This document shows positions 1 to 64,000 of a DNA stretch of 64,000 nucleotides, one piece after another (the first letter of the stretch is position 1; the number at the start of each line of letters is the position of its first letter). The translations under genes were made by a program, and so were the position numbers. Location of the stretch: assembly GCF_000750005.1 (NCBI RefSeq), contig NZ_JPYA01000162.1, forward strand, positions 1-64,000, given 5' to 3'. The stretch is from Geobacillus icigianus. Its GTDB lineage: Bacteria; Bacillota; Bacilli; Bacillales; Anoxybacillaceae. The notes under the pieces are model-generated. The model did no database searches and was not told where the DNA came from. It saw nothing but the letters and a program-made list of their open reading frames with translations.

Positions 1-1
1 T

Positions 2-748
2 GCCTCAAGCCAAGGGCTCGGCAAGGCGATCGCTCGGGCGCTTGTGCTCGAAGGGGCGAACGTGATGATCACGAGCCGAAGCGAAGAAAAACTGCAGCAG
101 GTTGCTGAGGAGCTGAACGGTTTACATAAGGGGCGCGTCGCTTACGTGCGCACCGATGTGACGAAAGCGGACGAGATTCGCCAGCTGGTCGCCAAAACAG
201 TGGAGACGTTTGGGACGATCGATTTGCTCGTCAATAACGCCGGCGGTCCCCCCGCGGGGACGTTTGAAACGGTGAGCGACGAAGACTGGCAATATGCGTT
301 CGAGCTCAATTTATTGAGCTATATTCGGCTCATTCGCGAAGCGCTTCCTTATTTAAAGAAAAAGGGCGGAAAAATTGTCAACATCGCCTCCTCATCGATC
401 AAAGAGCCGATTCCGGGCTTGATTTTATCCAACACGTTCCGCACCGGCATCGTCGGGCTGACGAAAACGTTGGCTGGGGAGCTGGCCCGAGATGGCATTT
501 TGATCAATACGGTGGCCCCAGGGCGAATCGCGACGGAACGGGTCGCCTTTTTGGACAAGGTGAACGCCGAAAAATTAGGCATTACGAAAGAAGAGATGGA
601 AGCGCGCATGAAAAGCGCCATTCCGCTCGGTCGCTACGGAACTCCCGAAGAGTTTGCCAACATCGTCGTTTTCTTGCTGTCAGAGGCGAACTCGTATGTT
701 ACCGGGCAGGCGCTCATTGTCGATGGGGGCATGGTGAAGGCCATCTAA
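2..748 (+). CDS. Short-chain dehydrogenase/reductase, 5'-truncated by the window edge
   Basis: NAD(P)-dependent oxidoreductase of the classical SDR family. The frame is open from base 2, so the true start lies upstream; 248 residues are visible. The visible N-terminus holds the end of the Rossmann motif (SSQGLGKAIA), followed by NNAGG, the catalytic region (NIASSS with a downstream F-R-T-G-I-V-G-L-T-K stretch) and a C-terminal D-G-G. The catalytic Tyr expected in YxxxK seems replaced, because the sequence reads SNTFRTGIVG, so this copy may be a divergent SDR. It is the first gene of the acyl-CoA catabolism cluster. The substrate is not known from sequence; 3-oxoacyl reductase-like. Confidence 0.85.
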   Translation, partial: ASSQGLGKAIARALVLEGANVMITSRSEEKLQQVAEELNGLHKGRVAYVRTDVTKADEIRQLVAKTVETFGTIDLLVNNAGGPPAGTFETVSDEDWQYAFELNLLSYIRLIREALPYLKKKGGKIVNIASSSIKEPIPGLILSNTFRTGIVGLTKTLAGELARDGILINTVAPGRIATERVAFLDKVNAEKLGITKEEMEARMKSAIPLGRYGTPEEFANIVVFLLSEANSYVTGQALIVDGGMVKAI

Positions 749-877
749 GCCGAGCGGATCGGTAGCGTCAAAACGGTCATGAAATCTGCACGATCCCATT
801 GAGCATGGGGATAGGTGGAGAAGCTAGACTCGCCCTTGACCAACACCCGCCAAAGCGGATCGGAGGGGAGAAACAAC

Positions 878-1744
878 ATGAAAACAATCGGGTTTATCGG
901 ACTTGGTGTGATGGGGAAAAGCATGGCGCGCCACTTGCTAAAAGCAGGCTATCCCCTTCTCGTCTATACGCGAACGAAAGAAAAGGCAAACGATTTGCTG
1001 GCAGAGGGGGCGGCATGGAAGGAAACGGTCGCTGATTTGGCCCGGGAGGCGGATGTCGTGATGACGATGGTCGGCTATCCGCGTGATGTTGAGCAAGTGT
1101 ATTTCGGTGAGGCCGGCATTTTGGAAAACGCACGTCAGGGAACATACGTCATCGATATGACCACATCGACGCCGACGCTGGCGCAATCGATTTACGAAGC
1201 GGCGAAGCGAAAAGGCATTCATGCGTTGGACGCGCCGGTGTCCGGCGGCGACATCGGCGCGCGCGAAGGAACGTTGACGATTATGGTCGGCGGTGACGAA
1301 GACGTGTTTTTGGCGTGCAAGCCGATCCTTGAGCGGCTCGGAACTAACATCATTTTGCAAGGGAAAGCGGGAGCTGGCCAACACACGAAAATGTGCAACC
1401 AAATCGCCATTGCCACGAACATGATCGGGGTGTGCGAGGCGATCGCCTATGCCAAGCGGGCTGGTCTTGATCCATTCAAAGTGCTTGAAAGTATCGCTAA
1501 AGGGGCGGCCGGCAGCTGGTCGCTGAGCAACTTGGCGCCGCGCATGCTCGCTGGCGATTTTGCCCCCGGATTTTACGTGAAGCATTTCCTCAAAGATATG
1601 AACATTGCCCTTGAAGAAGCGGAGCGGATGAACTTGCCGCTGCCGGGCTTAGCGCTTGCGAAGCGGCTTTACGAGGAGCTGGCACAAGCCGGCGAGGAAA
1701 ACAGCGGCACGCAGGCGTTGTACAAACGGTACGCGTCAGAATGA
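878..1744 (+). CDS. 3-hydroxyisobutyrate dehydrogenase-like NAD(P)-dependent oxidoreductase
   Basis: Beta-hydroxyacid dehydrogenase of the 3-hydroxyisobutyrate/tartronate-semialdehyde reductase family, 288 residues. The N-terminal Rossmann motif IGLGVMG occupies residues 7-13, the substrate loop DAPVSGG lies near residue 119, and the catalytic Lys region GQHTKMCNQ is near residue 170. The start is the ATG at 878 because GGAGGGG sits at 862-868; longer in-frame starts have no such site. In valine catabolism such enzymes oxidise 3-hydroxyisobutyrate to methylmalonate semialdehyde. Here no other valine genes adjoin it and the partner genes handle acyl-CoA, so the exact hydroxyacid substrate is open. 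Confidence 0.85.
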   Translation: MKTIGFIGLGVMGKSMARHLLKAGYPLLVYTRTKEKANDLLAEGAAWKETVADLAREADVVMTMVGYPRDVEQVYFGEAGILENARQGTYVIDMTTSTPTLAQSIYEAAKRKGIHALDAPVSGGDIGAREGTLTIMVGGDEDVFLACKPILERLGTNIILQGKAGAGQHTKMCNQIAIATNMIGVCEAIAYAKRAGLDPFKVLESIAKGAAGSWSLSNLAPRMLAGDFAPGFYVKHFLKDMNIALEEAERMNLPLPGLALAKRLYEELAQAGEENSGTQALYKRYASE

Positions 1745-2030
1745 TGGCGCGCGTTTTGGGCTGCCCTAGCGTCCGTTGCCCCTAAGGCGCGACGAATGCT
1801 AGGGCTTGCTGCTGTTTGGCCGCTAGCAAGCTGGTGAACACCAGCGGTTTTTCCCCGTCCATGAGCAAACGGGTGAAAACGAAAACCGGATGCTACGAGG
1901 TTTTTCGATGAGGGAAACGATGCTCGGAAGCGGGATGTTCGATTCAATCCCGGTCCTGCTAGAAGGCCGGCGTGGCGTGGGAAAAGCCGTTCAGACCGAC
2001 GGAGAGTGCAGTGATTATTCGTCAAAAAAT
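1745..2030. repeat. Intergenic stretch with a degenerate MITE-like repeat copy
   Basis: No coding sequence is seen here. Positions 1823-1962 are a degenerate copy of the dispersed CTAG-ended repeat found also near 8.7, 25.0, 26.6, 36.3 and 46.9 kb. It opens with CTAGCAAGCTGGTGA, contains the conserved inner block GAGGTTTTTCGATGAGGGAA and ends with GGTCCTGCTAG. It lies between the hydroxyacid dehydrogenase and the promoter of the acyl-CoA dehydrogenase gene. Confidence 0.6.
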
Positions 2031-2031
2031 A

Positions 2032-2060
2032 TTGAATATTGTTTCTTGGTAAGGTATAGT
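2032..2060 (+). promoter_or_regulatory. Sigma-A promoter of the acyl-CoA dehydrogenase gene
   Basis: TTGAAT at 2032-2037 and TATAGT at 2055-2060 are separated by 17 bp. Transcription would start near 2067, about 40 bp upstream of the ATG at 2109. Confidence 0.7.
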
Positions 2061-2075
2061 AGTAGTAAGAGGACA

Positions 2076-2091
2076 TACCAACCGGTTAGTA
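2076..2091. promoter_or_regulatory. Palindromic operator candidate downstream of the promoter
   Basis: TACCAACCGGTTAGTA is a 16-bp palindrome with one mismatched pair (central AACCGGTT exact). It lies between the inferred transcription start and the ribosome binding site, where a repressor would block elongation. A TetR-family repressor gene lies 3 kb downstream in the same cluster and is the obvious candidate; the link is inferred. Confidence 0.5.
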
Positions 2092-2108
2092 TAAAAGGAG
2101 GGGAGCAG

Positions 2109-3320
2109 ATGGACTTTTCCTATTCGCCCAAAGTGAAAGAGTTGATCAAAAAATTAAGCGCTTTCATGGAAGAGTACATTTATCCGAACGAGAAGGTGTA
2201 TGAGGAGCAGCTGAACGCCCAAGAGTCGAGATGGGCCGGCGTGCCGCCGATCATCGAAGAATTGAAGGAAAAGGCGAAAAAAGAAGGGCTTTGGAATTTG
2301 TTTTTGCCAGACAGCGAATACGGCGCGGGATTAACGAATGTCGAGTACGCGCCGCTTTGCGAAATCATGGGTCGCTCGCTCATCGCCCCGGAAGTGTTCA
2401 ACTGCAATGCGCCCGATACCGGCAACATGGAAGTGCTCGTCCGCTACGGCACCGAGGAGCAAAAGAAAAAGTGGCTCATCCCGCTCTTGAACGGAGAAAT
2501 CCGCTCGTGCTTTTCGATGACGGAGCCGGATGTGGCGTCGAGCGATGCGACGAACATTCGCGCTTCGATCGTTCGCGATGGCGATGAGTATGTCATCACC
2601 GGACGGAAATGGTGGTCATCCGGGGCCGGCGACCCGCGCTGCAAAGTCGCCATCGTCATGGGAAAGACGAACCCCGATGCGCCAAAACATGAACAGCAGT
2701 CGATGATCATCGTTCCGCTTGATACGCCGGGCGTGAAAATCGAGCGGATGCTGCCGGTGTTCGGCTTTGACCATGCGCCGCACGGGCATGCGGAGATTAC
2801 GTATGACCATGTGCGCGTGCCGAAGGAAAACATCATTTGGGGCGAAGGAAAAGGGTTCGCCATCGCCCAAGGCCGGCTCGGTCCGGGGCGGATCCACCAT
2901 TGCATGCGCTTGATTGGGGCGGCGGAGCGGGCGCTTGAACTGATGTGCCGCCGCGTGCAGTCGCGGGTGGCGTTCGGCAAACCGCTCGCCGAGCACGGCG
3001 TCATCCGCGAGTGGATCGCCCAGTCGCGCATCGAGATCGAGCAGGCGCGCCTGTTGACGCTCAAGGCGGCGTACATGATGGATACGGTCGGCAATAAAGT
3101 GGCGCGCAAAGAAATTGCGATGATCAAAGTGGTCGCGCCCAATGTCGCGCTCAACGTCATCGACCGCGCCATTCAGGCGTTTGGCGCCGCCGGGGTGAGC
3201 AACGATTTTCCGCTTGCCGCCATGTGGGCGAACTCGCGCACGCTTCGTTTGGCTGACGGGCCGGACGAAGTGCACAAAGAGCAAGTGGCGAAGCTTGAAT
3301 TGCGGCAATACCAACCATAA
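2109..3320 (+). CDS. ACAD10/11-type acyl-CoA dehydrogenase
   Basis: FAD-dependent acyl-CoA dehydrogenase, 403 residues. The N-terminal helical domain is followed by the FAD/substrate beta domain ([14 protein letters not shown] near residue 137, KWWSSGAGD near 174) and a C-terminal helical domain with [11 protein letters not shown] near residue 260, AFGKPL, and LADGPDEVH near 382. The block from GRIHHCMR to DGPDEVH matches human ACAD10/ACAD11 as remembered rather than short-chain butyryl-CoA dehydrogenases. In ACAD11 this domain is fused to an APH kinase; here the kinase is a separate gene at 5811. The start at 2109 follows AAAGGAGGGGAGC. A longer in-frame extension to 1890 crosses the promoter and the repeat and is rejected. 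Confidence 0.93.
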
Positions 3321-3330
3321 GGGAGAGGAA

Positions 3331-3404
3331 GAGGAGCTTATGCATGTGCTGGATTTATTCAAAATCGGAGGAGCTTATGCATGTGCTGGATTTATTCAAA
3401 ATCG
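3331..3404 (+). repeat. Exact 37-bp tandem duplication spanning RBS and start codon
   Basis: The 37 bases at 3331-3367 are repeated without change at 3368-3404. Each copy carries GAGGAG, an ATG and the codons for the first residues of the downstream dehydrogenase. Because 37 is not a multiple of three, the upstream ATG (3340) opens a different frame that ends at 3450, while the downstream ATG (3377) is the true start. A ribosome using the first site makes a 36-residue out-of-frame peptide that overlaps the gene. Confidence 0.95.
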
Positions 3405-4159
3405 AAGGAAAAACCGCCATCGTGACGGGCGGTGGGCGCGGGCTCGGTGAGCAAATCGCCATCGGCCTCGCTGAAGCCGGAGCGAACGTCGTCGTCTGCT
3501 CGCGCAAGGTTGAGGCGTGCGAGCAGGTGAAAGAAAAGCTCGAACAGCTCGGCGTCCGTTCGCTCGCATTGCGGTGCGATGTGACGAATCCGGAGGACGT
3601 CAAACATGTTGTGGAAACGACCGTCAACGAGTTCGGCGGCATCGACATTTTAGTCAACAACAGCGGGGCGACGTGGGGGGCGCCGGTCGAGGAAATGCCG
3701 CTTGAGGCATGGCAGAAGGTGCTCAACGTCAACATCACCGGCACATTTTTGATGAGCCAGGCGGTCGGCAAGGTGATGATCGCCAAACAAACGGGCGGCG
3801 CCATTGTCAATATCGCGTCGGTCGCCGGTCTTGGCGGCACGCATCCGGACATTTTGAATACGATCGGCTACAACACGAGCAAAGGGGCGGTCATTACGTT
3901 TACGAAAGATTTGGCCGCCAAATGGGGAAAACACGGCATTCGCGTCAACGCGGTAGCGCCGGGCTTTTTCCCGACGAAAATGTCCCAAGTCGTCCTTCAG
4001 CATGTCGGCCAAAAAGTGCTCGAGCATACGCCGCTCGGCCGTTTCGGCGGCGACGATGACTTAAAAGGCGCGGTGCTGTTCTTGGCTTCTCCGGCTTCCG
4101 CGTTTGTCACCGGCGCGCTTCTTGTCGTTGATGGCGGCAGCCATGCTGCTGGAATGTAA
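3377..4159 (+). CDS. SDR family oxidoreductase (3-oxoacyl/3-hydroxyacyl dehydrogenase type)
   Basis: Classical SDR of 260 residues. TGGGRGLGEQ (near residue 16) is the NAD(P) motif, NNSG replaces the usual NNAG, NIASV carries the catalytic Ser, and YNTSKGA carries the catalytic Tyr and Lys. It ends in VVDGG. The start chosen is the second, in-frame ATG of the 37-bp duplication, preceded by its own GGAGG. It follows the ACAD-type dehydrogenase gene by 56 bp and precedes an acyl-CoA ligase remnant by 24 bp, so it is probably one operon with both. In the levulinate pathway of Pseudomonas an SDR (LvaD) occupies the equivalent place; that role here is only inferred. Confidence 0.9.
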   Translation: MHVLDLFKIEGKTAIVTGGGRGLGEQIAIGLAEAGANVVVCSRKVEACEQVKEKLEQLGVRSLALRCDVTNPEDVKHVVETTVNEFGGIDILVNNSGATWGAPVEEMPLEAWQKVLNVNITGTFLMSQAVGKVMIAKQTGGAIVNIASVAGLGGTHPDILNTIGYNTSKGAVITFTKDLAAKWGKHGIRVNAVAPGFFPTKMSQVVLQHVGQKVLEHTPLGRFGGDDDLKGAVLFLASPASAFVTGALLVVDGGSHAAGM

Positions 4160-4183
4160 TCCAAAATGGAAGGGGGAAAAATA

Positions 4184-5101
4184 ATGAGCGAAAAACGGGC
4201 GTTGTCTCTTTACCCGAAACATGTGTCGTTTCATATCGAGATTCCGAACAAAACGGTGTGCGAGGTGCTGCATGAACGGGCGGCGGAATTTGGCGCTCAG
4301 CCGGCGCTGACGTTTTACAGCCAAACGATCACTTACGCTGAGCTCGCCGCGGCGGTCAACCGCTTCGCTTCCAGCCTGCAAGCGCTCGGAGTGCAAAAAG
4401 GCGATCGGGTCGCGATCATGCTGCCAAACTGCCCGCAATACGTCATCGCTTACTACGGCATTTTGCAGGCGGGCGCCATCGTCACCCAAGTGAATCCGAT
4501 GCTCGTTGAGCGCGAGCTTTCGTACTTGCTCAATGATTCGGGAGCGGAGATGATCGTCATTTACGAGCCGCTTTATCCGCGTCTAGCTGCCGTGAGACAA
4601 GAGACGGCGGTCAAGCGGGCGGTCACTGTCCAGTTCGGGGCGCCGGCTTCTGTCCCGCTCGCTGAAGGCGATGTGACGTTTGAACAGTTTTTGGCCCAAG
4701 GGGATGGACAAGTGCGCCCGGTGCCGATCGAGCCGGCGCATGATATCGCTGTGTTGCAATACACAGGCGGAACGACAGGGCGCTCGAAAGGGGCGATGCT
4801 CACCCACCGCAACATTTTCGCTAACGTCTTGCAGTGCGCCGAATTTTTCAAAGGAACGTTTGAATTTGGAAAAGAGCGGTATTTAACTGTCATTCCGTTG
4901 TTCCACGTATTCGCGATGACGTCCGGCATGAACTTGGCGATTTACCAAGGGGCGGAAAACATTTTGTTGCCGCGCTTCGAGCTGAAAGAAGTGCTCGAGA
5001 CGATCCGCGACAAGCAGCCGACCGTGTTCCCCGGCGTGCCGACGATGTACGTCGCCATCACAAACACCCCCGGCAAGACGGGCCATTTTATGGTACAATA
5101 G
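4184..5101 (+). pseudogene. Acyl-CoA synthetase, truncated after about 300 residues
   Basis: N-terminal part of an AMP-forming long-chain-type acyl-CoA ligase. The frame contains the P-loop motif YTGGTTGRSKGA (near residue 193) and FPGVPTMY close to its end, then stops after NTPGKTGHFMVQ. Full members are 500-560 residues and continue with the adenylate-binding YGxTE motif, the hinge and the C-terminal lid with the catalytic Lys; all of these are missing. The last codons overlap the extended -10 promoter of the next gene, which points to a deletion that joined the ligase to the regulator region. The start at 4184 follows GGAAGGGGG. It is almost certainly not an active ligase. Confidence 0.85.
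5091..5099 (+). promoter_or_regulatory. Extended -10 promoter of the tetR-type gene
   Basis: TGGTACAAT (5091-5099) is an extended -10 element preceded by TTTTA. No good -35 is seen. It lies inside the last codons of the truncated ligase, whose stop codon is formed from the -10 (TAG at 5099-5101). Confidence 0.55.
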
Positions 5102-5137
5102 CTGGCAGTGATGACGCAGGGCAAGAGGTGGGAGAAC

Positions 5138-5707
5138 ATGAGGGAAAAGATTATCGCTGCCAGCATTGAACTGTTTGAGCAAAACGGGTTCAGCGAAACG
5201 TCGATTCAAGATATTGTCGACGCGCTTGGGGTAACGAAAGGGACGTTTTACTATTATTTCAAAAGCAAAGAAGAGCTGCTGATGGATATTCATCTTCGCT
5301 ACATTGAAGGGCTGCTTCGCGAACAGCAGCGCATTATCAATGACGGGCGGCGATCGGTGCGGGAAAAGCTGTATGCCATTGTGTATATGCTTATTCACAA
5401 CGTTGAGCGCCAAGGGCGGCAAGCGCGCATTTTTTTCCGCGAAATGAAACATTTGAACGAGGAGCATTTGCAAAAAGTGAAGGAAAAGCGCGATTTGTTT
5501 CGCTATCAGCTGCAGGCGTTAATTGAGGATGGAATGAAAAGCGGCGAACTGCGCCGCGATTTGTCGCCATCGATTGCCGCGCTCACGGTGCTCGGGGCGG
5601 CCAATTGGAGTTACCATTGGTTTCGCCCGGACGGCGGGCTGACTGATGCGGAAGTGGCCAAACAGATGATCACCATTTTGATCGATGGGATGGGGCCGGC
5701 GTCTTAA
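5138..5707 (+). CDS. TetR family transcriptional regulator
   Basis: Repressor of 189 residues. Residues 1-47 form the TetR DNA-binding domain, with SIQDIVDALGVTKGTFYYYF as the helix-turn-helix and first part of the next helix, followed by KSKEELL. The C-terminal helical domain would bind the effector. It sits between the ligase remnant and the APH kinase, all on the same strand, so control of acyl-CoA genes by an acyl-CoA effector is likely but not shown. The sequence does not match B. subtilis FadR as remembered. The start at 5138 follows GAGGTGGGAG. Candidate operators are the palindromes at 2076-2091 and 5767-5780. Confidence 0.9.
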   Translation: MREKIIAASIELFEQNGFSETSIQDIVDALGVTKGTFYYYFKSKEELLMDIHLRYIEGLLREQQRIINDGRRSVREKLYAIVYMLIHNVERQGRQARIFFREMKHLNEEHLQKVKEKRDLFRYQLQALIEDGMKSGELRRDLSPSIAALTVLGAANWSYHWFRPDGGLTDAEVAKQMITILIDGMGPAS

Positions 5708-5766
5708 CAAGCACTATGCGTCCGCCATAGAAGTCAAGGTCGCCGTTCATGTCGCTCGTTTGTCGA

Positions 5767-5780
5767 TGTTTGACCAAACA
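5767..5780. promoter_or_regulatory. Palindromic operator candidate upstream of the APH kinase gene
   Basis: TGTTTGACCAAACA has perfect 6-bp arms (TGTTTG/CAAACA) around a 2-bp centre, 31 bp upstream of the kinase start. It differs in sequence from the palindrome at 2076-2091, so the two need not bind the same regulator. Confidence 0.4.
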
Positions 5781-5810
5781 AAACGCGCTCGCCAAAAGGG
5801 GGAGAGGAAA

Positions 5811-6869
5811 ATGAGCGCCATTATTCCGGTGCGCAAAGGGGAAGAATTGCCGGTTGGAAAATTGGCCGCGTTTTTGCGCTCAGTGCTGCCGGACATGCCG
5901 GATGGGGAGCTGGAGATTCGGCAATTTTCCGCCGGCCGCTCGAATTTGACGTATTTGCTCCGCTGCGGGGAGTGGGAGGCGGTGCTGCGCCGGCCGCCGC
6001 TTGGCCCGGTGCCGCCGAAAGCTCATGATATGAAGCGGGAGAGCACATGGCTTGCCGAAATCCATCCGCTCTTTCCGCTGGCGCCGAAGCCGCTGTATTT
6101 TTGTGACGATGAGTCGATCATCGGCAGCCCCTTTTTCGTGATGGAGCGGCGTGATGGCGTTGTCATTGACGACGATTTTCCGGACGGCGTTGTGCCGACA
6201 GAAGACGTCTGCCGCGGCATTTCCGAAACGATGGTCGAGACGTTAGTTCGCATCCATCAAATCGATTATACGAAAACGCGATTGGTGCACATGGTCAAGC
6301 CGGAAGGATTTATGGAGCGGCAAGTGCACGGATGGATTCAGCGGTACGAGCGGGCGAAAACCGACGATGTTCCAGCGGCTGAAGCGCTGACGAAGTGGCT
6401 CGCTTCCCACATTCCGCCGCAGCGGGAGGCGACGGTTATTCATTACGATTTTAAGCTGAACAATGCTATGTTTGCGAAAGATGATATCACTAACATGGTC
6501 GGCTTGTTTGACTGGGAAATGTCGACCGTCGGCGATCCGCTGGCCGATTTGGCGGTGGCGATGAGCTATTGGATTGAAGAGGATGATCGGCCGCTGGTGA
6601 AAAATGGATTTGGTCGCGCACCGGCCACCGTCCGGCCTGGATTTTACACGCGCGAACAGTTTATTGACGCGTACGCGAGAAAAAGCGGCCGCGATGTGTC
6701 CGACGTGCACGTGTATTTGACGTTCGCCTACTTTAAATTAGCGGTCATTTGCCAGCAAATTTATTATCGTTATCGCCGCGGGCAGACGAACGATGAGCGG
6801 TTTCGCCATTTCGGCCAGTTTGTCGAAGCGCTTATCGAGCATGCATGGCAGCTGGCGACGGGACGGTGA
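5811..6869 (+). CDS. APH-type phosphotransferase resembling the ACAD11 kinase domain
   Basis: Protein-kinase-like phosphotransferase of 352 residues. SAGRSNLTY (near residue 43) fits the nucleotide loop, VLRRPPLGPVPPKAHDM follows as in ACAD11, HYDFKLNN (from 211) is the catalytic loop with the HxD Asp, and DWE (from 234) is the metal-binding motif. Proteins of this group next to acyl-CoA dehydrogenases include LvaA of the P. putida levulinate pathway and the N-terminal half of mammalian ACAD10/11, which phosphorylate the hydroxyl of 4-hydroxyacyl-CoA. The dehydrogenase partner is at 2109. It is unlikely to be an antibiotic kinase. The start at 5811 follows GGGGGAGAGG. Confidence 0.88.
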   Translation: MSAIIPVRKGEELPVGKLAAFLRSVLPDMPDGELEIRQFSAGRSNLTYLLRCGEWEAVLRRPPLGPVPPKAHDMKRESTWLAEIHPLFPLAPKPLYFCDDESIIGSPFFVMERRDGVVIDDDFPDGVVPTEDVCRGISETMVETLVRIHQIDYTKTRLVHMVKPEGFMERQVHGWIQRYERAKTDDVPAAEALTKWLASHIPPQREATVIHYDFKLNNAMFAKDDITNMVGLFDWEMSTVGDPLADLAVAMSYWIEEDDRPLVKNGFGRAPATVRPGFYTREQFIDAYARKSGRDVSDVHVYLTFAYFKLAVICQQIYYRYRRGQTNDERFRHFGQFVEALIEHAWQLATGR

Positions 6870-6878
6870 GGCAGCGTG

Positions 6879-7661
6879 ATGACGAACGTGCATGTCGTGC
6901 TGCGCAAGGAAGACATTGATGAGACGGCGCTCGCTGATGGGAAAGTTGCTGTTGTGTTTGACATTTTGCTTGCCACCTCATCGATTGCCGCCGCGCTTTC
7001 GGCCGGCGCTCGTTCGGTGATCCCGGTCCGCGACGCCGAGGAGGCGAAGGCGGTCGCGATTCACTTGCCCGAGAAAAGTTATGAGCTCGTCGGTGAACGG
7101 GAGGGACGGACGATCGATGGCTTCCATCCTCCGGCGCCGCTGTTTTTGCAAACGATCTGTCCGGGAAAAACGGTCGTGTTGTCGACGACCAACGGCACGG
7201 TGGCGGTTCATAAAGCGCAGTCGGCGAGCGCGGTATACACGGCGAGTTTGCTGAACAGCCCGGCGGTCAGCGAGCATGTTTGCCGATGGCATCGCGACAA
7301 AACGATGATCGCCATCTGCTCCGGCTCGTCGGGTCGTTTTTGCCTCGAAGACTTTTACGGCGCCGGCTATTTCGTGCATTGCCTCGTCGAGCAAGGGATC
7401 GATGCGGCCAAGCTGTCCGACAGCGCGATGGCCGCATGGCTCTTTTACCGGCAATATTCGGGGGAAGAAAGGGCGAAAGAAGTATTGTTCGCCGCGCGCG
7501 TCGGCCGCTGGATGGCGGCGTACGGTTTGGAATCAGAAGTGGATTACATTAACCGGCACGGGGCGCTTTCTTCCGTTCCGAAACTTGAACGAGGATCGTT
7601 CGGTTTGGAGCTGCGCGATATCGCGCCAACAAGATTCATGAAAGAGGGGAGATCGTCATGA
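6879..7661 (+). CDS. ComB-like 2-phosphosulfolactate phosphatase family protein
   Basis: Member of the ComB family, 260 residues, recognised by VVFDILLATSSIAAAL near the start, GERxGxxIDGFHPPAPL, LSTTNGT and ICSGSSGRFCLEDFYGAG. The family hydrolyses 2-phosphosulfolactate to sulfolactate with Mg2+, in coenzyme M synthesis in archaea and in sulfolactate metabolism in some bacilli. No ComA (phosphosulfolactate synthase) gene is near, so the substrate here may differ. ATG 6879 is preferred over GTG 6876 because GGTGAGG ends 7 bases upstream. It begins 9 bases after the kinase gene and overlaps the next gene by 4 bases, so the three are probably cotranscribed. Confidence 0.85.
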   Translation: MTNVHVVLRKEDIDETALADGKVAVVFDILLATSSIAAALSAGARSVIPVRDAEEAKAVAIHLPEKSYELVGEREGRTIDGFHPPAPLFLQTICPGKTVVLSTTNGTVAVHKAQSASAVYTASLLNSPAVSEHVCRWHRDKTMIAICSGSSGRFCLEDFYGAGYFVHCLVEQGIDAAKLSDSAMAAWLFYRQYSGEERAKEVLFAARVGRWMAAYGLESEVDYINRHGALSSVPKLERGSFGLELRDIAPTRFMKEGRSS

Positions 7662-8632
7662 AATTTGTCCAATTCGTTGAATACGGTGGGCCCGATGTCT
7701 TGCGTGTTTGCGAAGGAGAACGCCCGAAGCCCACAGGTCGGCAAGTATTGATCGAAGCCGAAGCGATCGGTGTCAACTATGCCGATACAGCCCGGCGGGA
7801 AGGGCGCTACGTGGTGCCGACGCCGCTTCCGTTCATACCGGGGACGGAGGTGGCCGGCGTTGTTTGCGAGGTTGGTCCGGAGGTGCAAACGGTCCGTCCA
7901 GGGCAGCGCGTCGTCGCGTTGATTGAGTCGGGGGGCTACGCCGAGTGTGTCGCTGTTGACGAGCGGGCGGTCGTGCCGCTTCCGGACGGCATGGATGCCC
8001 GGCAGGCGGCGGCTTTGCCGGTGCAAGGGCTGAGCGCCTACCATATTCTCAAAACGATGGGCCGCTTAGAGGAAGGAGAAACCGTGCTCGTTCACGCCGC
8101 TGCCGGCGGCGTTGGAACGATCGCCGTCCAGCTGGCGAAACGGTTCGGCGCCAAAACGGTCATCGCCACGGCGAGTACGGAGGAAAAACGGGCGCTCGCC
8201 CAACAGCTTGGCGCTGATGTTGCCATTGATTATACAAAAGACAGCTGGGCCGCGGACGTGATGGAGGCGACCGGTGGCCGCGGCATCGATGTCGCCTTGG
8301 AAATGGCGGGCGGCGACGTCTTTCATCAGACGCTCGATTGCCTTGCTCCGTTCGGCCGTCTTGTCGTCTACGGGGCGGCGAGCGGGGAGATGACGCGTCT
8401 CAATCCGGTTCGTCTCATGGCGAAAAACTGGTCCGTCATCGGTTTCTTTTTGCCGCAAATCATGCGAAAGCGGGCGCTGTACGAACAAAGTTTGCGCGAA
8501 TTGCTTTCATGGGTGCAAGACGGGAGCTTGCAGCTGACGATCGGCGGCGTCTACCCGCTTGAGCAGGCGCCGATGGTACATAAACTTCTTCAAGAGCGGA
8601 AAACGCACGGCAAGCTGCTGCTTGTGCCATAA
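7658..8632 (+). CDS. Zinc-independent quinone oxidoreductase (MDR family)
   Basis: NADPH-dependent medium-chain reductase of 324 residues, similar to QorA/zeta-crystallin. GVNYADTARREG lies near residue 44, PFIPGTEVAG near 64, and the NADPH Rossmann motif AAAGGVGTIAVQLAK near 150. No zinc-binding Cys/His set is visible. Such enzymes reduce quinones or enoyl substrates. It overlaps the ComB-like gene by 4 bases (ATGA), which indicates translational coupling, and is the last gene of the cluster. A 10-bp hairpin follows at 8643. Confidence 0.9.
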   Translation: MKFVQFVEYGGPDVLRVCEGERPKPTGRQVLIEAEAIGVNYADTARREGRYVVPTPLPFIPGTEVAGVVCEVGPEVQTVRPGQRVVALIESGGYAECVAVDERAVVPLPDGMDARQAAALPVQGLSAYHILKTMGRLEEGETVLVHAAAGGVGTIAVQLAKRFGAKTVIATASTEEKRALAQQLGADVAIDYTKDSWAADVMEATGGRGIDVALEMAGGDVFHQTLDCLAPFGRLVVYGAASGEMTRLNPVRLMAKNWSVIGFFLPQIMRKRALYEQSLRELLSWVQDGSLQLTIGGVYPLEQAPMVHKLLQERKTHGKLLLVP

Positions 8633-8642
8633 GGAACGAAAA

Positions 8643-8670
8643 GGGTGTCCAGACACGGAGCTGGACACCC
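8643..8670 (+). terminator. Hairpin after the quinone reductase gene
   Basis: GGGTGTCCAG and CTGGACACCC form a perfect 10-bp stem with an 8-base loop. No U-run follows, so termination may be weak or the hairpin may be a remnant of the terminator-associated repeat seen elsewhere. Confidence 0.5.
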
Positions 8671-8708
8671 GCAACTTCCTGAACGTAGTCGGCATCCGCC
8701 AGCTACGT

Positions 8709-8834
8709 TTAGAAGGTTGGTGAAACGTCGCTGCTTCCCTTCATCAAATGAGTGAAAAAACAGACCGATGCAACAAGGTTTTTCTCGTTGAGAAATGAGA
8801 TGGAAAAGCACGAGTACATCACCGGCCTCTTAGG
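8709..8834 (+). repeat. MITE-like repeat, copy B
   Basis: TTAGAAGGTTGGTGA at the left and TCACCGGCCTCTTAG at the right are imperfect inverted ends. The inside contains CTTCCCTTCATCAAATGAGTG and ATGCAACAAGGTTTTTCTCG, shared with the copies at 25.1 and 46.9 kb. Length about 126 bp. It is non-coding. Confidence 0.75.
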
Positions 8835-8949
8835 AGACCGGTCATTGAAGAGAGCAAGCCGCTGATCAAGCCCGTTTCTCCAATAGAAAAGCTTTGTCGC
8901 ATTAGGATCGCCTGTCAAACGATTCCCCATTGCTTAAAAGAAACAACCG

Positions 8950-9065
8950 TTTTTCACCGGCCTTTTCGCGATGTATCGACTAGCCTCTGTTTTGGCTGTT
9001 AGGAGGAACAAGCCGTGAACTACTCCCACTTCGCTTTGCTTGAAGTGGGAGACTTCTTTCGCAAT
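8950..9065 (+). mobile_element. Solo IS200/IS605-like end with hairpin (remnant)
   Basis: CTCCCACTTC (9023-9032) and GAAGTGGGAG (9042-9051) form a perfect 10-bp hairpin with a 9-base loop, preceded by GTTAGGAGGAACAAGCCGTG. This hairpin type is known at the ends of IS200/IS605-family and tnpB-bearing elements in Geobacillus. No TnpA or TnpB frame is present on either side, so this is a remnant or a solo end. Assignment rests on memory of such ends. Confidence 0.45.
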
Positions 9066-9099
9066 TATGTTAAAAAAGAACCGGTGTGGATCGCGCCCA

Positions 9100-10257
9100 T
9101 TACGGCCGCCGCCGTTTTTGTTGAATGTACCGCTCGAGCCGATCGAGTCCTTCCTTTAACACATCGAGCGAATAGGCGTACGACAGTCGGACGTGGCCTT
9201 CACCGTAGTCGGAAAAGGCGCTGCCGGGAACGAGGGCGACGCCGGCGTTTTCGACGGCATCGAGGGCGAAATCGAACGAAGACATGCCAAAGGCGGCAAT
9301 CGACGGAAACAAATAAAACGCCCCGTCCGGCTTTTCCACCGGCAGCCCCATGGCGGTGAGACGACCGTAGGCGTACTCAAGCCGCTCCAGATAGGCGGCG
9401 CGCATCGTCTCGGCGTCGTTTTTGCCGGCGGTGAGCGCCTCGAGCGCCGCTTTTTGGCTGATCGATGATGTGCACGAGACGCTGTACTGGTGCACTTTGA
9501 TCATTTGTTCAACGGCGAACGCTGGGGCGAAGACGAATCCGATGCGCCAACCGGTCATCGAGTGCGATTTGCTTAAGCCGTTGATCACGATCGTCTGCTC
9601 CGGCAGCCATTCGGCGATCGAGCGGTGGCGTCCGCGATAGACGAGCTCGCTGTAAATTTCATCAGACACGATCCAAATCGGCCGCCCTTGCAAAAGCGAA
9701 GCGATGCGGGCCAACTCTTCAGCCGCCAGCGCCGTCCCTGTTGGGTTGGATGGATAGGGAAGGATCACGCAGCGCGTCTTTTCTGTCAAATAAGGCGCAA
9801 TGAGCTCAGCCGACAGACGGAACCCGTTTGGCCTTGTGTCGATGTACACCGGTTTTGCCCCACATAAACGGATGAGCGGCTCATAGCCGGGATAGACCGG
9901 TGCGGGAAGGAGCACTTCCGTTCCTTCCTCTAAAATCGTGCGAAACACGATATCAAGCGCTTGGCTGGCGCCGACGGTGGCGATGACTTCGTCCGGCGTG
10001 TAGCGGAGGCCGTACTTGTCAGCAACGAATTGGCAAGCCGCTTGGCGCAGCTCAAGCAGCCCAGCGTTGGCGGTGTACGTGGTGAAACCAGCGGCGATCG
10101 CTTCCTGGGCGGCGGTTTTGACATGTTCGGGCGTTGGAAAGTCGGGCTGGCCGATCGTCAGTGAGATCACTCCTGGTCGGCCGGCGACGAGGTTGAAAAA
10201 CTGGCGGATGCCTGATATTTGGATGGATTGGACGCGTGGCTGAATGAGGTGTTTCAT
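9100..10257 (-). CDS. patA: PLP aminotransferase PatA (N-acetyl-LL-diaminopimelate aminotransferase type)
   Basis: Class I/II aminotransferase of 385 residues. TIGQPDFPTP lies near residue 35, PYPSNPTGT near 168, and SKSHSMTGWR carries the PLP Lys near 231. In B. subtilis PatA makes N-acetyl-LL-diaminopimelate in the acetyl branch of lysine synthesis. The other two branch enzymes, DapH and DapL, lie 12-14 kb downstream. Gene order supports the name: B. subtilis has patA-cheV-ykyB, and ykyB lies here at 17 kb. cheV is absent. Other aspartate aminotransferase-like roles cannot be excluded. Confidence 0.85.
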   Translation of the reverse strand: MKHLIQPRVQSIQISGIRQFFNLVAGRPGVISLTIGQPDFPTPEHVKTAAQEAIAAGFTTYTANAGLLELRQAACQFVADKYGLRYTPDEVIATVGASQALDIVFRTILEEGTEVLLPAPVYPGYEPLIRLCGAKPVYIDTRPNGFRLSAELIAPYLTEKTRCVILPYPSNPTGTALAAEELARIASLLQGRPIWIVSDEIYSELVYRGRHRSIAEWLPEQTIVINGLSKSHSMTGWRIGFVFAPAFAVEQMIKVHQYSVSCTSSISQKAALEALTAGKNDAETMRAAYLERLEYAYGRLTAMGLPVEKPDGAFYLFPSIAAFGMSSFDFALDAVENAGVALVPGSAFSDYGEGHVRLSYAYSLDVLKEGLDRLERYIQQKRRRP

Positions 10258-10412
10258 GGCGTGTCCACCTTTCTTTTTTTCTCTATTGTATCATTGTTCA
10301 ACGCAAACGGAAAAACGAAAATCAGCCCCATTTCCGTTTGGGTGGTTTCCGCAGACGGAAAGGGGGCCTACGTTGCGATGGATGATTCACACTCCAATTT
10401 CGTTCGCTCCTT
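10258..10412. other. Spacer between IDEAL-protein gene and patA
   Basis: On the minus strand this follows the IDEAL gene and precedes patA. TTTCCGT (10330 region) and ACGGAAA pair as a possible hairpin. CACC right before patA is part of its GGTGGAC ribosome binding site. No gene is seen. Confidence 0.4.
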
Positions 10413-10640
10413 TTACGCGCCGTATTTTTTCAACAAGTCATTGTATTGGGCGGAAAGCTGCAAAAACAGCGGCTTGTTGCCGGCGGCGAGCGCCTCGTCG
10501 ATTTGCTCCATTAATTTTTTTCGCTGAAATTGGAAAATCGCTTCGTTTAGAACCTGTTCGGCGATCGGTCCGTAACTGCTTTTTTCTTCCGGTTGGTTGA
10601 ACAAGACGGCGCCTTCGTTTGGATATTGTTTTTCGTACAT
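10413..10640 (-). CDS. Small IDEAL-domain protein
   Basis: 75-residue protein. The C-terminal half reads EQIDEALAAGNKPLFLQLS, which matches the IDEAL motif found in YpiB-type Bacillus proteins, where it mediates protein binding. The N-terminus (MYEKQYPNEGAV) is probably flexible. The start at 10640 is set by GGAGGGAATC just upstream on the minus strand; a longer in-frame extension to 11288 lies antisense to corA and is rejected. Function unknown. Confidence 0.75.
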   Translation of the reverse strand: MYEKQYPNEGAVLFNQPEEKSSYGPIAEQVLNEAIFQFQRKKLMEQIDEALAAGNKPLFLQLSAQYNDLLKKYGA

Positions 10641-10777
10641 CGTTGATTCCCTCCTATACGGGAACGAAATGGTTCCCTTTTTTATATTATCTTCGTTTTT
10701 GAAGCTAATGTAAAGAAAATTTCGATAAATATTTTTTGTCAATTTTTTCTCTACATGATTTGAATACCCGTTTTTTC

Positions 10778-10807
10778 TTGGGCGATAACAGACTTTTCGG
10801 TTATGAT
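10778..10807 (+). promoter_or_regulatory. Promoter candidate of the CorA-type gene
   Basis: TTGGGC (10778-10783) and TATGAT (10802-10807) are 18 bp apart. A transcript from here starts near 10814, which excludes the ATG at 10803 as start of the transporter. Confidence 0.5.
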
Positions 10808-10838
10808 AAAGAGAAGAAACAATGGCAGGGTGATGGAA

Positions 10839-11831
10839 ATGATTCGCACATGTATCGTGACAAAAGAATTTGAGATTTTGGCTGGGGTAGATCTTGCGAT
10901 GGTCAACAGTCCGGACGTTTCTTGGTATTGGGTCGACTTTCATGAGCCGACGGATGAGGAGTCGGAGCTGCTCGCGTCGTTTTTTCGCTTTCACCCGCTC
11001 GCGATTGAAGACTGCTTGGAATATGTGCAGCGGCCGAAGCTCGATTTTTACGACCGCTACTTGTTTGTCGTTCTCCATGCGATCGCTGGGATGACGCTCG
11101 AGGCTGAGGAGGTGGATTTGTTTGTCGGACAAAATTTCATCGTTTCGTTTCATAAGTCGGCCATCCACGCGGTCGATGAAGTGTGGGAGCGGCTCAAACA
11201 TGAGGCGGATGTTCAGCAGGGACCGTTTCATGTGATGTATCGGCTCATTGACAAACTCGTTGACGATTATTTTCCGCCGTTGTACCATATTGAAGACGTG
11301 CTGAACGATTTAGAGGAGAATACGAACAACGAACCGATTCATGACATCATTGAAAAAGTGTTCGACATTCGCAGCGATTTGTCAAAACTGCGGCGGACGA
11401 TTGTGCCGATGCGCGACTTATTGTACCGTATCACCCATTCCGACCGGCTGCAGCGCATGAAGGAGCGGCAGCTGTATTTCCATGATATTTACGATCATTT
11501 GCTCAAGCTGTCGGAAATGATTGAGACGAACCGGGAAATTACCGCGGACATCCGCGACAGCTATTTGTCGCTCAACTCGAATCGGATGAACAATATTATG
11601 ATGACGTTTACCGCCATCACGACGATTTTCATGCCTCTTACCTTCATCGCTGGCATTTATGGGATGAACTTTGACTATATGCCGGAGCTGCGTTGGAAAT
11701 ACGGCTATTTCGCCGTATTAGTGATCATGGCCGTAATCGGCATGACGATGTTCGTTTGGTTTAAACGCAACGGTTGGTTTCAGCTGCTCAAGAGCGACTG
11801 GGCGGATGAAGAACGGAAGCGGCGCCCCTAG
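10839..11831 (+). CDS. corA: CorA family divalent cation transporter
   Basis: Magnesium/cobalt channel of the CorA family, 330 residues. A long cytoplasmic helical domain is followed by two C-terminal membrane segments, with the signature GMN (residues 275-277) at the end of the first one in the phrase IAGIYGMNFDYMPE. The basic tail follows WFKRNGWF. The ATG at 10839 has AGGG 8 bases upstream; ATG 10803 lies before the inferred transcript start. It stands alone on its strand, with the IDEAL gene divergent. Confidence 0.92.
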   Translation: MIRTCIVTKEFEILAGVDLAMVNSPDVSWYWVDFHEPTDEESELLASFFRFHPLAIEDCLEYVQRPKLDFYDRYLFVVLHAIAGMTLEAEEVDLFVGQNFIVSFHKSAIHAVDEVWERLKHEADVQQGPFHVMYRLIDKLVDDYFPPLYHIEDVLNDLEENTNNEPIHDIIEKVFDIRSDLSKLRRTIVPMRDLLYRITHSDRLQRMKERQLYFHDIYDHLLKLSEMIETNREITADIRDSYLSLNSNRMNNIMMTFTAITTIFMPLTFIAGIYGMNFDYMPELRWKYGYFAVLVIMAVIGMTMFVWFKRNGWFQLLKSDWADEERKRRP

Positions 11832-11899
11832 CCGTATAAGCCAAGCGGTTCCCTTCATATACATAGCTATAGCGATGCGATCGCAAAGGAGGGAAACGG

Positions 11900-12550
11900 G
11901 TGGCAAAGGGAATTTGGGGAGTCGACTCGGCTCAGTCTGTTACGGAGCAACTGTTGCAATGCGTCCGGACCGAGCTAGGCGCTCCGAAATTTTGGGGCCG
12001 TTATTTAGTTCGGGTTCCAAACGTATCGGAAGGGTTGACACGGGAGGAAATCACGCGCATCCGCAACGACGGCATCAAAGTGTTGCCCATTTACAATGCG
12101 TTTCGCGAGGCGGTCGGCTATGCGAGCGGACAGGTGGCGGCGCGCAATGCGGTGTTCCATGCGCGACGGCTCGGCATTCCGAAAAACAAGCTGCTGTTTG
12201 CCAACATTGAAGATTTTTTCGCCGTAGACGCTGCTTGGATCGCCGCTTGGGTGGAAACGCTCTATCCGACCGGGTACCGGCCGGGGCTGTACGCTGACCC
12301 GACGAAAGGGGACTTTGCTGCCGCTTATTGTGAGGCGGTCAGCCGGAACAACCAAGTGGCCGTGCAAGCGGTCATTTGGAGCGCCGCACCAAGGCCGGGG
12401 GCGACGAAAGAGCAAAAAGCGCCCCGATACCAGCCGGCCGCCCCGCCTTGCAGCGCCAATGTCTGGGTGTGGCAGTACGGGCGCGACGCGGAGGTGTGTC
12501 CGGTCGATACGAATTTGGCTGACCGCCGCCTGCTTGATTTTTTGTATTGA
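11900..12550 (+). CDS. DUF1906 (glycoside-hydrolase-like) protein
   Basis: 216 residues; begins KGIWGVDSAQSV and contains WGRYLVRVPN, LPIYNAF, FANIEDFF and GYRPGLYADP, the layout of the DUF1906 TIM-barrel related to Rv2525c. No signal peptide is seen. The acidic residues in NIEDF may correspond to the catalytic position of GH25-like folds, but activity is unproven. The GTG start at 11900 follows AAAGGAGGG. A hairpin terminator follows at 12553. Confidence 0.75.
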   Translation: MAKGIWGVDSAQSVTEQLLQCVRTELGAPKFWGRYLVRVPNVSEGLTREEITRIRNDGIKVLPIYNAFREAVGYASGQVAARNAVFHARRLGIPKNKLLFANIEDFFAVDAAWIAAWVETLYPTGYRPGLYADPTKGDFAAAYCEAVSRNNQVAVQAVIWSAAPRPGATKEQKAPRYQPAAPPCSANVWVWQYGRDAEVCPVDTNLADRRLLDFLY

Positions 12551-12552
12551 GC

Positions 12553-12583
12553 GAAGCCGTTGCCGACAGCAGCGGCTTTTTGT
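12553..12583 (+). terminator. Rho-independent terminator
   Basis: AAGCCGTTGC pairs with GCAGCGGCTT around CGACA and runs into TTTTTG, just after the DUF1906 gene. Confidence 0.75.
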
Positions 12584-12715
12584 ATGGCGGTGAAAAGTGG
12601 AGCGGTTTTGAGTTTATTTTCTTTCATGTTTTGCTTCAGATCGATTATATTAGTAATAGGAAAAAGGACGGATTGGCGATTGGACGCAGACATATAGTCG
12701 GAAAGGAGGGGGAGC

Positions 12716-14347
12716 GTGGATCGATCGACCGCGTTGTTATTGGCACGCATGAAGGAGCAGTACGAACGATGGAAGGCGGGACCGCTGACCAGCCGGGAAT
12801 TCGCCCGGTTTTTGCGCGCCGTTGGCCGGGCGGCAACCGTGATCGGACGGCCTGACATCGCCGCCGAGGCCGAACGGTTGAGCCGTCAGGTGAACAGCGG
12901 CAAAGAGAAGGAATGGACGGCTGAAGAAGCGCTGGTGGAGATCGCTCCTCTTCTTCGCTGTTTCTATGAAGAGAAGGAAACGCCCTTTCCGCTCCCTCTC
13001 ATCAAAAGCGAACAGGAATCGGAAGCGACGATCCTCCTGTGCGGAAATGATCCGCTGTTTTTTACGTATCTTTGCCGCGCGCTGGATGCCGCGCCATGGC
13101 GGCTGCTCACGGTGCCGTCGCTCGAGCAGGCGGCGGCTTCGATCATTTGTCTTAGTCCGGACTGCCTCGTGGTCAGTCTTAGCGAGGAAGACGGGGAACC
13201 TTCTGCGTTGGCTAGTTTGTTGGAGAACGCCGGACGGCACCCGTATCTTCCCGTTGTGGTCATCAGCGCCGATGGGCGGAAAGAGACGCAGTTGAAATGC
13301 TATGAGCTCGGCGCCGATGATGTCGTGACCCCGACGGCCGCCGATGAGCTGTTTATCCGCATCCGCCGGTTGATCGAAAAAAAGAGAAAAATTGATGAGC
13401 TTGTATTGGTAGATGAATTGACAGGCGTCTATAACCGGAAATATTTGCCGCGCGTGTATGCCCGCCTCCGCAGCGATTTGGAACGTTCCGGCACGCCGAG
13501 TTGTTTAGCGCTCCTAGACCTCGACCATTTCAAACAGATCAACGATCGCTTCGGCCATTTGGCCGGCGACGCCGTGTTAAAGAAACTGGCTGATGTGCTC
13601 CTTCAGCATACGCGCGGCTTGGATACCGTCATTCGTTTTGGCGGGGAAGAGTTCATCGTTTGGCTGGCCCAAACGTCGAAACAGGAAGCGCGGGCGGTGC
13701 TTGAGCGTCTGCGGCACCAGTTCGAAGGCGAAGAAATCGTAGCTGACGGGTTCCGGCTGTCGTGCACGTTTTCTGCCGGTTTGGTGGAATGCGATCAAGC
13801 TGATGAATCGCTCGATCATTGGCTGCGTCTCGCTGATGCCGCGTTGTACGAAGCGAAAAAGAAGGGCGGCAATCGCATCGAGGAAGCTGGCGCGCCGTCC
13901 GCCCCTCACGATGGCGGCCAAGAGCGAAGCCAGCGCCGGCGAACGAGCGGGCGGCGGTGGGCGGTGGCCATCGTCGATGATGATGAACTGGCGCGGGCGG
14001 TCATTGCTGATCTTGTTCGCAAGTTGGCGGCTGAACAACAGCGGGAAGTGGACATTGAGGAGTTTGGCGACGGGCTTTCCTTTTTGCAGTCCCCGCTGTA
14101 CCGAGACGGTCGGCGGTTCATTGTGATTCTCGACCGGGTGATGCCGAAAATGGACGGTCTAGAGGTGCTTGAACGCCTCCGCCAAGAGCGGAAGCGATGC
14201 AAGGTGATGATGTTGACATCGCGCCACGATGAGCGGGAAATTGCCCATGCGTTGGAGCGCGGGGTGGATGAATATGTGACCAAGCCGTTCAAATGGCTTG
14301 AGCTGGAGGCGCGGCTGCGCCGGCTGCTGAGGGGGCTCGATTCGTAA
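12716..14347 (+). CDS. Diguanylate cyclase with pseudo-receiver and C-terminal receiver
   Basis: 543 residues. Residues 1-95 are helical; 103-225 form a receiver fold that lacks the phospho-acceptor (VVSL where Asp is expected) and the Lys; 226-390 form a GGDEF domain with the active-site GGEEF near 308 and an RxxD inhibitory site (RGLD) just before it; 420-541 form an intact receiver with VDDDE, phospho-Asp at about 473 (ILDRVMPKMDG), Thr in MLTS and Lys at about 523. It should make cyclic di-GMP under control of a sensor kinase not in this window. The GTG start follows AAAGGAGGGGG. It leads an operon with a HEAT protein and a polysaccharide synthase. Confidence 0.93.
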   Translation: MDRSTALLLARMKEQYERWKAGPLTSREFARFLRAVGRAATVIGRPDIAAEAERLSRQVNSGKEKEWTAEEALVEIAPLLRCFYEEKETPFPLPLIKSEQESEATILLCGNDPLFFTYLCRALDAAPWRLLTVPSLEQAAASIICLSPDCLVVSLSEEDGEPSALASLLENAGRHPYLPVVVISADGRKETQLKCYELGADDVVTPTAADELFIRIRRLIEKKRKIDELVLVDELTGVYNRKYLPRVYARLRSDLERSGTPSCLALLDLDHFKQINDRFGHLAGDAVLKKLADVLLQHTRGLDTVIRFGGEEFIVWLAQTSKQEARAVLERLRHQFEGEEIVADGFRLSCTFSAGLVECDQADESLDHWLRLADAALYEAKKKGGNRIEEAGAPSAPHDGGQERSQRRRTSGRRWAVAIVDDDELARAVIADLVRKLAAEQQREVDIEEFGDGLSFLQSPLYRDGRRFIVILDRVMPKMDGLEVLERLRQERKRCKVMMLTSRHDEREIAHALERGVDEYVTKPFKWLELEARLRRLLRGLDS

Positions 14348-15373
14348 ATGGCGCTGAAGATTGCCGTTTCCCTCACCTTCTTTTTGTTTGGGACGTTGAC
14401 CGCGGTGTTTGCGTATTTGATGGTGCGCAAGCGGCGGGAAAACCGGCGCCAAGCGGCGCTGCGCGCTGGCAAGGAACAGCTTCGGCTTCCGTTGCTCCGC
14501 TACTTGCTTGGCGACGAGGAACAGCCCCCTTGGCCGGCTTCTTTGCTGGAGCGAGAGGCGCTGCTTGAGCTGCTGGACGATTTTGCCGCGCTGTTGAAAG
14601 GGGAGCAAGTGCAGGCAAGGATTCGGGCGTTTGCCGAAGAATATTTTGAAGGCTGGCTGCGCCGCCGGTTGGCAAGTCGACATTGGGGAGAGAGAATGAA
14701 CGCGCTGTTTTTCATTGAGGATTTGCAGATGAAGGCGCTGCTAGCCGACATCGAGCGGCTGTATCGCTCCCGGATCGCTACCAAAGGGGAAGTGGTAAAA
14801 ATTTTGACGATTTTCGCCAAATTTGATTACCGCCCGGTTGTTGTGTACGTTCTTCAACCGAAACATGAGCTGACGGAATTTGCGTACCGCGTCATTTTTG
14901 GCCATATGAGCGAAAGGCTGCTCCAACAAGTAAAAAGGCGGTTTGCCGAGCTCCCGCCGGCAGGCCAATATGCATTGATCGACATCATCGGCATCCGCCG
15001 CCGTCAGGAACAGTCGTTTTTGCAAGAGCGGCTGGCATCGGAAGAGCTGGAAATCCGTGTCCGCGCGCTCAAGGCCATGGCGGAAATCGGCGCGCCGCTT
15101 CATGCGCGTCAGCTCGCGCACCATCTAAGTTCCCCGCACTGGCAGGAACGGTTGATGGCCGCCCGCCTTGCCGGTCGATGCCGCGAAGAACGGCTGCTTC
15201 CGCTTTTGTATGAACGGCTGTCTGACCGCTCCTTTGCGGTTCGTGCGGAGGCCGCTGCCGCTCTCGCGCGCCTCCCTAGTGGCCGCATCGCGTTGAACCG
15301 GGCGGCTCAGCAAGCCGATGACCGTTATGCTCGCGATATGGCCCGACAATGGTTGGAAGGCGGGGAAGGATGA
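14348..15373 (+). CDS. Membrane-anchored HEAT-repeat protein
   Basis: 341 residues. One N-terminal membrane segment (about residues 4-25, AVSLTFFLFGTLTAVFAYLM) is followed by a basic stretch and a cytoplasmic alpha-helical array; the last 120 residues show clear HEAT-like helix pairs (IRVRALKAMAEIGAP, ERLMAARLAG, FAVRAEAAAALARL). The ATG directly abuts the stop of the cyclase gene and its own end overlaps the glycosyltransferase start, so the three genes are translationally coupled. It may scaffold the synthase or link it to the cyclase; the role is not known. Confidence 0.85.
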   Translation: MALKIAVSLTFFLFGTLTAVFAYLMVRKRRENRRQAALRAGKEQLRLPLLRYLLGDEEQPPWPASLLEREALLELLDDFAALLKGEQVQARIRAFAEEYFEGWLRRRLASRHWGERMNALFFIEDLQMKALLADIERLYRSRIATKGEVVKILTIFAKFDYRPVVVYVLQPKHELTEFAYRVIFGHMSERLLQQVKRRFAELPPAGQYALIDIIGIRRRQEQSFLQERLASEELEIRVRALKAMAEIGAPLHARQLAHHLSSPHWQERLMAARLAGRCREERLLPLLYERLSDRSFAVRAEAAAALARLPSGRIALNRAAQQADDRYARDMARQWLEGGEG

Positions 15374-16776
15374 TGGCGTTCTGGCAGTCGGTTGTATCGT
15401 TCGTTGGGAACGCGGTGCTTGTTTATATGATCGGGGTAGTCGCTTTTTATACGTTTTTGCTTGTCGTGTCGTTTTGGCATTTGCGCCGCCTCCATCGGCT
15501 TGACGACTGGGAGCCGTATGAAGAGCTGCTTGAAGCCAGCTACGCCAAGCCGGTGTCCATTCTTGTGCCTGCCTATAATGAAGAAGCCGGCATCGTCGGT
15601 TCGGTTCGCTCCTTGCTCGCCATTGAATATCCGCAATACGAGGTGATCGTCATTAACGACGGTTCCACAGACCGGACGCTCGAGCGGCTGATCGAACATT
15701 TTGAACTTCGCCCGGTCTATCGCGTCATTCGCCGCCAACTGGCGACAAAAGAAGTCAAAGCGATTTATCAATCGCCGGCTTATCCGCATTTGTTTGTTCT
15801 TGACAAGGAAAACGGGGGGAAGGCTGACGCGCTGAATGCCGGCATCAACGCTGCCCGCTATCCGTATATTTGTTCCATTGACGGCGATTCGGTTTTGGAA
15901 CGGCACGCGTTTTTGAAAGTGATGAAGCCAATGCTCGAATCCGATGGCGAGGTCATCGCCTCCGGAGGGACGATTCGGGTCGCCAACGGCTGTCAGATTG
16001 AACGCGGTGAGATTGTCAAGGTTGGGTTGTCGCGGCAGCCGCTCGTAGTGATGCAGACGATTGAATATTTGCGGGCGTTTTTGCTCGGCCGCCTTGGTTT
16101 AAGTCGTCATAACTTGCTGCTGATCGTCTCCGGGGCGTTTGGCGTCTTTTCCAAGCCGTGGGTGATTGAGGCTGGAGGGTATGCCGACACAGCCGGTGAA
16201 GATATGGAGCTGGTCGTCCGTCTGCATCGGCTGGCCCGGGAAAAAAACGAGCCGAAAAAAATCATCTACATCCCAGATCCCGTTTGCTGGACAGAGGCGC
16301 CGGAAACGTACCGCGATTTGCGGAAGCAGCGGCGGCGTTGGCATCGTGGGCTGCTTGAGAGTCTGTGGCGGCATCGCGCCTTGTTGTTCAATCCGAAATA
16401 CGGCTCGATCGGCCTTTTGTCGCTCCCGTATTTTTGGGTTATTGAGCTTCTTGGCCCGGTCGTTGAACTGGTGGGGTATATAGTGATCATCCTTTCATTG
16501 TGTTTCGGCACCATCTACATCGAGTTTGCTCTTCTTTTGTTGACTGTTTCTGTTTTGTATGGCTCGCTTTTGTCAGCGGCCGCAGTGCTGCTTGAGGAAT
16601 GGACGGAGCGGAAGTTTCCGAACGTCTCGGATTTGGTTCGGCTGTTTTTCTTTTCATTGACGGAGACGTTTTGGTACCGTCCGTTGACCGCATGGTGGCG
16701 GTGCGAAGGGATCATCGATGCGTTTCGCTGGCAAAAGCAATGGGGAAGCATGAAACGAAAAGGGGTGTCCGCTTAA
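15370..16776 (+). CDS. Processive family 2 glycosyltransferase (PgaC/IcaA-like)
   Basis: 468-residue membrane glycosyltransferase. An N-terminal membrane segment precedes the GT-A domain: VPAYNEE near residue 70, INDGSTDRT, DGDS (near 171), TAGEDMELV and QRRRW (near 320), the full set for processive beta-glycan synthases. At least three C-terminal membrane segments follow. The product could be poly-N-acetylglucosamine or another exopolysaccharide. It is the third gene of the cyclase operon (ATGA overlap at 15370-15373), which suggests cyclic di-GMP controlled polymer export. No deacetylase or export partner lies next to it. Confidence 0.9.
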   Translation: MMAFWQSVVSFVGNAVLVYMIGVVAFYTFLLVVSFWHLRRLHRLDDWEPYEELLEASYAKPVSILVPAYNEEAGIVGSVRSLLAIEYPQYEVIVINDGSTDRTLERLIEHFELRPVYRVIRRQLATKEVKAIYQSPAYPHLFVLDKENGGKADALNAGINAARYPYICSIDGDSVLERHAFLKVMKPMLESDGEVIASGGTIRVANGCQIERGEIVKVGLSRQPLVVMQTIEYLRAFLLGRLGLSRHNLLLIVSGAFGVFSKPWVIEAGGYADTAGEDMELVVRLHRLAREKNEPKKIIYIPDPVCWTEAPETYRDLRKQRRRWHRGLLESLWRHRALLFNPKYGSIGLLSLPYFWVIELLGPVVELVGYIVIILSLCFGTIYIEFALLLLTVSVLYGSLLSAAAVLLEEWTERKFPNVSDLVRLFFFSLTETFWYRPLTAWWRCEGIIDAFRWQKQWGSMKRKGVSA

Positions 16777-16840
16777 TCGGACTTGAGGTGTTGCCGCTGG
16801 CATGGTTCACGGTTCGGTTCGTGAATTCCCCGCCATGAAG

Positions 16841-16875
16841 AAAAGGGTGTCCCAAGCAGCGGGACCCCCTTTTTC
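16841..16875 (+). terminator. Terminator of the glycosyltransferase operon
   Basis: AAAAGGGTGTCCC and GGGACCCCCTTTTT pair with one mismatch around a 7-base loop and end in a T-run. It may also stop ykyB transcription from the other strand. Confidence 0.75.
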
Positions 16876-16956
16876 ATCGGAAATCAAGGACATGAACGGA
16901 GGGGAGTCTGAGCAAAGCGGTCTGTCATCGCGATGGGCATTGAGAGCGTTCTTTGG

Positions 16957-17391
16957 TCAATAGCGGTCGCCGAGCCGCCTAAACACGGGTTTGGTCGCCC
17001 GTTTTGGGGCCCGCTCCAACGGCTCGTTCAATCCGGTGTAGGCGATGAGAATGGCCTTGGCTTCCGACAAAGGCATGCGAGCCGGAGGATTGCGGTACGA
17101 ATCATTGAGTGCGCCAAGATGCGGGAGGACGGCGAAATCTTGTTTTGTCGGAGGGATGTGGAAATAGTAATCGCCGACGGCAACGAGCACATCCGACTGC
17201 TGTTGGCTGTATTTTGGGTTGCGGGAAAAATGGAGGCCGACCTTTTTTGCCTTGCCTTCTGCGAGCAGTTTTTCGATGGCTTTTTTCTTGAGCAGATAAA
17301 GAAACGAAGGGTTTAATGCCGTTTTGGCGTGGCGGTTGACCGTAAAAATGGCTTTGGCGATATTGTCGACCGACAATTGCAATGGTTTCAT
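16957..17391 (-). CDS. ykyB: YkyB family protein
   Basis: 144 residues of unknown function, clearly the B. subtilis YkyB family: AIFTVNRHAKTA, YLLKKKAIEKL, KKVGLHFSRNPKYSQQQSDV and GDYYFHIPPTK. The start at 17391 has AAGGAG 8 bases upstream; ATG 17397 is too close to it. An extended -10 promoter (TGCTATAAT) lies upstream on the minus strand at about 17418-17426. In B. subtilis it lies between cheV and ykuC, a few kb before ykuF as here. Confidence 0.92.
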   Translation of the reverse strand: MKPLQLSVDNIAKAIFTVNRHAKTALNPSFLYLLKKKAIEKLLAEGKAKKVGLHFSRNPKYSQQQSDVLVAVGDYYFHIPPTKQDFAVLPHLGALNDSYRNPPARMPLSEAKAILIAYTGLNEPLERAPKRATKPVFRRLGDRY

Positions 17392-17496
17392 CGGCATATC
17401 TCCTTTTTTTCTTTCTATTATAGCATACGGACGCCCGGCTTGGCTTCTTTTTCGAAAGGGACGGGCAACGACGGCGTTTGTTCGTTTGCAACCCAA

Positions 17497-17532
17497 AAAG
17501 CCGCTATGTCCCCTCTTTCTTTGAGCGGCTTT
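17497..17532 (-). terminator. Terminator-like hairpin on the minus strand
   Basis: AAAGCCGCT and AGCGGCTTT make a perfect 9-bp stem with an 18-base loop. Read on the minus strand it ends in TTTTTG. It would end a transcript from the promoter at 17756-17785 before ykyB. Confidence 0.6.
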
Positions 17533-17750
17533 CGATCACTGACTCGCCAACGCTCACCGGCAGGCGAGCGAAAAACGGTCAGTTCCGGCGGGGCGAGAAA
17601 CGGAGCGGCACTCCAGCGCGCGTCACCAAAGGAGGAAGACGCCGTCAATGCGGCCGTGGGGCCAGTGCGCGCCCCATTTTTGAAAAACGCGCGTCGGTTC
17701 ATATAGGTTGGTTCCATGTGAGGCATAATGTCGCCGTCCTTTCATAAGCA
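17498..17750 (-). other. Possible short transcription unit of unclear coding content
   Basis: A minus-strand promoter and the hairpin at 17497-17532 bracket about 250 bases. A 102-codon frame starts at 17726 (AAAGGA lies 10 bases upstream) but runs through the hairpin and stops inside the -10 box of ykyB, and it resembles nothing I know. The unit could be a small RNA, a leader, or a decayed gene; B. subtilis has ykuC in this interval. Confidence 0.35.
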
Positions 17751-17755
17751 GTTTT

Positions 17756-17785
17756 ATTATAACGAAAAAGGAAAGAGAAGGACAA
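17756..17785 (-). promoter_or_regulatory. Minus-strand sigma-A promoter
   Basis: On the minus strand TTGTCC (17785-17780), an 18-bp spacer and an exact TATAAT (17761-17756). It points towards ykyB and is back to back with the fadH promoter. Confidence 0.6.
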
Positions 17786-17798
17786 CCAGAGAAAAATA

Positions 17799-17827
17799 TC
17801 GAATATTCAATGATTATGTAGTATGAT
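17799..17827 (+). promoter_or_regulatory. fadH promoter
   Basis: TCGAAT (17799-17804) and TATGAT (17822-17827) with 17 bp between them; transcription would begin near 17834. Confidence 0.6.
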
Positions 17828-17834
17828 GAAAATA

Positions 17835-17852
17835 TGAATGAATCATCACTCA
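17835..17852. promoter_or_regulatory. FadR-like operator at the fadH transcription start
   Basis: TGAATGAATCATCACTCA matches the B. subtilis FadR consensus TGAATGANTANTCATTCA at 14 of 16 defined positions. It overlaps the inferred transcript start of fadH, a FadR target in B. subtilis, so acyl-CoA relieved repression is likely. Confidence 0.7.
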
Positions 17853-17868
17853 CAGGAGGGGAAAAACG

Positions 17869-18636
17869 ATGAATGGAAAGGTCGTCATTGTGACCGGCGG
17901 GTCGAGCGGAATGGGCAAGTATATGGCGAAGCGGTTTGTCGCTGAAGGGGCGGACGTCGTCATTACGGGAAGGCGGGCGGAAGCGCTGGAAGAGGCGAAG
18001 CGGGAAATGGAAACGCCCGGCGGTGGGCGCGTGCTTGCCGTCCCGATGGATGTGCGCAACCCGGAGCAAGTCGCCGACATGGTCGCGCGGGCTGACGCCG
18101 AGTTTGGCCGCATTGATGCCCTCGTCAACAACGCGGCCGGCAACTTTATTTGTCCGGCGGAAAAGTTGTCGATCAACGGCTGGAACAGCGTCATCAACAT
18201 CGTGTTAAACGGCACGTTTTACTGCAGTCGGGAAGTGGGAAACTACTGGATTCAGCGCGGTTTGAAAGGGAACATCATCAACATCATCGCGACGTACGCG
18301 TGGCATGCCGGCGCCGGAGTCATTCATTCCGCCTGCGCCAAAGCCGGGGTGTTGGCGATGACGCGCACGCTTGCGGTCGAATGGGGGAAAAAATACGGGT
18401 TTCGCGTCAACGCCATCGCTCCGGGGCCGATTGAGCGCACCGGAGGAGCGGAGCGGCTTTGGGAGTCGGAAGAAGCGGAGCGGATGACGTTGGAAAGCGT
18501 GCCGCTCGGGCGGCTCGGAACGCCGGAAGAAATCGCGGCGGTCGCTTCGTTTCTGCTTTCCGATGAAGCCGCTTACATCAACGGTGCTTGCATCACCGTC
18601 GACGGCGGCCAATGGCTCAATCGACGGCCGTTTTAA
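17869..18636 (+). CDS. fadH: 2,4-dienoyl-CoA reductase, SDR type (FadH/YkuF)
   Basis: SDR of 255 residues for auxiliary beta-oxidation of unsaturated acyl-CoA with NADPH. TGGSSGMGKYMA (near residue 9) binds the cofactor; NNAAGNFICPAEKLS is typical of peroxisomal-type dienoyl-CoA reductases, and the C-terminus carries RLGTPEEIAAVASFLLS and TVDGGQW. The usual YxxxK Tyr is replaced in the HSACAKAG stretch, a feature of this subfamily. The start follows CAGGAGGGG. Promoter and FadR-like operator lie directly upstream. Gene order (ykyB, ykuF, ykuI) agrees with B. subtilis. Confidence 0.92.
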   Translation: MNGKVVIVTGGSSGMGKYMAKRFVAEGADVVITGRRAEALEEAKREMETPGGGRVLAVPMDVRNPEQVADMVARADAEFGRIDALVNNAAGNFICPAEKLSINGWNSVINIVLNGTFYCSREVGNYWIQRGLKGNIINIIATYAWHAGAGVIHSACAKAGVLAMTRTLAVEWGKKYGFRVNAIAPGPIERTGGAERLWESEEAERMTLESVPLGRLGTPEEIAAVASFLLSDEAAYINGACITVDGGQWLNRRPF

Positions 18637-18709
18637 CGTCATTTCCGACCGAAGCCTCCCACCTCAAGGAATGGACGGGACAACGCCCAATGAGGAGGTG
18701 GGGGGATAC

Positions 18710-18868
18710 ATGTCGGTTGACGATTGCCGACCGATGTGGTTATTGTTCGAACGGACGCTTCCGAGCGAAGGAAAGCGTAAAGGGTTCTTGTGTGCGGCTT
18801 GCCGTTCGGCCAACACGCACAAGCCGCTTGAAGCTTCCGCCTCCAAGCGAAGCGCAGGTGGCGGGTGA
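18710..18868 (+). CDS. Hypothetical 52-residue protein with a CxxC pair
   Basis: A short frame whose only strong support is an excellent ribosome binding site, AGGAGGTG, about 10 bases before the ATG. It begins MSVDDCRPMWLLFERT and contains FLCAACRSANTHK. A terminator follows at 18925. No family is recognised and codon use cannot decide over this length. It could also be a leader peptide or a chance frame between fadH and ykuI. Confidence 0.4.
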   Translation: MSVDDCRPMWLLFERTLPSEGKRKGFLCAACRSANTHKPLEASASKRSAGGG

Positions 18869-18924
18869 GCGCTAAGCGAAAGCGACGGCGCGCTGACAGC
18901 GCGCGGATCCGCGTCCAAACCGTG

Positions 18925-18963
18925 CCTCTCATCCTTTTTGTCGCAACGGATGGGAGGCTTTTT
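18925..18963 (+). terminator. Rho-independent terminator upstream of ykuI
   Basis: CCTCTCATCC pairs with GGATGGGAGG (one wobble pair) around 13 bases and is followed by CTTTTT. It closes the fadH region transcript. Confidence 0.75.
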
Positions 18964-19083
18964 GTTTCGAGTTTGGTGGGGAGGAGGACAGTCTGTTCAG
19001 GTCGCTGTTTTTCCGTCAGGAACGACGAAGCCGTTGTGCTATAATAAAAGCAGAGATGGTCGACGAGAATGAGGTGAGCGCAA

Positions 19084-20301
19084 ATGGATGCATTAGACGT
19101 GATGGCCAACTTGTCGCAAGTCGTTCCGCACTACCAGCCGATTTTCAGCGCCGATGAGCATGGAGTCATCGGATATGAAGTGCTCGGGCGTTTTCAAACC
19201 GAGGAAGGGCCGGTCAGCCTCGGTCCGTTTTTCCACGATGAGACGATTCCGGAAGAGTTTCGCATGGAAGTCGATGATGTGATTACTAAAAAGGCGCTTG
19301 ATTATTTTTTGTCGCTCGATGACGAAGCCCTGCTCATCTTTTTCAACCGTGACGCCAATTTGTTGATGCTTGACCGCGGCGAATCGTTTTTGCAGCTGCT
19401 TTTTGCTTATCAAGCCAAAGGGCTGGCGCTTGACCGCATCGTGTTGGAAATCAACGAGCAGCATTTTAAAGGCGATTTGGATCAACTCAGCCACCTGTTG
19501 ACGTACATTCGCACCTATGGCATTCGCGTGGCGGTTGACAATATCGCCGAACATAGCATTCATCTCGAGCGAATCGGCGTGTTGTCGCCTGACATTTTAA
19601 AAATCGATTTGCACGAATTGCGGAAAACATCGGTCCACCAAGCTTACCAAGAAATCGTTCACTCCATTTCGTTGCTAGCGCGCAAAATCGGAGCGACGCT
19701 GTTGTATGAGGATATCGAAACTTCCTTTCAGCTCCAATACGCTTGGCGGCATGGCGGCCGCTATTATCAAGGATATTATTTGGCAAAACCGGGGCCTGAA
19801 GTCGTGCCGCGCGATTTGCTGAAAGACTTGCTGCGAAAAGAGTGCCATCGCTTCATTCAGCAGGAAAAGAAAAAGCTTGAGACGCTGTATCACATTTCCG
19901 AACAGTTTCAGCAACGAATTGCTGCGCTGCTTGGCAAATACAAAAAAGCGGGCGGCTTCAACGAACTCATTTCACTGTTGGCCGATGAGCTGGATGACGT
20001 TTGCTTCCGCATTTACGTTTGTGATGAAGACGGCTTTCAGCAGTCGGGCAATATGTTCAAGCGCGATGGGCGCTGGACATTGGAGCCGCAGTACTATATG
20101 AAAAATTGGAGCTGGCGCCCGTATTTTTTGGAAAACATTATTCGGATGCGCTCGCGCCGAAGAGGCATTTTGTCCGATTTGTATACGGACATCGAAACGG
20201 GCGAAACGATTCGGACGTATTCGTACCCGATCGATGAGCGCCATTATTTGTTCATCGACTTGTCGTACAGCTATTTGTTTGAGCACGATGCTCATTATTA
20301 A
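19084..20301 (+). CDS. ykuI: EAL-domain cyclic di-GMP binding protein YkuI
   Basis: 405 residues. Residues 1-250 form an EAL domain with YEVLGRF in place of the canonical ExLxR loop, EINEQHF, DNIAEHSIHL and DILKIDLHEL. The rest matches the YkuI C-terminal domain (PAS-like), with RRRGILSDLYTDIETGET near the end. B. subtilis YkuI binds cyclic di-GMP but showed no phosphodiesterase activity in the published structural work as I recall it. The start follows GAGGTGAG; an extended -10 (TGCTATAAT) ends at 19045. It complements the GGDEF operon 5 kb upstream. Confidence 0.92.
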   Translation: MDALDVMANLSQVVPHYQPIFSADEHGVIGYEVLGRFQTEEGPVSLGPFFHDETIPEEFRMEVDDVITKKALDYFLSLDDEALLIFFNRDANLLMLDRGESFLQLLFAYQAKGLALDRIVLEINEQHFKGDLDQLSHLLTYIRTYGIRVAVDNIAEHSIHLERIGVLSPDILKIDLHELRKTSVHQAYQEIVHSISLLARKIGATLLYEDIETSFQLQYAWRHGGRYYQGYYLAKPGPEVVPRDLLKDLLRKECHRFIQQEKKKLETLYHISEQFQQRIAALLGKYKKAGGFNELISLLADELDDVCFRIYVCDEDGFQQSGNMFKRDGRWTLEPQYYMKNWSWRPYFLENIIRMRSRRRGILSDLYTDIETGETIRTYSYPIDERHYLFIDLSYSYLFEHDAHY

Positions 20302-20351
20302 ACCGTATAAAATCTCCTCGGTGCGGCAAAGTATAGATGAGGTGAACGAAG

Positions 20352-20585
20352 ATGGCACAGCTTGCCTTTATCTTATCGATTTTGTCCGTCTTGATTGCAG
20401 TGATCGGATTCGTTTATACAGTTCGCCTTGGCCGCCAGCAGCGCTGGCAAGGGGAGCTTGACGGGCCGATTCCGAAACCGGTGGAGGAACATGCTTATTT
20501 GCGCAATCCGATGCTTCTCGCCTACGTGCTCGCTGCTTTGCTCGCCGCGTTTGCCATCGGGTATTTGGCGCTCCGATCTTATTGA
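20352..20585 (+). CDS. Small membrane protein with two transmembrane segments
   Basis: 77 residues. Segment one covers about residues 4-24 (AFILSILSVLIAVIGFVYTV) and segment two about 53-74 (NPMLLAYVLAALLAAFAIGY), with a short polar loop containing HAYLRNP. GATGAGGTGAAC precedes the ATG. It follows ykuI by 50 bases and may be cotranscribed with it. No family assigned. Confidence 0.7.
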   Translation: MAQLAFILSILSVLIAVIGFVYTVRLGRQQRWQGELDGPIPKPVEEHAYLRNPMLLAYVLAALLAAFAIGYLALRSY

Positions 20586-20800
20586 ACAAAGAGGCTGGCC
20601 CAAAAGGTTGACGTCTTCAAGATGAATTCCTTGACGAAACAATTTCGTCATCATCAGAAGGATAAAAATCCCTTTGCCCATTTTCGAACGGCAGGTATTT
20701 TCACGATCGGCACAACCGATCGTGCGGCAGAGGCAGCCAGCACGTATATAGTGCAACGAAAGAGGGATCCCGATCCTTGGGACACCCTCTTTCTGTTTGC
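20586..20800 (+). repeat. Terminator-associated dispersed repeat, copy 1
   Basis: Non-coding. The core at 20705-20768 starts GATCGGCACAACCGATCGTG, contains GCGGCAGAGGCAGCCAGCA and ends GCAACGAAAGAGGG. The same core occurs at 41385-41445 and, inverted, at 52921-52981. It ends in a hairpin (AAAGAGGG...CCCTCTTT, 20761-20794) that can terminate transcripts from either side. GAGGCTGGCCCAAAAGG at its left also has a relative at 41446. Confidence 0.7.
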
Positions 20801-20883
20801 CTCTACATGACGCTTTTTTCCATGACTTTTTTTCGTGGCCGGCGAATATATATGGAAGCGGAAGAGGCAAAGGGGGAATGGAG

Positions 20884-21081
20884 ATGGCCAAGCGGCTGCC
20901 GCCGGAGCTGTCGGGCGAAGAAGCGATGCTGTTGCTTGACGTGTTGTTCAGTCAGCAATATGCGCTAGAGCTCGTCCGTTCCGAGCTGGCGGATATCGAA
21001 AACGGTGATAAAAAAGCCGATGAACAACGATACCGGCAGCTGTTGCGCTTATATGACCGTCTGTTTACTGAAGAAGCGTAA
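20884..21081 (+). CDS. abbA: AbbA, antirepressor of AbrB
   Basis: 65 residues, the same length as B. subtilis AbbA. The pattern LLLxxLxxxxYAxELxxSELxDIExG...YRQLLRLYDR matches the AbbA sequence as I recall it, and the gene stands directly before ykuL as in B. subtilis. AbbA mimics DNA and binds the AbrB DNA-binding domain, lifting repression when Spo0A is active. The ATG at 20884 has AGGGGG 7 bases upstream; the ATG at 20878 is too close. A terminator follows at once. Confidence 0.85.
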   Translation: MAKRLPPELSGEEAMLLLDVLFSQQYALELVRSELADIENGDKKADEQRYRQLLRLYDRLFTEEA

Positions 21082-21095
21082 AAGATTGTCTCGCG

Positions 21096-21128
21096 CTATC
21101 GCTTGGCAAGAAGCGATAGTCTTTTTTA
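21096..21128 (+). terminator. abbA terminator
   Basis: CTATCGCTT and AAGCGATAG form a 9-bp stem with a 6-base loop, followed by TCTTTTTTA. Confidence 0.85.
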
Positions 21129-21182
21129 TGATATGATGATGAGGGAGAGGAGAAGACAAACAGAGAAAGGCGGAACAACGGT

Positions 21183-21659
21183 ATGACATGGTTGAAAGAC
21201 AAAGAGGCAATTCCTATGACAGTCAAACCATTTCTTATTTCTGCGGATAAAGTGGCGCATGTCCAGCCGGAAAACTATTTGGATCACGCGCTGCTCGTTC
21301 TCACTAAAACCGGTTATTCAGCGATTCCGGTGTTGGATACATCCTACAAGCTGCAAGGGCTGATCAGCATAACGATGATCATGGATGCGATTTTAGGATT
21401 GGAGCGCATCGAATTCGAACGGCTCGAAACGATGAAAGTGGAAGACGTGATGAACCGAAACATTCCGCGTCTGCGGCTTACCGACAGCCTGACGAAAGCC
21501 ATCGGGCTCATTGTCAACCATCCGTTCGTCTGCGTCGAAAATGACGATGGCTACTTTGCAGGCATTTTCACTCGCCGGGAGATATTGAAACAACTGAATA
21601 AACAGCTGCATAAATCTAACGGCGGCCGGAAGACAGACCGAAAAGAAGCTGAACAATGA
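21183..21659 (+). CDS. ykuL: CBS-domain protein YkuL
   Basis: 158 residues with two CBS motifs: residues about 20-80 (YSAIPVLDTSYKLQGLISITM) and 85-145 (VEDVMNRNIPRL and GYFAGIFTRREIL). CBS pairs bind adenosine nucleotides; the B. subtilis homologue DarB/CbpB type binds cyclic di-AMP in related proteins. The ATG at 21183 has AAAGGCGG 9 bases upstream; an internal ATG at 21216 has no such site. The next gene is ccpC, as in B. subtilis. Confidence 0.9.
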   Translation: MTWLKDKEAIPMTVKPFLISADKVAHVQPENYLDHALLVLTKTGYSAIPVLDTSYKLQGLISITMIMDAILGLERIEFERLETMKVEDVMNRNIPRLRLTDSLTKAIGLIVNHPFVCVENDDGYFAGIFTRREILKQLNKQLHKSNGGRKTDRKEAEQ

Positions 21660-21756
21660 GCAAGAAAGTCGCCATCTGCAACATGGTCATCGTTTGTTCC
21701 GACCATCGCCTCGGCGATCGTCCCCCGCCGAGGCGGAAAGGAAAAGGAGGATCGTT

Positions 21757-22629
21757 TTGAACAGTTCAGAGTATGAAATCCTCGCCGTTTTGGCGGAAGA
21801 ATTGAATATGAGAAAAGCGGCCGCCCGGCTGTATGTGACGCAGTCGGCGTTGTCTCAACGGCTGCAGGCGATCGAAGCGGGCTGGAATGTGAAAATATTT
21901 ATCCGGTCCCAGCGAGGGTTGCTGTTAACGCCAGAGGGGGAAAAAATCGTCCAACTGGCGAAAGAAACCGTGCAGAAAACGAAGCGAGTCAAAGAGGAGA
22001 TCCAACGACGGGTCGGACAAATCAGCGGGACGTTAACGATAGCGGTCACGTCCATTGTTGCCCAGCATTGGCTGCCCCCCGTTTTAAAAACATTCATCAA
22101 ATTATATCCGGATGTCAACGTTTCGTTGACGACGGGATGGACAAGCGAAGTGCTGAGCCATATGTACGAAAATCGGTTTCAGCTTGGGATTGTTCGCGGA
22201 GAGCCGAACTGGAGCGGGATCGCGACGCGGCTATTTACCGATCAGCTCTATTTGGTCGACCAAGAAATTCACGATTTGGAGCAACTGCGCCACACCGAGC
22301 GCCCGTTCATTCAATTTAAAAGTGATTCGACTTATTCGCTGCATATTCAACAATGGTGGCATGAGCAATTTCAAGCTTTGCCGGCGCGCACGGTGATGGT
22401 CGATCAAATTGAAACGTGCAAACAGCTCGCTTATCATGGCGTTGGTTATGCGATTTTACCGGAAATCGCTTTAGATGACCGCGAACAATATGTTGTTCAT
22501 ATGATCCCGTTAAAAAATAAGCGCGGTGAGCCGATGACGAGAGATACGTGGCTGATCAGCTCGGAAGCGGCGTGGCAGCTTCCGCAAGTACAAGCCTTCG
22601 AAAAGGTGCTGCGCCGTTTTGTCCCGTGA
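21757..22629 (+). CDS. ccpC: LysR-type regulator CcpC
   Basis: 290 residues. N-terminal winged HTH (LAEELNMRKAAARLYVTQSA) and a C-terminal effector domain with VTSIVAQHWLPPVLKTF, ERPFIQFKSDSTY and VDQIETCKQLAYHGVGYAIL, all close to B. subtilis CcpC (YkuM). CcpC represses citrate synthase and aconitase genes and responds to citrate. The start is TTG 21757, preceded by AAAAGGAGG; the upstream frame to 21694 lacks a site. Order ykuL-ccpC-dapH agrees with B. subtilis apart from missing flavodoxin genes. Confidence 0.92.
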   Translation: MNSSEYEILAVLAEELNMRKAAARLYVTQSALSQRLQAIEAGWNVKIFIRSQRGLLLTPEGEKIVQLAKETVQKTKRVKEEIQRRVGQISGTLTIAVTSIVAQHWLPPVLKTFIKLYPDVNVSLTTGWTSEVLSHMYENRFQLGIVRGEPNWSGIATRLFTDQLYLVDQEIHDLEQLRHTERPFIQFKSDSTYSLHIQQWWHEQFQALPARTVMVDQIETCKQLAYHGVGYAILPEIALDDREQYVVHMIPLKNKRGEPMTRDTWLISSEAAWQLPQVQAFEKVLRRFVP

Positions 22630-22702
22630 ATTTATGCTTGTCACGATGAACTCTCGTTTGCTAAAGTAAAAAAGAATACAGCTGCAAAGGAGGATGTCGC
22701 CC

Positions 22703-23413
22703 ATGAAGATGATGGACGCCAATGAAATCATTTCGTTTATTCAAAACAGCAAAAAATCCACGCCTGTGAAGGTATACATAAAAGGAGAGCTTGATGGCAT
22801 CGATTTCGGCCCAAGCGCGAAAACGTTTATGACCGGCAACGTCGGCATCGTGTTTGGCGAATGGCAAGACATTCAAGCCGCCATCGAGGCGAATCAAGAC
22901 AAAATCGAAGACTATGTCGTCGAAAACGACCGCCGCAACTCGGCCATTCCGCTCTTGGATTTGAAAGGCATTAAGGCGCGCATCGAGCCGGGCGCGATCA
23001 TCCGCGACCATGTCGAAATCGGCGACAACGCTGTCATTATGATGGGAGCGGTGATCAACATCGGCGCCGTCGTCGGCGAAGGAACGATGATCGACATGAA
23101 CGCCGTGCTCGGCGGCCGGGCGACGGTCGGGAAAAACTGCCATATCGGTGCTGGTGCGGTGTTGGCGGGCGTGATCGAGCCGCCATCGGCTAAGCCGGTT
23201 GTCATTGAAGATGATGTGCTTGTCGGGGCGAACGCCGTCATTTTAGAAGGCGTCACTGTCGGCAAAGGGGCGGTCGTCGCTGCGGGCGCGGTCGTCGTCG
23301 AAGACGTGCCGCCGTATACGGTGGTCGCCGGCGTGCCGGCGCGCGTCATTAAGCAAATCGACGAGCAAACACGGGCGAAAACGGAGATGAAACAAGAGCT
23401 TCGCCAATTGTAA
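22703..23413 (+). CDS. dapH: Tetrahydrodipicolinate N-acetyltransferase DapH
   Basis: 236 residues, same length as the B. subtilis enzyme (YkuQ). An N-terminal alpha domain ([22 protein letters not shown]) precedes a left-handed beta helix of hexapeptide repeats from about residue 90 ([19 protein letters not shown] onwards). It acetylates tetrahydrodipicolinate with acetyl-CoA in lysine and peptidoglycan precursor synthesis. The ATG at 22703 has AAAGGAGGA 9 bases upstream. A terminator hairpin separates it from dapL. Confidence 0.97.
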
Positions 23414-23420
23414 TCACACG

Positions 23421-23452
23421 AAAGGCTGTCCCTTGACGAGGACAGCTTTTTT
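23421..23452 (+). terminator. Hairpin between dapH and dapL
   Basis: AAAGGCTGTCC and GGACAGCTTTTTT pair around 8 bases. The dapL ribosome binding site begins 6 bases after the T-run, so dapL expression depends on readthrough or an undetected promoter. Confidence 0.8.
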
Positions 23453-23470
23453 CCCATGGAGGAGAAGAAG

Positions 23471-24607
23471 ATGGAAGCGATCAGCCGATTTGTCGCCATT
23501 CGCCGCGACTTGCATCAAATCCCGGAGCTTGGGTTTCAGGAGGTTAAGACGCAGCATTATTTGTTGCGTTATATCCAATCGTTGCCACAAGAGCGGCTTC
23601 AAGTCCGGACGTGGAAAACCGGAATTTTTGTCAAAGTCAACGGAACGTCACCGCGCAAAACGATCGGCTACCGCGCCGATATGGATGGGCTCCCGATTCG
23701 CGAGGAGACGGGCTTGCCGTATCGGTCGACGCATGACGGCTGCATGCATGCGTGCGGCCACGATGTCCATATGAGCATCGCCCTTGGCGTGCTCACCCAT
23801 TTTGCTCATCATCCAATTCAAGATGACTTGCTGTTTATTTTCCAGCCGGCGGAGGAAGGGCCGGGCGGAGCCAAGCCGATGATCGAAAGCGAGATCATGC
23901 AGGAATGGAAGCCGGATATGATCCTTGCCCTGCATATTGCCCCGGAATATCCGGTCGGCACGATCGCAACGAAAGAAGGGCTGCTGTTTGCCAATACATC
24001 GGAGCTGTTTATCGACTTGAAGGGAAAAGGCGGCCACGCGGCGTTTCCGCATTTGGCGAATGACATGGTCGTCGCCGCTTGCGCGTTGGTGACGCAGCTC
24101 CAGTCGATTGTCGCCCGCAACGTCGACCCGCTTGACAGCGCGGTCATTACGATCGGGAAAATTACCGGCGGGACGGTGCAAAACGTCATCGCCGAGCGCG
24201 CTCGGCTCGAGGGAACGATTCGGACGCTGTCGGCCGCGGCGATGCAGAAGGTGAAACGGCGGATTGAAGCGATCGTGCACGGTGTTGAAGTCGCGTACGA
24301 ATGTGAAGCCGCTATTGATTACGGGGCGATGTACCATCAAGTGTACAACGATCCGGAGCTGACAGCGGAATTTATGAAGTTTGCTGCGGCGCACGGCGGC
24401 GTGAATGTCATCAGTTGCAAAGAGGCGATGACTGGCGAAGATTTCGGCTACATGCTGGCCGACATCCCGGGGTTTATGTTTTGGCTCGGCGTTGAGTCGC
24501 CATACGGGCTGCACCATGCCAAACTCGCTCCGAACGAGGAAGCGATCGACCGCGCGATTGCGTTTTTGATCGACTATTTTTCCTGGAAGGGGAATTCAGA
24601 AGTATAG
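23471..24607 (+). CDS. dapL: N-acetyldiaminopimelate deacetylase DapL
   Basis: M20 family metallo-deacetylase, 378 residues. [14 protein letters not shown] opens the protein; [19 protein letters not shown] (metal ligands), [11 protein letters not shown] and GHAAFPH follow, and [12 protein letters not shown] is at the end. It removes acetate from N-acetyl-LL-diaminopimelate, completing the branch with DapH and PatA. The ATG at 23471 has GGAGGAG 6 bases upstream; ATG 23456 overlaps that site and is rejected. Confidence 0.96.
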
Positions 24608-24652
24608 TTCCACCTCTGACAAGGCACATTATGGGTGAGGAGGTGGAGTGGG

Positions 24653-24895
24653 ATGGCGAAAATTGGTGTTGAGCCATCGCTGACCGACGTGCAAGAAGCG
24701 CTGAGAGAACGAGGGCATGACGTTGTGCCGCTCCGTGGGGAGCAAGACGCAAAAGGTTGCGACTGCTGCGTCATTACCGGTTTGGATGCAAACGTTGCCG
24801 GCATGCAAAACGCGGTCACGTCCGGCCCGGTGGTGGAAGCGAGCGGGCTCAGCGCGGAAGAGATTTGCCAAAAAGTTGAAGAAAAACTTCGTTGA
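24653..24895 (+). CDS. ykuS: UPF0180 protein YkuS
   Basis: 80 residues of unknown function, matching the YkuS family: [39 protein letters not shown] and [16 protein letters not shown]. Preceded by GAGGAGGTGG. Order dapH-dapL-ykuS is that of B. subtilis. Confidence 0.92.
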
Positions 24896-24903
24896 TGATC
24901 CAA

Positions 24904-24938
24904 AAACCGGGCTAGGCGCGCTGACAGCCCGGTTTTTT
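24904..24938 (+). terminator. ykuS terminator
   Basis: AAACCGGGCT pairs exactly with AGCCCGGTTT around 12 bases, followed by TTTT. Confidence 0.9.
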
Positions 24939-24966
24939 GTGCGCCAAGCGGCTAGGCTCTCGACAC

Positions 24967-25092
24967 CTAGAAGGCCGGTGATTTACTCGCGCAACTGCTT
25001 TCCAGCATTGTTTCTCAAATAAAAAAGCCTTACAACAATGCAAACTTTTTTCGTCAACTAAAGGAAACCAATGTTTTTCACCAACCGTCTAG
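24967..25092 (-). repeat. MITE-like repeat, copy C (inverted)
   Basis: On the minus strand it reads CTAGACGGTTGGTGA at one end and TCACCGGCCTTCTAG at the other, with the AAGGCTTTTTTATTTGAGAA core. Its right-hand CTAG (25089-25092) is shared with copy D. Confidence 0.7.
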
Positions 25093-25226
25093 AAGGCTGG
25101 TGAAAAACCGCTGATTCCCTTCATCAATGGAGAATGATTGAAAAGCAGGCCCGATACAACAAGGTTTTTCTAATTGAGAAATAACATTGTAAAGCGGTAT
25201 CCACGATTAAATCACCAGCCTCCTAG
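25089..25226 (+). repeat. MITE-like repeat, copy D (best preserved)
   Basis: CTAGAAGGCTGGTGA at the left and TCACCAGCCTCCTAG at the right are inverted copies matching at 14 of 15 positions. Inner blocks CCGCTGATTCCCTTCATC and ACAACAAGGTTTTTCTAATT are shared with copies B and H. Both terminal CTAGs are shared with neighbouring copies. Confidence 0.85.
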
Positions 25227-25487
25227 AAAGCCGGTGAAAAATCGCTGTCACACCAATTGGCGGCATGATCCATGGGCAACGTTTTGCCCTCCACCCGGGG
25301 ATGAAAATGCGCGCCAGTTCGGCATTTTCACAGAAAAGATCCATGGGCAACCTTTTGCCCTCCACCCGGGGATGAAAATCCCACGCCAGTCCTGCATTTT
25401 CACAGAAAAGCTGATTTTGTGAGGTTTCTCTCATCGAGAAATGGGGGGAACTCAGCAGTATTTTGCCCGAAATCACCGGACTCCTAG
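25223..25487 (+). repeat. MITE-like repeat, copy E, interrupted
   Basis: CTAGAAAGCCGGTGA opens the copy and TCACCGGACTCCTAG closes it; the right half retains GAGGTTTCTCTCATCGAGAA. About 150 bp of a different tandem repeat (25262-25416) is inserted in the middle. Confidence 0.7.
25262..25416 (+). repeat. Structured tandem repeat, two units, nested in copy E
   Basis: Units start at CCATGGG 25270 and 25341 (71 bp apart). Each has a short hairpin GGGCAA-NNNN-TTGCCC followed by TCCACCCGGGGATGAAAAT and a second hairpin, in the first unit TGAAAATGC...GCATTTTCA. The family recurs at 61728-62000. Non-coding. Confidence 0.8.
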
Positions 25488-25592
25488 TTCGCCTTGATTT
25501 TGCCTCGTTGTCAGTGCGGACGCATGGCGGTTTTGACTTCTGGCGACCAAGAGGATGGTCTTTCACCCCCTACCGAAGAGGCGGAAACAGCA

Positions 25593-25690
25593 GTCAGTGG
25601 CCGCATTTTTGGTACAATAGGGAGAAAGCATTCGGTTACCTACCGCCCCCTATCTTGCGTCAGTGGCCGCATTTTTTGGTACAATAGGAG
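25593..25690 (+). promoter_or_regulatory. Duplicated promoter block upstream of ktrC
   Basis: GTCAGTGGCCGCATTTTT with GGTACAATAGG occurs at 25593-25624 and again at 25659-25690 (one extra T). Each contains an extended -10 (TGGTACAAT; boxes at 25613-25618 and 25680-25685). The second lies 44 bp before the ktrC start. Confidence 0.65.
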
Positions 25691-25728
25691 CGAAGAACGA
25701 TGAATTGACGAACGATGGAGGAGAAACG

Positions 25729-26391
25729 ATGAAAAAGAAACAATTTGCCGTCATCGGACTCGGGCGTTTTGGCGGAAGCATTTGCCGTACATTGAGCGAA
25801 CAAGGAATGGAAGTGCTCGCCATCGACATTGATGAGGATCGGGTGAACGAGTTTGCATCCATCGCTTCGCACGCCGTCGTCGGTGATACGACCGATGAAA
25901 ACGTGCTGAAAAGCTTAGGGATCCGCAACTTTGATCACGTCATTGTCGCGATCGGCGACAACATTCAGGCGAGCATTTTAACGACGCTCATTTTAAAAGA
26001 GCTCGGTGTCCATCATATTACCGTCAAGGCGACCAATGACTATCATGAGAAAGTGCTGAAAAAAATCGGTGCCGATCAAATCGTGCATCCGGAGCGGGAT
26101 ATGGGCGAACGGATTGCCCATAATTTGATTTCCAACAACGTGTTGGATTATTTGGAGCTCTCTGATCAATATAGCATCGTCGAGATCGTGGCGAGCCAAC
26201 GGCTTGACGGTCATTCGCTCTTGGAACTTGACATCCGCGCCCGCTACGGCATCAACATCGTCGCCATCAAGCGCGGGGCGAGCGTTATCGTGTCGCCGCT
26301 CGCCTCGGAAATCATCCGCAAAGGCGATGTGTTGGTTGTGATCGGCTCCGACAGCGACATCGACCGATTTGAGGAAGAAGTCGTCGGGTGA
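25729..26391 (+). CDS. ktrC: KtrC, RCK subunit of a Ktr potassium transporter
   Basis: 220 residues. RCK-N Rossmann fold with GLGRFGGSICRTL and IDIDEDRVNEF, GDTTDENVL, then RCK-C domain ending ISEIIRKGDVLVVIG-like text (ASEIIRKGDVL). It is the cytoplasmic ring that gates a KtrD/KtrB membrane channel, binding ATP/ADP on RCK-N and cyclic di-AMP on RCK-C in B. subtilis. The membrane subunit is not in this window. The order ktrC, rnjA, rpoY, ykrA is as in B. subtilis, where adeC lies after ktrC; adeC is absent here. Confidence 0.93.
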   Translation: MKKKQFAVIGLGRFGGSICRTLSEQGMEVLAIDIDEDRVNEFASIASHAVVGDTTDENVLKSLGIRNFDHVIVAIGDNIQASILTTLILKELGVHHITVKATNDYHEKVLKKIGADQIVHPERDMGERIAHNLISNNVLDYLELSDQYSIVEIVASQRLDGHSLLELDIRARYGINIVAIKRGASVIVSPLASEIIRKGDVLVVIGSDSDIDRFEEEVVG

Positions 26392-26449
26392 CGGTGAATC
26401 GGAGACGTCGGCAGCGAAAAAAGGGCTGTCCGATCAGCCCCTAATAATG

Positions 26450-26492
26450 AAGCAAGTGGAGAAAAACGATTCGTTCTCTCCACTTGCTTTTC
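26450..26492 (+). terminator. ktrC terminator
   Basis: AAGCAAGTGGAGA and TCTCCACTTGCTT form a perfect 13-bp stem followed by TTCTATTTTT. A smaller hairpin, GGGCTG...CAGCCC, precedes it at 26423-26440. Confidence 0.88.
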
Positions 26493-26532
26493 TATTTTTC
26501 GATATTGATCTGAAAGTAGTCGGCGGATGCCA

Positions 26533-26666
26533 CAATCCTTTTTTAGGAGGCTGGCGATTGACTCGCCTAACCGCTTCTCGGCATCGTTTCTCAAGAGAAA
26601 CCGTTGTTGCCTCCCCCGCTACAATCACCGATCAAGGGAAACGGCGATTTTTCGCCAACCTGTTAG
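26533..26666 (-). repeat. MITE-like repeat, copy F (inverted), overlapping the rnjA stop codon
   Basis: On the minus strand it starts CTAACAGGTTGGCGA and ends with AGCCTCCTAA, with a GGTTTCTCTTGAGAAACGAT core. The first TAA is the stop codon of rnjA, so the element begins inside the last codon boundary of that gene. Confidence 0.65.
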
Positions 26667-28330
26667 ATTTCCATGATGATCGGCAAAATCATCGGCCGCC
26701 GTTTTGTCCGCTCGTATAAGAACGGGGCGAGCGTTTCGGTAATTTCGTTTTTAATTTCCGACCATTGGTTCGTTTTTCGTTCGAGCACTTTCGCGAGATG
26801 TTTGGCAATAAGCGCCTGCGCTTCGTTGATCAAATCGCCTGATTCGCGCATATAGACGAAGCCGCGAGAGATAATATCAGGGCCGGCGGCGATTTTAAAG
26901 TCTTTCATGTTGATGCTGACGACGACGATCACGAGCCCTTCCTCTGACAAAATGCGGCGGTCGCGCAAGACGATGTTGCCGATGTCGCCGACGCCGCTGC
27001 CATCGATGTAGACCGAACCGGACGGAATTTTGCCGACGATGCGCGCTTCTTTGTCGCTGATGCCGAGCACTTCGCCGTTGTCCATAATAAAGCAGTTTTC
27101 CTCCGGCACGCCGCAGTCGATGGCGAGCTTGGCGTGCATTTTTTGCATCCGGTATTCCCCGTGGATCGGCATGAAATATTTCGGCTTCATCAACCGGATC
27201 ATCAGCTTTTGTTCTTCTTGTCCGCCGTGGCCGGAGGTGTGGATATCGTTGAGCGGCCCATGAATCACCTCGGCGCCGGCTCGGTATAGCATGTTGATCG
27301 TTCGGTTGACGCTCACGGTGTTGCCCGGGATCGGCGATGAAGAAAAGACGACTGTGTCGCCCGGGATGATTTGAATTTGCCGGTGCGTGCCGCTCGCGAT
27401 GCGCGACAAGGCGGCCATCGGTTCCCCTTGGCTGCCGGTGCACAAAATCGTCACCCGATGCGCTGGCAGGCGGTTGATTTCGTTCGCGTCGACGAACGTG
27501 CCTTTCGGGCATTTAATGTAGCCGAGATCTTGTCCGATTTCAATGGCCGCTTCCATGCTGCGGCCGAAGACGGCGATTTTCCGGTTGTTGGCGACAGCCG
27601 CTTCCGTCACTTGCTGAAGCCGATGGATGTTGGAAGCAAAAGTGGCGAAAATGATGCGCCCTTCCACTTTGCGGAAAATGTCGTGGATGCTTTCGCCGAC
27701 GCGCCGTTCGGACATCGTAAAATGCGGAATCTCGCTGTTTGTGCTGTCTGATAATAAGCAAAGAACTCCTTCTTTCCCGATTTCAGCCATTTTTGTCAAG
27801 TTGGCTGGCTCGCCAACGGGAGTAAAGTCGAATTTGAAATCTCCGGTATGGACGATTTGGCCAACCGGCGTTTTGACGACGATGCCGTAGCTGTCCGGAA
27901 TGCTGTGTGTCGTCCGGAAAAAGGTAACGGCCGTTTTTTGAAAGCGGATGACATCGTCTTCGCGAATTTCAATAAGCTTTGCTTGGCGCAGCAACCCGTG
28001 CTCTTCCAATTTGTTGCGAATCAGCCCGAGCGCCAGTTTGCCGCCGTAAATCGGGATGTTCACCTGCCGGAGCAAGTACGGAATGCCGCCAATGTGGTCT
28101 TCGTGCCCGTGGGTGATGAACAGCCCTTTCACCTTGTCGGCATGCTTTACTAAATACGAATAGTCGGGAATGACGTAATCAATGCCGAGCAACTCATCTT
28201 CCGGAAACTTGATGCCCGCGTCAATCACGATAATTTCATCTTGGAATTGTACGCCGTATGTATTTTTGCCGATTTCACCCAGTCCGCCGAGGGCAAAAAC
28301 GCCAACTTGTTCGTCTGTCAATAGTTTCAT
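26663..28330 (-). CDS. rnjA: Ribonuclease J1
   Basis: Metallo-beta-lactamase/beta-CASP ribonuclease of 555 residues, same length as B. subtilis RNase J1. [13 protein letters not shown] opens the protein; HGHEDH (near residue 74) is the zinc motif; [20 protein letters not shown] and the C-terminal [11 protein letters not shown] and PIHGEYRM follow. It has 5'-exonuclease and endonuclease activity in mRNA turnover. It overlaps rpoY by 4 bases on the same strand. Its stop codon is supplied by repeat copy F. Confidence 0.97.
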
Positions 28331-28542
28331 GATGACGTCTCCAATACTTGAAAATTAGGGCTTTTCTTTTCGTAGTCTAAATGCGCTCCCTCTAACGGCT
28401 GAATATATTCGATGTTGATCGAACGGCCATCGAGCTTTCGGCGTACTTCCCGCTCTGATTCTGCTTCGATATAGAGCGTTTTTGTTTTTTCTCTTACGGG
28501 CACCTCGTCCGCGTTTTCTTGGTAAAACACTTTGAAAATCAT
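28327..28542 (-). CDS. rpoY: RNA polymerase epsilon subunit RpoY
   Basis: 71 residues (YkzG family), beginning [20 protein letters not shown] and containing [19 protein letters not shown]. Epsilon binds RNA polymerase near the secondary channel. It forms a coupled pair with rnjA (ATGA overlap), as in other Bacillales. Confidence 0.96.
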
Positions 28543-28631
28543 CGCAAAATCTCTCCTTATCGTGCAATCGTTGCTTTATTTATTATATAGGAATGGAATG
28601 CCATTTTCATGTGTTTTGTTGCAAAAAGCAA

Positions 28632-28675
28632 AAAAACAGGCCGACGATATGTACATCTTTGACGAACATCGGCCG
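28632..28675 (-). terminator. Terminator of the small-peptide unit
   Basis: On the minus strand GGCCGA (28674-28669) pairs with TCGGCC (28644-28639), with further pairs inside, followed by TGTTTTTTT. It separates the peptide gene from rpoY. Confidence 0.65.
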
Positions 28676-28733
28676 TTTCATTCGTCAAAGTGGGAAAGAA
28701 GCCCTTCAAGCGGAAGGGCTGTCGTTGTAGCGG

Positions 28734-28805
28734 TTAGGCGATTGATTTTTTTCGGAGCAGATCTTTCCACTGTTGAAGCAGCTTTTTTTTCAGCTTTTTC
28801 AACAT
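28734..28805 (-). CDS. Basic amphipathic 23-residue peptide
   Basis: A very short frame with its own promoter (28850-28855 and 28828-28833), an AAGGAG site 9 bases before the ATG, and a terminator. It starts MLKKLKKKLLQQWKD and is Lys/Leu-rich with spacing that fits an amphipathic helix. No known family is recognised. An overlapping 44-codon frame (28678-28812, MKHVEKAEKK...) begins too close to the ribosome site. It could be a membrane-active peptide, a toxin or a small regulatory peptide. Confidence 0.5.
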   Translation of the reverse strand: MLKKLKKKLLQQWKDLLRKKSIA

Positions 28806-28827
28806 GTTTCATCACTCCTTACCTTTT

Positions 28828-28855
28828 ATTGTACTCATTTTGTGGCGAAAGTAAA
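28828..28855 (-). promoter_or_regulatory. Promoter of the small-peptide unit
   Basis: On the minus strand TTTACT (28855-28850), 16 bp, TACAAT (28833-28828). The transcript would start a few bases before the AAGGAG site. Confidence 0.55.
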
Positions 28856-28997
28856 TGTTCTATTATATATGATATGTAGACAAGGGCTTGTTTTTCATGG
28901 GTAAAAATGGAACCTCGCGTCTTTTCGATTGACATTTTTGCGCTTTTTCAGTACGGTAAACGAATGAAGAATCGATTTTCAGCAAGGGGAAGAGAAT

Positions 28998-29774
28998 ATG
29001 GATCAAAAAATAGTGTTTTTCGATATCGATGGGACGCTGCTTGACGAACGAAAACAGCTGCCGCCGTCAACGATCGAGGCGATCCGGCGCTTGAAGCAAT
29101 CGGGCGTGTATGTCGCCATTGCCACAGGGCGAGCGCCGTTTATGTTTGAGCATGTCCGCAAGCAGCTTGGCATTGATTCGTTCGTCAGCTTCAACGGTCA
29201 GTACGTCGTTTTTGAAGGGAATGTGCTATACAAACAGCCGCTTCGCCGCGAGAAGCTTCGGGAGCTGGCCCGCGCCGCTCATGAAAACGGCCACCCGCTC
29301 GTTTTTATGGATGCTGAAGAAATGCGGGCCAGCGTCGGCGACCATCCGCACATTCACGTCAGCATGGGCAGCTTAAAATTTGCCCATCCGCCTGTTGATC
29401 CCCTCTACTATGAAAACAATGACATTTATCAAGCGCTGCTGTTTTGCCACGCTGCGGAGGAACAGCCGTATGTGCGCCAGTATCCGGAATTCCGCTTTGT
29501 CCGTTGGCACGACGTTTCGACCGATGTGTTGCCAGCAGGAGGCTCGAAGGCGGAAGGCATTCGCCTGATGATCGAAAAGCTCGGGATCGATAAGAAGGAT
29601 GTGTATGCGTTCGGCGACGGATTGAATGACATTGAAATGCTCTCGTTCGTCGGAACCGGGGTGGCCATGGGCAACGCCCATGAGGAAGTGAAAAGGGTCG
29701 CCGACTTCGTTACGAAGCCGGTCGATCAGGAAGGCATTTGGTATGGATTGAAACAGCTGCAGCTCATCCGATAA
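28998..29774 (+). CDS. ykrA: HAD superfamily phosphatase YkrA (Cof type)
   Basis: 258 residues. FFDIDGTLLDE (residues 6-16) carries the two catalytic Asp residues, ATGRAP the Thr/Ser position, GGSKAEGIRLM the Lys, and FGDGLNDIEML the Mg-binding Asp pair. The cap domain lies between residues 85 and 185. Cof-type HAD enzymes dephosphorylate sugar phosphates, FMN or pyridoxal phosphate; the substrate here is unknown. AAGGGGAAGAG precedes the start. Confidence 0.93.
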   Translation: MDQKIVFFDIDGTLLDERKQLPPSTIEAIRRLKQSGVYVAIATGRAPFMFEHVRKQLGIDSFVSFNGQYVVFEGNVLYKQPLRREKLRELARAAHENGHPLVFMDAEEMRASVGDHPHIHVSMGSLKFAHPPVDPLYYENNDIYQALLFCHAAEEQPYVRQYPEFRFVRWHDVSTDVLPAGGSKAEGIRLMIEKLGIDKKDVYAFGDGLNDIEMLSFVGTGVAMGNAHEEVKRVADFVTKPVDQEGIWYGLKQLQLIR

Positions 29775-29776
29775 AA

Positions 29777-29806
29777 AGCGGCCTTGGCCTTTTCGGCTGG
29801 GCCGCT
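29777..29806 (-). terminator. def terminator
   Basis: On the minus strand AGCGGCC and GGCCGCT pair and are followed by TTTTTATC. Confidence 0.6.
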
Positions 29807-29825
29807 CGCCATTTACAGGGGGCTT

Positions 29826-30380
29826 TTAGCGCCCAATTGGAATCGCCCCGTCCGGAACTTGAAACGGGTCATCGGGATTGATGCGGTCATAGAACATAAT
29901 GCCGTTTAAGTGATCGATTTCATGCTGAAAGACGATCGCCGGCAACCCTTTCAAGCGCAGTGTGACGTCTTCGCCGTCGATTGTCGTCCCGGTCACAGTG
30001 ATGCGCGCATAGCGCGGCACATATCCCGGCACGTCGCGGTCGACCGACAGGCATCCTTCCCCGGTCGTCAAGTAGCACTGCTGAACGGAGTGGCTGACGA
30101 TTTTCGGATTGAACAGCGCGTAGCTGTGCAATGTCCCGTTTTCATCGGTGACATGGACGGCGATCATCCGCTTTGAGACGTTGATTTGCGGGGCGGCGAG
30201 CCCAATGCCGGGCCGCAGCCCGTATTTGGCTGCCAGCTCAGGGTCTTGACTCATTTTCACATAGTCGAGCAAGCTTTGCAAAATGCGCTGATCTTCTTCC
30301 GAAGGCGGCAGCGGAACAGGTTCGGCCACTTTCCGCAGCGTCGGATGCCCTTCTTTAATAATATCTTTCATCGTGATCAT
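29826..30380 (-). CDS. def: Peptide deformylase
   Basis: 184-residue iron/zinc metalloprotease that removes the formyl group from nascent proteins (YkrB/DefB type). The three motifs are present: GIGLAAPQ, EGCLSV and HEIDH (near residue 155). The insertion between the first two motifs marks it as a Gram-positive class II deformylase. AAGGAGTG lies 12 bases before the ATG at 30380. It stands divergent to the pdh operon. Confidence 0.97.
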   Translation of the reverse strand: MITMKDIIKEGHPTLRKVAEPVPLPPSEEDQRILQSLLDYVKMSQDPELAAKYGLRPGIGLAAPQINVSKRMIAVHVTDENGTLHSYALFNPKIVSHSVQQCYLTTGEGCLSVDRDVPGYVPRYARITVTGTTIDGEDVTLRLKGLPAIVFQHEIDHLNGIMFYDRINPDDPFQVPDGAIPIGR

Positions 30381-30512
30381 TCGCTCGTTTCACTCCTTGT
30401 CTTCGGCATCGCTGTCTATCGTCTAGTCTAACAAAACGCCCACCGTGCGTAAATGAAAATGCAACGGAACGGATACATTATTGGAGAATAAAGAAGTTCA
30501 GCAACAAAAATC

Positions 30513-30526
30513 AGAAAACGCTTTCA
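30513..30526. promoter_or_regulatory. CcpA cre box upstream of pdhA
   Basis: AGAAAACGCTTTCA, read on the other strand TGAAAGCGTTTTCT, fits the cre consensus TGWAARCGYTWNCW at every position. It lies about 160 bp upstream of the pdh -35 box and 133 bp upstream of the def start. At that distance from pdh it would act as an activating rather than a blocking site. Confidence 0.7.
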
Positions 30527-30684
30527 TTTTCTTCACCAAATCATCATGCATCTTCTATTGTGGAAAAATATAATACAGGACTTAGACAGGGTTTGGTTCA
30601 TGTAATATAACAGTTTTGGCCGAGAAGTTTTTTTATCCAAATTCATCCATAGAAAAGAAAGAGAATCGCGATAAATCAAAGTCG

Positions 30685-30713
30685 TTGACGGTTGGAAAAA
30701 GAACGTGTAAACT
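30685..30713 (+). promoter_or_regulatory. pdh operon promoter
   Basis: TTGACG (30685-30690) and TAAACT (30708-30713) are 17 bp apart; TG lies just before the -10. The leader to pdhA is then about 185 bases and includes a GC-rich stretch (30787-30807) followed by seven T residues, a possible attenuator. Confidence 0.7.
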
Positions 30714-30887
30714 AAAACTTGCAAATGCACGTTGTATTAGTCGGGACAAAAAAAACAGTAATACAGGTTTGGTGTCTCGTTTTGCGACCGAGGGCGCCTG
30801 CGGGTGATTGTTTTTTTATTTCTTCTTCCGTTTGGGTACAGTAATAGTATATGGATGGATGCAGCCAAATTTCCAAATTACCGATGA

Positions 30888-32015
<1,128 letters not shown>

Positions 32016-32018
32016 GCC

Positions 32019-34363
<2,345 letters not shown>

Positions 34364-34367
34364 AACG

Positions 34368-35780
34368 ATGGTAGTTGGCGATTTTGCAATTGAAACGGAA
34401 ACGCTCGTTGTCGGCGCCGGCCCTGGCGGTTATGTGGCCGCCATTCGCGCCGCGCAGCTCGGGCAAAAAGTGACGATTGTCGAAAAAGGGAATTTAGGCG
34501 GCGTCTGCTTAAACGTCGGCTGCATTCCGTCAAAGGCGTTGATCTCGGCCGGTCACCGGTATGAGCAAGCGAAACATTCCGAAGAGATGGGCATTAAGGC
34601 GGAAAACGTCACGGTCGATTTCGCCAAAGTGCAGGAATGGAAAGCAAGCGTCGTCAAAAAACTGACAAGCGGCGTAGAAGGCTTGCTGAAAGGCAACAAG
34701 GTCGAGATTGTCAAAGGGGAAGCGTATTTCGTCGACGCCAACACGGTGCGTGTCGTCAACGGCGACAGCGCGCAGACGTACACGTTTAAAAACGCCATTA
34801 TCGCGACCGGCTCGCGCCCGATTGAGCTGCCGAACTTCAAGTTTTCCAACCGCATCCTCGATTCGACCGGAGCGCTCAACCTCGGGGAAATCCCGAAATC
34901 GCTTGTCGTCATCGGCGGCGGCTACATCGGCATCGAACTTGGCACCGCCTACGCCAACTTCGGGGCGAAAGTGACGATTTTAGAAGGGGCCGGGGAAATT
35001 TTATCCGGCTTTGAAAAGCAAATGGTCAGCATCATTAAGCGCCGTTTGCAGAAAAAAGGCGTCGACGTGGTCACGAACGCGCTCGCCAAAGGGGCGGAAG
35101 AGCGCGCAGACGGCGTAACGGTCACGTACGAAGCCAACGGTGAAACGAAAACGGTTGACGCGGACTACGTGCTGGTGACGGTCGGCCGCCGTCCGAACAC
35201 CGACGAGCTCGGCCTTGAACAAATTGGCGTCAAAATGACCGAGCGCGGCTTGATTGAAGTGGACGACCAATGCCGCACCAGCGTGCCGAACATTTTTGCC
35301 ATCGGCGACATCGTTCCGGGACCGGCGCTCGCCCATAAAGCGTCGTATGAAGGAAAAGTGGCGGCGGAAGCGATCGCCGGCCACCCGTCGGCGGTCGATT
35401 ACGTCGCGATTCCGGCGGTCGTCTTCTCCGATCCGGAATGCGCCTCGGTCGGTTACTTTGAGCAGCAAGCGAAAGAGGAAGGCATCGATGTCATCGCGGC
35501 GAAGTTCCCGTTTGCCGCCAACGGCCGCGCCTTGTCGCTCAACGATACCGAGGGCTTCGTGAAACTGGTCGTTCGCAAAGAAGACGGCGTCGTCATCGGT
35601 GCACAAATCGTCGGCCCGAACGCTTCGGACATGATCGCCGAGCTTGGGCTGGCGATTGAAGCCGGCATGACGGCCGAAGACATCGCCTTGACGATCCACG
35701 CCCACCCGACGCTCGGTGAAATCGCCATGGAAGCGGCGGAAGTGGCGCTTGGCACGCCGATTCATATTGTCACAAAATAA
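34368..35780 (+). CDS. pdhD: Dihydrolipoamide dehydrogenase (E3)
   Basis: 470-residue FAD enzyme that reoxidises dihydrolipoamide with [20 protein letters not shown] binds [16 protein letters not shown] carries the redox cysteines at about 47 and 52; [10 protein letters not shown] binds [11 protein letters not shown] near the C-terminus holds the catalytic His-Glu pair. Starts 4 bases after pdhC and ends the operon; terminator at 35786. Confidence 0.98.
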
Positions 35781-35785
35781 GCCGA

Positions 35786-35831
35786 AAGCGGCTGGGCTTG
35801 AAACCGTTCAAGCTCAGCCGCTTCGTTTTTT
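35786..35831 (+). terminator. pdh operon terminator
   Basis: AAGCGGCTGGGCTTGAA and TTCAAGCTCAGCCGCTT form a long stem with one mismatch, followed by CGTTTTTT. Confidence 0.9.
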
Positions 35832-35924
35832 AGCCGGTTTTGATCCACTTTTGTCCCATTCCCATACTATTTTGTGGCCTTGTCTCATATCGTTATGGTA
35901 AAGAAACGCGGGAGAAGGGATCAG

Positions 35925-36167
35925 ATGAAAGCGTATGTGGCGTTTTTAGTGCAGATGATGATTTGGAGCAGTTTTTCAATCATTGAGTGGCTGTCCGGAC
36001 GAGATCGGCCGTTTTTCCGCGGGGTGATGCTATGCGTGTTTATGTATATCGCCTTTTTGTTGGCGCGGCGGCTCGGTCTGGCGACGCGCCAGGCAGCATT
36101 GACGACGATTGGGACAGCGGCGGTGTACTTTGCCGGTCAGCAATGGGTATGGCAAGCGGTGCAGTGA
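35925..36167 (+). CDS. Small membrane protein, three segments
   Basis: 80 residues, about three hydrophobic segments (AFLVQMMIWSSFSIIEWL; GVMLCVFMYIAFLLA; TTIGTAAVYFAGQQW). The ATG at 35925 has GGGAGAAGGG upstream. It stands where B. subtilis has slp, but no lipobox is seen, so it is not that lipoprotein. Function unknown. Confidence 0.65.
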   Translation: MKAYVAFLVQMMIWSSFSIIEWLSGRDRPFFRGVMLCVFMYIAFLLARRLGLATRQAALTTIGTAAVYFAGQQWVWQAVQ

Positions 36168-36203
36168 CGGAGGGCAGGGGCGGAACGGTCGTCCCCCCCG
36201 CCC

Positions 36204-36385
36204 TTTCCCAACGAGAAAAACGTTGTTGCATCGGCGCTGCTTTTCACGCGTATGAAGGGAATTCGCCGTTTTTCATCAGCCTGATGAAGGGAATCTGCCG
36301 TTTTTTCACCAGCCTTCAAGGCAAACCGCGGTTTTTCACCGACTTTCTTGACGAATGCCTTCGATCGTTTCACCGGCCGTCTGCC
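36204..36385 (-). repeat. MITE-like repeat, copy G (inverted, rearranged)
   Basis: Read on the minus strand it holds GGCTGGTGAAAAAACGGC, then ATTCCCTTCATC and GATGCAACAACGTTTTTCTC, as in the other copies, with an internal partial duplication (GATGAAAAACGGCGAATTCC) and a second TGGTGA-like end. Termini are degenerate. Non-coding. Confidence 0.6.
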
Positions 36386-36388
36386 CGT

Positions 36389-36766
36389 TTATGAGGCGTC
36401 AAACACCATCGTCCGGCCGCTAAACAAATGCCATTCGCCGCCAAGCGTTTTGGCCAGCCATCTGCCGAACTCATTCGCCTTGCCTTTGTCTCCGTGCGTG
36501 GCGCCCGGCGGCAGCGCGATGTCGATGAAACATTGTTCGCCGGCGGTGCGCACGGAAACGGCCATCCCTCGATACAGGCGGCCGTCGCCTTGCAAGTACA
36601 GCACTCCTTCGCGCTCATGCACTGTATATGGAAAAGCCGCTTGTTCATACGCCCAGCTTAGCTGTTCTCCCGTCTTGCCGAGCGCCGCCCGGTAGCGTTC
36701 AAGCAGCTGTTTCACTTCATCGAGCGCGACAGTTTGTCCTGCCTTCAGTTTCAAGCTTGTTTTCAT
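36389..36766 (-). CDS. DUF1885-like protein
   Basis: 125 residues with no signal or membrane segment. SLKLKAGQTVALDEVKQLLE, YLQGDGRLYRGM and ALPPGATHGDKGKANEFG are notable. I place it tentatively in DUF1885, a Bacillus/Geobacillus family with a solved structure but no known role. AAAGGAGAGGGG precedes the start. It is convergent with the membrane gene and lies upstream of the divergent SR1 locus. Confidence 0.6.
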   Translation of the reverse strand: MKTSLKLKAGQTVALDEVKQLLERYRAALGKTGEQLSWAYEQAAFPYTVHEREGVLYLQGDGRLYRGMAVSVRTAGEQCFIDIALPPGATHGDKGKANEFGRWLAKTLGGEWHLFSGRTMVFDAS

Positions 36767-36858
36767 GCGCCCCTCTCCTTTCGTTCTTTACGTCGATTGT
36801 ACCACATTTTTTCTGAATATTGATGAAAAAGTTTTGAAAGGAAGATGATTGTTCTAAA

Positions 36859-36869
36859 TGTGACATACA
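36859..36869 (+). promoter_or_regulatory. CcpN box 1 upstream of SR1
   Basis: TGTGACATACA fits the B. subtilis CcpN motif TRTGHYATAYW at all positions. It lies just upstream of the SR1 -35 box. Confidence 0.7.
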
Positions 36870-36877
36870 AATTAGGG

Positions 36878-36906
36878 TTGACATTCTAAATGTGATATAT
36901 TATTAT
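36878..36906 (+). promoter_or_regulatory. SR1 promoter
   Basis: Consensus TTGACA (36878-36883), a 17-bp spacer and TATTAT (36901-36906); the strongest-looking promoter in the window. Start expected near 36913. Confidence 0.85.
36891..36901 (+). promoter_or_regulatory. CcpN box 2 overlapping the SR1 -10
   Basis: TGTGATATATT also fits TRTGHYATAYW exactly and reaches into the -10 box. The two boxes are in TTCTAAATGTGA repeats 32 bp apart, about three helical turns. Confidence 0.75.
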
Positions 36907-36948
36907 AAAGTCAACAATGAAATTTATCATCACAAAGGGGTTTTGGGG

Positions 36949-37074
36949 ATGGGCACGATCGTATGCCAAACATGTGAAGCGACGATTGCGTACTTCGAAG
37001 ATGAAAAAGTGACTACGCTTTACGGTCAATGCGATGGTTGCGGGCATGACGATGACGGTGAAAAAGGGGAGTAA
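36949..37074 (+). CDS. sr1P: SR1P, GapA-binding peptide
   Basis: 41 residues starting MGTIVCQTCEATIAYFEDEK and continuing VTTLYGQC with further Cys residues. This is the SR1P family, 39 residues in B. subtilis, which binds glyceraldehyde-3-phosphate dehydrogenase GapA and promotes its partnership with RNase J1. CxxC pairs suggest metal binding. AAAGGGG lies 8 bases before the ATG. Its expected partner RNase J1 is encoded 10 kb upstream. Confidence 0.9.
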   Translation: MGTIVCQTCEATIAYFEDEKVTTLYGQCDGCGHDDDGEKGE

Positions 37075-37108
37075 AACGGTCAAACAAAATGGGGGAAGGA
37101 ATGAAGTA

Positions 37109-37147
37109 GCGCGCATGTGATGGGGGCACATGCGCGCTGTTTATTTA
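37109..37147 (+). terminator. SR1 terminator
   Basis: GCGCGCATGTG and CACATGCGCGC form a perfect 11-bp stem with a 7-base loop, followed by TGTTTATTT. Confidence 0.9.
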
Positions 37148-37148
37148 A

Positions 37149-37184
37149 CAAAACCGCCCAAGCCGGCGAACGCGGCTTGGGCGG
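37149..37184 (-). terminator. speA terminator
   Basis: CCGCCCAAGCC and GGCTTGGGCGG pair exactly; the minus-strand transcript continues TTTTG. It starts right after the speA stop codon and faces the SR1 terminator. Confidence 0.85.
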
Positions 37185-38657
37185 CTACCAAATCGGCTTA
37201 TGTTCCTTAATGACGCGCAACGTTTGCAGCGTATCGTCTTCCGGGCCTTGGACGGGGAGGCCAGCGGCTAAATTCGTCTCGATATAGTTCAAGTTTTCTT
37301 CCGTAATAATTTCACCCGGAATAAAAATCGGAATGCCTGGCGGATACACCATCACAAACTCGGCGATAATCCGCCCGGCCGACTCGCGGAACGGAACGAC
37401 TTCCGTCTCGGCGTAAAAGGCGTCGCGCGGCGTTAACGCGAGCGCCGGAATGTCCGGGAGAAGCACTTTCGGTTTTACCCCTTCTTCCGCCTGGTGGCTG
37501 AATTGTGCCGATAGGCGGCGGAGCGCTTCCACGAGAAGGCCGGCCTCGCGCTCGCTGTCACCGGGGGTGATGATGCACAAAATGTTGTACAAATCGGAAA
37601 GCTCGACTTCAATGTTGAACGCTTCCCGCAGCCATTGCTCGGCATCATGGCCGGTCAATCCGAGCTCTTTGACGGAAATGATCAGCTTGGTCGGGTCGTA
37701 GTCGTAGACCGCTTCCGTGCCTAAAATCTCCTCGCCGACGCAGTACAAATACGGGATTTCATTGATTTGTCGCCGCGTCCAGTCCGCGAGGCGGATGGCG
37801 TTGTCGATGAGCTCCCGGCCTTTGGTGGCCAGCTGTTTGCGGGCGACATCGAGCGAAGCAAGCAGCAAATACGACGTCGATGTGGTCGTCAACATGCTGA
37901 GAATCGCCTGTACGTGCTTCGCTGAGACGAGTCCCTCGCGCACGTTTAAAATCGAGCTTTGCGTCAGCGAACCGCCGAGTTTGTGAACGCTTGTCGCCGC
38001 CATATCGGCACCCGCCTGCATCGCCGAAAGCGGCAAGCGCTCATGAAAATGAATATGCACGCCGTGCGCTTCGTCGACGAGTACCGGGACACCGTAGGCG
38101 TGCGCGATATCAACGATTTTTTTCAGATCGCCCGCTATGCCGAAGTACGTCGGGTTGATGACGAGCACCCCTTTGGCATCCGGGTGCTGGCGGAGCGCTT
38201 TTTTCACCGCTTGCGGCGTGATGCCGTGGGAAATGCCAAGCTCCTTGTCGATTTCCGGATGAATGAAAATCGGCGTCGCGCCGGAAAAGACAATGGCCGA
38301 CATCACGGATTTATGGACGTTGCGCGGCACGATGATTTTATCGCCCGGCCCGGCGACCGACATGACCATCGTCATGATGGCGCCGCTCGTTCCTTGCACG
38401 GAGAAAAACGTGTAGTCGGCCCCGAACGCTTCGGCGGCGAGCTCTTGGGCCCGCTTGATCATTCCTCGCGGATGGTGCAAATCATCGAGCGGACCGATGT
38501 TGATCAAATCCATCGCCAAGGCATTTTCTCCGATAAAAGAGCGAAATTCCGGATCCATGCCGGCCCCTTTTTTATGGCCGGGGATATGGAACTGGACCGG
38601 ATTTTTTTTTATATGTTCCAACAAACCGGTAAACAACGGTGTTTCAAGCTGCGACAA
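37185..38657 (-). CDS. speA: Arginine decarboxylase SpeA
   Basis: PLP-dependent decarboxylase of the Orn/Lys/Arg group, 490 residues like B. subtilis SpeA. FHIPGHKKGAGMD, FSVQGTSGAIMTM, DEAHGVHIHFH and SVHKLGGSLTQS (PLP Lys) are present, and the C-terminal domain carries VYPPGIPIFIPGE. It makes agmatine for polyamine synthesis. The start is TTG 38657 with AGAGGTG upstream. Orientation is opposite to pdh, unlike B. subtilis. Confidence 0.92.
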   Translation of the reverse strand: MSQLETPLFTGLLEHIKKNPVQFHIPGHKKGAGMDPEFRSFIGENALAMDLINIGPLDDLHHPRGMIKRAQELAAEAFGADYTFFSVQGTSGAIMTMVMSVAGPGDKIIVPRNVHKSVMSAIVFSGATPIFIHPEIDKELGISHGITPQAVKKALRQHPDAKGVLVINPTYFGIAGDLKKIVDIAHAYGVPVLVDEAHGVHIHFHERLPLSAMQAGADMAATSVHKLGGSLTQSSILNVREGLVSAKHVQAILSMLTTTSTSYLLLASLDVARKQLATKGRELIDNAIRLADWTRRQINEIPYLYCVGEEILGTEAVYDYDPTKLIISVKELGLTGHDAEQWLREAFNIEVELSDLYNILCIITPGDSEREAGLLVEALRRLSAQFSHQAEEGVKPKVLLPDIPALALTPRDAFYAETEVVPFRESAGRIIAEFVMVYPPGIPIFIPGEIITEENLNYIETNLAAGLPVQGPEDDTLQTLRVIKEHKPIW

Positions 38658-38814
38658 TGGGTTTTCACACCTCTTTACCTAAAAAATAAAACAAATGCAT
38701 TATAGCATGGATTTTTTCGTTTGCAAAGAAAAAGAAGCGAACGCGGAAACAGGAAAACGAAGAGGAAGTCAAGAATAGGTAGAAAGACGAGATGAAAGAA
38801 GGAGATGAGGTTTG

Positions 38815-39774
38815 ATGGAGTGGAAGACGAGAGTGACAGAGCTGCTTGGCATCACCTATCCGATCATTCAAGGCGGGCTCGCCTATTTGGCGTACGCCGA
38901 TCTGGCCGCCGCTGTCTCGAATGCCGGCGGCCTCGGGCAAATCACGGCCATGTCGCTTGAAAGCCCGGCCCGGCTGCGCGAGGAGATTCGCAAGGTGAAA
39001 GCGAACACCGATCGCCCGTTTGGCGTCAATTTCGCCATCGGCCAGCACGGCCGTCCGTTCGCCCATATGCTCGAGGCTGCGCTTGAAGAGGGAGTGCCGG
39101 TCGTTTCAGTCACCGGGGGCAACCCGGCCCCGTTTTTTGAGCAATTGAAAGGGACGAAGGTGAAAAAGCTTGTTCTAGTGGCCGCTGTCCGCCAAGCGGT
39201 AAAAGCGGAAGAGCTCGGGGCGGATGCGGTGATGGTTGTCGGTCAAGAAGGGGGCGGGCATCTCGGCAAACATGACACCGGCACGTTCGTTTTGATCCCG
39301 AAAGTCGTCGATTCGGTCTCGATTCCGGTCATCGCCTCCGGCGGCATCGCCGATGGCCGCGGGCTGATGGCGGCGTTGGCGCTCGGCGCAGAGGGGATCG
39401 AAATGGGAACGCGGTTTATCGCCACGAAAGAATGCGTCCATGCCCATCCAGTTTACAAGGAAATGATTGTGAACGCGACAGAACAGGATACGATCATCAT
39501 TAAGCGATCGCTCGGAGCGCCGGGGCGGGTGCTCGCCAACGCTTGGGCGGAAAAAATCGTGGAAATCGAACGTCAAGGCGGCACGTACGATGACTTGAAG
39601 GAGTATATTAGCGGAGAAGCAAACCGGCGCTTCATTTATGAAGGAAAGGTCGATGAAGGGTTCGCTTGGGCCGGACAGGCGATCGGCCTCATTCGCGACA
39701 TTCCGTCTGTCGCTGAATTGTTTGCCCGCATGATCGAAGAGGCGGAACAAATTCGGAGCCGCTGGGCAAACTAA
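38815..39774 (+). CDS. Nitronate monooxygenase / FabK-like flavoprotein
   Basis: 319-residue FMN TIM-barrel enzyme. [28 protein letters not shown] at the N-terminus, [23 protein letters not shown] with the catalytic-type His, and [27 protein letters not shown] are family marks shared by 2-nitropropane dioxygenases and FabK enoyl reductases. Which activity applies cannot be told from sequence. AAGGAGATGAGG precedes ATG 38815. Divergent from speA. Confidence 0.85.
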
Positions 39775-39790
39775 CAGCGGAGGTGGGAGA

Positions 39791-40087
39791 ATGAGCTATT
39801 CGTATCCGTTTTCCTATGAGTGGTCGACGCAAGAAATCATCGATGTCATCAAATTTTTCACGGCGATTGAAACGGCCTATGAACAGGGAATTCGGCGCGA
39901 AGAACTGATGAGCCGGTATCGCCGTTTTAAGGAGATCGTCCCGTCGAAAAGCGAGGAGAACCGGTTGTACGCCGAATTCGAGCAAGAAAGCGGCTATTCA
40001 TCCTATGCGGTGATGAAGCAGGCGAAAGAGGCGAAAGACGGCGATTGGATTCACCCCGCCCCGAACGGGCCGCAGCGCGGTAGGTAA
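39791..40087 (+). CDS. yktA: UPF0223 protein YktA
   Basis: 98 residues matching UPF0223: [42 protein letters not shown] and [10 protein letters not shown]. Function unknown. It lies between speA and yktC as in B. subtilis; yktB is absent. Confidence 0.92.
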
Positions 40088-40176
40088 ACACACAAATTAG
40101 TTGCATACACCTCTTTTTCCACATAATATAATATAAAACAAAACGAAGCAGGCAAAGGGCGCCGGAGGTTTCGCGG

Positions 40177-40392
40177 ATGACAGGGAAAGGGGTGCGGATG
40201 AACATGAAAAAAACCGCCAATTCGCTGAAACGCCCAGACGGGGATAAACGCATGGCGGTGCTGCGGCTCGAGCTCGATTACGAACTTGCGACGCTGTACG
40301 AAGCCATGATGGAAAATGATGAGGAAAAGAAAAAAGAATGCAAACGGCGGCTGGAAAAACTGCGCCAAGAACTGATGCGCCTTCAAGTATGA
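40177..40392 (+). CDS. ykzI: Small coiled-coil protein, YkzI-like
   Basis: 71 residues; LRLELDYELATLYEAMMENDEEKKKECKRRL is predicted as a long charged helix. Position between yktA and yktC suggests YkzI. Two starts are possible: ATG 40177 with GGAGGT upstream and ATG 40198 with AAAGGGGTG upstream; the first is given. Terminator at 40405. Confidence 0.75.
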   Translation: MTGKGVRMNMKKTANSLKRPDGDKRMAVLRLELDYELATLYEAMMENDEEKKKECKRRLEKLRQELMRLQV

Positions 40393-40404
40393 TCATCATT
40401 CAAG

Positions 40405-40428
40405 GCGAACCATGCGGTTCGTTTTTTT
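40405..40428 (+). terminator. ykzI terminator
   Basis: CGAACC-ATGC-GGTTCG followed by seven T residues. Confidence 0.85.
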
Positions 40429-40471
40429 CTTGACAGCGGTGATGTACATACGAAAGCGAGGAGGAATGGAC

Positions 40472-41266
40472 ATGACAGCAAAATGGGATGAAATCGACCA
40501 ATGGGCCCAGCAATGGATTCGCGAAGCGGGGGAGCGCATCCGCGCCTCGTTTGCCGAAAAGCTGACGATCGAGACGAAAGCGAATGCAAACGATTTGGTG
40601 ACCAACGTTGACCGCGGCATTGAGCAGTTTTTCGCCGCGCAAATCCGGCGCCGGTTTCCGGACCATCATCTGTTGGGCGAAGAAGGCTTCGGCGATCCGC
40701 TCGAGGCGCTTGATGGAATCGTTTGGATCATCGACCCGATTGACGGAACGATGAACTTTGTCCATCAACAGCGTCATTTCGCCGTTTCGATTGGCGTTTT
40801 TGCCGACGGCGTCGGCCAGCTCGGCTATGTGTATGACGTCGTCGCTGACGAATTGTATTGGGCGCGAAAGGGACAAGGGGTGTGGCTGAACGGCGCGCCG
40901 CTTAGCCGCCTGCGGCCGGTGCCGATCGCGGAATCGGTCATCGCTGTCAATGCGACATGGCTGATGGAAAATCGCCGCCTTGACCATCGCCCGCTTGTGC
41001 GGCTGGCGAAAGAGGCGCGCGGCACGCGCTCATACGGGTCGGCGGCTCTCGAGCTCGCGTATGTCGCCGCCGGGCGTTTGGACGCCTATCTTTCGCCGCG
41101 GTTGTCGCCGTGGGACTTCGCCGGCGGGATGATTTTGATTGAGGAAGCGGGCGGAGTTGTGACAAACTTGAACGGCGCGCCGCTTGATTTGCTCGGCCCT
41201 AATTCAGTGCTGGCCGCCAAACCGGGAGTGCACGAAGAGATTTTGCGGCGCTATCTTTCGCGTTGA
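40472..41266 (+). CDS. yktC: Inositol monophosphatase family protein YktC
   Basis: 264 residues. Mg-binding motifs GEEGFGDP, DPIDGTMNFVHQ and WDFAGGMILIEEAGG are complete. The family dephosphorylates inositol-1-phosphate and related compounds. ATG 40472 has GAGGAGG 8 bases upstream; ATG 40466 is too close. Confidence 0.93.
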   Translation: MTAKWDEIDQWAQQWIREAGERIRASFAEKLTIETKANANDLVTNVDRGIEQFFAAQIRRRFPDHHLLGEEGFGDPLEALDGIVWIIDPIDGTMNFVHQQRHFAVSIGVFADGVGQLGYVYDVVADELYWARKGQGVWLNGAPLSRLRPVPIAESVIAVNATWLMENRRLDHRPLVRLAKEARGTRSYGSAALELAYVAAGRLDAYLSPRLSPWDFAGGMILIEEAGGVVTNLNGAPLDLLGPNSVLAAKPGVHEEILRRYLSR

Positions 41267-41563
41267 CAGCCGCCATGGTGGCGCTCATTGACCTAAAAGG
41301 TTGTCTGCTTTTTTGCCGGATATTTGCGGCTGGCTGCTGGCGGCCGGAAAGCCGGCGAATACGCCGGTGGCCATCATCGAACAAGATCGGCACAACGTAT
41401 CGTGCGGCAGAAACAGTCAGAACGTATAATGCAACGAAAGAGGGGCTGACTCAAAAGGCGATCTCCCCTCAAGAAAGACATAGCATATCGTGTGGAGAGG
41501 GACGGTTAGTGTCTATATTATGATGAGTGAGGGTGCCCCACCCCTTTGGGACACCCTCCTCGT
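41267..41563 (+). repeat. Intergenic region with terminator-associated repeat, copy 2
   Basis: No gene. The core at 41385-41445 opens GATCGGCACAACGTATCGTG, contains GCGGCAGAAACAGTCAGAA and ends GCAACGAAAGAGGGG, matching copies at 20.7 and 52.9 kb. A hairpin GAGGGTGCCCC...TTTGGGACACCCTC (41529-41558) lies at the ylaF end. Confidence 0.65.
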
Positions 41564-41737
41564 TCAGCGGCGCGTTCGTTTTTTATGGGCGAACCCAACG
41601 CCCATGACAGCGATAAAGATCAGTGTAGAAGCGGCGATGCCGATGGCGCTTTGCTCGGCAATGGAGACGCCGACCGCCATCAAGGCGGCCACCGCGACAA
41701 TCGAAAGCAGCAGCGGCACAAGCTCGATTCGTTTCAT
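41564..41737 (-). CDS. ylaF: Small membrane protein YlaF
   Basis: 57 residues: LVPLLLSIVAVAALMAVGVS and IGIAASTLIFIAVMGVGFAH form two membrane segments, with a short basic tail KKRTRR. It lies on the minus strand directly upstream of typA, exactly as ylaF in B. subtilis. The ribosome site is weak (GAGGAA, 14 bases upstream); no other in-frame start exists after the upstream TAG. Confidence 0.75.
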   Translation of the reverse strand: MKRIELVPLLLSIVAVAALMAVGVSIAEQSAIGIAASTLIFIAVMGVGFAHKKRTRR

Positions 41738-41928
41738 CTCGCGCGGGCGATTCCTCGGCTTAGCAGCGGAAGCAACCGCCTAGAATCCCCCTTCCTCCTT
41801 TCGCTCCGTCCTCTTTCGGCCGAACCGCAAGCGGCCCAAACAGGCCGGCGTTCAGCGGCCGTTTCAGCCTCGTGCATTGACGCGTCTTTTTTAGTTTACC
41901 GGAAAATATGCTGATTTTCTATCGTTGT

Positions 41929-41936
41929 GATATAAT
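41929..41936 (+). promoter_or_regulatory. typA promoter -10
   Basis: TGATATAAT is an extended -10 with an exact TATAAT at 41931-41936; no clear -35. Confidence 0.6.
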
Positions 41937-41970
41937 AGACAAGCAGTTTGCCAAACAGGAGTGACCGACA

Positions 41971-43815
41971 TTGACAAACAGACGAATGGATATCCGCAAT
42001 ATCGCGATCATCGCCCATGTCGACCACGGAAAAACAACGCTTGTCGACCAACTGCTTCGGCAGTCAGGAACGTTCCGCGAGAACGAGCAAGTCGCCGAGC
42101 GGGTGTTGGACCGCAACGATTTGGAGCGGGAGCGCGGCATTACGATTTTAGCGAAAAATACGGCCGTTTTGTATAAAGGAACGCGCATCAACATTTTGGA
42201 TACGCCCGGGCACGCCGATTTCGGCGGAGAGGTAGAGCGGATTATGCGCCTTGTCGACGGGGTGCTGCTCGTTGTCGACGCCTATGAAGGCTGCATGCCG
42301 CAAACGCGGTTCGTCTTGAAAAAGGCGTTGGAGCAGCAGCTTGTGCCTATCGTCGTCGTCAATAAAATCGACCGCGAGTTTGCCCGCCCGACGGAAGTTG
42401 TCGATGAAGTCATCGATTTGTTGATCGAACTGGGCGCCACCGAAGAGCAGCTCGACTTTCCGGTTGTGTATACATCGGCGCTGCGCGGGACATCAAGCCT
42501 TGATCCGGAGCGGCAAGACGGCGATATGACCGCCCTGTTTGAAACGATCATCGATCATATTCCGGCGCCGGTCGATAACCGCGAGGAGCCGTTGCAGTTT
42601 CAAGTGGCGCTGCTTGATTACAATGAATACGTCGGGCGCATCGGGATCGGCCGCGTGTTTCGCGGCGCGATGAAAACCGGCCAGCAAGTGGCGCTCATCA
42701 AGCGCGACGGGTCCGTGAAGCTGTTCCGCGTCACGAAACTGTTCGGGTTCATCGGTTTGAAACGAATCGAAATCGAACAAGCGCAGGCCGGTGACATCGT
42801 TGCGATCGCTGGCATGGAAGACATTAACGTCGGCGAAACGGTGTGCCCTCCGGATCACCAAGAGCCGCTGCCGCCGCTGCACATTGATGAACCGACATTG
42901 AAAATGACGTTTCTTGTCAACAACAGCCCGTTCGCTGGCCGTGAAGGCAAATACGTGACGGCGAGAAAGCTCGAGGAGCGGCTGCGCACACAGCTCGAAA
43001 CCGACGTCAGCCTGCGCGTGGAGCCGACCGAGTCGCCGGATGCGTGGATCGTTTCGGGGCGCGGCGAGCTTCATTTGGCGATTTTGATTGAAAGCATGCG
43101 CCGCGAAGGGTATGAATTGCAAGTGTCGAAGCCGGAAGTGATTGTCAAAGACATCGATGGCGTTCGCTGTGAACCGATCGAGCGAGTCGTCATTGATATT
43201 CCGGAAGAATATACGGGGGCGATTATGGAATCGCTCGGCAGCCGCAAAGGCGAGCTCGTCGACATGGTGCACGGCGACAACGGACAAGTGCGTCTTGTGT
43301 TTCATGTGCCATCGCGCGGATTGATCGGTTATCGGAGCGAGTTTTTGTCATTGACGCGCGGCTACGGCATTTTGAACCATTCGTTCGATCATTATGCCCC
43401 GCTGCACCCTGGTGCGATTGGCGGCCGCCGTCAAGGCGTGCTCGTTTCAATGGAAACGGGAAAAGCGACGGCCTACAGCATCATGCAGCTGGAAGACCGC
43501 GGGACGATTTTCGTTGAACCAGGCACAGAAGTGTATGAAGGAATGATCGTTGGCGAGCATAATCGCGAAAACGACCTCGTCGTCAACATTTGCCGGGAAA
43601 AACATGTCACGAATGTGCGCTCTTCGACGAAAGAGCAGACAGTGACGATGAAAAAACCGCGTCTGTTGACGCTTGAAGAGGCGCTCGAATATTTGAGCGA
43701 CGATGAGTATTGCGAGGTGACGCCCGCTTCGATTCGCTTGCGCAAAAAAATCTTAAGAAAGAGCGAGCGCGAAAAGGCGGAGAAGAAGAAAAAAGCGGCC
43801 GAACAGGCGAAATAG
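41971..43815 (+). CDS. typA: Ribosome-associated GTPase TypA/BipA
   Basis: 614-residue translational GTPase. [15 protein letters not shown] (G1), [10 protein letters not shown] (G2), [10 protein letters not shown] (G3), NKIDRE (G4) are present, followed by the domain II beta barrel, EF-G-like domains and the BipA C-terminal domain with a lysine-rich tail. It binds 70S ribosomes in stress and cold adaptation. The TTG start follows AGGAGTGA by 6 bases. Confidence 0.97.
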
Positions 43816-43921
43816 CCGACATCGTTCCTTGTTCTGCCAAAAAAGAGGGAAGCCGGGCGCCGCTTGGCGCCTGCGCGTCTTTGAGCGGAGCGGATCATCT
43901 GGATGAAATGGGGGGAAGCGA

Positions 43922-44230
43922 ATGAACGTGCTCGAACGGTTGAGCTTTTTTGCCTCGCTGTATGACGTGCATGATCATCCCGAGCGGGGCATGTGGTTGC
44001 TTTATATCACCGTACTGTTGCTCGCGGCGTTGGTGTATCGGCTCGGGTTTGCCCGTCGCCTGCCGCTGTTGAAAAACGTCATCATCTATGGATTGCTGGC
44101 GCTCGGCTGCACGATTTTAACTTTTTTTGCTGTTTTTTTGCCGGTGGCGGAAGGATTGGCTGTCGCCGCACTCGTATTAATCATATATAAAATTCGGCTG
44201 AGGCAGGCGAAAGAGGGAGAAGACGGGTGA
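43922..44230 (+). CDS. ylaH: YlaH family membrane protein
   Basis: 102 residues with three hydrophobic segments ([52 protein letters not shown]). Position after typA and overall pattern match YlaH. Function unknown. Overlaps the next gene by 4 bases (GTGA). Confidence 0.88.
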
Positions 44231-44511
44231 GATCCGTGGAAGATGTTCTTGGCCATTGGCTGACCATCCATATTGTCTCCACCGCTCGTCCGCACGATGC
44301 CGCGGCGCGCGAAACCGCTTCCTTTTTCCGCTCGCTGCTTGCGAGCGATTTTGGCGTCACCGCGGTCGCGGCCGGCAAAGATGAACAAAGCGGACACTAT
44401 ATTGTCGAATACGAGCGCGGCGGGGAGAAACGTGTCGCCCGGTTTTCAATTGAGCTGGCGGAAGCGATGTGGAGGCAAATGGAGGTCGAGCCGGAAAAAT
44501 ACGGATGGTAA
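44227..44511 (+). CDS. Hypothetical protein downstream of ylaH
   Basis: 94 residues, soluble, with [20 protein letters not shown] and [20 protein letters not shown]; probably one alpha-beta domain. It is coupled to ylaH through the GTGA overlap. No B. subtilis counterpart at this place is known to me. Confidence 0.7.
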
Positions 44512-44555
44512 CAACGCGGCGCTGAAAGCATTCGCTTTTCAGCGCCGTGTTGTTA
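44510..44555. terminator. Bidirectional terminator
   Basis: AACAACGCGGCGCTGAAA and TTTTCAGCGCCGTGTTGTT form a 17-bp near-perfect stem, between convergent genes. Confidence 0.75.
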
Positions 44556-44561
44556 GCTCGG

Positions 44562-44762
44562 TCACCAGTCGTCCCCCGCCCGGTGGCCGCGGTAAAAACG
44601 AAATTTTCCTGTCGAAAGCCGCCGCTTCGTTTTTTCACTGATGCGGTCATGGCATTTGTGACACATGTACGTATGGATCGGACGGTTGCGCAGCCGTTTG
44701 GCGAGCGGCGATTCATCGTCAATCGTCTCGATTTGATCGCAAAGCACGCATTTGACTCTCAT
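44562..44762 (-). CDS. ylaI: YlaI zinc-ribbon protein
   Basis: 66 residues with CxxC...CHKC: VKCVLCDQIETIDDESPLAK and RPIHTYMCHKCHDRI. Very close to B. subtilis YlaI (DUF2197). The two Cys pairs should bind zinc. Role unknown. Confidence 0.95.
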   Translation of the reverse strand: MRVKCVLCDQIETIDDESPLAKRLRNRPIHTYMCHKCHDRISEKTKRRLSTGKFRFYRGHRAGDDW

Positions 44763-44823
44763 CGTTCACCTCAGGAAAGGGCTAATTTCCCGTCCCATTA
44801 TACCATAACCGCACCGGAATCGG

Positions 44824-45414
44824 TTAGCGATTTAAATATTGGTTCGATTGCTTGTTTTGCTGTTCATTGAGCTGCCGCTCCTGCCGTTCGTTCAGCTGTC
44901 CATCGTTTTCTTCGGTTGGCGTTGGCGTCGTTTCAAACAAGTCGCTCGGCACTTCCGGCATCACCCGTCCGACAATGTCGGCGATTTCGTTCATGAACGC
45001 TTGCACCGGACGGCCATCGTCGATTTGCCGGCCGATGTTGCGCACGCGGGTGTAAAGGTCCGGATCGGCGACAATGATGGCGTTGGCACCGTACGGGTCT
45101 TTTTGCAGCGCCTCGGCAACCGAGTATTTGATCGTACCGACGCGCGAGGCATCGACATTGGCGCCGACATCGATGCCGACAATGGCGTATTTGCCGACGA
45201 CGAGCGCGGCAGCGTCATGGACATTCGGAACGCGGTTGGCGATTTCTGCAAGCCGGCGAGCGATCGCTTGTCCCGATTTCGTTTCTACCCGCTCGTCCAC
45301 TGTATTTTTCACGCGCACCAGCCTAGAATCGTCCGCCGCCTTGTCGTTTCCTCCGTTGCAGGCGCCTAAAAGCAAACAGCCCACCAACATGAGCAGCCAT
45401 CCGTTTCGCTTCAT
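44824..45414 (-). CDS. ylaJ: YhcN/YlaJ family sporulation lipoprotein
   Basis: 196 residues. N-terminal lipoprotein signal with lipobox LLGAC; the mature part contains YAIVGIDVGANV and a Gln/Asn-rich tail. YhcN/YlaJ proteins sit in the spore coat/inner membrane and affect germination in related species. Start at 45414 because GAGGTGG lies 6 bases upstream; the longer frame to 45480 would bury the signal. Confidence 0.9.
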   Translation of the reverse strand: MKRNGWLLMLVGCLLLGACNGGNDKAADDSRLVRVKNTVDERVETKSGQAIARRLAEIANRVPNVHDAAALVVGKYAIVGIDVGANVDASRVGTIKYSVAEALQKDPYGANAIIVADPDLYTRVRNIGRQIDDGRPVQAFMNEIADIVGRVMPEVPSDLFETTPTPTEENDGQLNERQERQLNEQQNKQSNQYLNR

Positions 45415-45547
45415 CATTTGCCACCTCGACTTTTTTTCTTTAGTTTGCAAATGTCCTTCTATCCTTATACATTTGTTCATAATGTTATACTACAGCTATT
45501 CCCATCCGGCGCCGAAGGTGAAAAACGGATATAGGGGGAAAAGAAAT

Positions 45548-46879
45548 TTGGGAAAGAAAATTTATGTGCTGGATACAAACGTTCTTTTGCAAGACCCGTA
45601 TTCGATTTTCGCGTTTGAGGATAATGAGGTCGTCATTCCCGCCGTCGTCTTAGAGGAAGTCGATTCGAAAAAACGGTACATGGATGAGATCGGCAGAAAT
45701 GCTCGCCAAGTGTCAAAGCTGATCGATCGCCTGCGCGAAAACGGGAAGCTGCACGAAAAAATTCCGCTGGAAAATGGAGGAACGCTGCGTATCGAATTGA
45801 ACCATCGCTCGTTTCAACAGTTACAGGAAATTTTTGTTGAAAAAACAAACGACAACCGCATCTTGGCGGTGGCGAAAAATTTATCGCTGGAAGAGCAGGC
45901 GAAAGAAGACGGGCGCTCCGTCATTTTGGTAAGCAAAGATGCGCTCGTGCGCGTCAAGGCTGATGCGATCGGGCTGCAGGCGGAAGACTTTTTGAGCGAC
46001 CGCGTCGTTGATGTCGATCACATTTACACCGGCTTTTTGGAGCTGTACATAGGAAAGGATCACTTGCAGCGGTTTTACGAGAAAGGGGAGCTTGTGCTCG
46101 CCGACCTCGCCGACCACCCGTTTTATCCGCACCAGTTCATCATCATGAAAGATGCGTTTGGCAGTTCGGCATCGGCGCTTGGCATCGTCGACCCAAACGG
46201 AAAAAAGGTGAAAAAACTCGTGTTTCAAAACGAGCACGTATGGGGAATTAGGCCTCGCAATGTGCAGCAGACGATGGCGTTCGAGCTGCTCATGCGCGAT
46301 GACATTCCGTTGGTGACATTAATCGGCAAAGCGGGGACGGGAAAAACGTTGCTTGCTCTTGCGGCTGGATTGATGCAAACCGAAGATTTGCGCACGTACA
46401 AAAAATTGCTCGTCGCCCGGCCGATTGTGCCGATGGGGAAAGATCTCGGCTTCCTGCCAGGGGAAAAGGAAGAAAAGCTGCGCCCGTGGATGCAGCCGAT
46501 TTTTGACAATCTCGAATATTTGTTTAACACGAAAAAGCCGGGGGAACTGGACGCGATTTTGGCCGGCATGAGCTCGATCGAGGTGGAAGCCCTCACCTAT
46601 ATTCGCGGTCGGAGCCTGCCCGAGCAGTTTATTATCATCGATGAAGCGCAAAATTTAACGAAGCATGAAGTGAAGACGATTTTGACACGGGTTGGCGAGA
46701 AAAGCAAAATCATTTTAATGGGCGATCCGGAACAGATCGACCATCCATATTTGGATGAATATAATAACGGGTTGACGTACGTCGTCGAAACGTTTAAAGA
46801 TCAAAAAATCGCCGGCCATATCCGCCTTATCAAAGGAGAGCGCTCAGCGCTCGCCCAGCTGGCTGCTGATTTGCTGTAG
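45548..46879 (+). CDS. ylaK: PhoH-like ATPase with PIN domain (YlaK)
   Basis: 443 residues. Residues 1-130 are a PIN nuclease-like domain (VLDTNVLLQDP, EEVDSKKRY, DNRILAVA); residues 235-443 are a PhoH ATPase with P-loop GKAGTGKT (260-267) and IIDEAQNLT as Walker B. PIN-PhoH proteins act as RNA helicase/RNase. The TTG start follows AGGGGGAAAAG; the frame open to 45074 is antisense to ylaJ. Its TAG stop lies in repeat copy H. Confidence 0.93.
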   Translation: MGKKIYVLDTNVLLQDPYSIFAFEDNEVVIPAVVLEEVDSKKRYMDEIGRNARQVSKLIDRLRENGKLHEKIPLENGGTLRIELNHRSFQQLQEIFVEKTNDNRILAVAKNLSLEEQAKEDGRSVILVSKDALVRVKADAIGLQAEDFLSDRVVDVDHIYTGFLELYIGKDHLQRFYEKGELVLADLADHPFYPHQFIIMKDAFGSSASALGIVDPNGKKVKKLVFQNEHVWGIRPRNVQQTMAFELLMRDDIPLVTLIGKAGTGKTLLALAAGLMQTEDLRTYKKLLVARPIVPMGKDLGFLPGEKEEKLRPWMQPIFDNLEYLFNTKKPGELDAILAGMSSIEVEALTYIRGRSLPEQFIIIDEAQNLTKHEVKTILTRVGEKSKIILMGDPEQIDHPYLDEYNNGLTYVVETFKDQKIAGHIRLIKGERSALAQLAADLL

Positions 46880-47008
46880 AAGGTTGGTGAAAAACCGCTG
46901 ATTCTGTTCATCATATGGAAGAATGAGTGAAAGATCGATGCAACAAGGTTTTTTTTCAAAAAATGACACCGCAAAGCCGTATCTGCGATCAAATCACCAG
47001 CCTCCTAG
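46876..47008 (+). repeat. MITE-like repeat, copy H, overlapping the ylaK stop codon
   Basis: GTAGAAGGTTGGTGA at the left and TCACCAGCCTCCTAG at the right; 133 bp; inner blocks CCGCTGATTCTGTTCATC and ATGCAACAAGGTTTTTTTTC. The TAG of the left end is the stop codon of ylaK. Confidence 0.8.
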
Positions 47009-47070
47009 CGGCGTAGGGAGCGCCGACCGCAGACGGCCGCGGCGGCGCCCCTTGACAGCCGCTGTTCCCG

Positions 47071-47577
47071 TCAACGGACGACAAGCCGACGCACGTGGGT
47101 GATGGGCGCTTGGCGGTTGGAGCCGTCTTCGAAATAAATGTGCACCGGCCCGTCATCGCGCAGCGGCTTCCCGTTTTGCGAAAACGCAAAAATCAACTCG
47201 TACGCCTGTTCCAGCGGGATCGCGATCTCCTCGGTTTCCGTTATGATGACTAACTCCGACGCGTCCTCATGCGGCTCGGCGTTGCGCAAAAACGGAGCGA
47301 ACGGCATGCCGAACGAACCGGTGACGATTTTCTCTTTCAAAAAGCGCCGCTCCGTTTTCAACGTCGGAGGAAAGACGGCGCCCTCCTGAATTTCCCGATC
47401 CCAAAACGCGGACAGCTTTTTCATTTCCTCTTCGTCCTGCTCCGCTTGATCGACCTTTGGCTTTGGCTCTGAAAAATAGGTGTCCAAGTCAATTTTCCGG
47501 TCGTCGAAAATCCAAACGCCCGGGTCGAGCGTGATCGTAAAGCGCACGTTTCCTGTCAGCACGATAATCTCACTCAT
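47071..47577 (-). CDS. ylaL: YlaL-like hypothetical protein
   Basis: 168 residues, soluble. Starts MSEIIVLTGNVRFTITLDPG and contains WIFDDRKIDLDTYF and HIYFEDGSNRQAPI. Name rests on position between ylaK and ylaN and on orientation, as in B. subtilis; ylaM (glutaminase) is absent. GAGAGGATG precedes ATG 47577. Function unknown. Confidence 0.75.
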   Translation of the reverse strand: MSEIIVLTGNVRFTITLDPGVWIFDDRKIDLDTYFSEPKPKVDQAEQDEEEMKKLSAFWDREIQEGAVFPPTLKTERRFLKEKIVTGSFGMPFAPFLRNAEPHEDASELVIITETEEIAIPLEQAYELIFAFSQNGKPLRDDGPVHIYFEDGSNRQAPITHVRRLVVR

Positions 47578-47741
47578 CAAGCATCCTCTCCTCTGCATGT
47601 CCCGACTGTTTCTTATCATAAAATAAAACCGAGCGTTTGTCATGTTCGAAGCGAAACCGCTGTCAACGGTTTCAACTTGCAAAATGGGTTGTTTCACGTT
47701 AAGATTTAAAGAAGGATAGGGGAGAGAACGGAGGGATGGAT

Positions 47742-48029
47742 GTGACGAACGAAGCGATGAGCCATCGTGAAAAAGCGTACGCGCTTTTGCAGGCAGATGC
47801 CGAAAAAATTATCCAGCTCATCCGCGTGCAAATGGACCATTTGACGATGCCGCAATGTCCCGTCTATGAAGAAGTGCTTGATACGCAAATGTTCGGTTTG
47901 TCGCGGGAAATCGATTTTGCGGTGCGCCTTGGGCTGGTGGAGGCGAAGGACGGAAAGGCGCTTCTTGATCGGTTGGAGCGGGAACTTTCCGCCTTGCATG
48001 AGGCGGTAGCGAAAAAGCGCGTGCGATAA
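47742..48029 (+). CDS. ylaN: YlaN, Fur-interacting iron-responsive protein
   Basis: 95 residues of the UPF0358/YlaN family: [20 protein letters not shown] and [17 protein letters not shown] are near-identical to B. subtilis YlaN. Recent work links YlaN to Fe(II) binding and relief of Fur repression. GTG 47742 is preferred with GGAGGG 6 bases upstream; ATG 47736 abuts that site. Confidence 0.95.
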
Positions 48030-48042
48030 GGATACATGACCA

Positions 48043-48078
48043 CTCAAACGGTTGGCGCGTCCATCGTTTGAGTTTTTC
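48043..48078 (+). terminator. ylaN terminator
   Basis: CTCAAACG pairs with CGTTTGAG, then TTTTTCTGTTTTT. Confidence 0.85.
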
Positions 48079-48151
48079 TGTTTTTCGGCAGGAAAATGCC
48101 ATGCTGCTGCGAATGATTTATGTACATACTCGTTTGCGAGGAAGAGGGACA

Positions 48152-49363
48152 ATGGAACAGCGATTATGGAAAAAAATCATCAAGTGCTATGACTATCCGC
48201 TTATTGCCGCCGTCGTGATGCTTTCGCTGTTCGGGCTGATCATGGTGTATAGCGCAAGCATGGTGACAGCGGTCACCGTTTTTGGAGTGTCGAGCGATTA
48301 CTTTTATGAGCGGCAAAAATTGTGGGTGATCGTCGGTTTGGTTGCTTTTGCGGTTATGATGATGATTCCGTACAAAGTGTGGCGGAACGACCGGCTGGTG
48401 AAATTGGTGTTTTTTGCTTCCCCGCTGCTGCTTGTCGCCGTTGCGATTTTTGGCCACACGTCAAACAATGCGACAAGCTGGTTTCGCATCGGCGGGATGT
48501 CTTTCCAGCCAGCCGAACTGGCAAAGCTTGGCTTGATTTTGTATTTGTCGGCCGCGTTCGCCAACAAGCGGAAACGGTTGGCTGAACCAGTGAAAAGCAA
48601 CTTATTTCCCATTTACTATACGTTGTTGATCTGTTTTCTGATCGCCATACAGCCTGACTTCGGTACGGCGGCGATCGTGTTCGTCATCGCCTTGTGCGTT
48701 ATCGTTTCCTCAGGATTGCGCCTCGGTTTGCTGCTGAAGCAAATGCTGTTTTTTTCTTTGCTCGCTTTCGCCGTTTCGCCGTTTTGGCTGCCGGCCGTCG
48801 GCAAAAAAATTTTTTCTCCTGAGCGGATGGCGCGGCTATATAGCTATTTAGATCCGTTTCAGTACGCGGAGACGGACGGCTATCAGCTCATCAATTCATA
48901 CGTGGCGATCGGGCTCGGCGGTCTGAAAGGGGTCGGGCTGGGCGAAGGGGTGCAAAAATACGGCTATTTGCCGGAAGCGCACACCGACTTCATCATGGCG
49001 GTGGTGGCTGAGGAGCTCGGGTTGATTGGCGTCACGTTTACGCTCGGATTATTGGCGTTTATCGTGCTGCGCGGACTTTGGATCGCCCGCCGTTCGAGCG
49101 ATGCGTTTGGAAGTTTATTAGCCATTGGCATCTCGGTCATGATCGGCTTTCAAACGTTCATTAACATCGGCGGGGTCACTGGGCTCATCCCGATCACCGG
49201 CGTGCCGCTGCCGCTTGTCAGTTACGGAGGGACATCGCTCGTTCTCACGATGGCCTCGCTTGGCTTGCTTGTCAATATTTCTATGTTTGTCAACTATGAA
49301 CAACGATACCGAAACAACAAACGGACGATTCACAGCGAGCAGAAAAGAGGTCTGACTTTTTAG
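48152..49363 (+). CDS. ftsW: Peptidoglycan polymerase FtsW
   Basis: SEDS family glycosyltransferase of the divisome, 403 residues as in B. subtilis, with about ten membrane segments. VYSASM, SSDYFYERQ, WFRIGGMSFQPAELAKLG, SYVAIGLGGLKGVGLGEG and the C-terminal PITGVPLPLVSYGGTS are family marks. ATG 48152 has GGAAGAGGG upstream; the extension to 48068 includes the ylaN terminator. Confidence 0.96.
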   Translation: MEQRLWKKIIKCYDYPLIAAVVMLSLFGLIMVYSASMVTAVTVFGVSSDYFYERQKLWVIVGLVAFAVMMMIPYKVWRNDRLVKLVFFASPLLLVAVAIFGHTSNNATSWFRIGGMSFQPAELAKLGLILYLSAAFANKRKRLAEPVKSNLFPIYYTLLICFLIAIQPDFGTAAIVFVIALCVIVSSGLRLGLLLKQMLFFSLLAFAVSPFWLPAVGKKIFSPERMARLYSYLDPFQYAETDGYQLINSYVAIGLGGLKGVGLGEGVQKYGYLPEAHTDFIMAVVAEELGLIGVTFTLGLLAFIVLRGLWIARRSSDAFGSLLAIGISVMIGFQTFINIGGVTGLIPITGVPLPLVSYGGTSLVLTMASLGLLVNISMFVNYEQRYRNNKRTIHSEQKRGLTF

Positions 49364-49427
49364 AAAGTGTATTTACAAATCGGCAAAACTTTTATACTTT
49401 TATTAAATAAAGGAGAGGAGGGGCAAA

Positions 49428-52400
49428 ATGAGAACGAGACGAATTCGTAAAGTGCTGGTGGCCAACCGCGGCGAGATCGCCATTCGCGTGTTTCGCGCTT
49501 GCACGGAGCTCGATATTCGCACGGTGGCGATTTATTCGAAAGAAGACGCGGGATCGTATCATCGCTACAAAGCGGATGAAGCGTATTTGGTCGGCGAGGG
49601 GAAAAAGCCGATCGAAGCGTACTTGGACATCGAAGGCATCATCGAGATCGCCAAAGCTCACGATGTCGACGCCATCCACCCGGGATACGGGTTTTTGTCG
49701 GAAAACATTCAATTTGCCAAACGATGCCGCGAGGAAGGGCTCATTTTCATCGGTCCGAACGAAGAGCATTTAGATATGTTCGGCGATAAAGTGAAGGCGC
49801 GCCATGCCGCCATGAAGGCGGGCATTCCCGTCATCCCGGGCAGCGACGGACCGGTCGGCAGCCTTGAGGATGTCGTTCGCTTTGCCGAGACGCATGGATA
49901 CCCGATCATCATTAAAGCAGCGCTTGGCGGTGGCGGGCGCGGCATGCGCATCGTTCGCTCGAAGGCGGAGTTGAAGGAAGCGTTCGATCGCGCCAAATCA
50001 GAGGCGAGAGCAGCGTTTGGCAGCGATGACGTCTACGTTGAAAAGCTGATCGAAAAGCCGAAGCACATTGAAGTGCAAATTTTGGGCGACCACGAAGGAA
50101 ACATCGTCCACCTTTATGAACGCGACTGCTCGGTGCAGCGCCGCCATCAAAAAGTCGTCGAGGTCGCGCCGAGCGTCTCGTTGTCGGACGAGCTGCGCGA
50201 GCGCATTTGCGAGGCGGCGGTGCAGCTGATGAAAAGCGTCGGCTACGTCAACGCCGGCACGGTCGAGTTTCTCGTCTCCGGCGATGAATTTTATTTCATC
50301 GAAGTCAATCCGCGCATTCAAGTTGAGCATACGATCACCGAAATGATCACCGGGATTGACATCGTACAGTCGCAACTTTTAATCGCCGACGGCTTTTCGC
50401 TTCACAGCCCGGACGTCGGCATTCCAAAGCAGGAAGACATCCGCGTCAACGGTTATGCCATTCAATCGCGGGTAACGACCGAAGATCCGCTCAACAACTT
50501 TATGCCGGATACGGGAAAAATTATGGCGTATCGTTCCGGCGGGGGCTTCGGCGTGCGCTTGGACGCCGGCAACGGCTTCCAAGGGGCGGTCATTACGCCG
50601 TATTACGATTCGCTGCTCGTCAAAGTGTCGACATGGGCGTTGACGTTTGAGCAGGCGGCGAGAAAAATGCTGCGCAACTTGCGCGAATTCCGCATTCGCG
50701 GCATTAAAACGAACATTCCGTTTTTGGAAAACGTCGTGCAGCATCCGAAGTTTTTGTCCGGGGAATACGATACGTCATTTATCGATACGACGCCGGAATT
50801 GTTTGTATTCCCGCGCCGAAAAGACCGCGGGACGAAAATGCTGACGTACATCGGCACGGTGACGGTCAACGGCTTCCCGGGCATCGGCAAAAAGAAAAAG
50901 CCGGTGTTTGACAAGCCGCGCGTGCCGAAGGTGAGCCAAACGGAGCCGATCCCAGCTGGGACGAAGCAAATTTTGGATGAGCGCGGACCTGAAGGGCTTG
51001 TTCGCTGGATTCAAGAGCAGCCGCGCGTATTGCTCACCGATACGACGTTCCGCGATGCGCATCAGTCGCTGCTCGCGACGCGCGTCCGCACGATCGATTT
51101 AGTCCGAATTGCCGAACCGACTGCCCGACTGTTGCCGAACTTGTTTTCGCTTGAAATGTGGGGCGGGGCGACGTTCGACGTGGCGTACCGCTTTTTGAAA
51201 GAGGATCCATGGGATCGGCTGCTCAAGCTGCGCGAGCGCATCCCGAACGTGCTGTTCCAAATGCTGCTCCGCTCGGCCAACGCCGTCGGGTATAAAAACT
51301 ATCCGGACAACGTCATCCGCGAGTTTGTGGAAAAATCGGCGCAGGCCGGCATCGATGTGTTCCGCATTTTCGACAGCTTAAACTGGGTGAAAGGCATGAC
51401 GGTGGCGATCGATGCCGTCCGGCAAAGCGGCAAAATCGCTGAGGCGACGATTTGCTATACGGGCGATATTTTGGACCCGAACCGGCCGAAGTACAATTTG
51501 GAGTATTACAAAGCGTTGGCGAAAGAGCTCGAGCAAGCCGGCGCGCACATGTTAGGCATTAAAGATATGGCCGGGCTCTTGAAGCCGCAGGCGGCGTACG
51601 TGCTCATTTCCGCGCTCAAGGAAACGGTCGACATTCCGATCCATTTGCATACGCATGACACGAGCGGCAACGGCATATATACGTACGCGAAAGCGATCGA
51701 AGCCGGCGTCGATATCGTCGATGTCGCCGTCAGCTCGATGGCCGGCTTGACGTCACAGCCGAGCGCCAATACGCTCTACTATGCGCTTGAAGGAACGGAG
51801 CGGGCGCCGGAGGTCGATAGTTACGGCTTGGAGCAGTTGGCCCGCTATTGGGAAGACGTGCGCAAGTTTTACCAAGAGTTTGAAAGCGGCATGAACGCCC
51901 CGCATACGGAAGTATACATGCATGAGATGCCAGGCGGCCAGTACAGCAACCTGCAGCAGCAGGCAAAAGCGGTCGGCCTCGGCGATCGCTGGGATGAAGT
52001 GAGAGAAATGTACCGCCGCGTCAACGACTTGTTCGGCGATATCGTCAAAGTGACGCCGTCATCGAAAGTCGTCGGCGACATGGCGCTTTACATGGTGCAA
52101 AACAACTTGACGGAGCAAGACATTTTTGAACGCGGCGAAACGCTCAATTTCCCGGACTCGGTCGTCGAGTTTTTCGAAGGCTATTTAGGCCAGCCGCACG
52201 GCGGATTCCCGAAAGAGCTGCAGCGCATTATTTTGAAAGGGCGGGAGCCGATCACCGTTCGTCCGGGCGAGCTGCTCGAGCCGGTGGATTTCGAGCAAAT
52301 CAAGCGGGAGCTGTACGACAAACTCGGCCGCGAAGTGACCGACTTTGACGCCATCGCCTACGCGCTGTATCCGAAAGTGTTTTTGGAATATGCCGAAACG

Positions 52401-52871
52401 GTGGAAAAATACGGCGACATTTCGGTGCTCGATACGCCAACGTTCCTGTATGGCATGCGCCTTGGCGAGGAGATCGAAGTGGAGATCGAGCGCGGCAAAA
52501 CGCTCATCGTCAAGCTCGTGTCGATCGGCCAGCCGCAGGCGGACGGGACGCGCGTCGTTTACTTTGAGCTGAACGGCCAGCCGCGCGAAGTCATCATCCG
52601 CGATGAAAGCATCAAGGCGGCCGTCGCTGAGCGCATCAAGGCCGATCGGACGAATCCGAACCACATCGCCGCCACCATGCCGGGCACGGTCGTGAAGGTG
52701 CTCGTGGAAAAAGGTGAAAAAGTGGATAAAGGCGACCATTTAATGGTCACGGAAGCGATGAAGATGGAAACGACGGTGCAGGCGCCGTTTGCCGGCGTTG
52801 TCAAAGACATTTACGTCAAAAGCGGCGACGCCATTCAAGCGGGGGATTTGCTGATCGAGCTGTCCAAATGA
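49428..52871 (+). CDS. pycA: Pyruvate carboxylase
   Basis: Biotin enzyme of 1147 residues producing oxaloacetate from pyruvate, bicarbonate and ATP. Biotin carboxylase domain (1-450, GGGGRGMR, EVNPRIQVEHT), carboxyltransferase domain (about 535-830, DTTFRDAHQSLLATR), allosteric/acetyl-CoA domain, and biotinyl domain with EAMKME, Lys about 1112. AGGAGAGGAGGGG precedes the ATG. It is followed by a strong terminator, so it is monocistronic. It draws on the same pyruvate as the pdh operon. Confidence 0.98.
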   Translation: MRTRRIRKVLVANRGEIAIRVFRACTELDIRTVAIYSKEDAGSYHRYKADEAYLVGEGKKPIEAYLDIEGIIEIAKAHDVDAIHPGYGFLSENIQFAKRCREEGLIFIGPNEEHLDMFGDKVKARHAAMKAGIPVIPGSDGPVGSLEDVVRFAETHGYPIIIKAALGGGGRGMRIVRSKAELKEAFDRAKSEARAAFGSDDVYVEKLIEKPKHIEVQILGDHEGNIVHLYERDCSVQRRHQKVVEVAPSVSLSDELRERICEAAVQLMKSVGYVNAGTVEFLVSGDEFYFIEVNPRIQVEHTITEMITGIDIVQSQLLIADGFSLHSPDVGIPKQEDIRVNGYAIQSRVTTEDPLNNFMPDTGKIMAYRSGGGFGVRLDAGNGFQGAVITPYYDSLLVKVSTWALTFEQAARKMLRNLREFRIRGIKTNIPFLENVVQHPKFLSGEYDTSFIDTTPELFVFPRRKDRGTKMLTYIGTVTVNGFPGIGKKKKPVFDKPRVPKVSQTEPIPAGTKQILDERGPEGLVRWIQEQPRVLLTDTTFRDAHQSLLATRVRTIDLVRIAEPTARLLPNLFSLEMWGGATFDVAYRFLKEDPWDRLLKLRERIPNVLFQMLLRSANAVGYKNYPDNVIREFVEKSAQAGIDVFRIFDSLNWVKGMTVAIDAVRQSGKIAEATICYTGDILDPNRPKYNLEYYKALAKELEQAGAHMLGIKDMAGLLKPQAAYVLISALKETVDIPIHLHTHDTSGNGIYTYAKAIEAGVDIVDVAVSSMAGLTSQPSANTLYYALEGTERAPEVDSYGLEQLARYWEDVRKFYQEFESGMNAPHTEVYMHEMPGGQYSNLQQQAKAVGLGDRWDEVREMYRRVNDLFGDIVKVTPSSKVVGDMALYMVQNNLTEQDIFERGETLNFPDSVVEFFEGYLGQPHGGFPKELQRIILKGREPITVRPGELLEPVDFEQIKRELYDKLGREVTDFDAIAYALYPKVFLEYAETVEKYGDISVLDTPTFLYGMRLGEEIEVEIERGKTLIVKLVSIGQPQADGTRVVYFELNGQPREVIIRDESIKAAVAERIKADRTNPNHIAATMPGTVVKVLVEKGEKVDKGDHLMVTEAMKMETTVQAPFAGVVKDIYVKSGDAIQAGDLLIELSK

Positions 52872-52888
52872 AACTGTTCATCGCGCGC

Positions 52889-52928
52889 AAAAAGAGGGTG
52901 TCCCAAACGGATCGGGACACCCTCTTTC
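52889..52928. terminator. pycA terminator
   Basis: AAAGAGGGTGTCCC pairs exactly with GGGACACCCTCTTT around 9 bases, with A and T runs outside; works in both directions. Confidence 0.9.
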
Positions 52929-52981
52929 GTTGCTCTCTATACGTGCTGACTGCTTCTGCCGCACGATCGGTTGTGCCGATC
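52921..52981 (-). repeat. Terminator-associated dispersed repeat, copy 3 (inverted)
   Basis: On the minus strand GATCGGCACAACCGATCGTG, then GCGGCAGAAGCAGTCAGCA and GCAACGAAAGAGGG, as at 20.7 and 41.4 kb. It is joined to the pycA terminator in the same way as copy 1 is joined to its hairpin. Confidence 0.75.
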
Positions 52982-53035
52982 TTGAAGGCAGATACCTTTT
53001 CGGTCAGCCCCTTTTGGTTTGCGGACGGACGAACG

Positions 53036-53989
53036 TCATTTCAACGTCACCGGCGCCGCTTCCCGCGCTGAATGGTCGGCGGCTTTTGCCGGCTTGCGGC
53101 GAGTGCGGAGCGCCAAAAGCAATAAATAGCTGAGCACGCCGAACAGGCAGGAAATGAAAAAGGCATGCGCCAAGGCAACGTATAAATTCAGCTGCGTAAA
53201 CACGACAAGCGCGCCAGTCGTCATTTGCGCAAGCACGAGACAGAGGGCGATCAGCCACCCGTAGTAGATGACCGGCTGCCCGCGATAATGGCGCACAGCA
53301 TGGATCGCGGCCGCGGCGATCCAAATAATGATGACGGCGGCGGCCAACCGATGACCCATCTGCACCCATTCATGAAATTGAACCGGAAGGATGCGCGTTT
53401 TCGTGCACAGCGGCCAGCTCGGACAGGCGAGGCTGGCGTTCGTATGACGCACCAGCGCCCCGGTGTAGACGACGATATACGAATAAATGATGATGCCGTA
53501 AATATGAAACCGCATTTGGCCGTCAAGGGAAAGCGAAGTGGCAGAAAACATGTTGTCGATTTCAAAAATCAGCAATGTCAGCAACAGCACAGCGGCGAAC
53601 GAAATGAGCGAAATGCCGAAATGCAAGGCGAGGACGAAATCGGACTGCCCCCACACGACCGCGGCGGCGCCGATCAGCCCTTGCAAAACGAGAAAGGCGA
53701 ACGATAGGACGGCCAAAAACTTCGTCTCCCGCACATGGCCAATGGCTCTCCACGTCCAGATGGAAAGGATGAGCACCATGATGCCGGCCAGTCCGGAGAC
53801 GAGCCGATGGCTCAGCTCAATGATGAGTTCAGGCGTCACGCGGTCCGGCACCCATTGGCCGTTGCACAGCGGCCACGACCGGCCGCAGCCCATCCCGGAT
53901 CCCGTTTTGGTCACAAGCGCGCCGCCGATCAGGACAAACAGCATCGCCAACGTCGTTGCCGAGGCAAACCATTTTAGTGAACGTTGCAA
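53036..53989 (-). CDS. ctaA: Heme A synthase CtaA
   Basis: Membrane monooxygenase that converts heme O to heme A; 317 residues from TTG 53989, eight membrane segments. [25 protein letters not shown] (Cys pair), [22 protein letters not shown] and GHRLAAA carry the heme His and Cys ligands. TTG 53989 has AAGGTGA upstream and fits the length of B. subtilis CtaA; ATG 54031 has no site and lies at the inferred transcript 5' end. Divergent from ctaB. Confidence 0.92.
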
Positions 53990-54031
53990 AATCTTCACCT
54001 TCTTGTATTGAGAAATTGGGATTTTGTCCAT

Positions 54032-54377
54032 ATTAGTAAAGTAATGGATTTTACCACAGCCAACCGGGCTGCGAAGCCAAATCTATTTTACACGATGGCG
54101 CCAAGAAACACAAAATGACGTTTTCGTATTGAATAAGTTGAATAAGTTTGCTAGAAATATTAATGGGACAAGCGAAAGCGCCGCTTGGTGTCCGCTGATT
54201 CAAAAATTTGACACAAATTATTTAAAAAAAGTTCACATGATGAAAAGAAAATGTGATTTAATATAAAGAGAAGCAGTATGTGCTAATCGCGTGCTTTGGC
54301 TGTTCGGAGGCATCGCCGGCCAAGCAGGATAACGGCGCCGTAGGGACGAGGCGGCGCGGCGAGGAGGAACTAGGAAC
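54032..54377. other. Divergent ctaA-ctaB control region
   Basis: No gene. A minus-strand extended -10, TGGTAAAAT (54056-54048), fits ctaA. TTGAATAAG occurs twice in a row near 54130. An A/T-rich block (54200-54265) with TTGACACAAATT and TTCACATGATG, then TTTAATATAAAG, should hold the ctaB promoter, but no box pair with good spacing is clear. A GC-rich leader of about 100 bases follows. Confidence 0.45.
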
Positions 54378-55307
54378 ATGGCTGATTTGAAAGCGGTACA
54401 TCAGACAGTGAACGATGTCGGGCATCGTTCAGAGGCAAGTGTGAAGGCCGTTTGGAGAGAGTTGTCGTCGGTTGTCAAAATCGGGATCGTGAATTCCAAT
54501 TTGATTACAACGTTCGCCGGGATGTGGCTGGCGTTTTATTTTACGGGAGAGCATTTTTTGGAAAACTTGCATCTTGTCTTTTTTGCGCTGTTTGGGGCGG
54601 CGCTTGTCATCGCCGGTTCATGCGCCATCAACAACTATATTGATCGCGATATCGACCGCTATATGGAGCGGACGAAAACGAGGCCGACCGTGACCGGGAC
54701 GATGGATGCACGGCGCGTGCTTTGGGCGGGGATCGCGCTCGTTTTCATCGGCGAAATGAGTTTGCTGATGACAACGGTTACGGCGGCGATCGTGGGATTG
54801 ATCGGTATGGTGACGTACGTGTTTTTGTACACGCTTTGGACAAAGCGCCATTACACGGTCAACACGATCGTCGGCAGCATTTCCGGCGCCGTTCCTCCAG
54901 TGATTGGCTGGACGGCGGTCGATCCGAATTTTCATGTCGTTCCGCTCGTCTTATTTTTCATCATGTTTTTATGGCAGCCGCCTCACTTTTTGGCGCTGGC
55001 GATGAAGCGGTGCGAGGAATACCGCGCTGCTGGCATTCCGATGCTGCCGGTCGTCCACGGCTTTGCCATCACGAAGCGGCAAATTGTCGTTTGGGTAGCG
55101 TGTTTGCTGCCGCTTCCGTTCTATTTGTTTTCGCTAGGCGTCCCGTTTTTAACCGTGGCGACGCTGTTAAACATCGGTTGGCTGCTGCTTGGGCTTGCCG
55201 GCTTTAAGATGGAAGACGATTTGAAATGGGCGAAGTGGATGTTCGTCTATTCGCTCAACTATTTGACGATTTTGTTTGTGGCCATGGTGATCGCCACGCT
55301 TTGGTGA
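54378..55307 (+). CDS. ctaB: Protoheme IX farnesyltransferase CtaB
   Basis: UbiA-type prenyltransferase making heme O, 309 residues, about nine membrane segments. [19 protein letters not shown] carries the first Asp-rich motif; [13 protein letters not shown] and [13 protein letters not shown] follow. GAGGAGGAAC precedes the ATG. Begins the ctaB-G run. Confidence 0.97.
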
Positions 55308-55392
55308 ACAGGGTCAAATTCTTTCTCTAATGAAAGAATTGATATACATTTCTCCACATCAAAGATCAATGAAAGAGGGGTTTGGTGAAGCT

Positions 55393-56463
55393 ATGAAGAA
55401 GGGGCTGCGTAACTGGCGCTTATTTTCCTTGTTCGGGATGATGGCGCTGTTGCTCGCCGGCTGTGGCAAGCCGTTTTTATCGACGCTTCAGCCTGCCGGT
55501 GAAGTGGCGGACATGCAGTATTCGCTCATGCTGTTGAGCACGTCGATTATGGTGCTCGTCATTATCGTTGTAGCGATTATCTTCGTTTATGTCGTCATCC
55601 GTTTCCGGCGTCGCAAAGGGGAAGAAAATAAAATTCCGAAGCAAGTGGAAGGAAGCCATAAGTTAGAAATTATTTGGACTGTCATTCCGATTATTCTCTT
55701 GCTAATTTTAGCAGTGCCTACAGTGTTGGCAACTTTTAAGCTGGCTGATGTCAAAGCGATGAATGTGAAAAAACGCGATAAAGATGCCGTTGTTGTCAAC
55801 GTGCGTGCCAATTTGTATTGGTGGGAATTTGAATACCCGGATTATGGCATCATTACAAGCCAAGACTTAGTCGTGCCGACGAATGAAAAAGTGTATTTTA
55901 ACTTGAGTGCGTCGGATGTCAAGCACTCGTTCTGGATTCCAGCGGTCGGCGGCAAAATGGACACAAACACCGACAACAAAAACCAATTTTGGCTCGTTTT
56001 TGACCAAAAAGCGACAGACAAAGCGGGCGGCATCTTTTACGGCAAATGCGCGGAACTTTGCGGTCCGTCCCATGCGTTGATGGATTTTAAAGTGCGTCCG
56101 CTGCCGCGCGATCAGTTTGACGCTTGGGTGAAGAAAATGCAAAACGCGAAAAAGCCGGTTGTGACTGATCCGGTCGCCAAACAAGGGGAAGCGATTTTCA
56201 ACAAAAGCTGTATCGGCTGCCATGCGGTGACGCCTTTGGATAAACGTCCTGCGCAAGCTCGCACAGCGCCCAACTTGGCGAACTTCGGCGATCGCGAACG
56301 GATTGCCGGCATTTTGGAACACAACGAAGAAAACTTGAAAAAATGGCTGCGAAATCCTGCACGCGTCAAGCCAGGAAACAAAATGTCAGGTACATACGGA
56401 CACTTGACGGAAGAGCAAATTGACGCATTGGCAAAATATTTGATGAGCTTAAAAGTCGAATAA
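55393..56463 (+). CDS. ctaC: Cytochrome caa3 oxidase subunit II
   Basis: 356 residues. Lipoprotein signal with LLLAGCG, two membrane segments, a CuA domain (KCAELCGPSHALM, Cys at about 219 and 223) and a fused C-terminal cytochrome c domain with CIGCH (273-277) and axial Met in GNKMSG. The fusion defines a caa3-type oxidase. ATG 55393 is chosen so that the lipobox is correctly placed. Confidence 0.96.
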   Translation: MKKGLRNWRLFSLFGMMALLLAGCGKPFLSTLQPAGEVADMQYSLMLLSTSIMVLVIIVVAIIFVYVVIRFRRRKGEENKIPKQVEGSHKLEIIWTVIPIILLLILAVPTVLATFKLADVKAMNVKKRDKDAVVVNVRANLYWWEFEYPDYGIITSQDLVVPTNEKVYFNLSASDVKHSFWIPAVGGKMDTNTDNKNQFWLVFDQKATDKAGGIFYGKCAELCGPSHALMDFKVRPLPRDQFDAWVKKMQNAKKPVVTDPVAKQGEAIFNKSCIGCHAVTPLDKRPAQARTAPNLANFGDRERIAGILEHNEENLKKWLRNPARVKPGNKMSGTYGHLTEEQIDALAKYLMSLKVE

Positions 56464-56485
56464 AGGGGTAAAGGGAGGTTTCACT

Positions 56486-58357
56486 GTGAGCACGATCACT
56501 CGCAAAAAGGGTGTTGGCGCCGTTTTATGGGATTACCTGACGACGGTGGATCATAAGAAAATCGCCCATCTATATTTAATTGCTGGCGGTCTGTTCTTCC
56601 TGCTCGGCGGCCTTGAGGCGTTGTTCATCCGCATTCAGCTCGCGAAGCCAAACAACGATTTCCTCGTCGGTGGGCTGTATAACGAAGTGCTGACGATGCA
56701 TGGAACGACGATGATTTTCTTGGCTGCCATGCCGCTTCTGTTCGCCTTTATGAACGCGGTCGTGCCGCTGCAAATCGGCGCGCGCGATGTGGCGTTCCCG
56801 TATTTGAACGCGCTTGGCTTTTGGATGTTCTTTTTCGGCGGGTTGTTCCTAAACTGTTCGTGGTTTTTAGGCGGGGCGCCTGATGCCGGCTGGACGTCGT
56901 ACGCGTCGCTGTCGCTTGCTTCGAAGGCGCACCACGGCATTGATTTTTATACGCTTGGTCTGCAAATTTCTGGGTTTGGAACGATTATGGGGGCGGTAAA
57001 CTTTTTGGTGACGATCATCAATATGCGCGCCCCAGGCATGACGTTTATGCGCATGCCGATGTTCACATGGGCGACGTTTGTGACGTCGGCGCTCATCTTG
57101 TTTGCGTTTCCACCGTTGACGGTCGGCTTGATTTTCATGATGATGGATCGGCTGTTTGGCGGCAACTTTTTCAATCCGGCCGCTGGCGGCAATACGATCA
57201 TTTGGGAGCATTTGTTCTGGATTTTTGGACATCCTGAAGTATATATTTTGATATTGCCTAGTTTTGGTATTTTTTCAGAGATTTTTGCGACGTTTTCACG
57301 CAAGCGGCTGTTCGGCTATTCATCGATGGTGTTTGCCACTGTACTGATCGCCTTTTTCGGGTTTATGGTATGGGCGCACCACATGTTCACCGTCGGGATG
57401 GGGCCGGTCGCGAACGCCATCTTTGCCGTCGCGACGATGGCGATCGCCGTGCCGACAGGGGTGAAAATTTTCAACTGGCTGTTTACGATGTGGGGCGGAA
57501 GTATCAAATTCACAACGCCGATGTATTATGCGGTTGCTTTCATTCCATCATTCGTTATGGGCGGAGTGACAGGGGTCATGTTATCGGCGGCGGCGGCCGA
57601 CTATCAGTATCATGACAGCTATTTCGTCGTCGCCCACTTCCATTACGTCATCGTTGGCGGGGTTGTGTTTGCTTTGCTCGCGGGTGCGCATTATTGGTGG
57701 CCGAAAATGTTTGGCCGCATGCTCAATGAAACGCTCGGTAAAATCTCGTTCTGGTTGTTCTTTATCGGGTTCCATCTGACGTTTTTCATCCAGCATTTCC
57801 TCGGGCTGACGGGGATGCCGCGCCGCGTGTTCACGTACTTGCCGAACCAAGGCTGGGAGACAGGCAACCTTGTCAGCACGATCGGGGCGTTCTTTATGGC
57901 GGCCGCTACGGTCATCTTGCTCATTAACATCGTGATCACGACGGCAAAAGGGGAAAAAGTGGCGGGCGACGCGTGGGGCGACGGCCGCACGCTCGAATGG
58001 GCGATCGCTTCGCCGCCGCCGGTGTACAACTTCGCGCAAACCCCGCTCGTCCGCGGGTTGGATGCCTTCTGGATCGAAAAAATGGAAGGCAAAAAAGAGC
58101 TGACGCCAGCTGAACCGCTTGGCGATATCCATATGCCGAATTCGTCGTTTTTGCCGTTTGTCACGGCGTTCGGTTTGTTTGTCGCCGCCTTTGGCTTCAC
58201 GTATCATAACGATGCCCAATGGGGATTGCCGGTCGGCATTCTCGGCTTGCTCATTACGTTCGGTTCGATGTTCTTGCGCTCAGTGATCGATGATCACGGC
58301 TTCCACATTCATAAAGAGGAAGTGCTCGAACTTGAGAAGAAGGAGGCGAACGCCTGA
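56486..58357 (+). CDS. ctaD: Cytochrome caa3 oxidase subunit I
   Basis: 623 residues, twelve or more membrane segments. Heme and CuB ligands appear in MHGTTMIF, HPEVYILILPSFG, WAHHMFTVG and HFHYVIVGG. GTG start with GGGAGG upstream. It houses the heme a and heme a3-CuB sites of oxygen reduction and proton pumping. Confidence 0.98.
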   Translation: MSTITRKKGVGAVLWDYLTTVDHKKIAHLYLIAGGLFFLLGGLEALFIRIQLAKPNNDFLVGGLYNEVLTMHGTTMIFLAAMPLLFAFMNAVVPLQIGARDVAFPYLNALGFWMFFFGGLFLNCSWFLGGAPDAGWTSYASLSLASKAHHGIDFYTLGLQISGFGTIMGAVNFLVTIINMRAPGMTFMRMPMFTWATFVTSALILFAFPPLTVGLIFMMMDRLFGGNFFNPAAGGNTIIWEHLFWIFGHPEVYILILPSFGIFSEIFATFSRKRLFGYSSMVFATVLIAFFGFMVWAHHMFTVGMGPVANAIFAVATMAIAVPTGVKIFNWLFTMWGGSIKFTTPMYYAVAFIPSFVMGGVTGVMLSAAAADYQYHDSYFVVAHFHYVIVGGVVFALLAGAHYWWPKMFGRMLNETLGKISFWLFFIGFHLTFFIQHFLGLTGMPRRVFTYLPNQGWETGNLVSTIGAFFMAAATVILLINIVITTAKGEKVAGDAWGDGRTLEWAIASPPPVYNFAQTPLVRGLDAFWIEKMEGKKELTPAEPLGDIHMPNSSFLPFVTAFGLFVAAFGFTYHNDAQWGLPVGILGLLITFGSMFLRSVIDDHGFHIHKEEVLELEKKEANA

Positions 58358-58977
58358 TGCACGTGGAAGAAAAACTGACGGCCGAGACGTTCCCGGCCGC
58401 GCCGGAGCGCGCCACGCTTGAAGGGAAAAATAAATTTCTCGGCTTTTGGCTCTTTTTAGGCGGGGAGACGGTGCTGTTCGCCTCTCTCTTCGCCACCTAT
58501 TTGGCGCTCAAAGACAAAACGAACGGCGGCCCTTCGGCGGAAGAGCTGTTTCAAATGCCGGTCGTCTTTATGGCGACGATGCTTCTGTTAACGAGCAGCT
58601 TGACGAGCGTGTATGCCATCTATCATATGAAAAATTTTGACTTTAAAAAAATGCAGCTTTGGTTTGGCATTACCGTGCTGCTTGGCGCCGGGTTTTTGGG
58701 CTTAGAGATTTATGAGTTTACGGAATACGTACATGAAGGCCATAAATTTACGACGAGCGCCTTCGCGTCCTCGTTTTACACGCTCGTCGGCACGCACGGA
58801 AGCCACGTCGCGTTCGGGCTGCTTTGGATTTTGACGCTCATGATTCGCAATGCCAAGCGTGGGCTTGATTTATACAACGCCCCGAAGTTTTACGTCGCGA
58901 GCTTGTACTGGCACTTTATCGACGTCGTCTGGGTGTTCATTTTTACCGTTGTATACTTGATGGGAATGGTGGGGTGA
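58357..58977 (+). CDS. ctaE: Cytochrome caa3 oxidase subunit III
   Basis: 206 residues, five membrane segments. GFWLFLGGETVLFASLFATYLAL, GTHGSHVAFGLLW and WHFIDVVWVFIF are typical. Its ATG overlaps the ctaD stop by one base. Confidence 0.97.
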   Translation: MHVEEKLTAETFPAAPERATLEGKNKFLGFWLFLGGETVLFASLFATYLALKDKTNGGPSAEELFQMPVVFMATMLLLTSSLTSVYAIYHMKNFDFKKMQLWFGITVLLGAGFLGLEIYEFTEYVHEGHKFTTSAFASSFYTLVGTHGSHVAFGLLWILTLMIRNAKRGLDLYNAPKFYVASLYWHFIDVVWVFIFTVVYLMGMVG

Positions 58978-58981
58978 ACGT

Positions 58982-59314
58982 ATGGCGAACCAAACGAACT
59001 CTGGAAATGAACGCGTCGATCTCGCGTACCGTCGCCGGAAAAACGCGGAAGAGATGCGTCATCAAATGATCGCCTTTGTGTTGATGATTTTGCTGACGCT
59101 GGTCGCTTTCGCTGCCGTTGGGTACGAAGAGTTTTCCCATTGGTTTGTCGTTCCGTTTATTTTGCTTTTGGCCGCCGTGCAAGTCGCTTTCCAGCTGTAT
59201 TATTTCATGCATATGAGCCATAAAGGCCACGAGTTTCCGGCCATGTTTATTTACGGCGGTGTAGCGGTGATGCTTTTACTTGTTTGGGCGTTTACAACTG
59301 TGATTTGGTGGTAA
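58982..59314 (+). CDS. ctaF: Cytochrome caa3 oxidase subunit IV
   Basis: 110 residues, three membrane segments (FVLMILLTLVAFAAVGYEEF; FVVPFILLLAAVQVAFQLYY; MFIYGGVAVMLLLVWAF). Begins 4 bases after ctaE. A terminator follows. Confidence 0.95.
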   Translation: MANQTNSGNERVDLAYRRRKNAEEMRHQMIAFVLMILLTLVAFAAVGYEEFSHWFVVPFILLLAAVQVAFQLYYFMHMSHKGHEFPAMFIYGGVAVMLLLVWAFTTVIWW

Positions 59315-59319
59315 AAAGC

Positions 59320-59357
59320 AAAGGGGGATCGGGGATTGCCGATTTCCCCTTTTTTTG
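59320..59357 (+). terminator. ctaF terminator
   Basis: AAAGGGG-GATCGG and CCGAT-TTCCCCTTTTTTT pair around a short loop. It separates ctaCDEF from ctaG, which has a TATAAT at 59385-59390. Confidence 0.85.
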
Positions 59358-59418
59358 CAATAACACTGTCACCGCTCCGTGTAGTATAATGGGGAAGGAC
59401 AGTGAGGAGGGGATTTGT

Positions 59419-60318
59419 ATGTTTTCATCGCTGCAAATGTTTGGCCCCGTTGCTCTTTGGAGCCCGTTCTTTTTCCTTAGCTTGGCGGTGGTCGCGCTGT
59501 TGTATGCCGGAATGACCGGACGGTGGCGGAAGCGGTTGGGCTTTGACGTTCCTGTCCCTCGTAAGCAAAAAGTGTATTTTTTTACAGGGATCGCTCTCCT
59601 TTACGTATGCAAAGGCTCTCCGCTCGATTTGCTCGGTCATTTGACGTTCACCGCCCACATGGTGCAAATGGCCGTGTTGTATTTGATCGTGCCGCAATGC
59701 TTCATCTTAGGCATTCCGGGGCCGCTGTATGAGCGAGTTTTCCGCGTTGCGGCCGTGCGCCGCGTATTTCGGCTGTTGACAAAGCCGATTGTAGCGCTGC
59801 TGCTGTTTAACGGCTTGTTTTCTCTTTATCACGTTCCGTTCATTTTTGACGGGGTGAAAACGAATATGTGGTTGCACGCGTTGGTGACCTCCGTGATTTT
59901 CATTGCCGCGTTTTGCATGTGGTGGCCGCTCGTCAACAAGCTGCCCGATTGGCAGACGCTGTCCGGATTAAAAAAAATGGGCTACATTTTCGCTGACGGC
60001 ATGCTGCTGACGCCGGCTTGTGCGCTCATTATTTTTGCCGATGCGCCGCTTTATGCGACGTATACCGATCCGAAAGCATGGATGGCGGCACTGGCTCTAT
60101 GCGTTCCTCAAGGGACGTTGGCTTCGCTTGATTTGACTGGACCGCAAATGTTTTTATCGATGTCGCCGCTTCATGATCAGCAGCTTGGCGGTGTGCTGAT
60201 GAAAATCATTCAAGAGATTGTGTACGGAACGATGCTATTTTTCATCTTCAGTGACTGGTATCGGAAGGAGCGGGAGAAAGAGCCGAACTTGGATATGGAG
60301 CTTAAACCGACCCAATGA
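59419..60318 (+). CDS. ctaG: CtaG, cytochrome oxidase assembly factor
   Basis: 299 residues, seven membrane segments, caa3_CtaG family. LDLLGHLTFTAHMVQMAVLYLIVPQ and DQQLGGVLMKIIQEIVYG hold conserved His and Asp residues thought to bind copper. Needed for CuB assembly in B. subtilis caa3. GAGGAGGGG precedes ATG 59419. Confidence 0.93.
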   Translation: MFSSLQMFGPVALWSPFFFLSLAVVALLYAGMTGRWRKRLGFDVPVPRKQKVYFFTGIALLYVCKGSPLDLLGHLTFTAHMVQMAVLYLIVPQCFILGIPGPLYERVFRVAAVRRVFRLLTKPIVALLLFNGLFSLYHVPFIFDGVKTNMWLHALVTSVIFIAAFCMWWPLVNKLPDWQTLSGLKKMGYIFADGMLLTPACALIIFADAPLYATYTDPKAWMAALALCVPQGTLASLDLTGPQMFLSMSPLHDQQLGGVLMKIIQEIVYGTMLFFIFSDWYRKEREKEPNLDMELKPTQ

Positions 60319-60340
60319 TCAGAGGAAAGGGAGAGAAACG

Positions 60341-60796
60341 ATGGCTGTTTTACCGACGATCAGTACAAGCTGCATTGTGATCAGCGCCCTTCTTGTTGCT
60401 TACGGCTGGTATTTAATCAGCCGCCGGCGGGTCGAGGCGCATAAAAAAGTGATGCTGACCGCGGCGGTGTTCGCCCTCCTGTTTTTCACGATCTACATGT
60501 CGCGGACGTTGTTTATTGGCAATACGAGTTTTGGCGGACCGGAAACGGTGAAAGTGTATTACACGGTATTTCTCGTTTTTCACATCGTTTTAGCGACCGT
60601 AGGGGCGGTGTTTGGCCTTGTGACCATTTGGACAGGGCTGAAGGATCAACGGGGTCGCCACCGCCGCTTAGGGCCGGTTACGAGCATCATTTGGTTCGGC
60701 AGCGCCTCGACCGGGGTCGTCGTTTATTGGCTTCTTTACGTGCTTTACCCGGGCGGACAGACGACGTCGCTCCTCAAGGCGATTTTAGGTTTTTAG
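60341..60796 (+). CDS. DUF420 membrane protein (CtaM/YozB type)
   Basis: 151 residues, four membrane segments. RRVEAHKKVMLTAAVFALLFFT, FHIVLATVGAVFG and VVYWLLYVLYPG match DUF420. The Staphylococcus relative CtaM is needed for heme-copper oxidase maturation, which fits the location 22 bases after ctaG. Confidence 0.88.
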   Translation: MAVLPTISTSCIVISALLVAYGWYLISRRRVEAHKKVMLTAAVFALLFFTIYMSRTLFIGNTSFGGPETVKVYYTVFLVFHIVLATVGAVFGLVTIWTGLKDQRGRHRRLGPVTSIIWFGSASTGVVVYWLLYVLYPGGQTTSLLKAILGF

Positions 60797-60869
60797 CCGG
60801 CCGAATGACGCCGGCCGGCCGCGCTGCATAGCATAACATAAACAGAGAATGCAGAGCGGGGGGAGAGCG

Positions 60870-61163
60870 GTGAATACGTTCCGATACCGGAGGCGGAGCG
60901 CCGTGGAGGCGACGTTGCTGATGATTGTGATGATGTGTGTGCAGGAGCAACGCGATGTCGTTCTTGACGACTGTGAAGCGCTTGTCATAGCAGGACAAGA
61001 TGGACGGTGCCGCGTGCTTGTGAAGCTGTCTTTGCACTACGGAGCGCCGGTGATGGCCGTTTGCCGCCAGTTGCAGCGACAAATTGCCGAGGAAATCGCG
61101 GCGATGACCCCGTATGTAGCGGAGGCGGTTGATGTGGTGGTCAAACGGCTCGCCATGCCGTGA
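60870..61163 (+). CDS. Small Asp23/Gls24-like protein
   Basis: 97 residues. The second half, VLVKLSLHYGAPVMAVCRQLQR followed by EEIAAMTPYVAEAVDVVV, follows the Asp23 pattern. GTG 60870 with GGGGGAGA upstream. It stands where ylbA lies in B. subtilis; I do not equate them. Function unknown. Confidence 0.65.
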   Translation: MNTFRYRRRSAVEATLLMIVMMCVQEQRDVVLDDCEALVIAGQDGRCRVLVKLSLHYGAPVMAVCRQLQRQIAEEIAAMTPYVAEAVDVVVKRLAMP

Positions 61164-61200
61164 AAAAACGCATGAGCGCAAACGTCTCATGCGTTTTTTC
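61163..61200. terminator. Bidirectional terminator
   Basis: AAAAAACGCATGAG and CTCATGCGTTTTTT form a perfect 14-bp stem between convergent genes. Confidence 0.92.
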
Positions 61201-61201
61201 C

Positions 61202-61561
61202 TTACTCTTTGATCTTCTCGATTTCGCTTTTGACTTGGGCCAATGCCTTTTGACACTGGTTGACGAGGGAAGACGGAAAATGTTCATCTTCGCCATACTC
61301 GACGCCGTGCGGATAATAATGTTTGCCTAAAATCGGTGTGAGCAATTTGATGAGCGCATAACGCGAATCAACGTCGCCTTCGATGGCGTACCCTTGGACG
61401 CGCAAATAGTACGTCCCTTCTTTCACAACGTATTTGCGGTCGTATGTAACCCGCTCGTAGTCCCATTGCCCCGCGCGCACAAAGCCGAGGCGCTCCATAA
61501 TGTCATCAAGGCGGGACAGTTCAACCGTCTGATTTTCCAGTCCGCTATTTTCAAATTTCAT
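61202..61561 (-). CDS. YugN family protein
   Basis: 119 residues, YugN-like fold: SRLDDIMERLGFVRAGQWDY, YDRKYVVKEGTYYLRVQGYA and KHYYPHGVEYGEDEHFP. Role unknown. TAGGAGGAAG precedes ATG 61561. B. subtilis yugN is elsewhere, so this is a local difference. Confidence 0.88.
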   Translation of the reverse strand: MKFENSGLENQTVELSRLDDIMERLGFVRAGQWDYERVTYDRKYVVKEGTYYLRVQGYAIEGDVDSRYALIKLLTPILGKHYYPHGVEYGEDEHFPSSLVNQCQKALAQVKSEIEKIKE

Positions 61562-61727
61562 GCTTCTTCCTCCTAACAACGCAGTATGGAAAGCGCCAAA
61601 AAGAAATGATCCTCTCATTTATAATAGTACGAAAACGGTTTGTTTTTCAACGAATTGTTTGCCGCCGTTGCCGTTTCGTCTTGCATTTTTTCCCGCGCCG
61701 AAGCGCACAATATAGAACGGAAAAGTT
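61562..61727. other. Spacer left of the structured repeat array
   Basis: Contains the yugN-type ribosome site and promoter region on the minus strand (ATTATAAATGAG near 61618). No gene seen. Confidence 0.4.
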
Positions 61728-62000
61728 CCATGGGCAATGGTTTGCCCTCCACTGGGGATGAACATCCGGCTCAGTTCGGAATTTTCATGGGGAGCGATGT
61801 AACATCGACTCGGGGATGAAAGTGACCGTTTGCTGACGGGATTTTCGCAGAGAAGTTCCATGGGCAGCGAACCCTGCCCTCGACCCGTGGATAAAAATTA
61901 CGCGCTAGTGCGGCGTTTTTACGGAAAAGATCCATGGGCAACGTTTTGCCCTCTACCCGAGGATGAACATCCGCGTCAGTGCGGCATTTTCACAGAAAGG
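61728..62000 (+). repeat. Structured tandem repeat array, four units
   Basis: Units begin near 61728, 61794, 61858 and 61932. The first stem is GGGCAA/TTGCCC in units 1 and 4, GGGCAG/CTGCCC in unit 3 (paired change) and CGATG/CATCG in unit 2. The second stem is TAAAAA/TTTTTA in unit 3 against TGAAAA/TTTTCA elsewhere. Unit 4 ends with ACAGAAAGGAGG, which is the ribosome site of ylbB. The same family forms the array at 25262-25416. Confidence 0.8.
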
Positions 62001-62009
62001 AGGAAAATC

Positions 62010-62435
62010 ATGCAAACGGTGCGGGATATTATGTCGACGGATGTGCAGTATTGCACCCCGCTTGACAATATGTATGAAGCGGCGGTAAAGATGCGCGATT
62101 TCGATATCGGGGCCATTCCGATCGTTGATGAGGGGCGGCTTGTCGGAATGATTACGGACCGCGACCTCGTCGTGCGCGGCATCGCGGAAAAGCATCCGGG
62201 CTCGACAGCGGTGACGGAAGTGATGAGCCGCGATATTACGGCGGTTTCTCCCGATGATTCCGTGCAGGCGGCGGCCGATCTGATGGCGCACCATCAAATT
62301 CGCCGCCTCCCGGTCGTTGAGAATGGCCGGTTGGTCGGGATGGTTTCCCTCGGCGATTTGGCGGTGAATCGTTATTCCGATGAACGGGCTGGCCGCGCGT
62401 TAAGCGACATTTCCGAACCGGCCCGCCATCCGTAG
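62010..62435 (+). CDS. ylbB: CBS-domain protein YlbB
   Basis: 141 residues, two CBS motifs: VRDIMSTDVQYCTPLDNMYE with IPIVDEGRLVGMITDRDLVV, and VTEVMSRDITAVSPDDSVQ with LPVVENGRLVGMVSLGDLA. Likely nucleotide sensor. The ATG at 62010 is set by AAAGGAGG at the end of the repeat array; the frame is open upstream through the repeats but these have no coding sign. Confidence 0.93.
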   Translation: MQTVRDIMSTDVQYCTPLDNMYEAAVKMRDFDIGAIPIVDEGRLVGMITDRDLVVRGIAEKHPGSTAVTEVMSRDITAVSPDDSVQAAADLMAHHQIRRLPVVENGRLVGMVSLGDLAVNRYSDERAGRALSDISEPARHP

Positions 62436-62470
62436 GACGACGGAGCTTGTGCCGCTTTTTTCGCAAAGAA

Positions 62471-62500
62471 AGGGGCGTTTTGGGCCGCCCTCTTTTTTTT
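62471..62500 (+). terminator. ylbB terminator
   Basis: AGGGGCG...CGCCCT stem followed by CTTTTTTTT. Confidence 0.75.
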
Positions 62501-62560
62501 GCTTTCGCAAAACCGCTATAATGACAGTAAGAAAACTGTGCAGAAAGCGGGAGTTGCTGG

Positions 62561-63568
62561 GTGAAATGGATGTTCCTTTTTTTGCTCTTGTTCATCGGAT
62601 TGTACTTTTTCACGCCGAGTCCGCCGCCCCCAAGCCCCCCGGGGCAGCCGGAAATCAATGGGCATATGTTGAAAGAACCGAAGGCGACAGCCGGCTTAGT
62701 GACATTGATCGGCCAGCCAGTACAGGCGGTGAACCAACAGCTCGGTCGGCCTGATCGCGTCGATCCATCCGCCTATGGATATGAATGGTGGGTGTACAGG
62801 CGTCATCTCGACTCCTATGTACAGGTCGGTGTTGCTCGCGGAAAAGTCGTCACCATCTTGGCCGGTGGGGAACGAGTGAACGTTGAGCCGTTTGCGGTCG
62901 GCCAGCGCCTGCAGACGATTTTTCAAACGATGCCGGTTCTATCCAATATTAAAATTCAGCTCCCGAGCGGAACGTATCGATTCGAACTGTCGGAGCAAGA
63001 TTATTCGACAAGGCCGGTGGTGAAAGTCGGTGCCGTCTATGCCCAGCTGTACGTAGACCGCTTCACTGACCAAGTGGCGGCCGTGCGTTTAATGGACGCG
63101 GAAACGTTTGTCAAGTTGCGGCCGTACGAGCTCGTTTATCGCGGGCATCTACCTGATGTTCCTACCCTTTCGGAAGAACAGCAGCGGATGGTTGATGCCG
63201 GCAATGCGAAGCAAATTTTTGACTGGACGAATCTCTTTCGCCGCCGCCATCAGCTGTCTGTTCTCGCTTGGGATGACGACGCGGCGGCGGCCGCAGCGAA
63301 GCACAGCCGCGATATGCATGATCATCAGTTTTTTTCCCATAAATCGCCGCGGTACGGTGATTTATCGGAGCGGTTGCAGGCGCTTCACATTCCGTTTCGG
63401 GTGGCTGGAGAAAACATCGCCGCTCACCAAGTGGACGGCGTTGAGGTGGCCATCGGTTGGTTGAATAGCGAAAAACATCGGGAAATAATGATGAATCGGG
63501 AGTTTACGCATCTCGGCGTCGGCGTTTACGGCGATTATTACACGCAAAATTTCTTTACGCCGCGTTGA
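62561..63568 (+). CDS. ylbC: CAP-domain protein YlbC
   Basis: 335 residues. One N-terminal membrane anchor (WMFLFLLLFIGLYFF), a Pro-rich linker (PSPPPPSPPG), a CAP-associated N domain (two units near 50-190) and a C-terminal CAP/SCP domain (215-335) with RRRHQLSVLAWDD, HSRDMHDHQFFSH, GENIA and HREIMMNREFTHLGVG. CAP domains are extracellular and may bind or act on cell wall or lipids. GTG start; order ylbB-ylbC-ylbD as in B. subtilis. Confidence 0.93.
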   Translation: MKWMFLFLLLFIGLYFFTPSPPPPSPPGQPEINGHMLKEPKATAGLVTLIGQPVQAVNQQLGRPDRVDPSAYGYEWWVYRRHLDSYVQVGVARGKVVTILAGGERVNVEPFAVGQRLQTIFQTMPVLSNIKIQLPSGTYRFELSEQDYSTRPVVKVGAVYAQLYVDRFTDQVAAVRLMDAETFVKLRPYELVYRGHLPDVPTLSEEQQRMVDAGNAKQIFDWTNLFRRRHQLSVLAWDDDAAAAAAKHSRDMHDHQFFSHKSPRYGDLSERLQALHIPFRVAGENIAAHQVDGVEVAIGWLNSEKHREIMMNREFTHLGVGVYGDYYTQNFFTPR

Positions 63569-63636
63569 AAATTGGGCGCACCCTCGCCTGTGAGGCACGA
63601 TATGATATGGCAGATAGGCAAGAGTGGAGGAAAGGG

Positions 63637-64000
63637 ATGAGAGCGACCATGGCCAAGCCTTTGCACCCATCCGTTGAACAGTTTAAGCAGTTTGTAAAAA
63701 AACATCCGAAACTCATCCAAGAGGTGCGCAGCGGCAAAAAAACGTGGAAGCAAGTGTATGAGGACTGGTACTTGTTCGGCGAGGACGATGAGATATGGGA
63801 GCCTTACCGGGAAAGGGACGGCAAACGGCACGAAGGGGAAAAAGGGGCGAGCAAGTGGCTCGACAAGCTGGCTGCCATGCTTGGACAGATGGACGCCGCT
63901 GAAGTGCAGAAACATTTGGCGAACGTCCAGCAGGCGATTGGGGCCATTCAAAGCATTCTTTCCGAATTCCAAGGGGCCAGCCAGCAGCGCCCAAACAAAG
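63637..64000 (+). CDS. ylbD: YlbD-like coat protein, 3'-truncated by the window edge
   Basis: First 121 residues are visible and the frame stays open. HPSVEQFKQFVKKHPKLIQE and YEDWYLFGEDDEIWEPY match the YlbD spore coat protein family. GTGGAGG lies 6 bases before ATG 63637. Follows ylbC, as in B. subtilis. Confidence 0.85.
   Translation, partial: MRATMAKPLHPSVEQFKQFVKKHPKLIQEVRSGKKTWKQVYEDWYLFGEDDEIWEPYRERDGKRHEGEKGASKWLDKLAAMLGQMDAAEVQKHLANVQQAIGAIQSILSEFQGASQQRPNK

Follow-up and report, generated by a model that had tools for sequence, protein, structure and literature searches.

The window analyzed here, 64,000 nucleotides comprising base 1 to 64,000 of contig NZ_JPYA01000162.1 of the thermophile Geobacillus icigianus (assembly GCF_000750005.1, 206 contigs, completeness rating 100%), begins within a gene cluster whose features are collected in Table 1. 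The first of these, SDR1, is also the cluster's first gene in 13 genus relatives. The original prediction had described an unfused ACAD11-like kinase and acyl-CoA dehydrogenase at this locus, and its coordinates (ATG codons at 2109 and 5811, stop codons ending at 3320 and 6869) and quoted motifs are correct. It left out the PF04029 gene directly 3' of the kinase, which is the most unusual part of the cluster.

Table 1. Features of the Geobacillus icigianus cluster, in window coordinates.
Feature	Coordinates	Strand	Remarks
SDR1, short-chain dehydrogenase	1..748	+	PF13561; 5' part lost at contig start
3-hydroxyisobutyrate-dehydrogenase-like NAD(P)-binding oxidoreductase	878..1744	+	PF03446/PF14833
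ACAD10/11 (LvaC)-type acyl-CoA dehydrogenase	2109..3320	+	Asp383, HCMR 264-267, Arg256
SDR2, short-chain dehydrogenase, NF006070 (PRK08213) subfamily	3377..4159	+	412.8 bits, cut-off 279
AMP-binding acyl-CoA ligase, truncated	4184..5101	+	305 aa vs 539 aa in relatives
TetR-type regulator	5138..5707	+	likely start 5138, after AGAGGTGG; ORF from 5108
LvaA/ACAD11-type phosphotransferase (kinase)	5811..6869	+	PF01636; Asp213, Asn218, Arg170, Asp234
PF04029 (ComB-fold) phosphatase-like protein, L-type	6876..7661	+	ORF 6 bp past kinase stop; ATG 6879
Quinone-oxidoreductase-like MDR	7658..8632	+	4-bp overlap with PF04029 gene; frequent cluster member

The ligase remnant, which had been recognized as such, is real and results from an internal deletion: about 765 bp are absent between 5073 and 5081 relative to the 12 of 13 genus relatives with an alignable ligase region. 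Eleven of the 13 have the complete 539-codon gene as an open frame, G002 has a broken copy, and no ligase match was found in G005. We rejected a contig end as the cause of the truncation, since the gene lies inside the contig and the relatives match on both sides. With the ligase gene disrupted in this genome and in G002 and absent from G005, the pathway may be in decay.

Among solved structures, the dehydrogenase aligns most strongly with 4hr3 (504 bits), human ACAD11 (2wbi, 503 bits) and mouse ACAD11 (8v3u, 496 bits), placing both mammalian enzymes among its three best solved relatives; the next-best match, the short-chain acyl-CoA dehydrogenase 2vig, scores 144 bits, a gap of about 350 bits. 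The protein has an HCMR motif and a catalytic Asp in place of Glu, features termed ACAD10/11-specific in excerpts of PMC12440821. This Asp383 aligns with a position where chain 8v3v has Asn; Arg256 is the upstream counterpart of mouse R626. In a FastTree phylogeny rooted on human SCAD, a partial sequence, the dehydrogenase lies within a 40-member clade that includes ACAD11 of both human and mouse (this clade has an SH-like support of 0.851, and three wider ones have values from 0.973 to 1.0), and none of the host genome's 11 other acyl-CoA dehydrogenase homologs falls inside the ACAD10/11 clade. A position outside that clade had been named beforehand as refuting the assignment; the position found is inside, and it agrees with the bit-score lead, Asp383 and HCMR in confirming, on sequence grounds, that the enzyme belongs to the ACAD10/11 (LvaC) group. 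Some kinase-adjoining dehydrogenases elsewhere (Rhodococcus, L144) lie outside the clade.

The kinase belongs to the APH-fold family PF01636 and matches 9o56 at 498 bits, mouse ACAD11 (8v3v) at 157 and 3dxp at 136. Its Asp213, Asn218 and Arg170 align with D220, N225 and R176 of mouse ACAD11, Arg170 being the counterpart of the CoA-facing arginine, and the Arg-Glu pair of the αC helix (residues 76-77 of the window protein) is kept. The ACAD11-type kinase signature claimed earlier thus holds, and the quoted signatures of both proteins, including DWEMST, align on ACAD11 functional residues. Chance likeness of motifs was ruled out by E-values near 1e-148 for the dehydrogenase and kinase. Both domains, both catalytic aspartates, HCMR and the phosphate-facing arginine are common to mammalian ACAD11/ACAD10 and the cluster. 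The mammalian domains are fused, whereas in Geobacillus, as in every bacterial locus examined, kinase and dehydrogenase are separate proteins. ACAD10 also carries a phosphatase-fold (HAD) domain, while the partner here is ComB-like with its core residues kept.

The association of the two genes is conserved, with a dehydrogenase on the same strand and no more than 10 kb from the kinase in 14/14 loci of the genus, 12/12 of the family and 63/75 of other families. The 75 other-family loci also contain an SDR2-type partner (59), ligase (52), PF04029 gene (43), enoyl-CoA hydratase (39), quinone oxidoreductase (39), 3-hydroxyacyl-CoA dehydrogenase (37) and thioesterase (37), and Bacillales kinase and dehydrogenase genes often stand within larger β-oxidation clusters. 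No PF04029 gene was found within 10 kb of the kinase in the remaining 32 of the 75, so the PF04029 protein is not essential; thioesterase and quinone oxidoreductase are about as frequent, so its linkage is partly that of the whole cluster.

A survey of 249 genomes from the order placed 90 of the 101 PF04029 genes with high scores (at least 150 bits) no farther than 15 kb from the kinase, and 83 of 138 PF04029 genes no farther than 300 bp from it; the Fisher p values for this linkage (6e-39 and 2e-47) are descriptive only, the genomes being uncorrected for relatedness. In another order of the class (L263), the PF04029 gene comes before the kinase gene, the two sharing 4 bp. The L-type protein accompanies the pathway at varied positions (L071, L086, L263, L272), which, together with paralogous kinases (L132-L135), weakens the view that the linkage is mere inheritance of one operon. 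Farther afield, five plasmid records, none of Bacillota, match the window protein, and our model recognized no PF04029 gene in 80 loci drawn from genome contigs. We did not find the link between PF04029 and this kinase in print.

Relatives of the PF04029 protein are named 2-phosphosulfolactate phosphatase. The protein, for which a structure prediction was made, has the ComB fold. In an alignment of 62 cluster proteins and 20 others (numbered from the GTG at 6876), Asp29, Asn106 and Asp159 are kept in all 82. Position 32 is Leu, Phe or Met in 62/62 cluster proteins but Arg (13) or Ser (7) in the others, and Cys225, kept in 20/20 others, is Ile, Val, Ala or Leu in at least 60 of the 62. In the window protein, Leu32 and Ile225 replace the family Arg (Asp-x-x-Arg-Ala) and Cys that are present in the solved ComB proteins 1vr0, 2yyv and 2z0j. 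The gene has the kinase as its neighbor instead of comA, and no match to ComA (PF02679) was found in the host genome. Thirteen PF04029 genes have comA no more than 220 bp away; a kinase is near none of these genes, and the 11 that were sampled all belong to the Arg type. With Arg and Cys lost and no ComA found, the phosphosulfolactate phosphatase name is probably wrong for this protein.

The preferred reading of the cluster is a predicted function in 4-hydroxyacyl-CoA degradation, because dehydrogenase and kinase occur together in most of the Bacillales loci examined, often amid β-oxidation genes. The step from this gene pair to such a pathway, already proposed in the original prediction, finds good support in the clade position, the active-site residues and the conservation of the gene neighborhood. 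Together with the PF04029 protein as a third component rather than a phosphosulfolactate phosphatase, it forms an explanation that we hold to be reasonably probable and that draws on homology, conserved residues and conserved linkage, from which we infer the reactions, the substrate and the PF04029 role. The cluster would serve the entry of 4-hydroxy acids into β-oxidation. Activation to the CoA ester, lost with the C terminus of the ligase, would presumably fall to another ligase of the genome. The kinase would phosphorylate the 4-hydroxyl of the 4-hydroxyacyl-CoA, and the ACAD10/11-type dehydrogenase would take off the phosphate to give a 2-enoyl-CoA, partly hydrated to the 3-hydroxyacyl-CoA; ordinary β-oxidation enzymes would complete breakdown of the 2-enoyl-CoA. 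The third component would probably act on the phosphorylated intermediate or a free-acid by-product, stripping phosphate when either accumulates. We found no experimentally tested Bacillales member in the literature searched.

This kinase occurs in the company of phosphatase folds of three unrelated kinds: ComB, histidine phosphatase and the HAD domain of ACAD10. In other phyla, a histidine-phosphatase-fold gene lies near the kinase in 45/78 loci, and the 101 Bacillales loci contain a single weak match to it (38 bits). The PF04029 partner may be a brake on the kinase or have a clean-up role. A tentative alternative, which we rate well below the main explanation, is that it is a subunit without catalysis of its own, binding the kinase and tuning it in the place taken by LvaB in P. 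putida and by the HAD domain in ACAD10. The two family residues are lost in the L-type group, and the second catalytic His of the histidine-phosphatase partner is Ser in 50/50. In excerpts of PMC11342911, the ACAD10 HAD domain restrains the kinase and has negligible phosphatase activity, so phosphatase function may likewise be missing from the PF04029 partner. A pull-down recovered LvaB together with LvaA, and cells require LvaB to grow on levulinate; the lva-like cluster of P. citronellolis LA18T lacks lvaB and includes a gene for a histidine phosphatase (excerpts of PMC6692424). In having a phosphatase-fold neighbor and lacking LvaB, that cluster resembles ours, although the folds differ (histidine phosphatase versus ComB); its authors suggested, without proof, that their enzyme dephosphorylates 4-phosphovaleryl-CoA (PMC6692424). 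Against a non-catalytic role, all 62 cluster proteins retain the ComB-fold residues Asp29, Thr-Asn-Gly and Glu-Asp, beyond the needs of a dead enzyme.

A broader reading is similarly tentative, its parts taken jointly: that 4-hydroxyacyl-CoA kinases are commonly paired with a phosphatase-derived partner limiting phosphorylated acyl-CoA; that unrelated folds were recruited for this at least three times, as the ComB-fold L-type in Bacillales, as a histidine-phosphatase fold with Ser for the second catalytic His in Pseudomonadota, Actinomycetota and others, and as a fused HAD domain with incomplete DxD in ACAD10; and that these partners are mainly kinase sensors or brakes whose old phosphatase site now binds the intermediate.

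Rather unlikely is the use of another hydroxyacyl-CoA (branched or ring-derived, for example) by the same phosphorylation-elimination chemistry. Some expanded clusters include branched-chain-amino-acid-type ABC transporter genes and a thiolase, and six kinase homologs in one genome (G202) suggest several substrates. However, residues assigned to hydroxyl and CoA contact are kept in the kinase here, and mouse 3T3L1 cells formed phospho-acyl-CoA from 4-hydroxyhexanoate, not from 5- or 6-hydroxyhexanoate (excerpts of PMC11342911).

We consider a levulinate (lva-type) pathway, in which ligase, SDR reduction of levulinyl-CoA, kinase and dehydrogenase would act in turn, less probable still. P. putida LvaA and LvaC are likewise a separate kinase and dehydrogenase accompanied by SDR and ligase genes, and many Pseudomonas loci have, after the kinase, an SDR that shares about 38-39% identity with SDR2. 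Of the lva-type parts listed originally, the kinase and dehydrogenase types stand, the SDR and ligase agree at family level only, and the regulator does not correspond, being TetR where LvaR is sigma-54-dependent (PMC6692424, in excerpts); the comparison uses the published descriptions in that source rather than Lva sequences. A PF04029 partner also sets the cluster here apart from the lva operon. The reported absence of an LvaB-like small protein holds beside the kinase, where 104 bp to the TetR gene and 6 bp to the PF04029 ORF leave no room. The window cluster contains no transporter gene, SDR2 comes from a broad subfamily, and larger cluster versions carry β-oxidation sets. The likeness to the lva operon is therefore looser than the kinase and dehydrogenase match, and nothing indicates levulinate specifically.

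That the PF04029 protein is a passenger with no link to the pathway, or that it truly acts as a phosphosulfolactate phosphatase, as its family name and fold and the presence of ComA in 16/97 genomes with a high-scoring PF04029 gene (G255 left out) might suggest, is very improbable given the separation of comA-adjoining, Arg-type genes from the kinase, the host's lack of a ComA match and the constancy of the L-type protein with the pathway at different positions.

Reports on the mammalian enzymes that break down 4-hydroxy acids date from 2024-2025 (excerpts of PMC11342911 and PMC12440821). Bacterial kinases with unrelated phosphatase folds offer a comparative handle on the role of the ACAD10 HAD domain, active-site residues being altered in both bacterial kinds of partner, and the separate, here thermophilic, proteins should purify easily. 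We did not find histidine phosphatase discussed together with ACAD10 in print; its adjacency in one strain is published (PMC6692424, in excerpts). The findings also imply that many Bacillales proteins labeled 2-phosphosulfolactate phosphatase are misnamed. Elsewhere in the phylum, the kinase occurs in 6/299 genomes, a count that includes the window genome and one of the same order. In three of these, all of one family, the dehydrogenase adjoins the kinase and our models recognized neither phosphatase partner; in a fourth, G443, PF04029 is present.

The kinase and the dehydrogenase lie where the original prediction, which read them as unfused ACAD11-like enzymes, had placed them, and the quoted motifs are present in the window sequence. 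Among solved structures, the dehydrogenase is nearest to 4hr3 (504 bits), human ACAD11 (503) and mouse ACAD11 (496), with short-chain ACAD far below at 144 bits; the kinase matches 9o56 (498 bits), mouse ACAD11 (157) and 3dxp (136). PMC12440821 describes a kinase catalytic Asp (D220) with N225 and an Arg near CoA (R176), and, as key features of the dehydrogenase, a catalytic Asp, an HCMR motif and R626. By alignment to ACAD11, the window kinase carries D213, N218 and R170, and the dehydrogenase D383, HCMR at 264-267 and R256. Chain 8v3u has Ala at the kinase Asp position and chain 8v3v has Asn at the dehydrogenase catalytic Asp position, each aligning with the corresponding Asp in the window; these substitutions agree with the two mutants described in PMC12440821.

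Features of the window cluster
Feature	Coordinates	Strand
Dehydrogenase (ACAD)	2109..3320	+
AMP-binding ligase	4184..5101	
TetR	5138..5707	
Kinase	5811..6869	+
PF04029 gene	6876..7661	+
Quinone-oxidoreductase-like	7658..8632	

A FastTree analysis with 69 sequences places the window dehydrogenase, as predicted, inside the ACAD10/11 clade, a group of 40 members (support 0.851) that includes human and mouse ACAD11 and 4hr3; human SCAD and the eleven other ACAD homologues of the window genome fall outside. The kinase-adjoining dehydrogenases of Rhodococcus DMU1 (locus L144), outside the whole ACAD11 group, and Cupriavidus (L143), at its edge, count against a simple kinase–dehydrogenase pairing. 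The core module of kinase and dehydrogenase is well supported as one of a known kind. One genome of the order, G202 (loci L119-L121, L135 and L136), has six kinase homologues, which suggests several hydroxyacyl-CoA substrates. In a family member (L076, genome G030), a stop and a shift of frame seemingly break the kinase, whereas the genes around it match along their full extent.

The order SDR1, HIBDH-like gene, ACAD, SDR2, ligase, TetR, kinase, PF04029 and quinone oxidoreductase is kept in the 13 genus relatives except genome G005. Its locus (L050) lacks the upstream SDR2 and ligase, and its PF04029 and quinone-oxidoreductase genes are cut, the former close to the end of the latter; the cluster is decaying in some strains. 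We compared 101 kinase loci (14 from the genus, including the window, 12 from the family and 75 from other families), mostly one per genus plus paralogues and so not random, counting same-strand genes within 10 kb of the kinase, with one protein per neighbour group checked against Pfam. An ACAD is present in 14/14 genus, 12/12 family and 63/75 other-family loci, SDR2 in 13/14, 12/12 and 59/75, and PF04029 in 14/14, 12/12 and 43/75. Other-family loci often add enoyl-CoA hydratase (39/75), 3-hydroxyacyl-CoA dehydrogenase (37/75), thioesterase (37/75) and thiolase (17/75), and the gene set matches the needs of a route feeding beta-oxidation; some also hold branched-chain-amino-acid-type ABC transporter genes.

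The original prediction missed the ORF starting 6 bp past the kinase stop, a PF04029 gene named 2-phosphosulfolactate phosphatase in Geobacillus relatives. Kinase, PF04029 and ComA were all searched for in one set of 249 genomes from the order: the kinase is in 114 genomes (135 places, E up to 1e-50) and PF04029 in 117 (138 places), and for ComA 41 are over the cut-off. PF04029 lies within 300 bp of a kinase in 83 of its 138 places and within 15 kb in 92; among the 101 genes with a score of 145 bits or more, 90 are within 15 kb. Counted the other way, a PF04029 gene lies no more than 15 kb from 91 of the 135 kinase places, which are 82 of the 105 with the best scores and 9 of the remaining 30. 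Eleven high-scoring genes lie away from a kinase, of which nine, from eight genomes, were examined (those of G258 and G166 were left out). Four adjoin same-strand pathway genes: L268 and L269 each have enoyl-CoA hydratase, L270 has thioesterase, thiolase, SDR2 and ACAD, and L272 has ACAD and thiolase. As for the rest, L267 has ligase genes 2 kb off on the opposite strand, L271 is isolated, the gene at L264 is broken, and the two from G255 (L265 and L266) belong to the Arg type. Thioesterase and quinone oxidoreductase occur near the kinase about as often as PF04029, so that PF04029 is linked both to the kinase and to the wider pathway. PF04029 stands out by its closeness, within 300 bp of the kinase in 40 of the 43 other-family loci that have it, and by the rarity of its type elsewhere. 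No kinase–PF04029 link turned up in the literature searched; for this partner the evidence for the linkage is strong and the role is one that we infer. In a third PF04029 group (L236-L242), Asp-Val-Leu-Ser-Phe-Ser-Ser replaces the Arg motif, and proximity counts over the order's genomes put all seven away from both kinase and comA genes.

Of six further regions read, those on Deinococcus, Azospirillum and Pseudoalteromonas plasmids have a histidine-phosphatase-family (PF00300) gene directly after the kinase or one gene later, but those of Cupriavidus, Rhodococcus DMU1 and Cytobacillus spongiae do not. A contig scan sampled at least 80 loci, some with short flanks; Pseudomonas is in 18/80 record titles, so the loci are not independent of one another. 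Among the 78 with a kinase ORF, a gene of the same subfamily lies within 3 kb in 45, on the kinase strand in 45/45, and 3.8 kb away in one, with none found in 32. In an alignment of 50 of these proteins (three from the plasmids plus 47 hits), the first His is kept in 49/49 rows covering it, and the second, which we take to be a catalytic His of the superfamily, is Ser in 50/50. Thr/Ser-Ser-Gly-Gly occupies this site in 114 of 115 full-length homologues, and phosphoserine phosphatase 4ij5 aligns a His there. PMC6692424 reports a histidine phosphatase gene beside an lvaA homologue in one Pseudomonas where lvaB is absent, and suggests that it removes phosphate from 4-phosphovaleryl-CoA.

We consider a levulinate role for the cluster possible, though we do not favour it. 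Loci L133-L135, L078, L129 and L131 resemble lva more than the window layout does: paralogous kinases (42-46% identical) are accompanied there by a dehydrogenase that is also a paralogue (44-50%) and by a divergent gene from group c23, represented by a sigma-54 activator; at L133-L135, PF04029 is present 3' of the paralogous kinase.

The predicted ligase remnant was borne out: the window ligase ends after 305 aa, with ~765 bp gone between 5073 and 5081, and comparison with relatives shows that the DNA just upstream of the TetR gene was retained despite the deletion. Among the 13 genus relatives, the ligase is open over at least 539 codons in 11, broken in G002 and absent from G005. Further ligase homologues exist in the window genome; at the top is a single 570-codon frame on contig C104 (53-59% identity). 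P. putida still grew on levulinate after LvaE loss, according to PMC6692424. Positions 5081-5999, mostly TetR, are ~81% identical to genome G007, against 97% for the preceding and 90% for the following DNA, a drop hinting at recombination near the ligase deletion.
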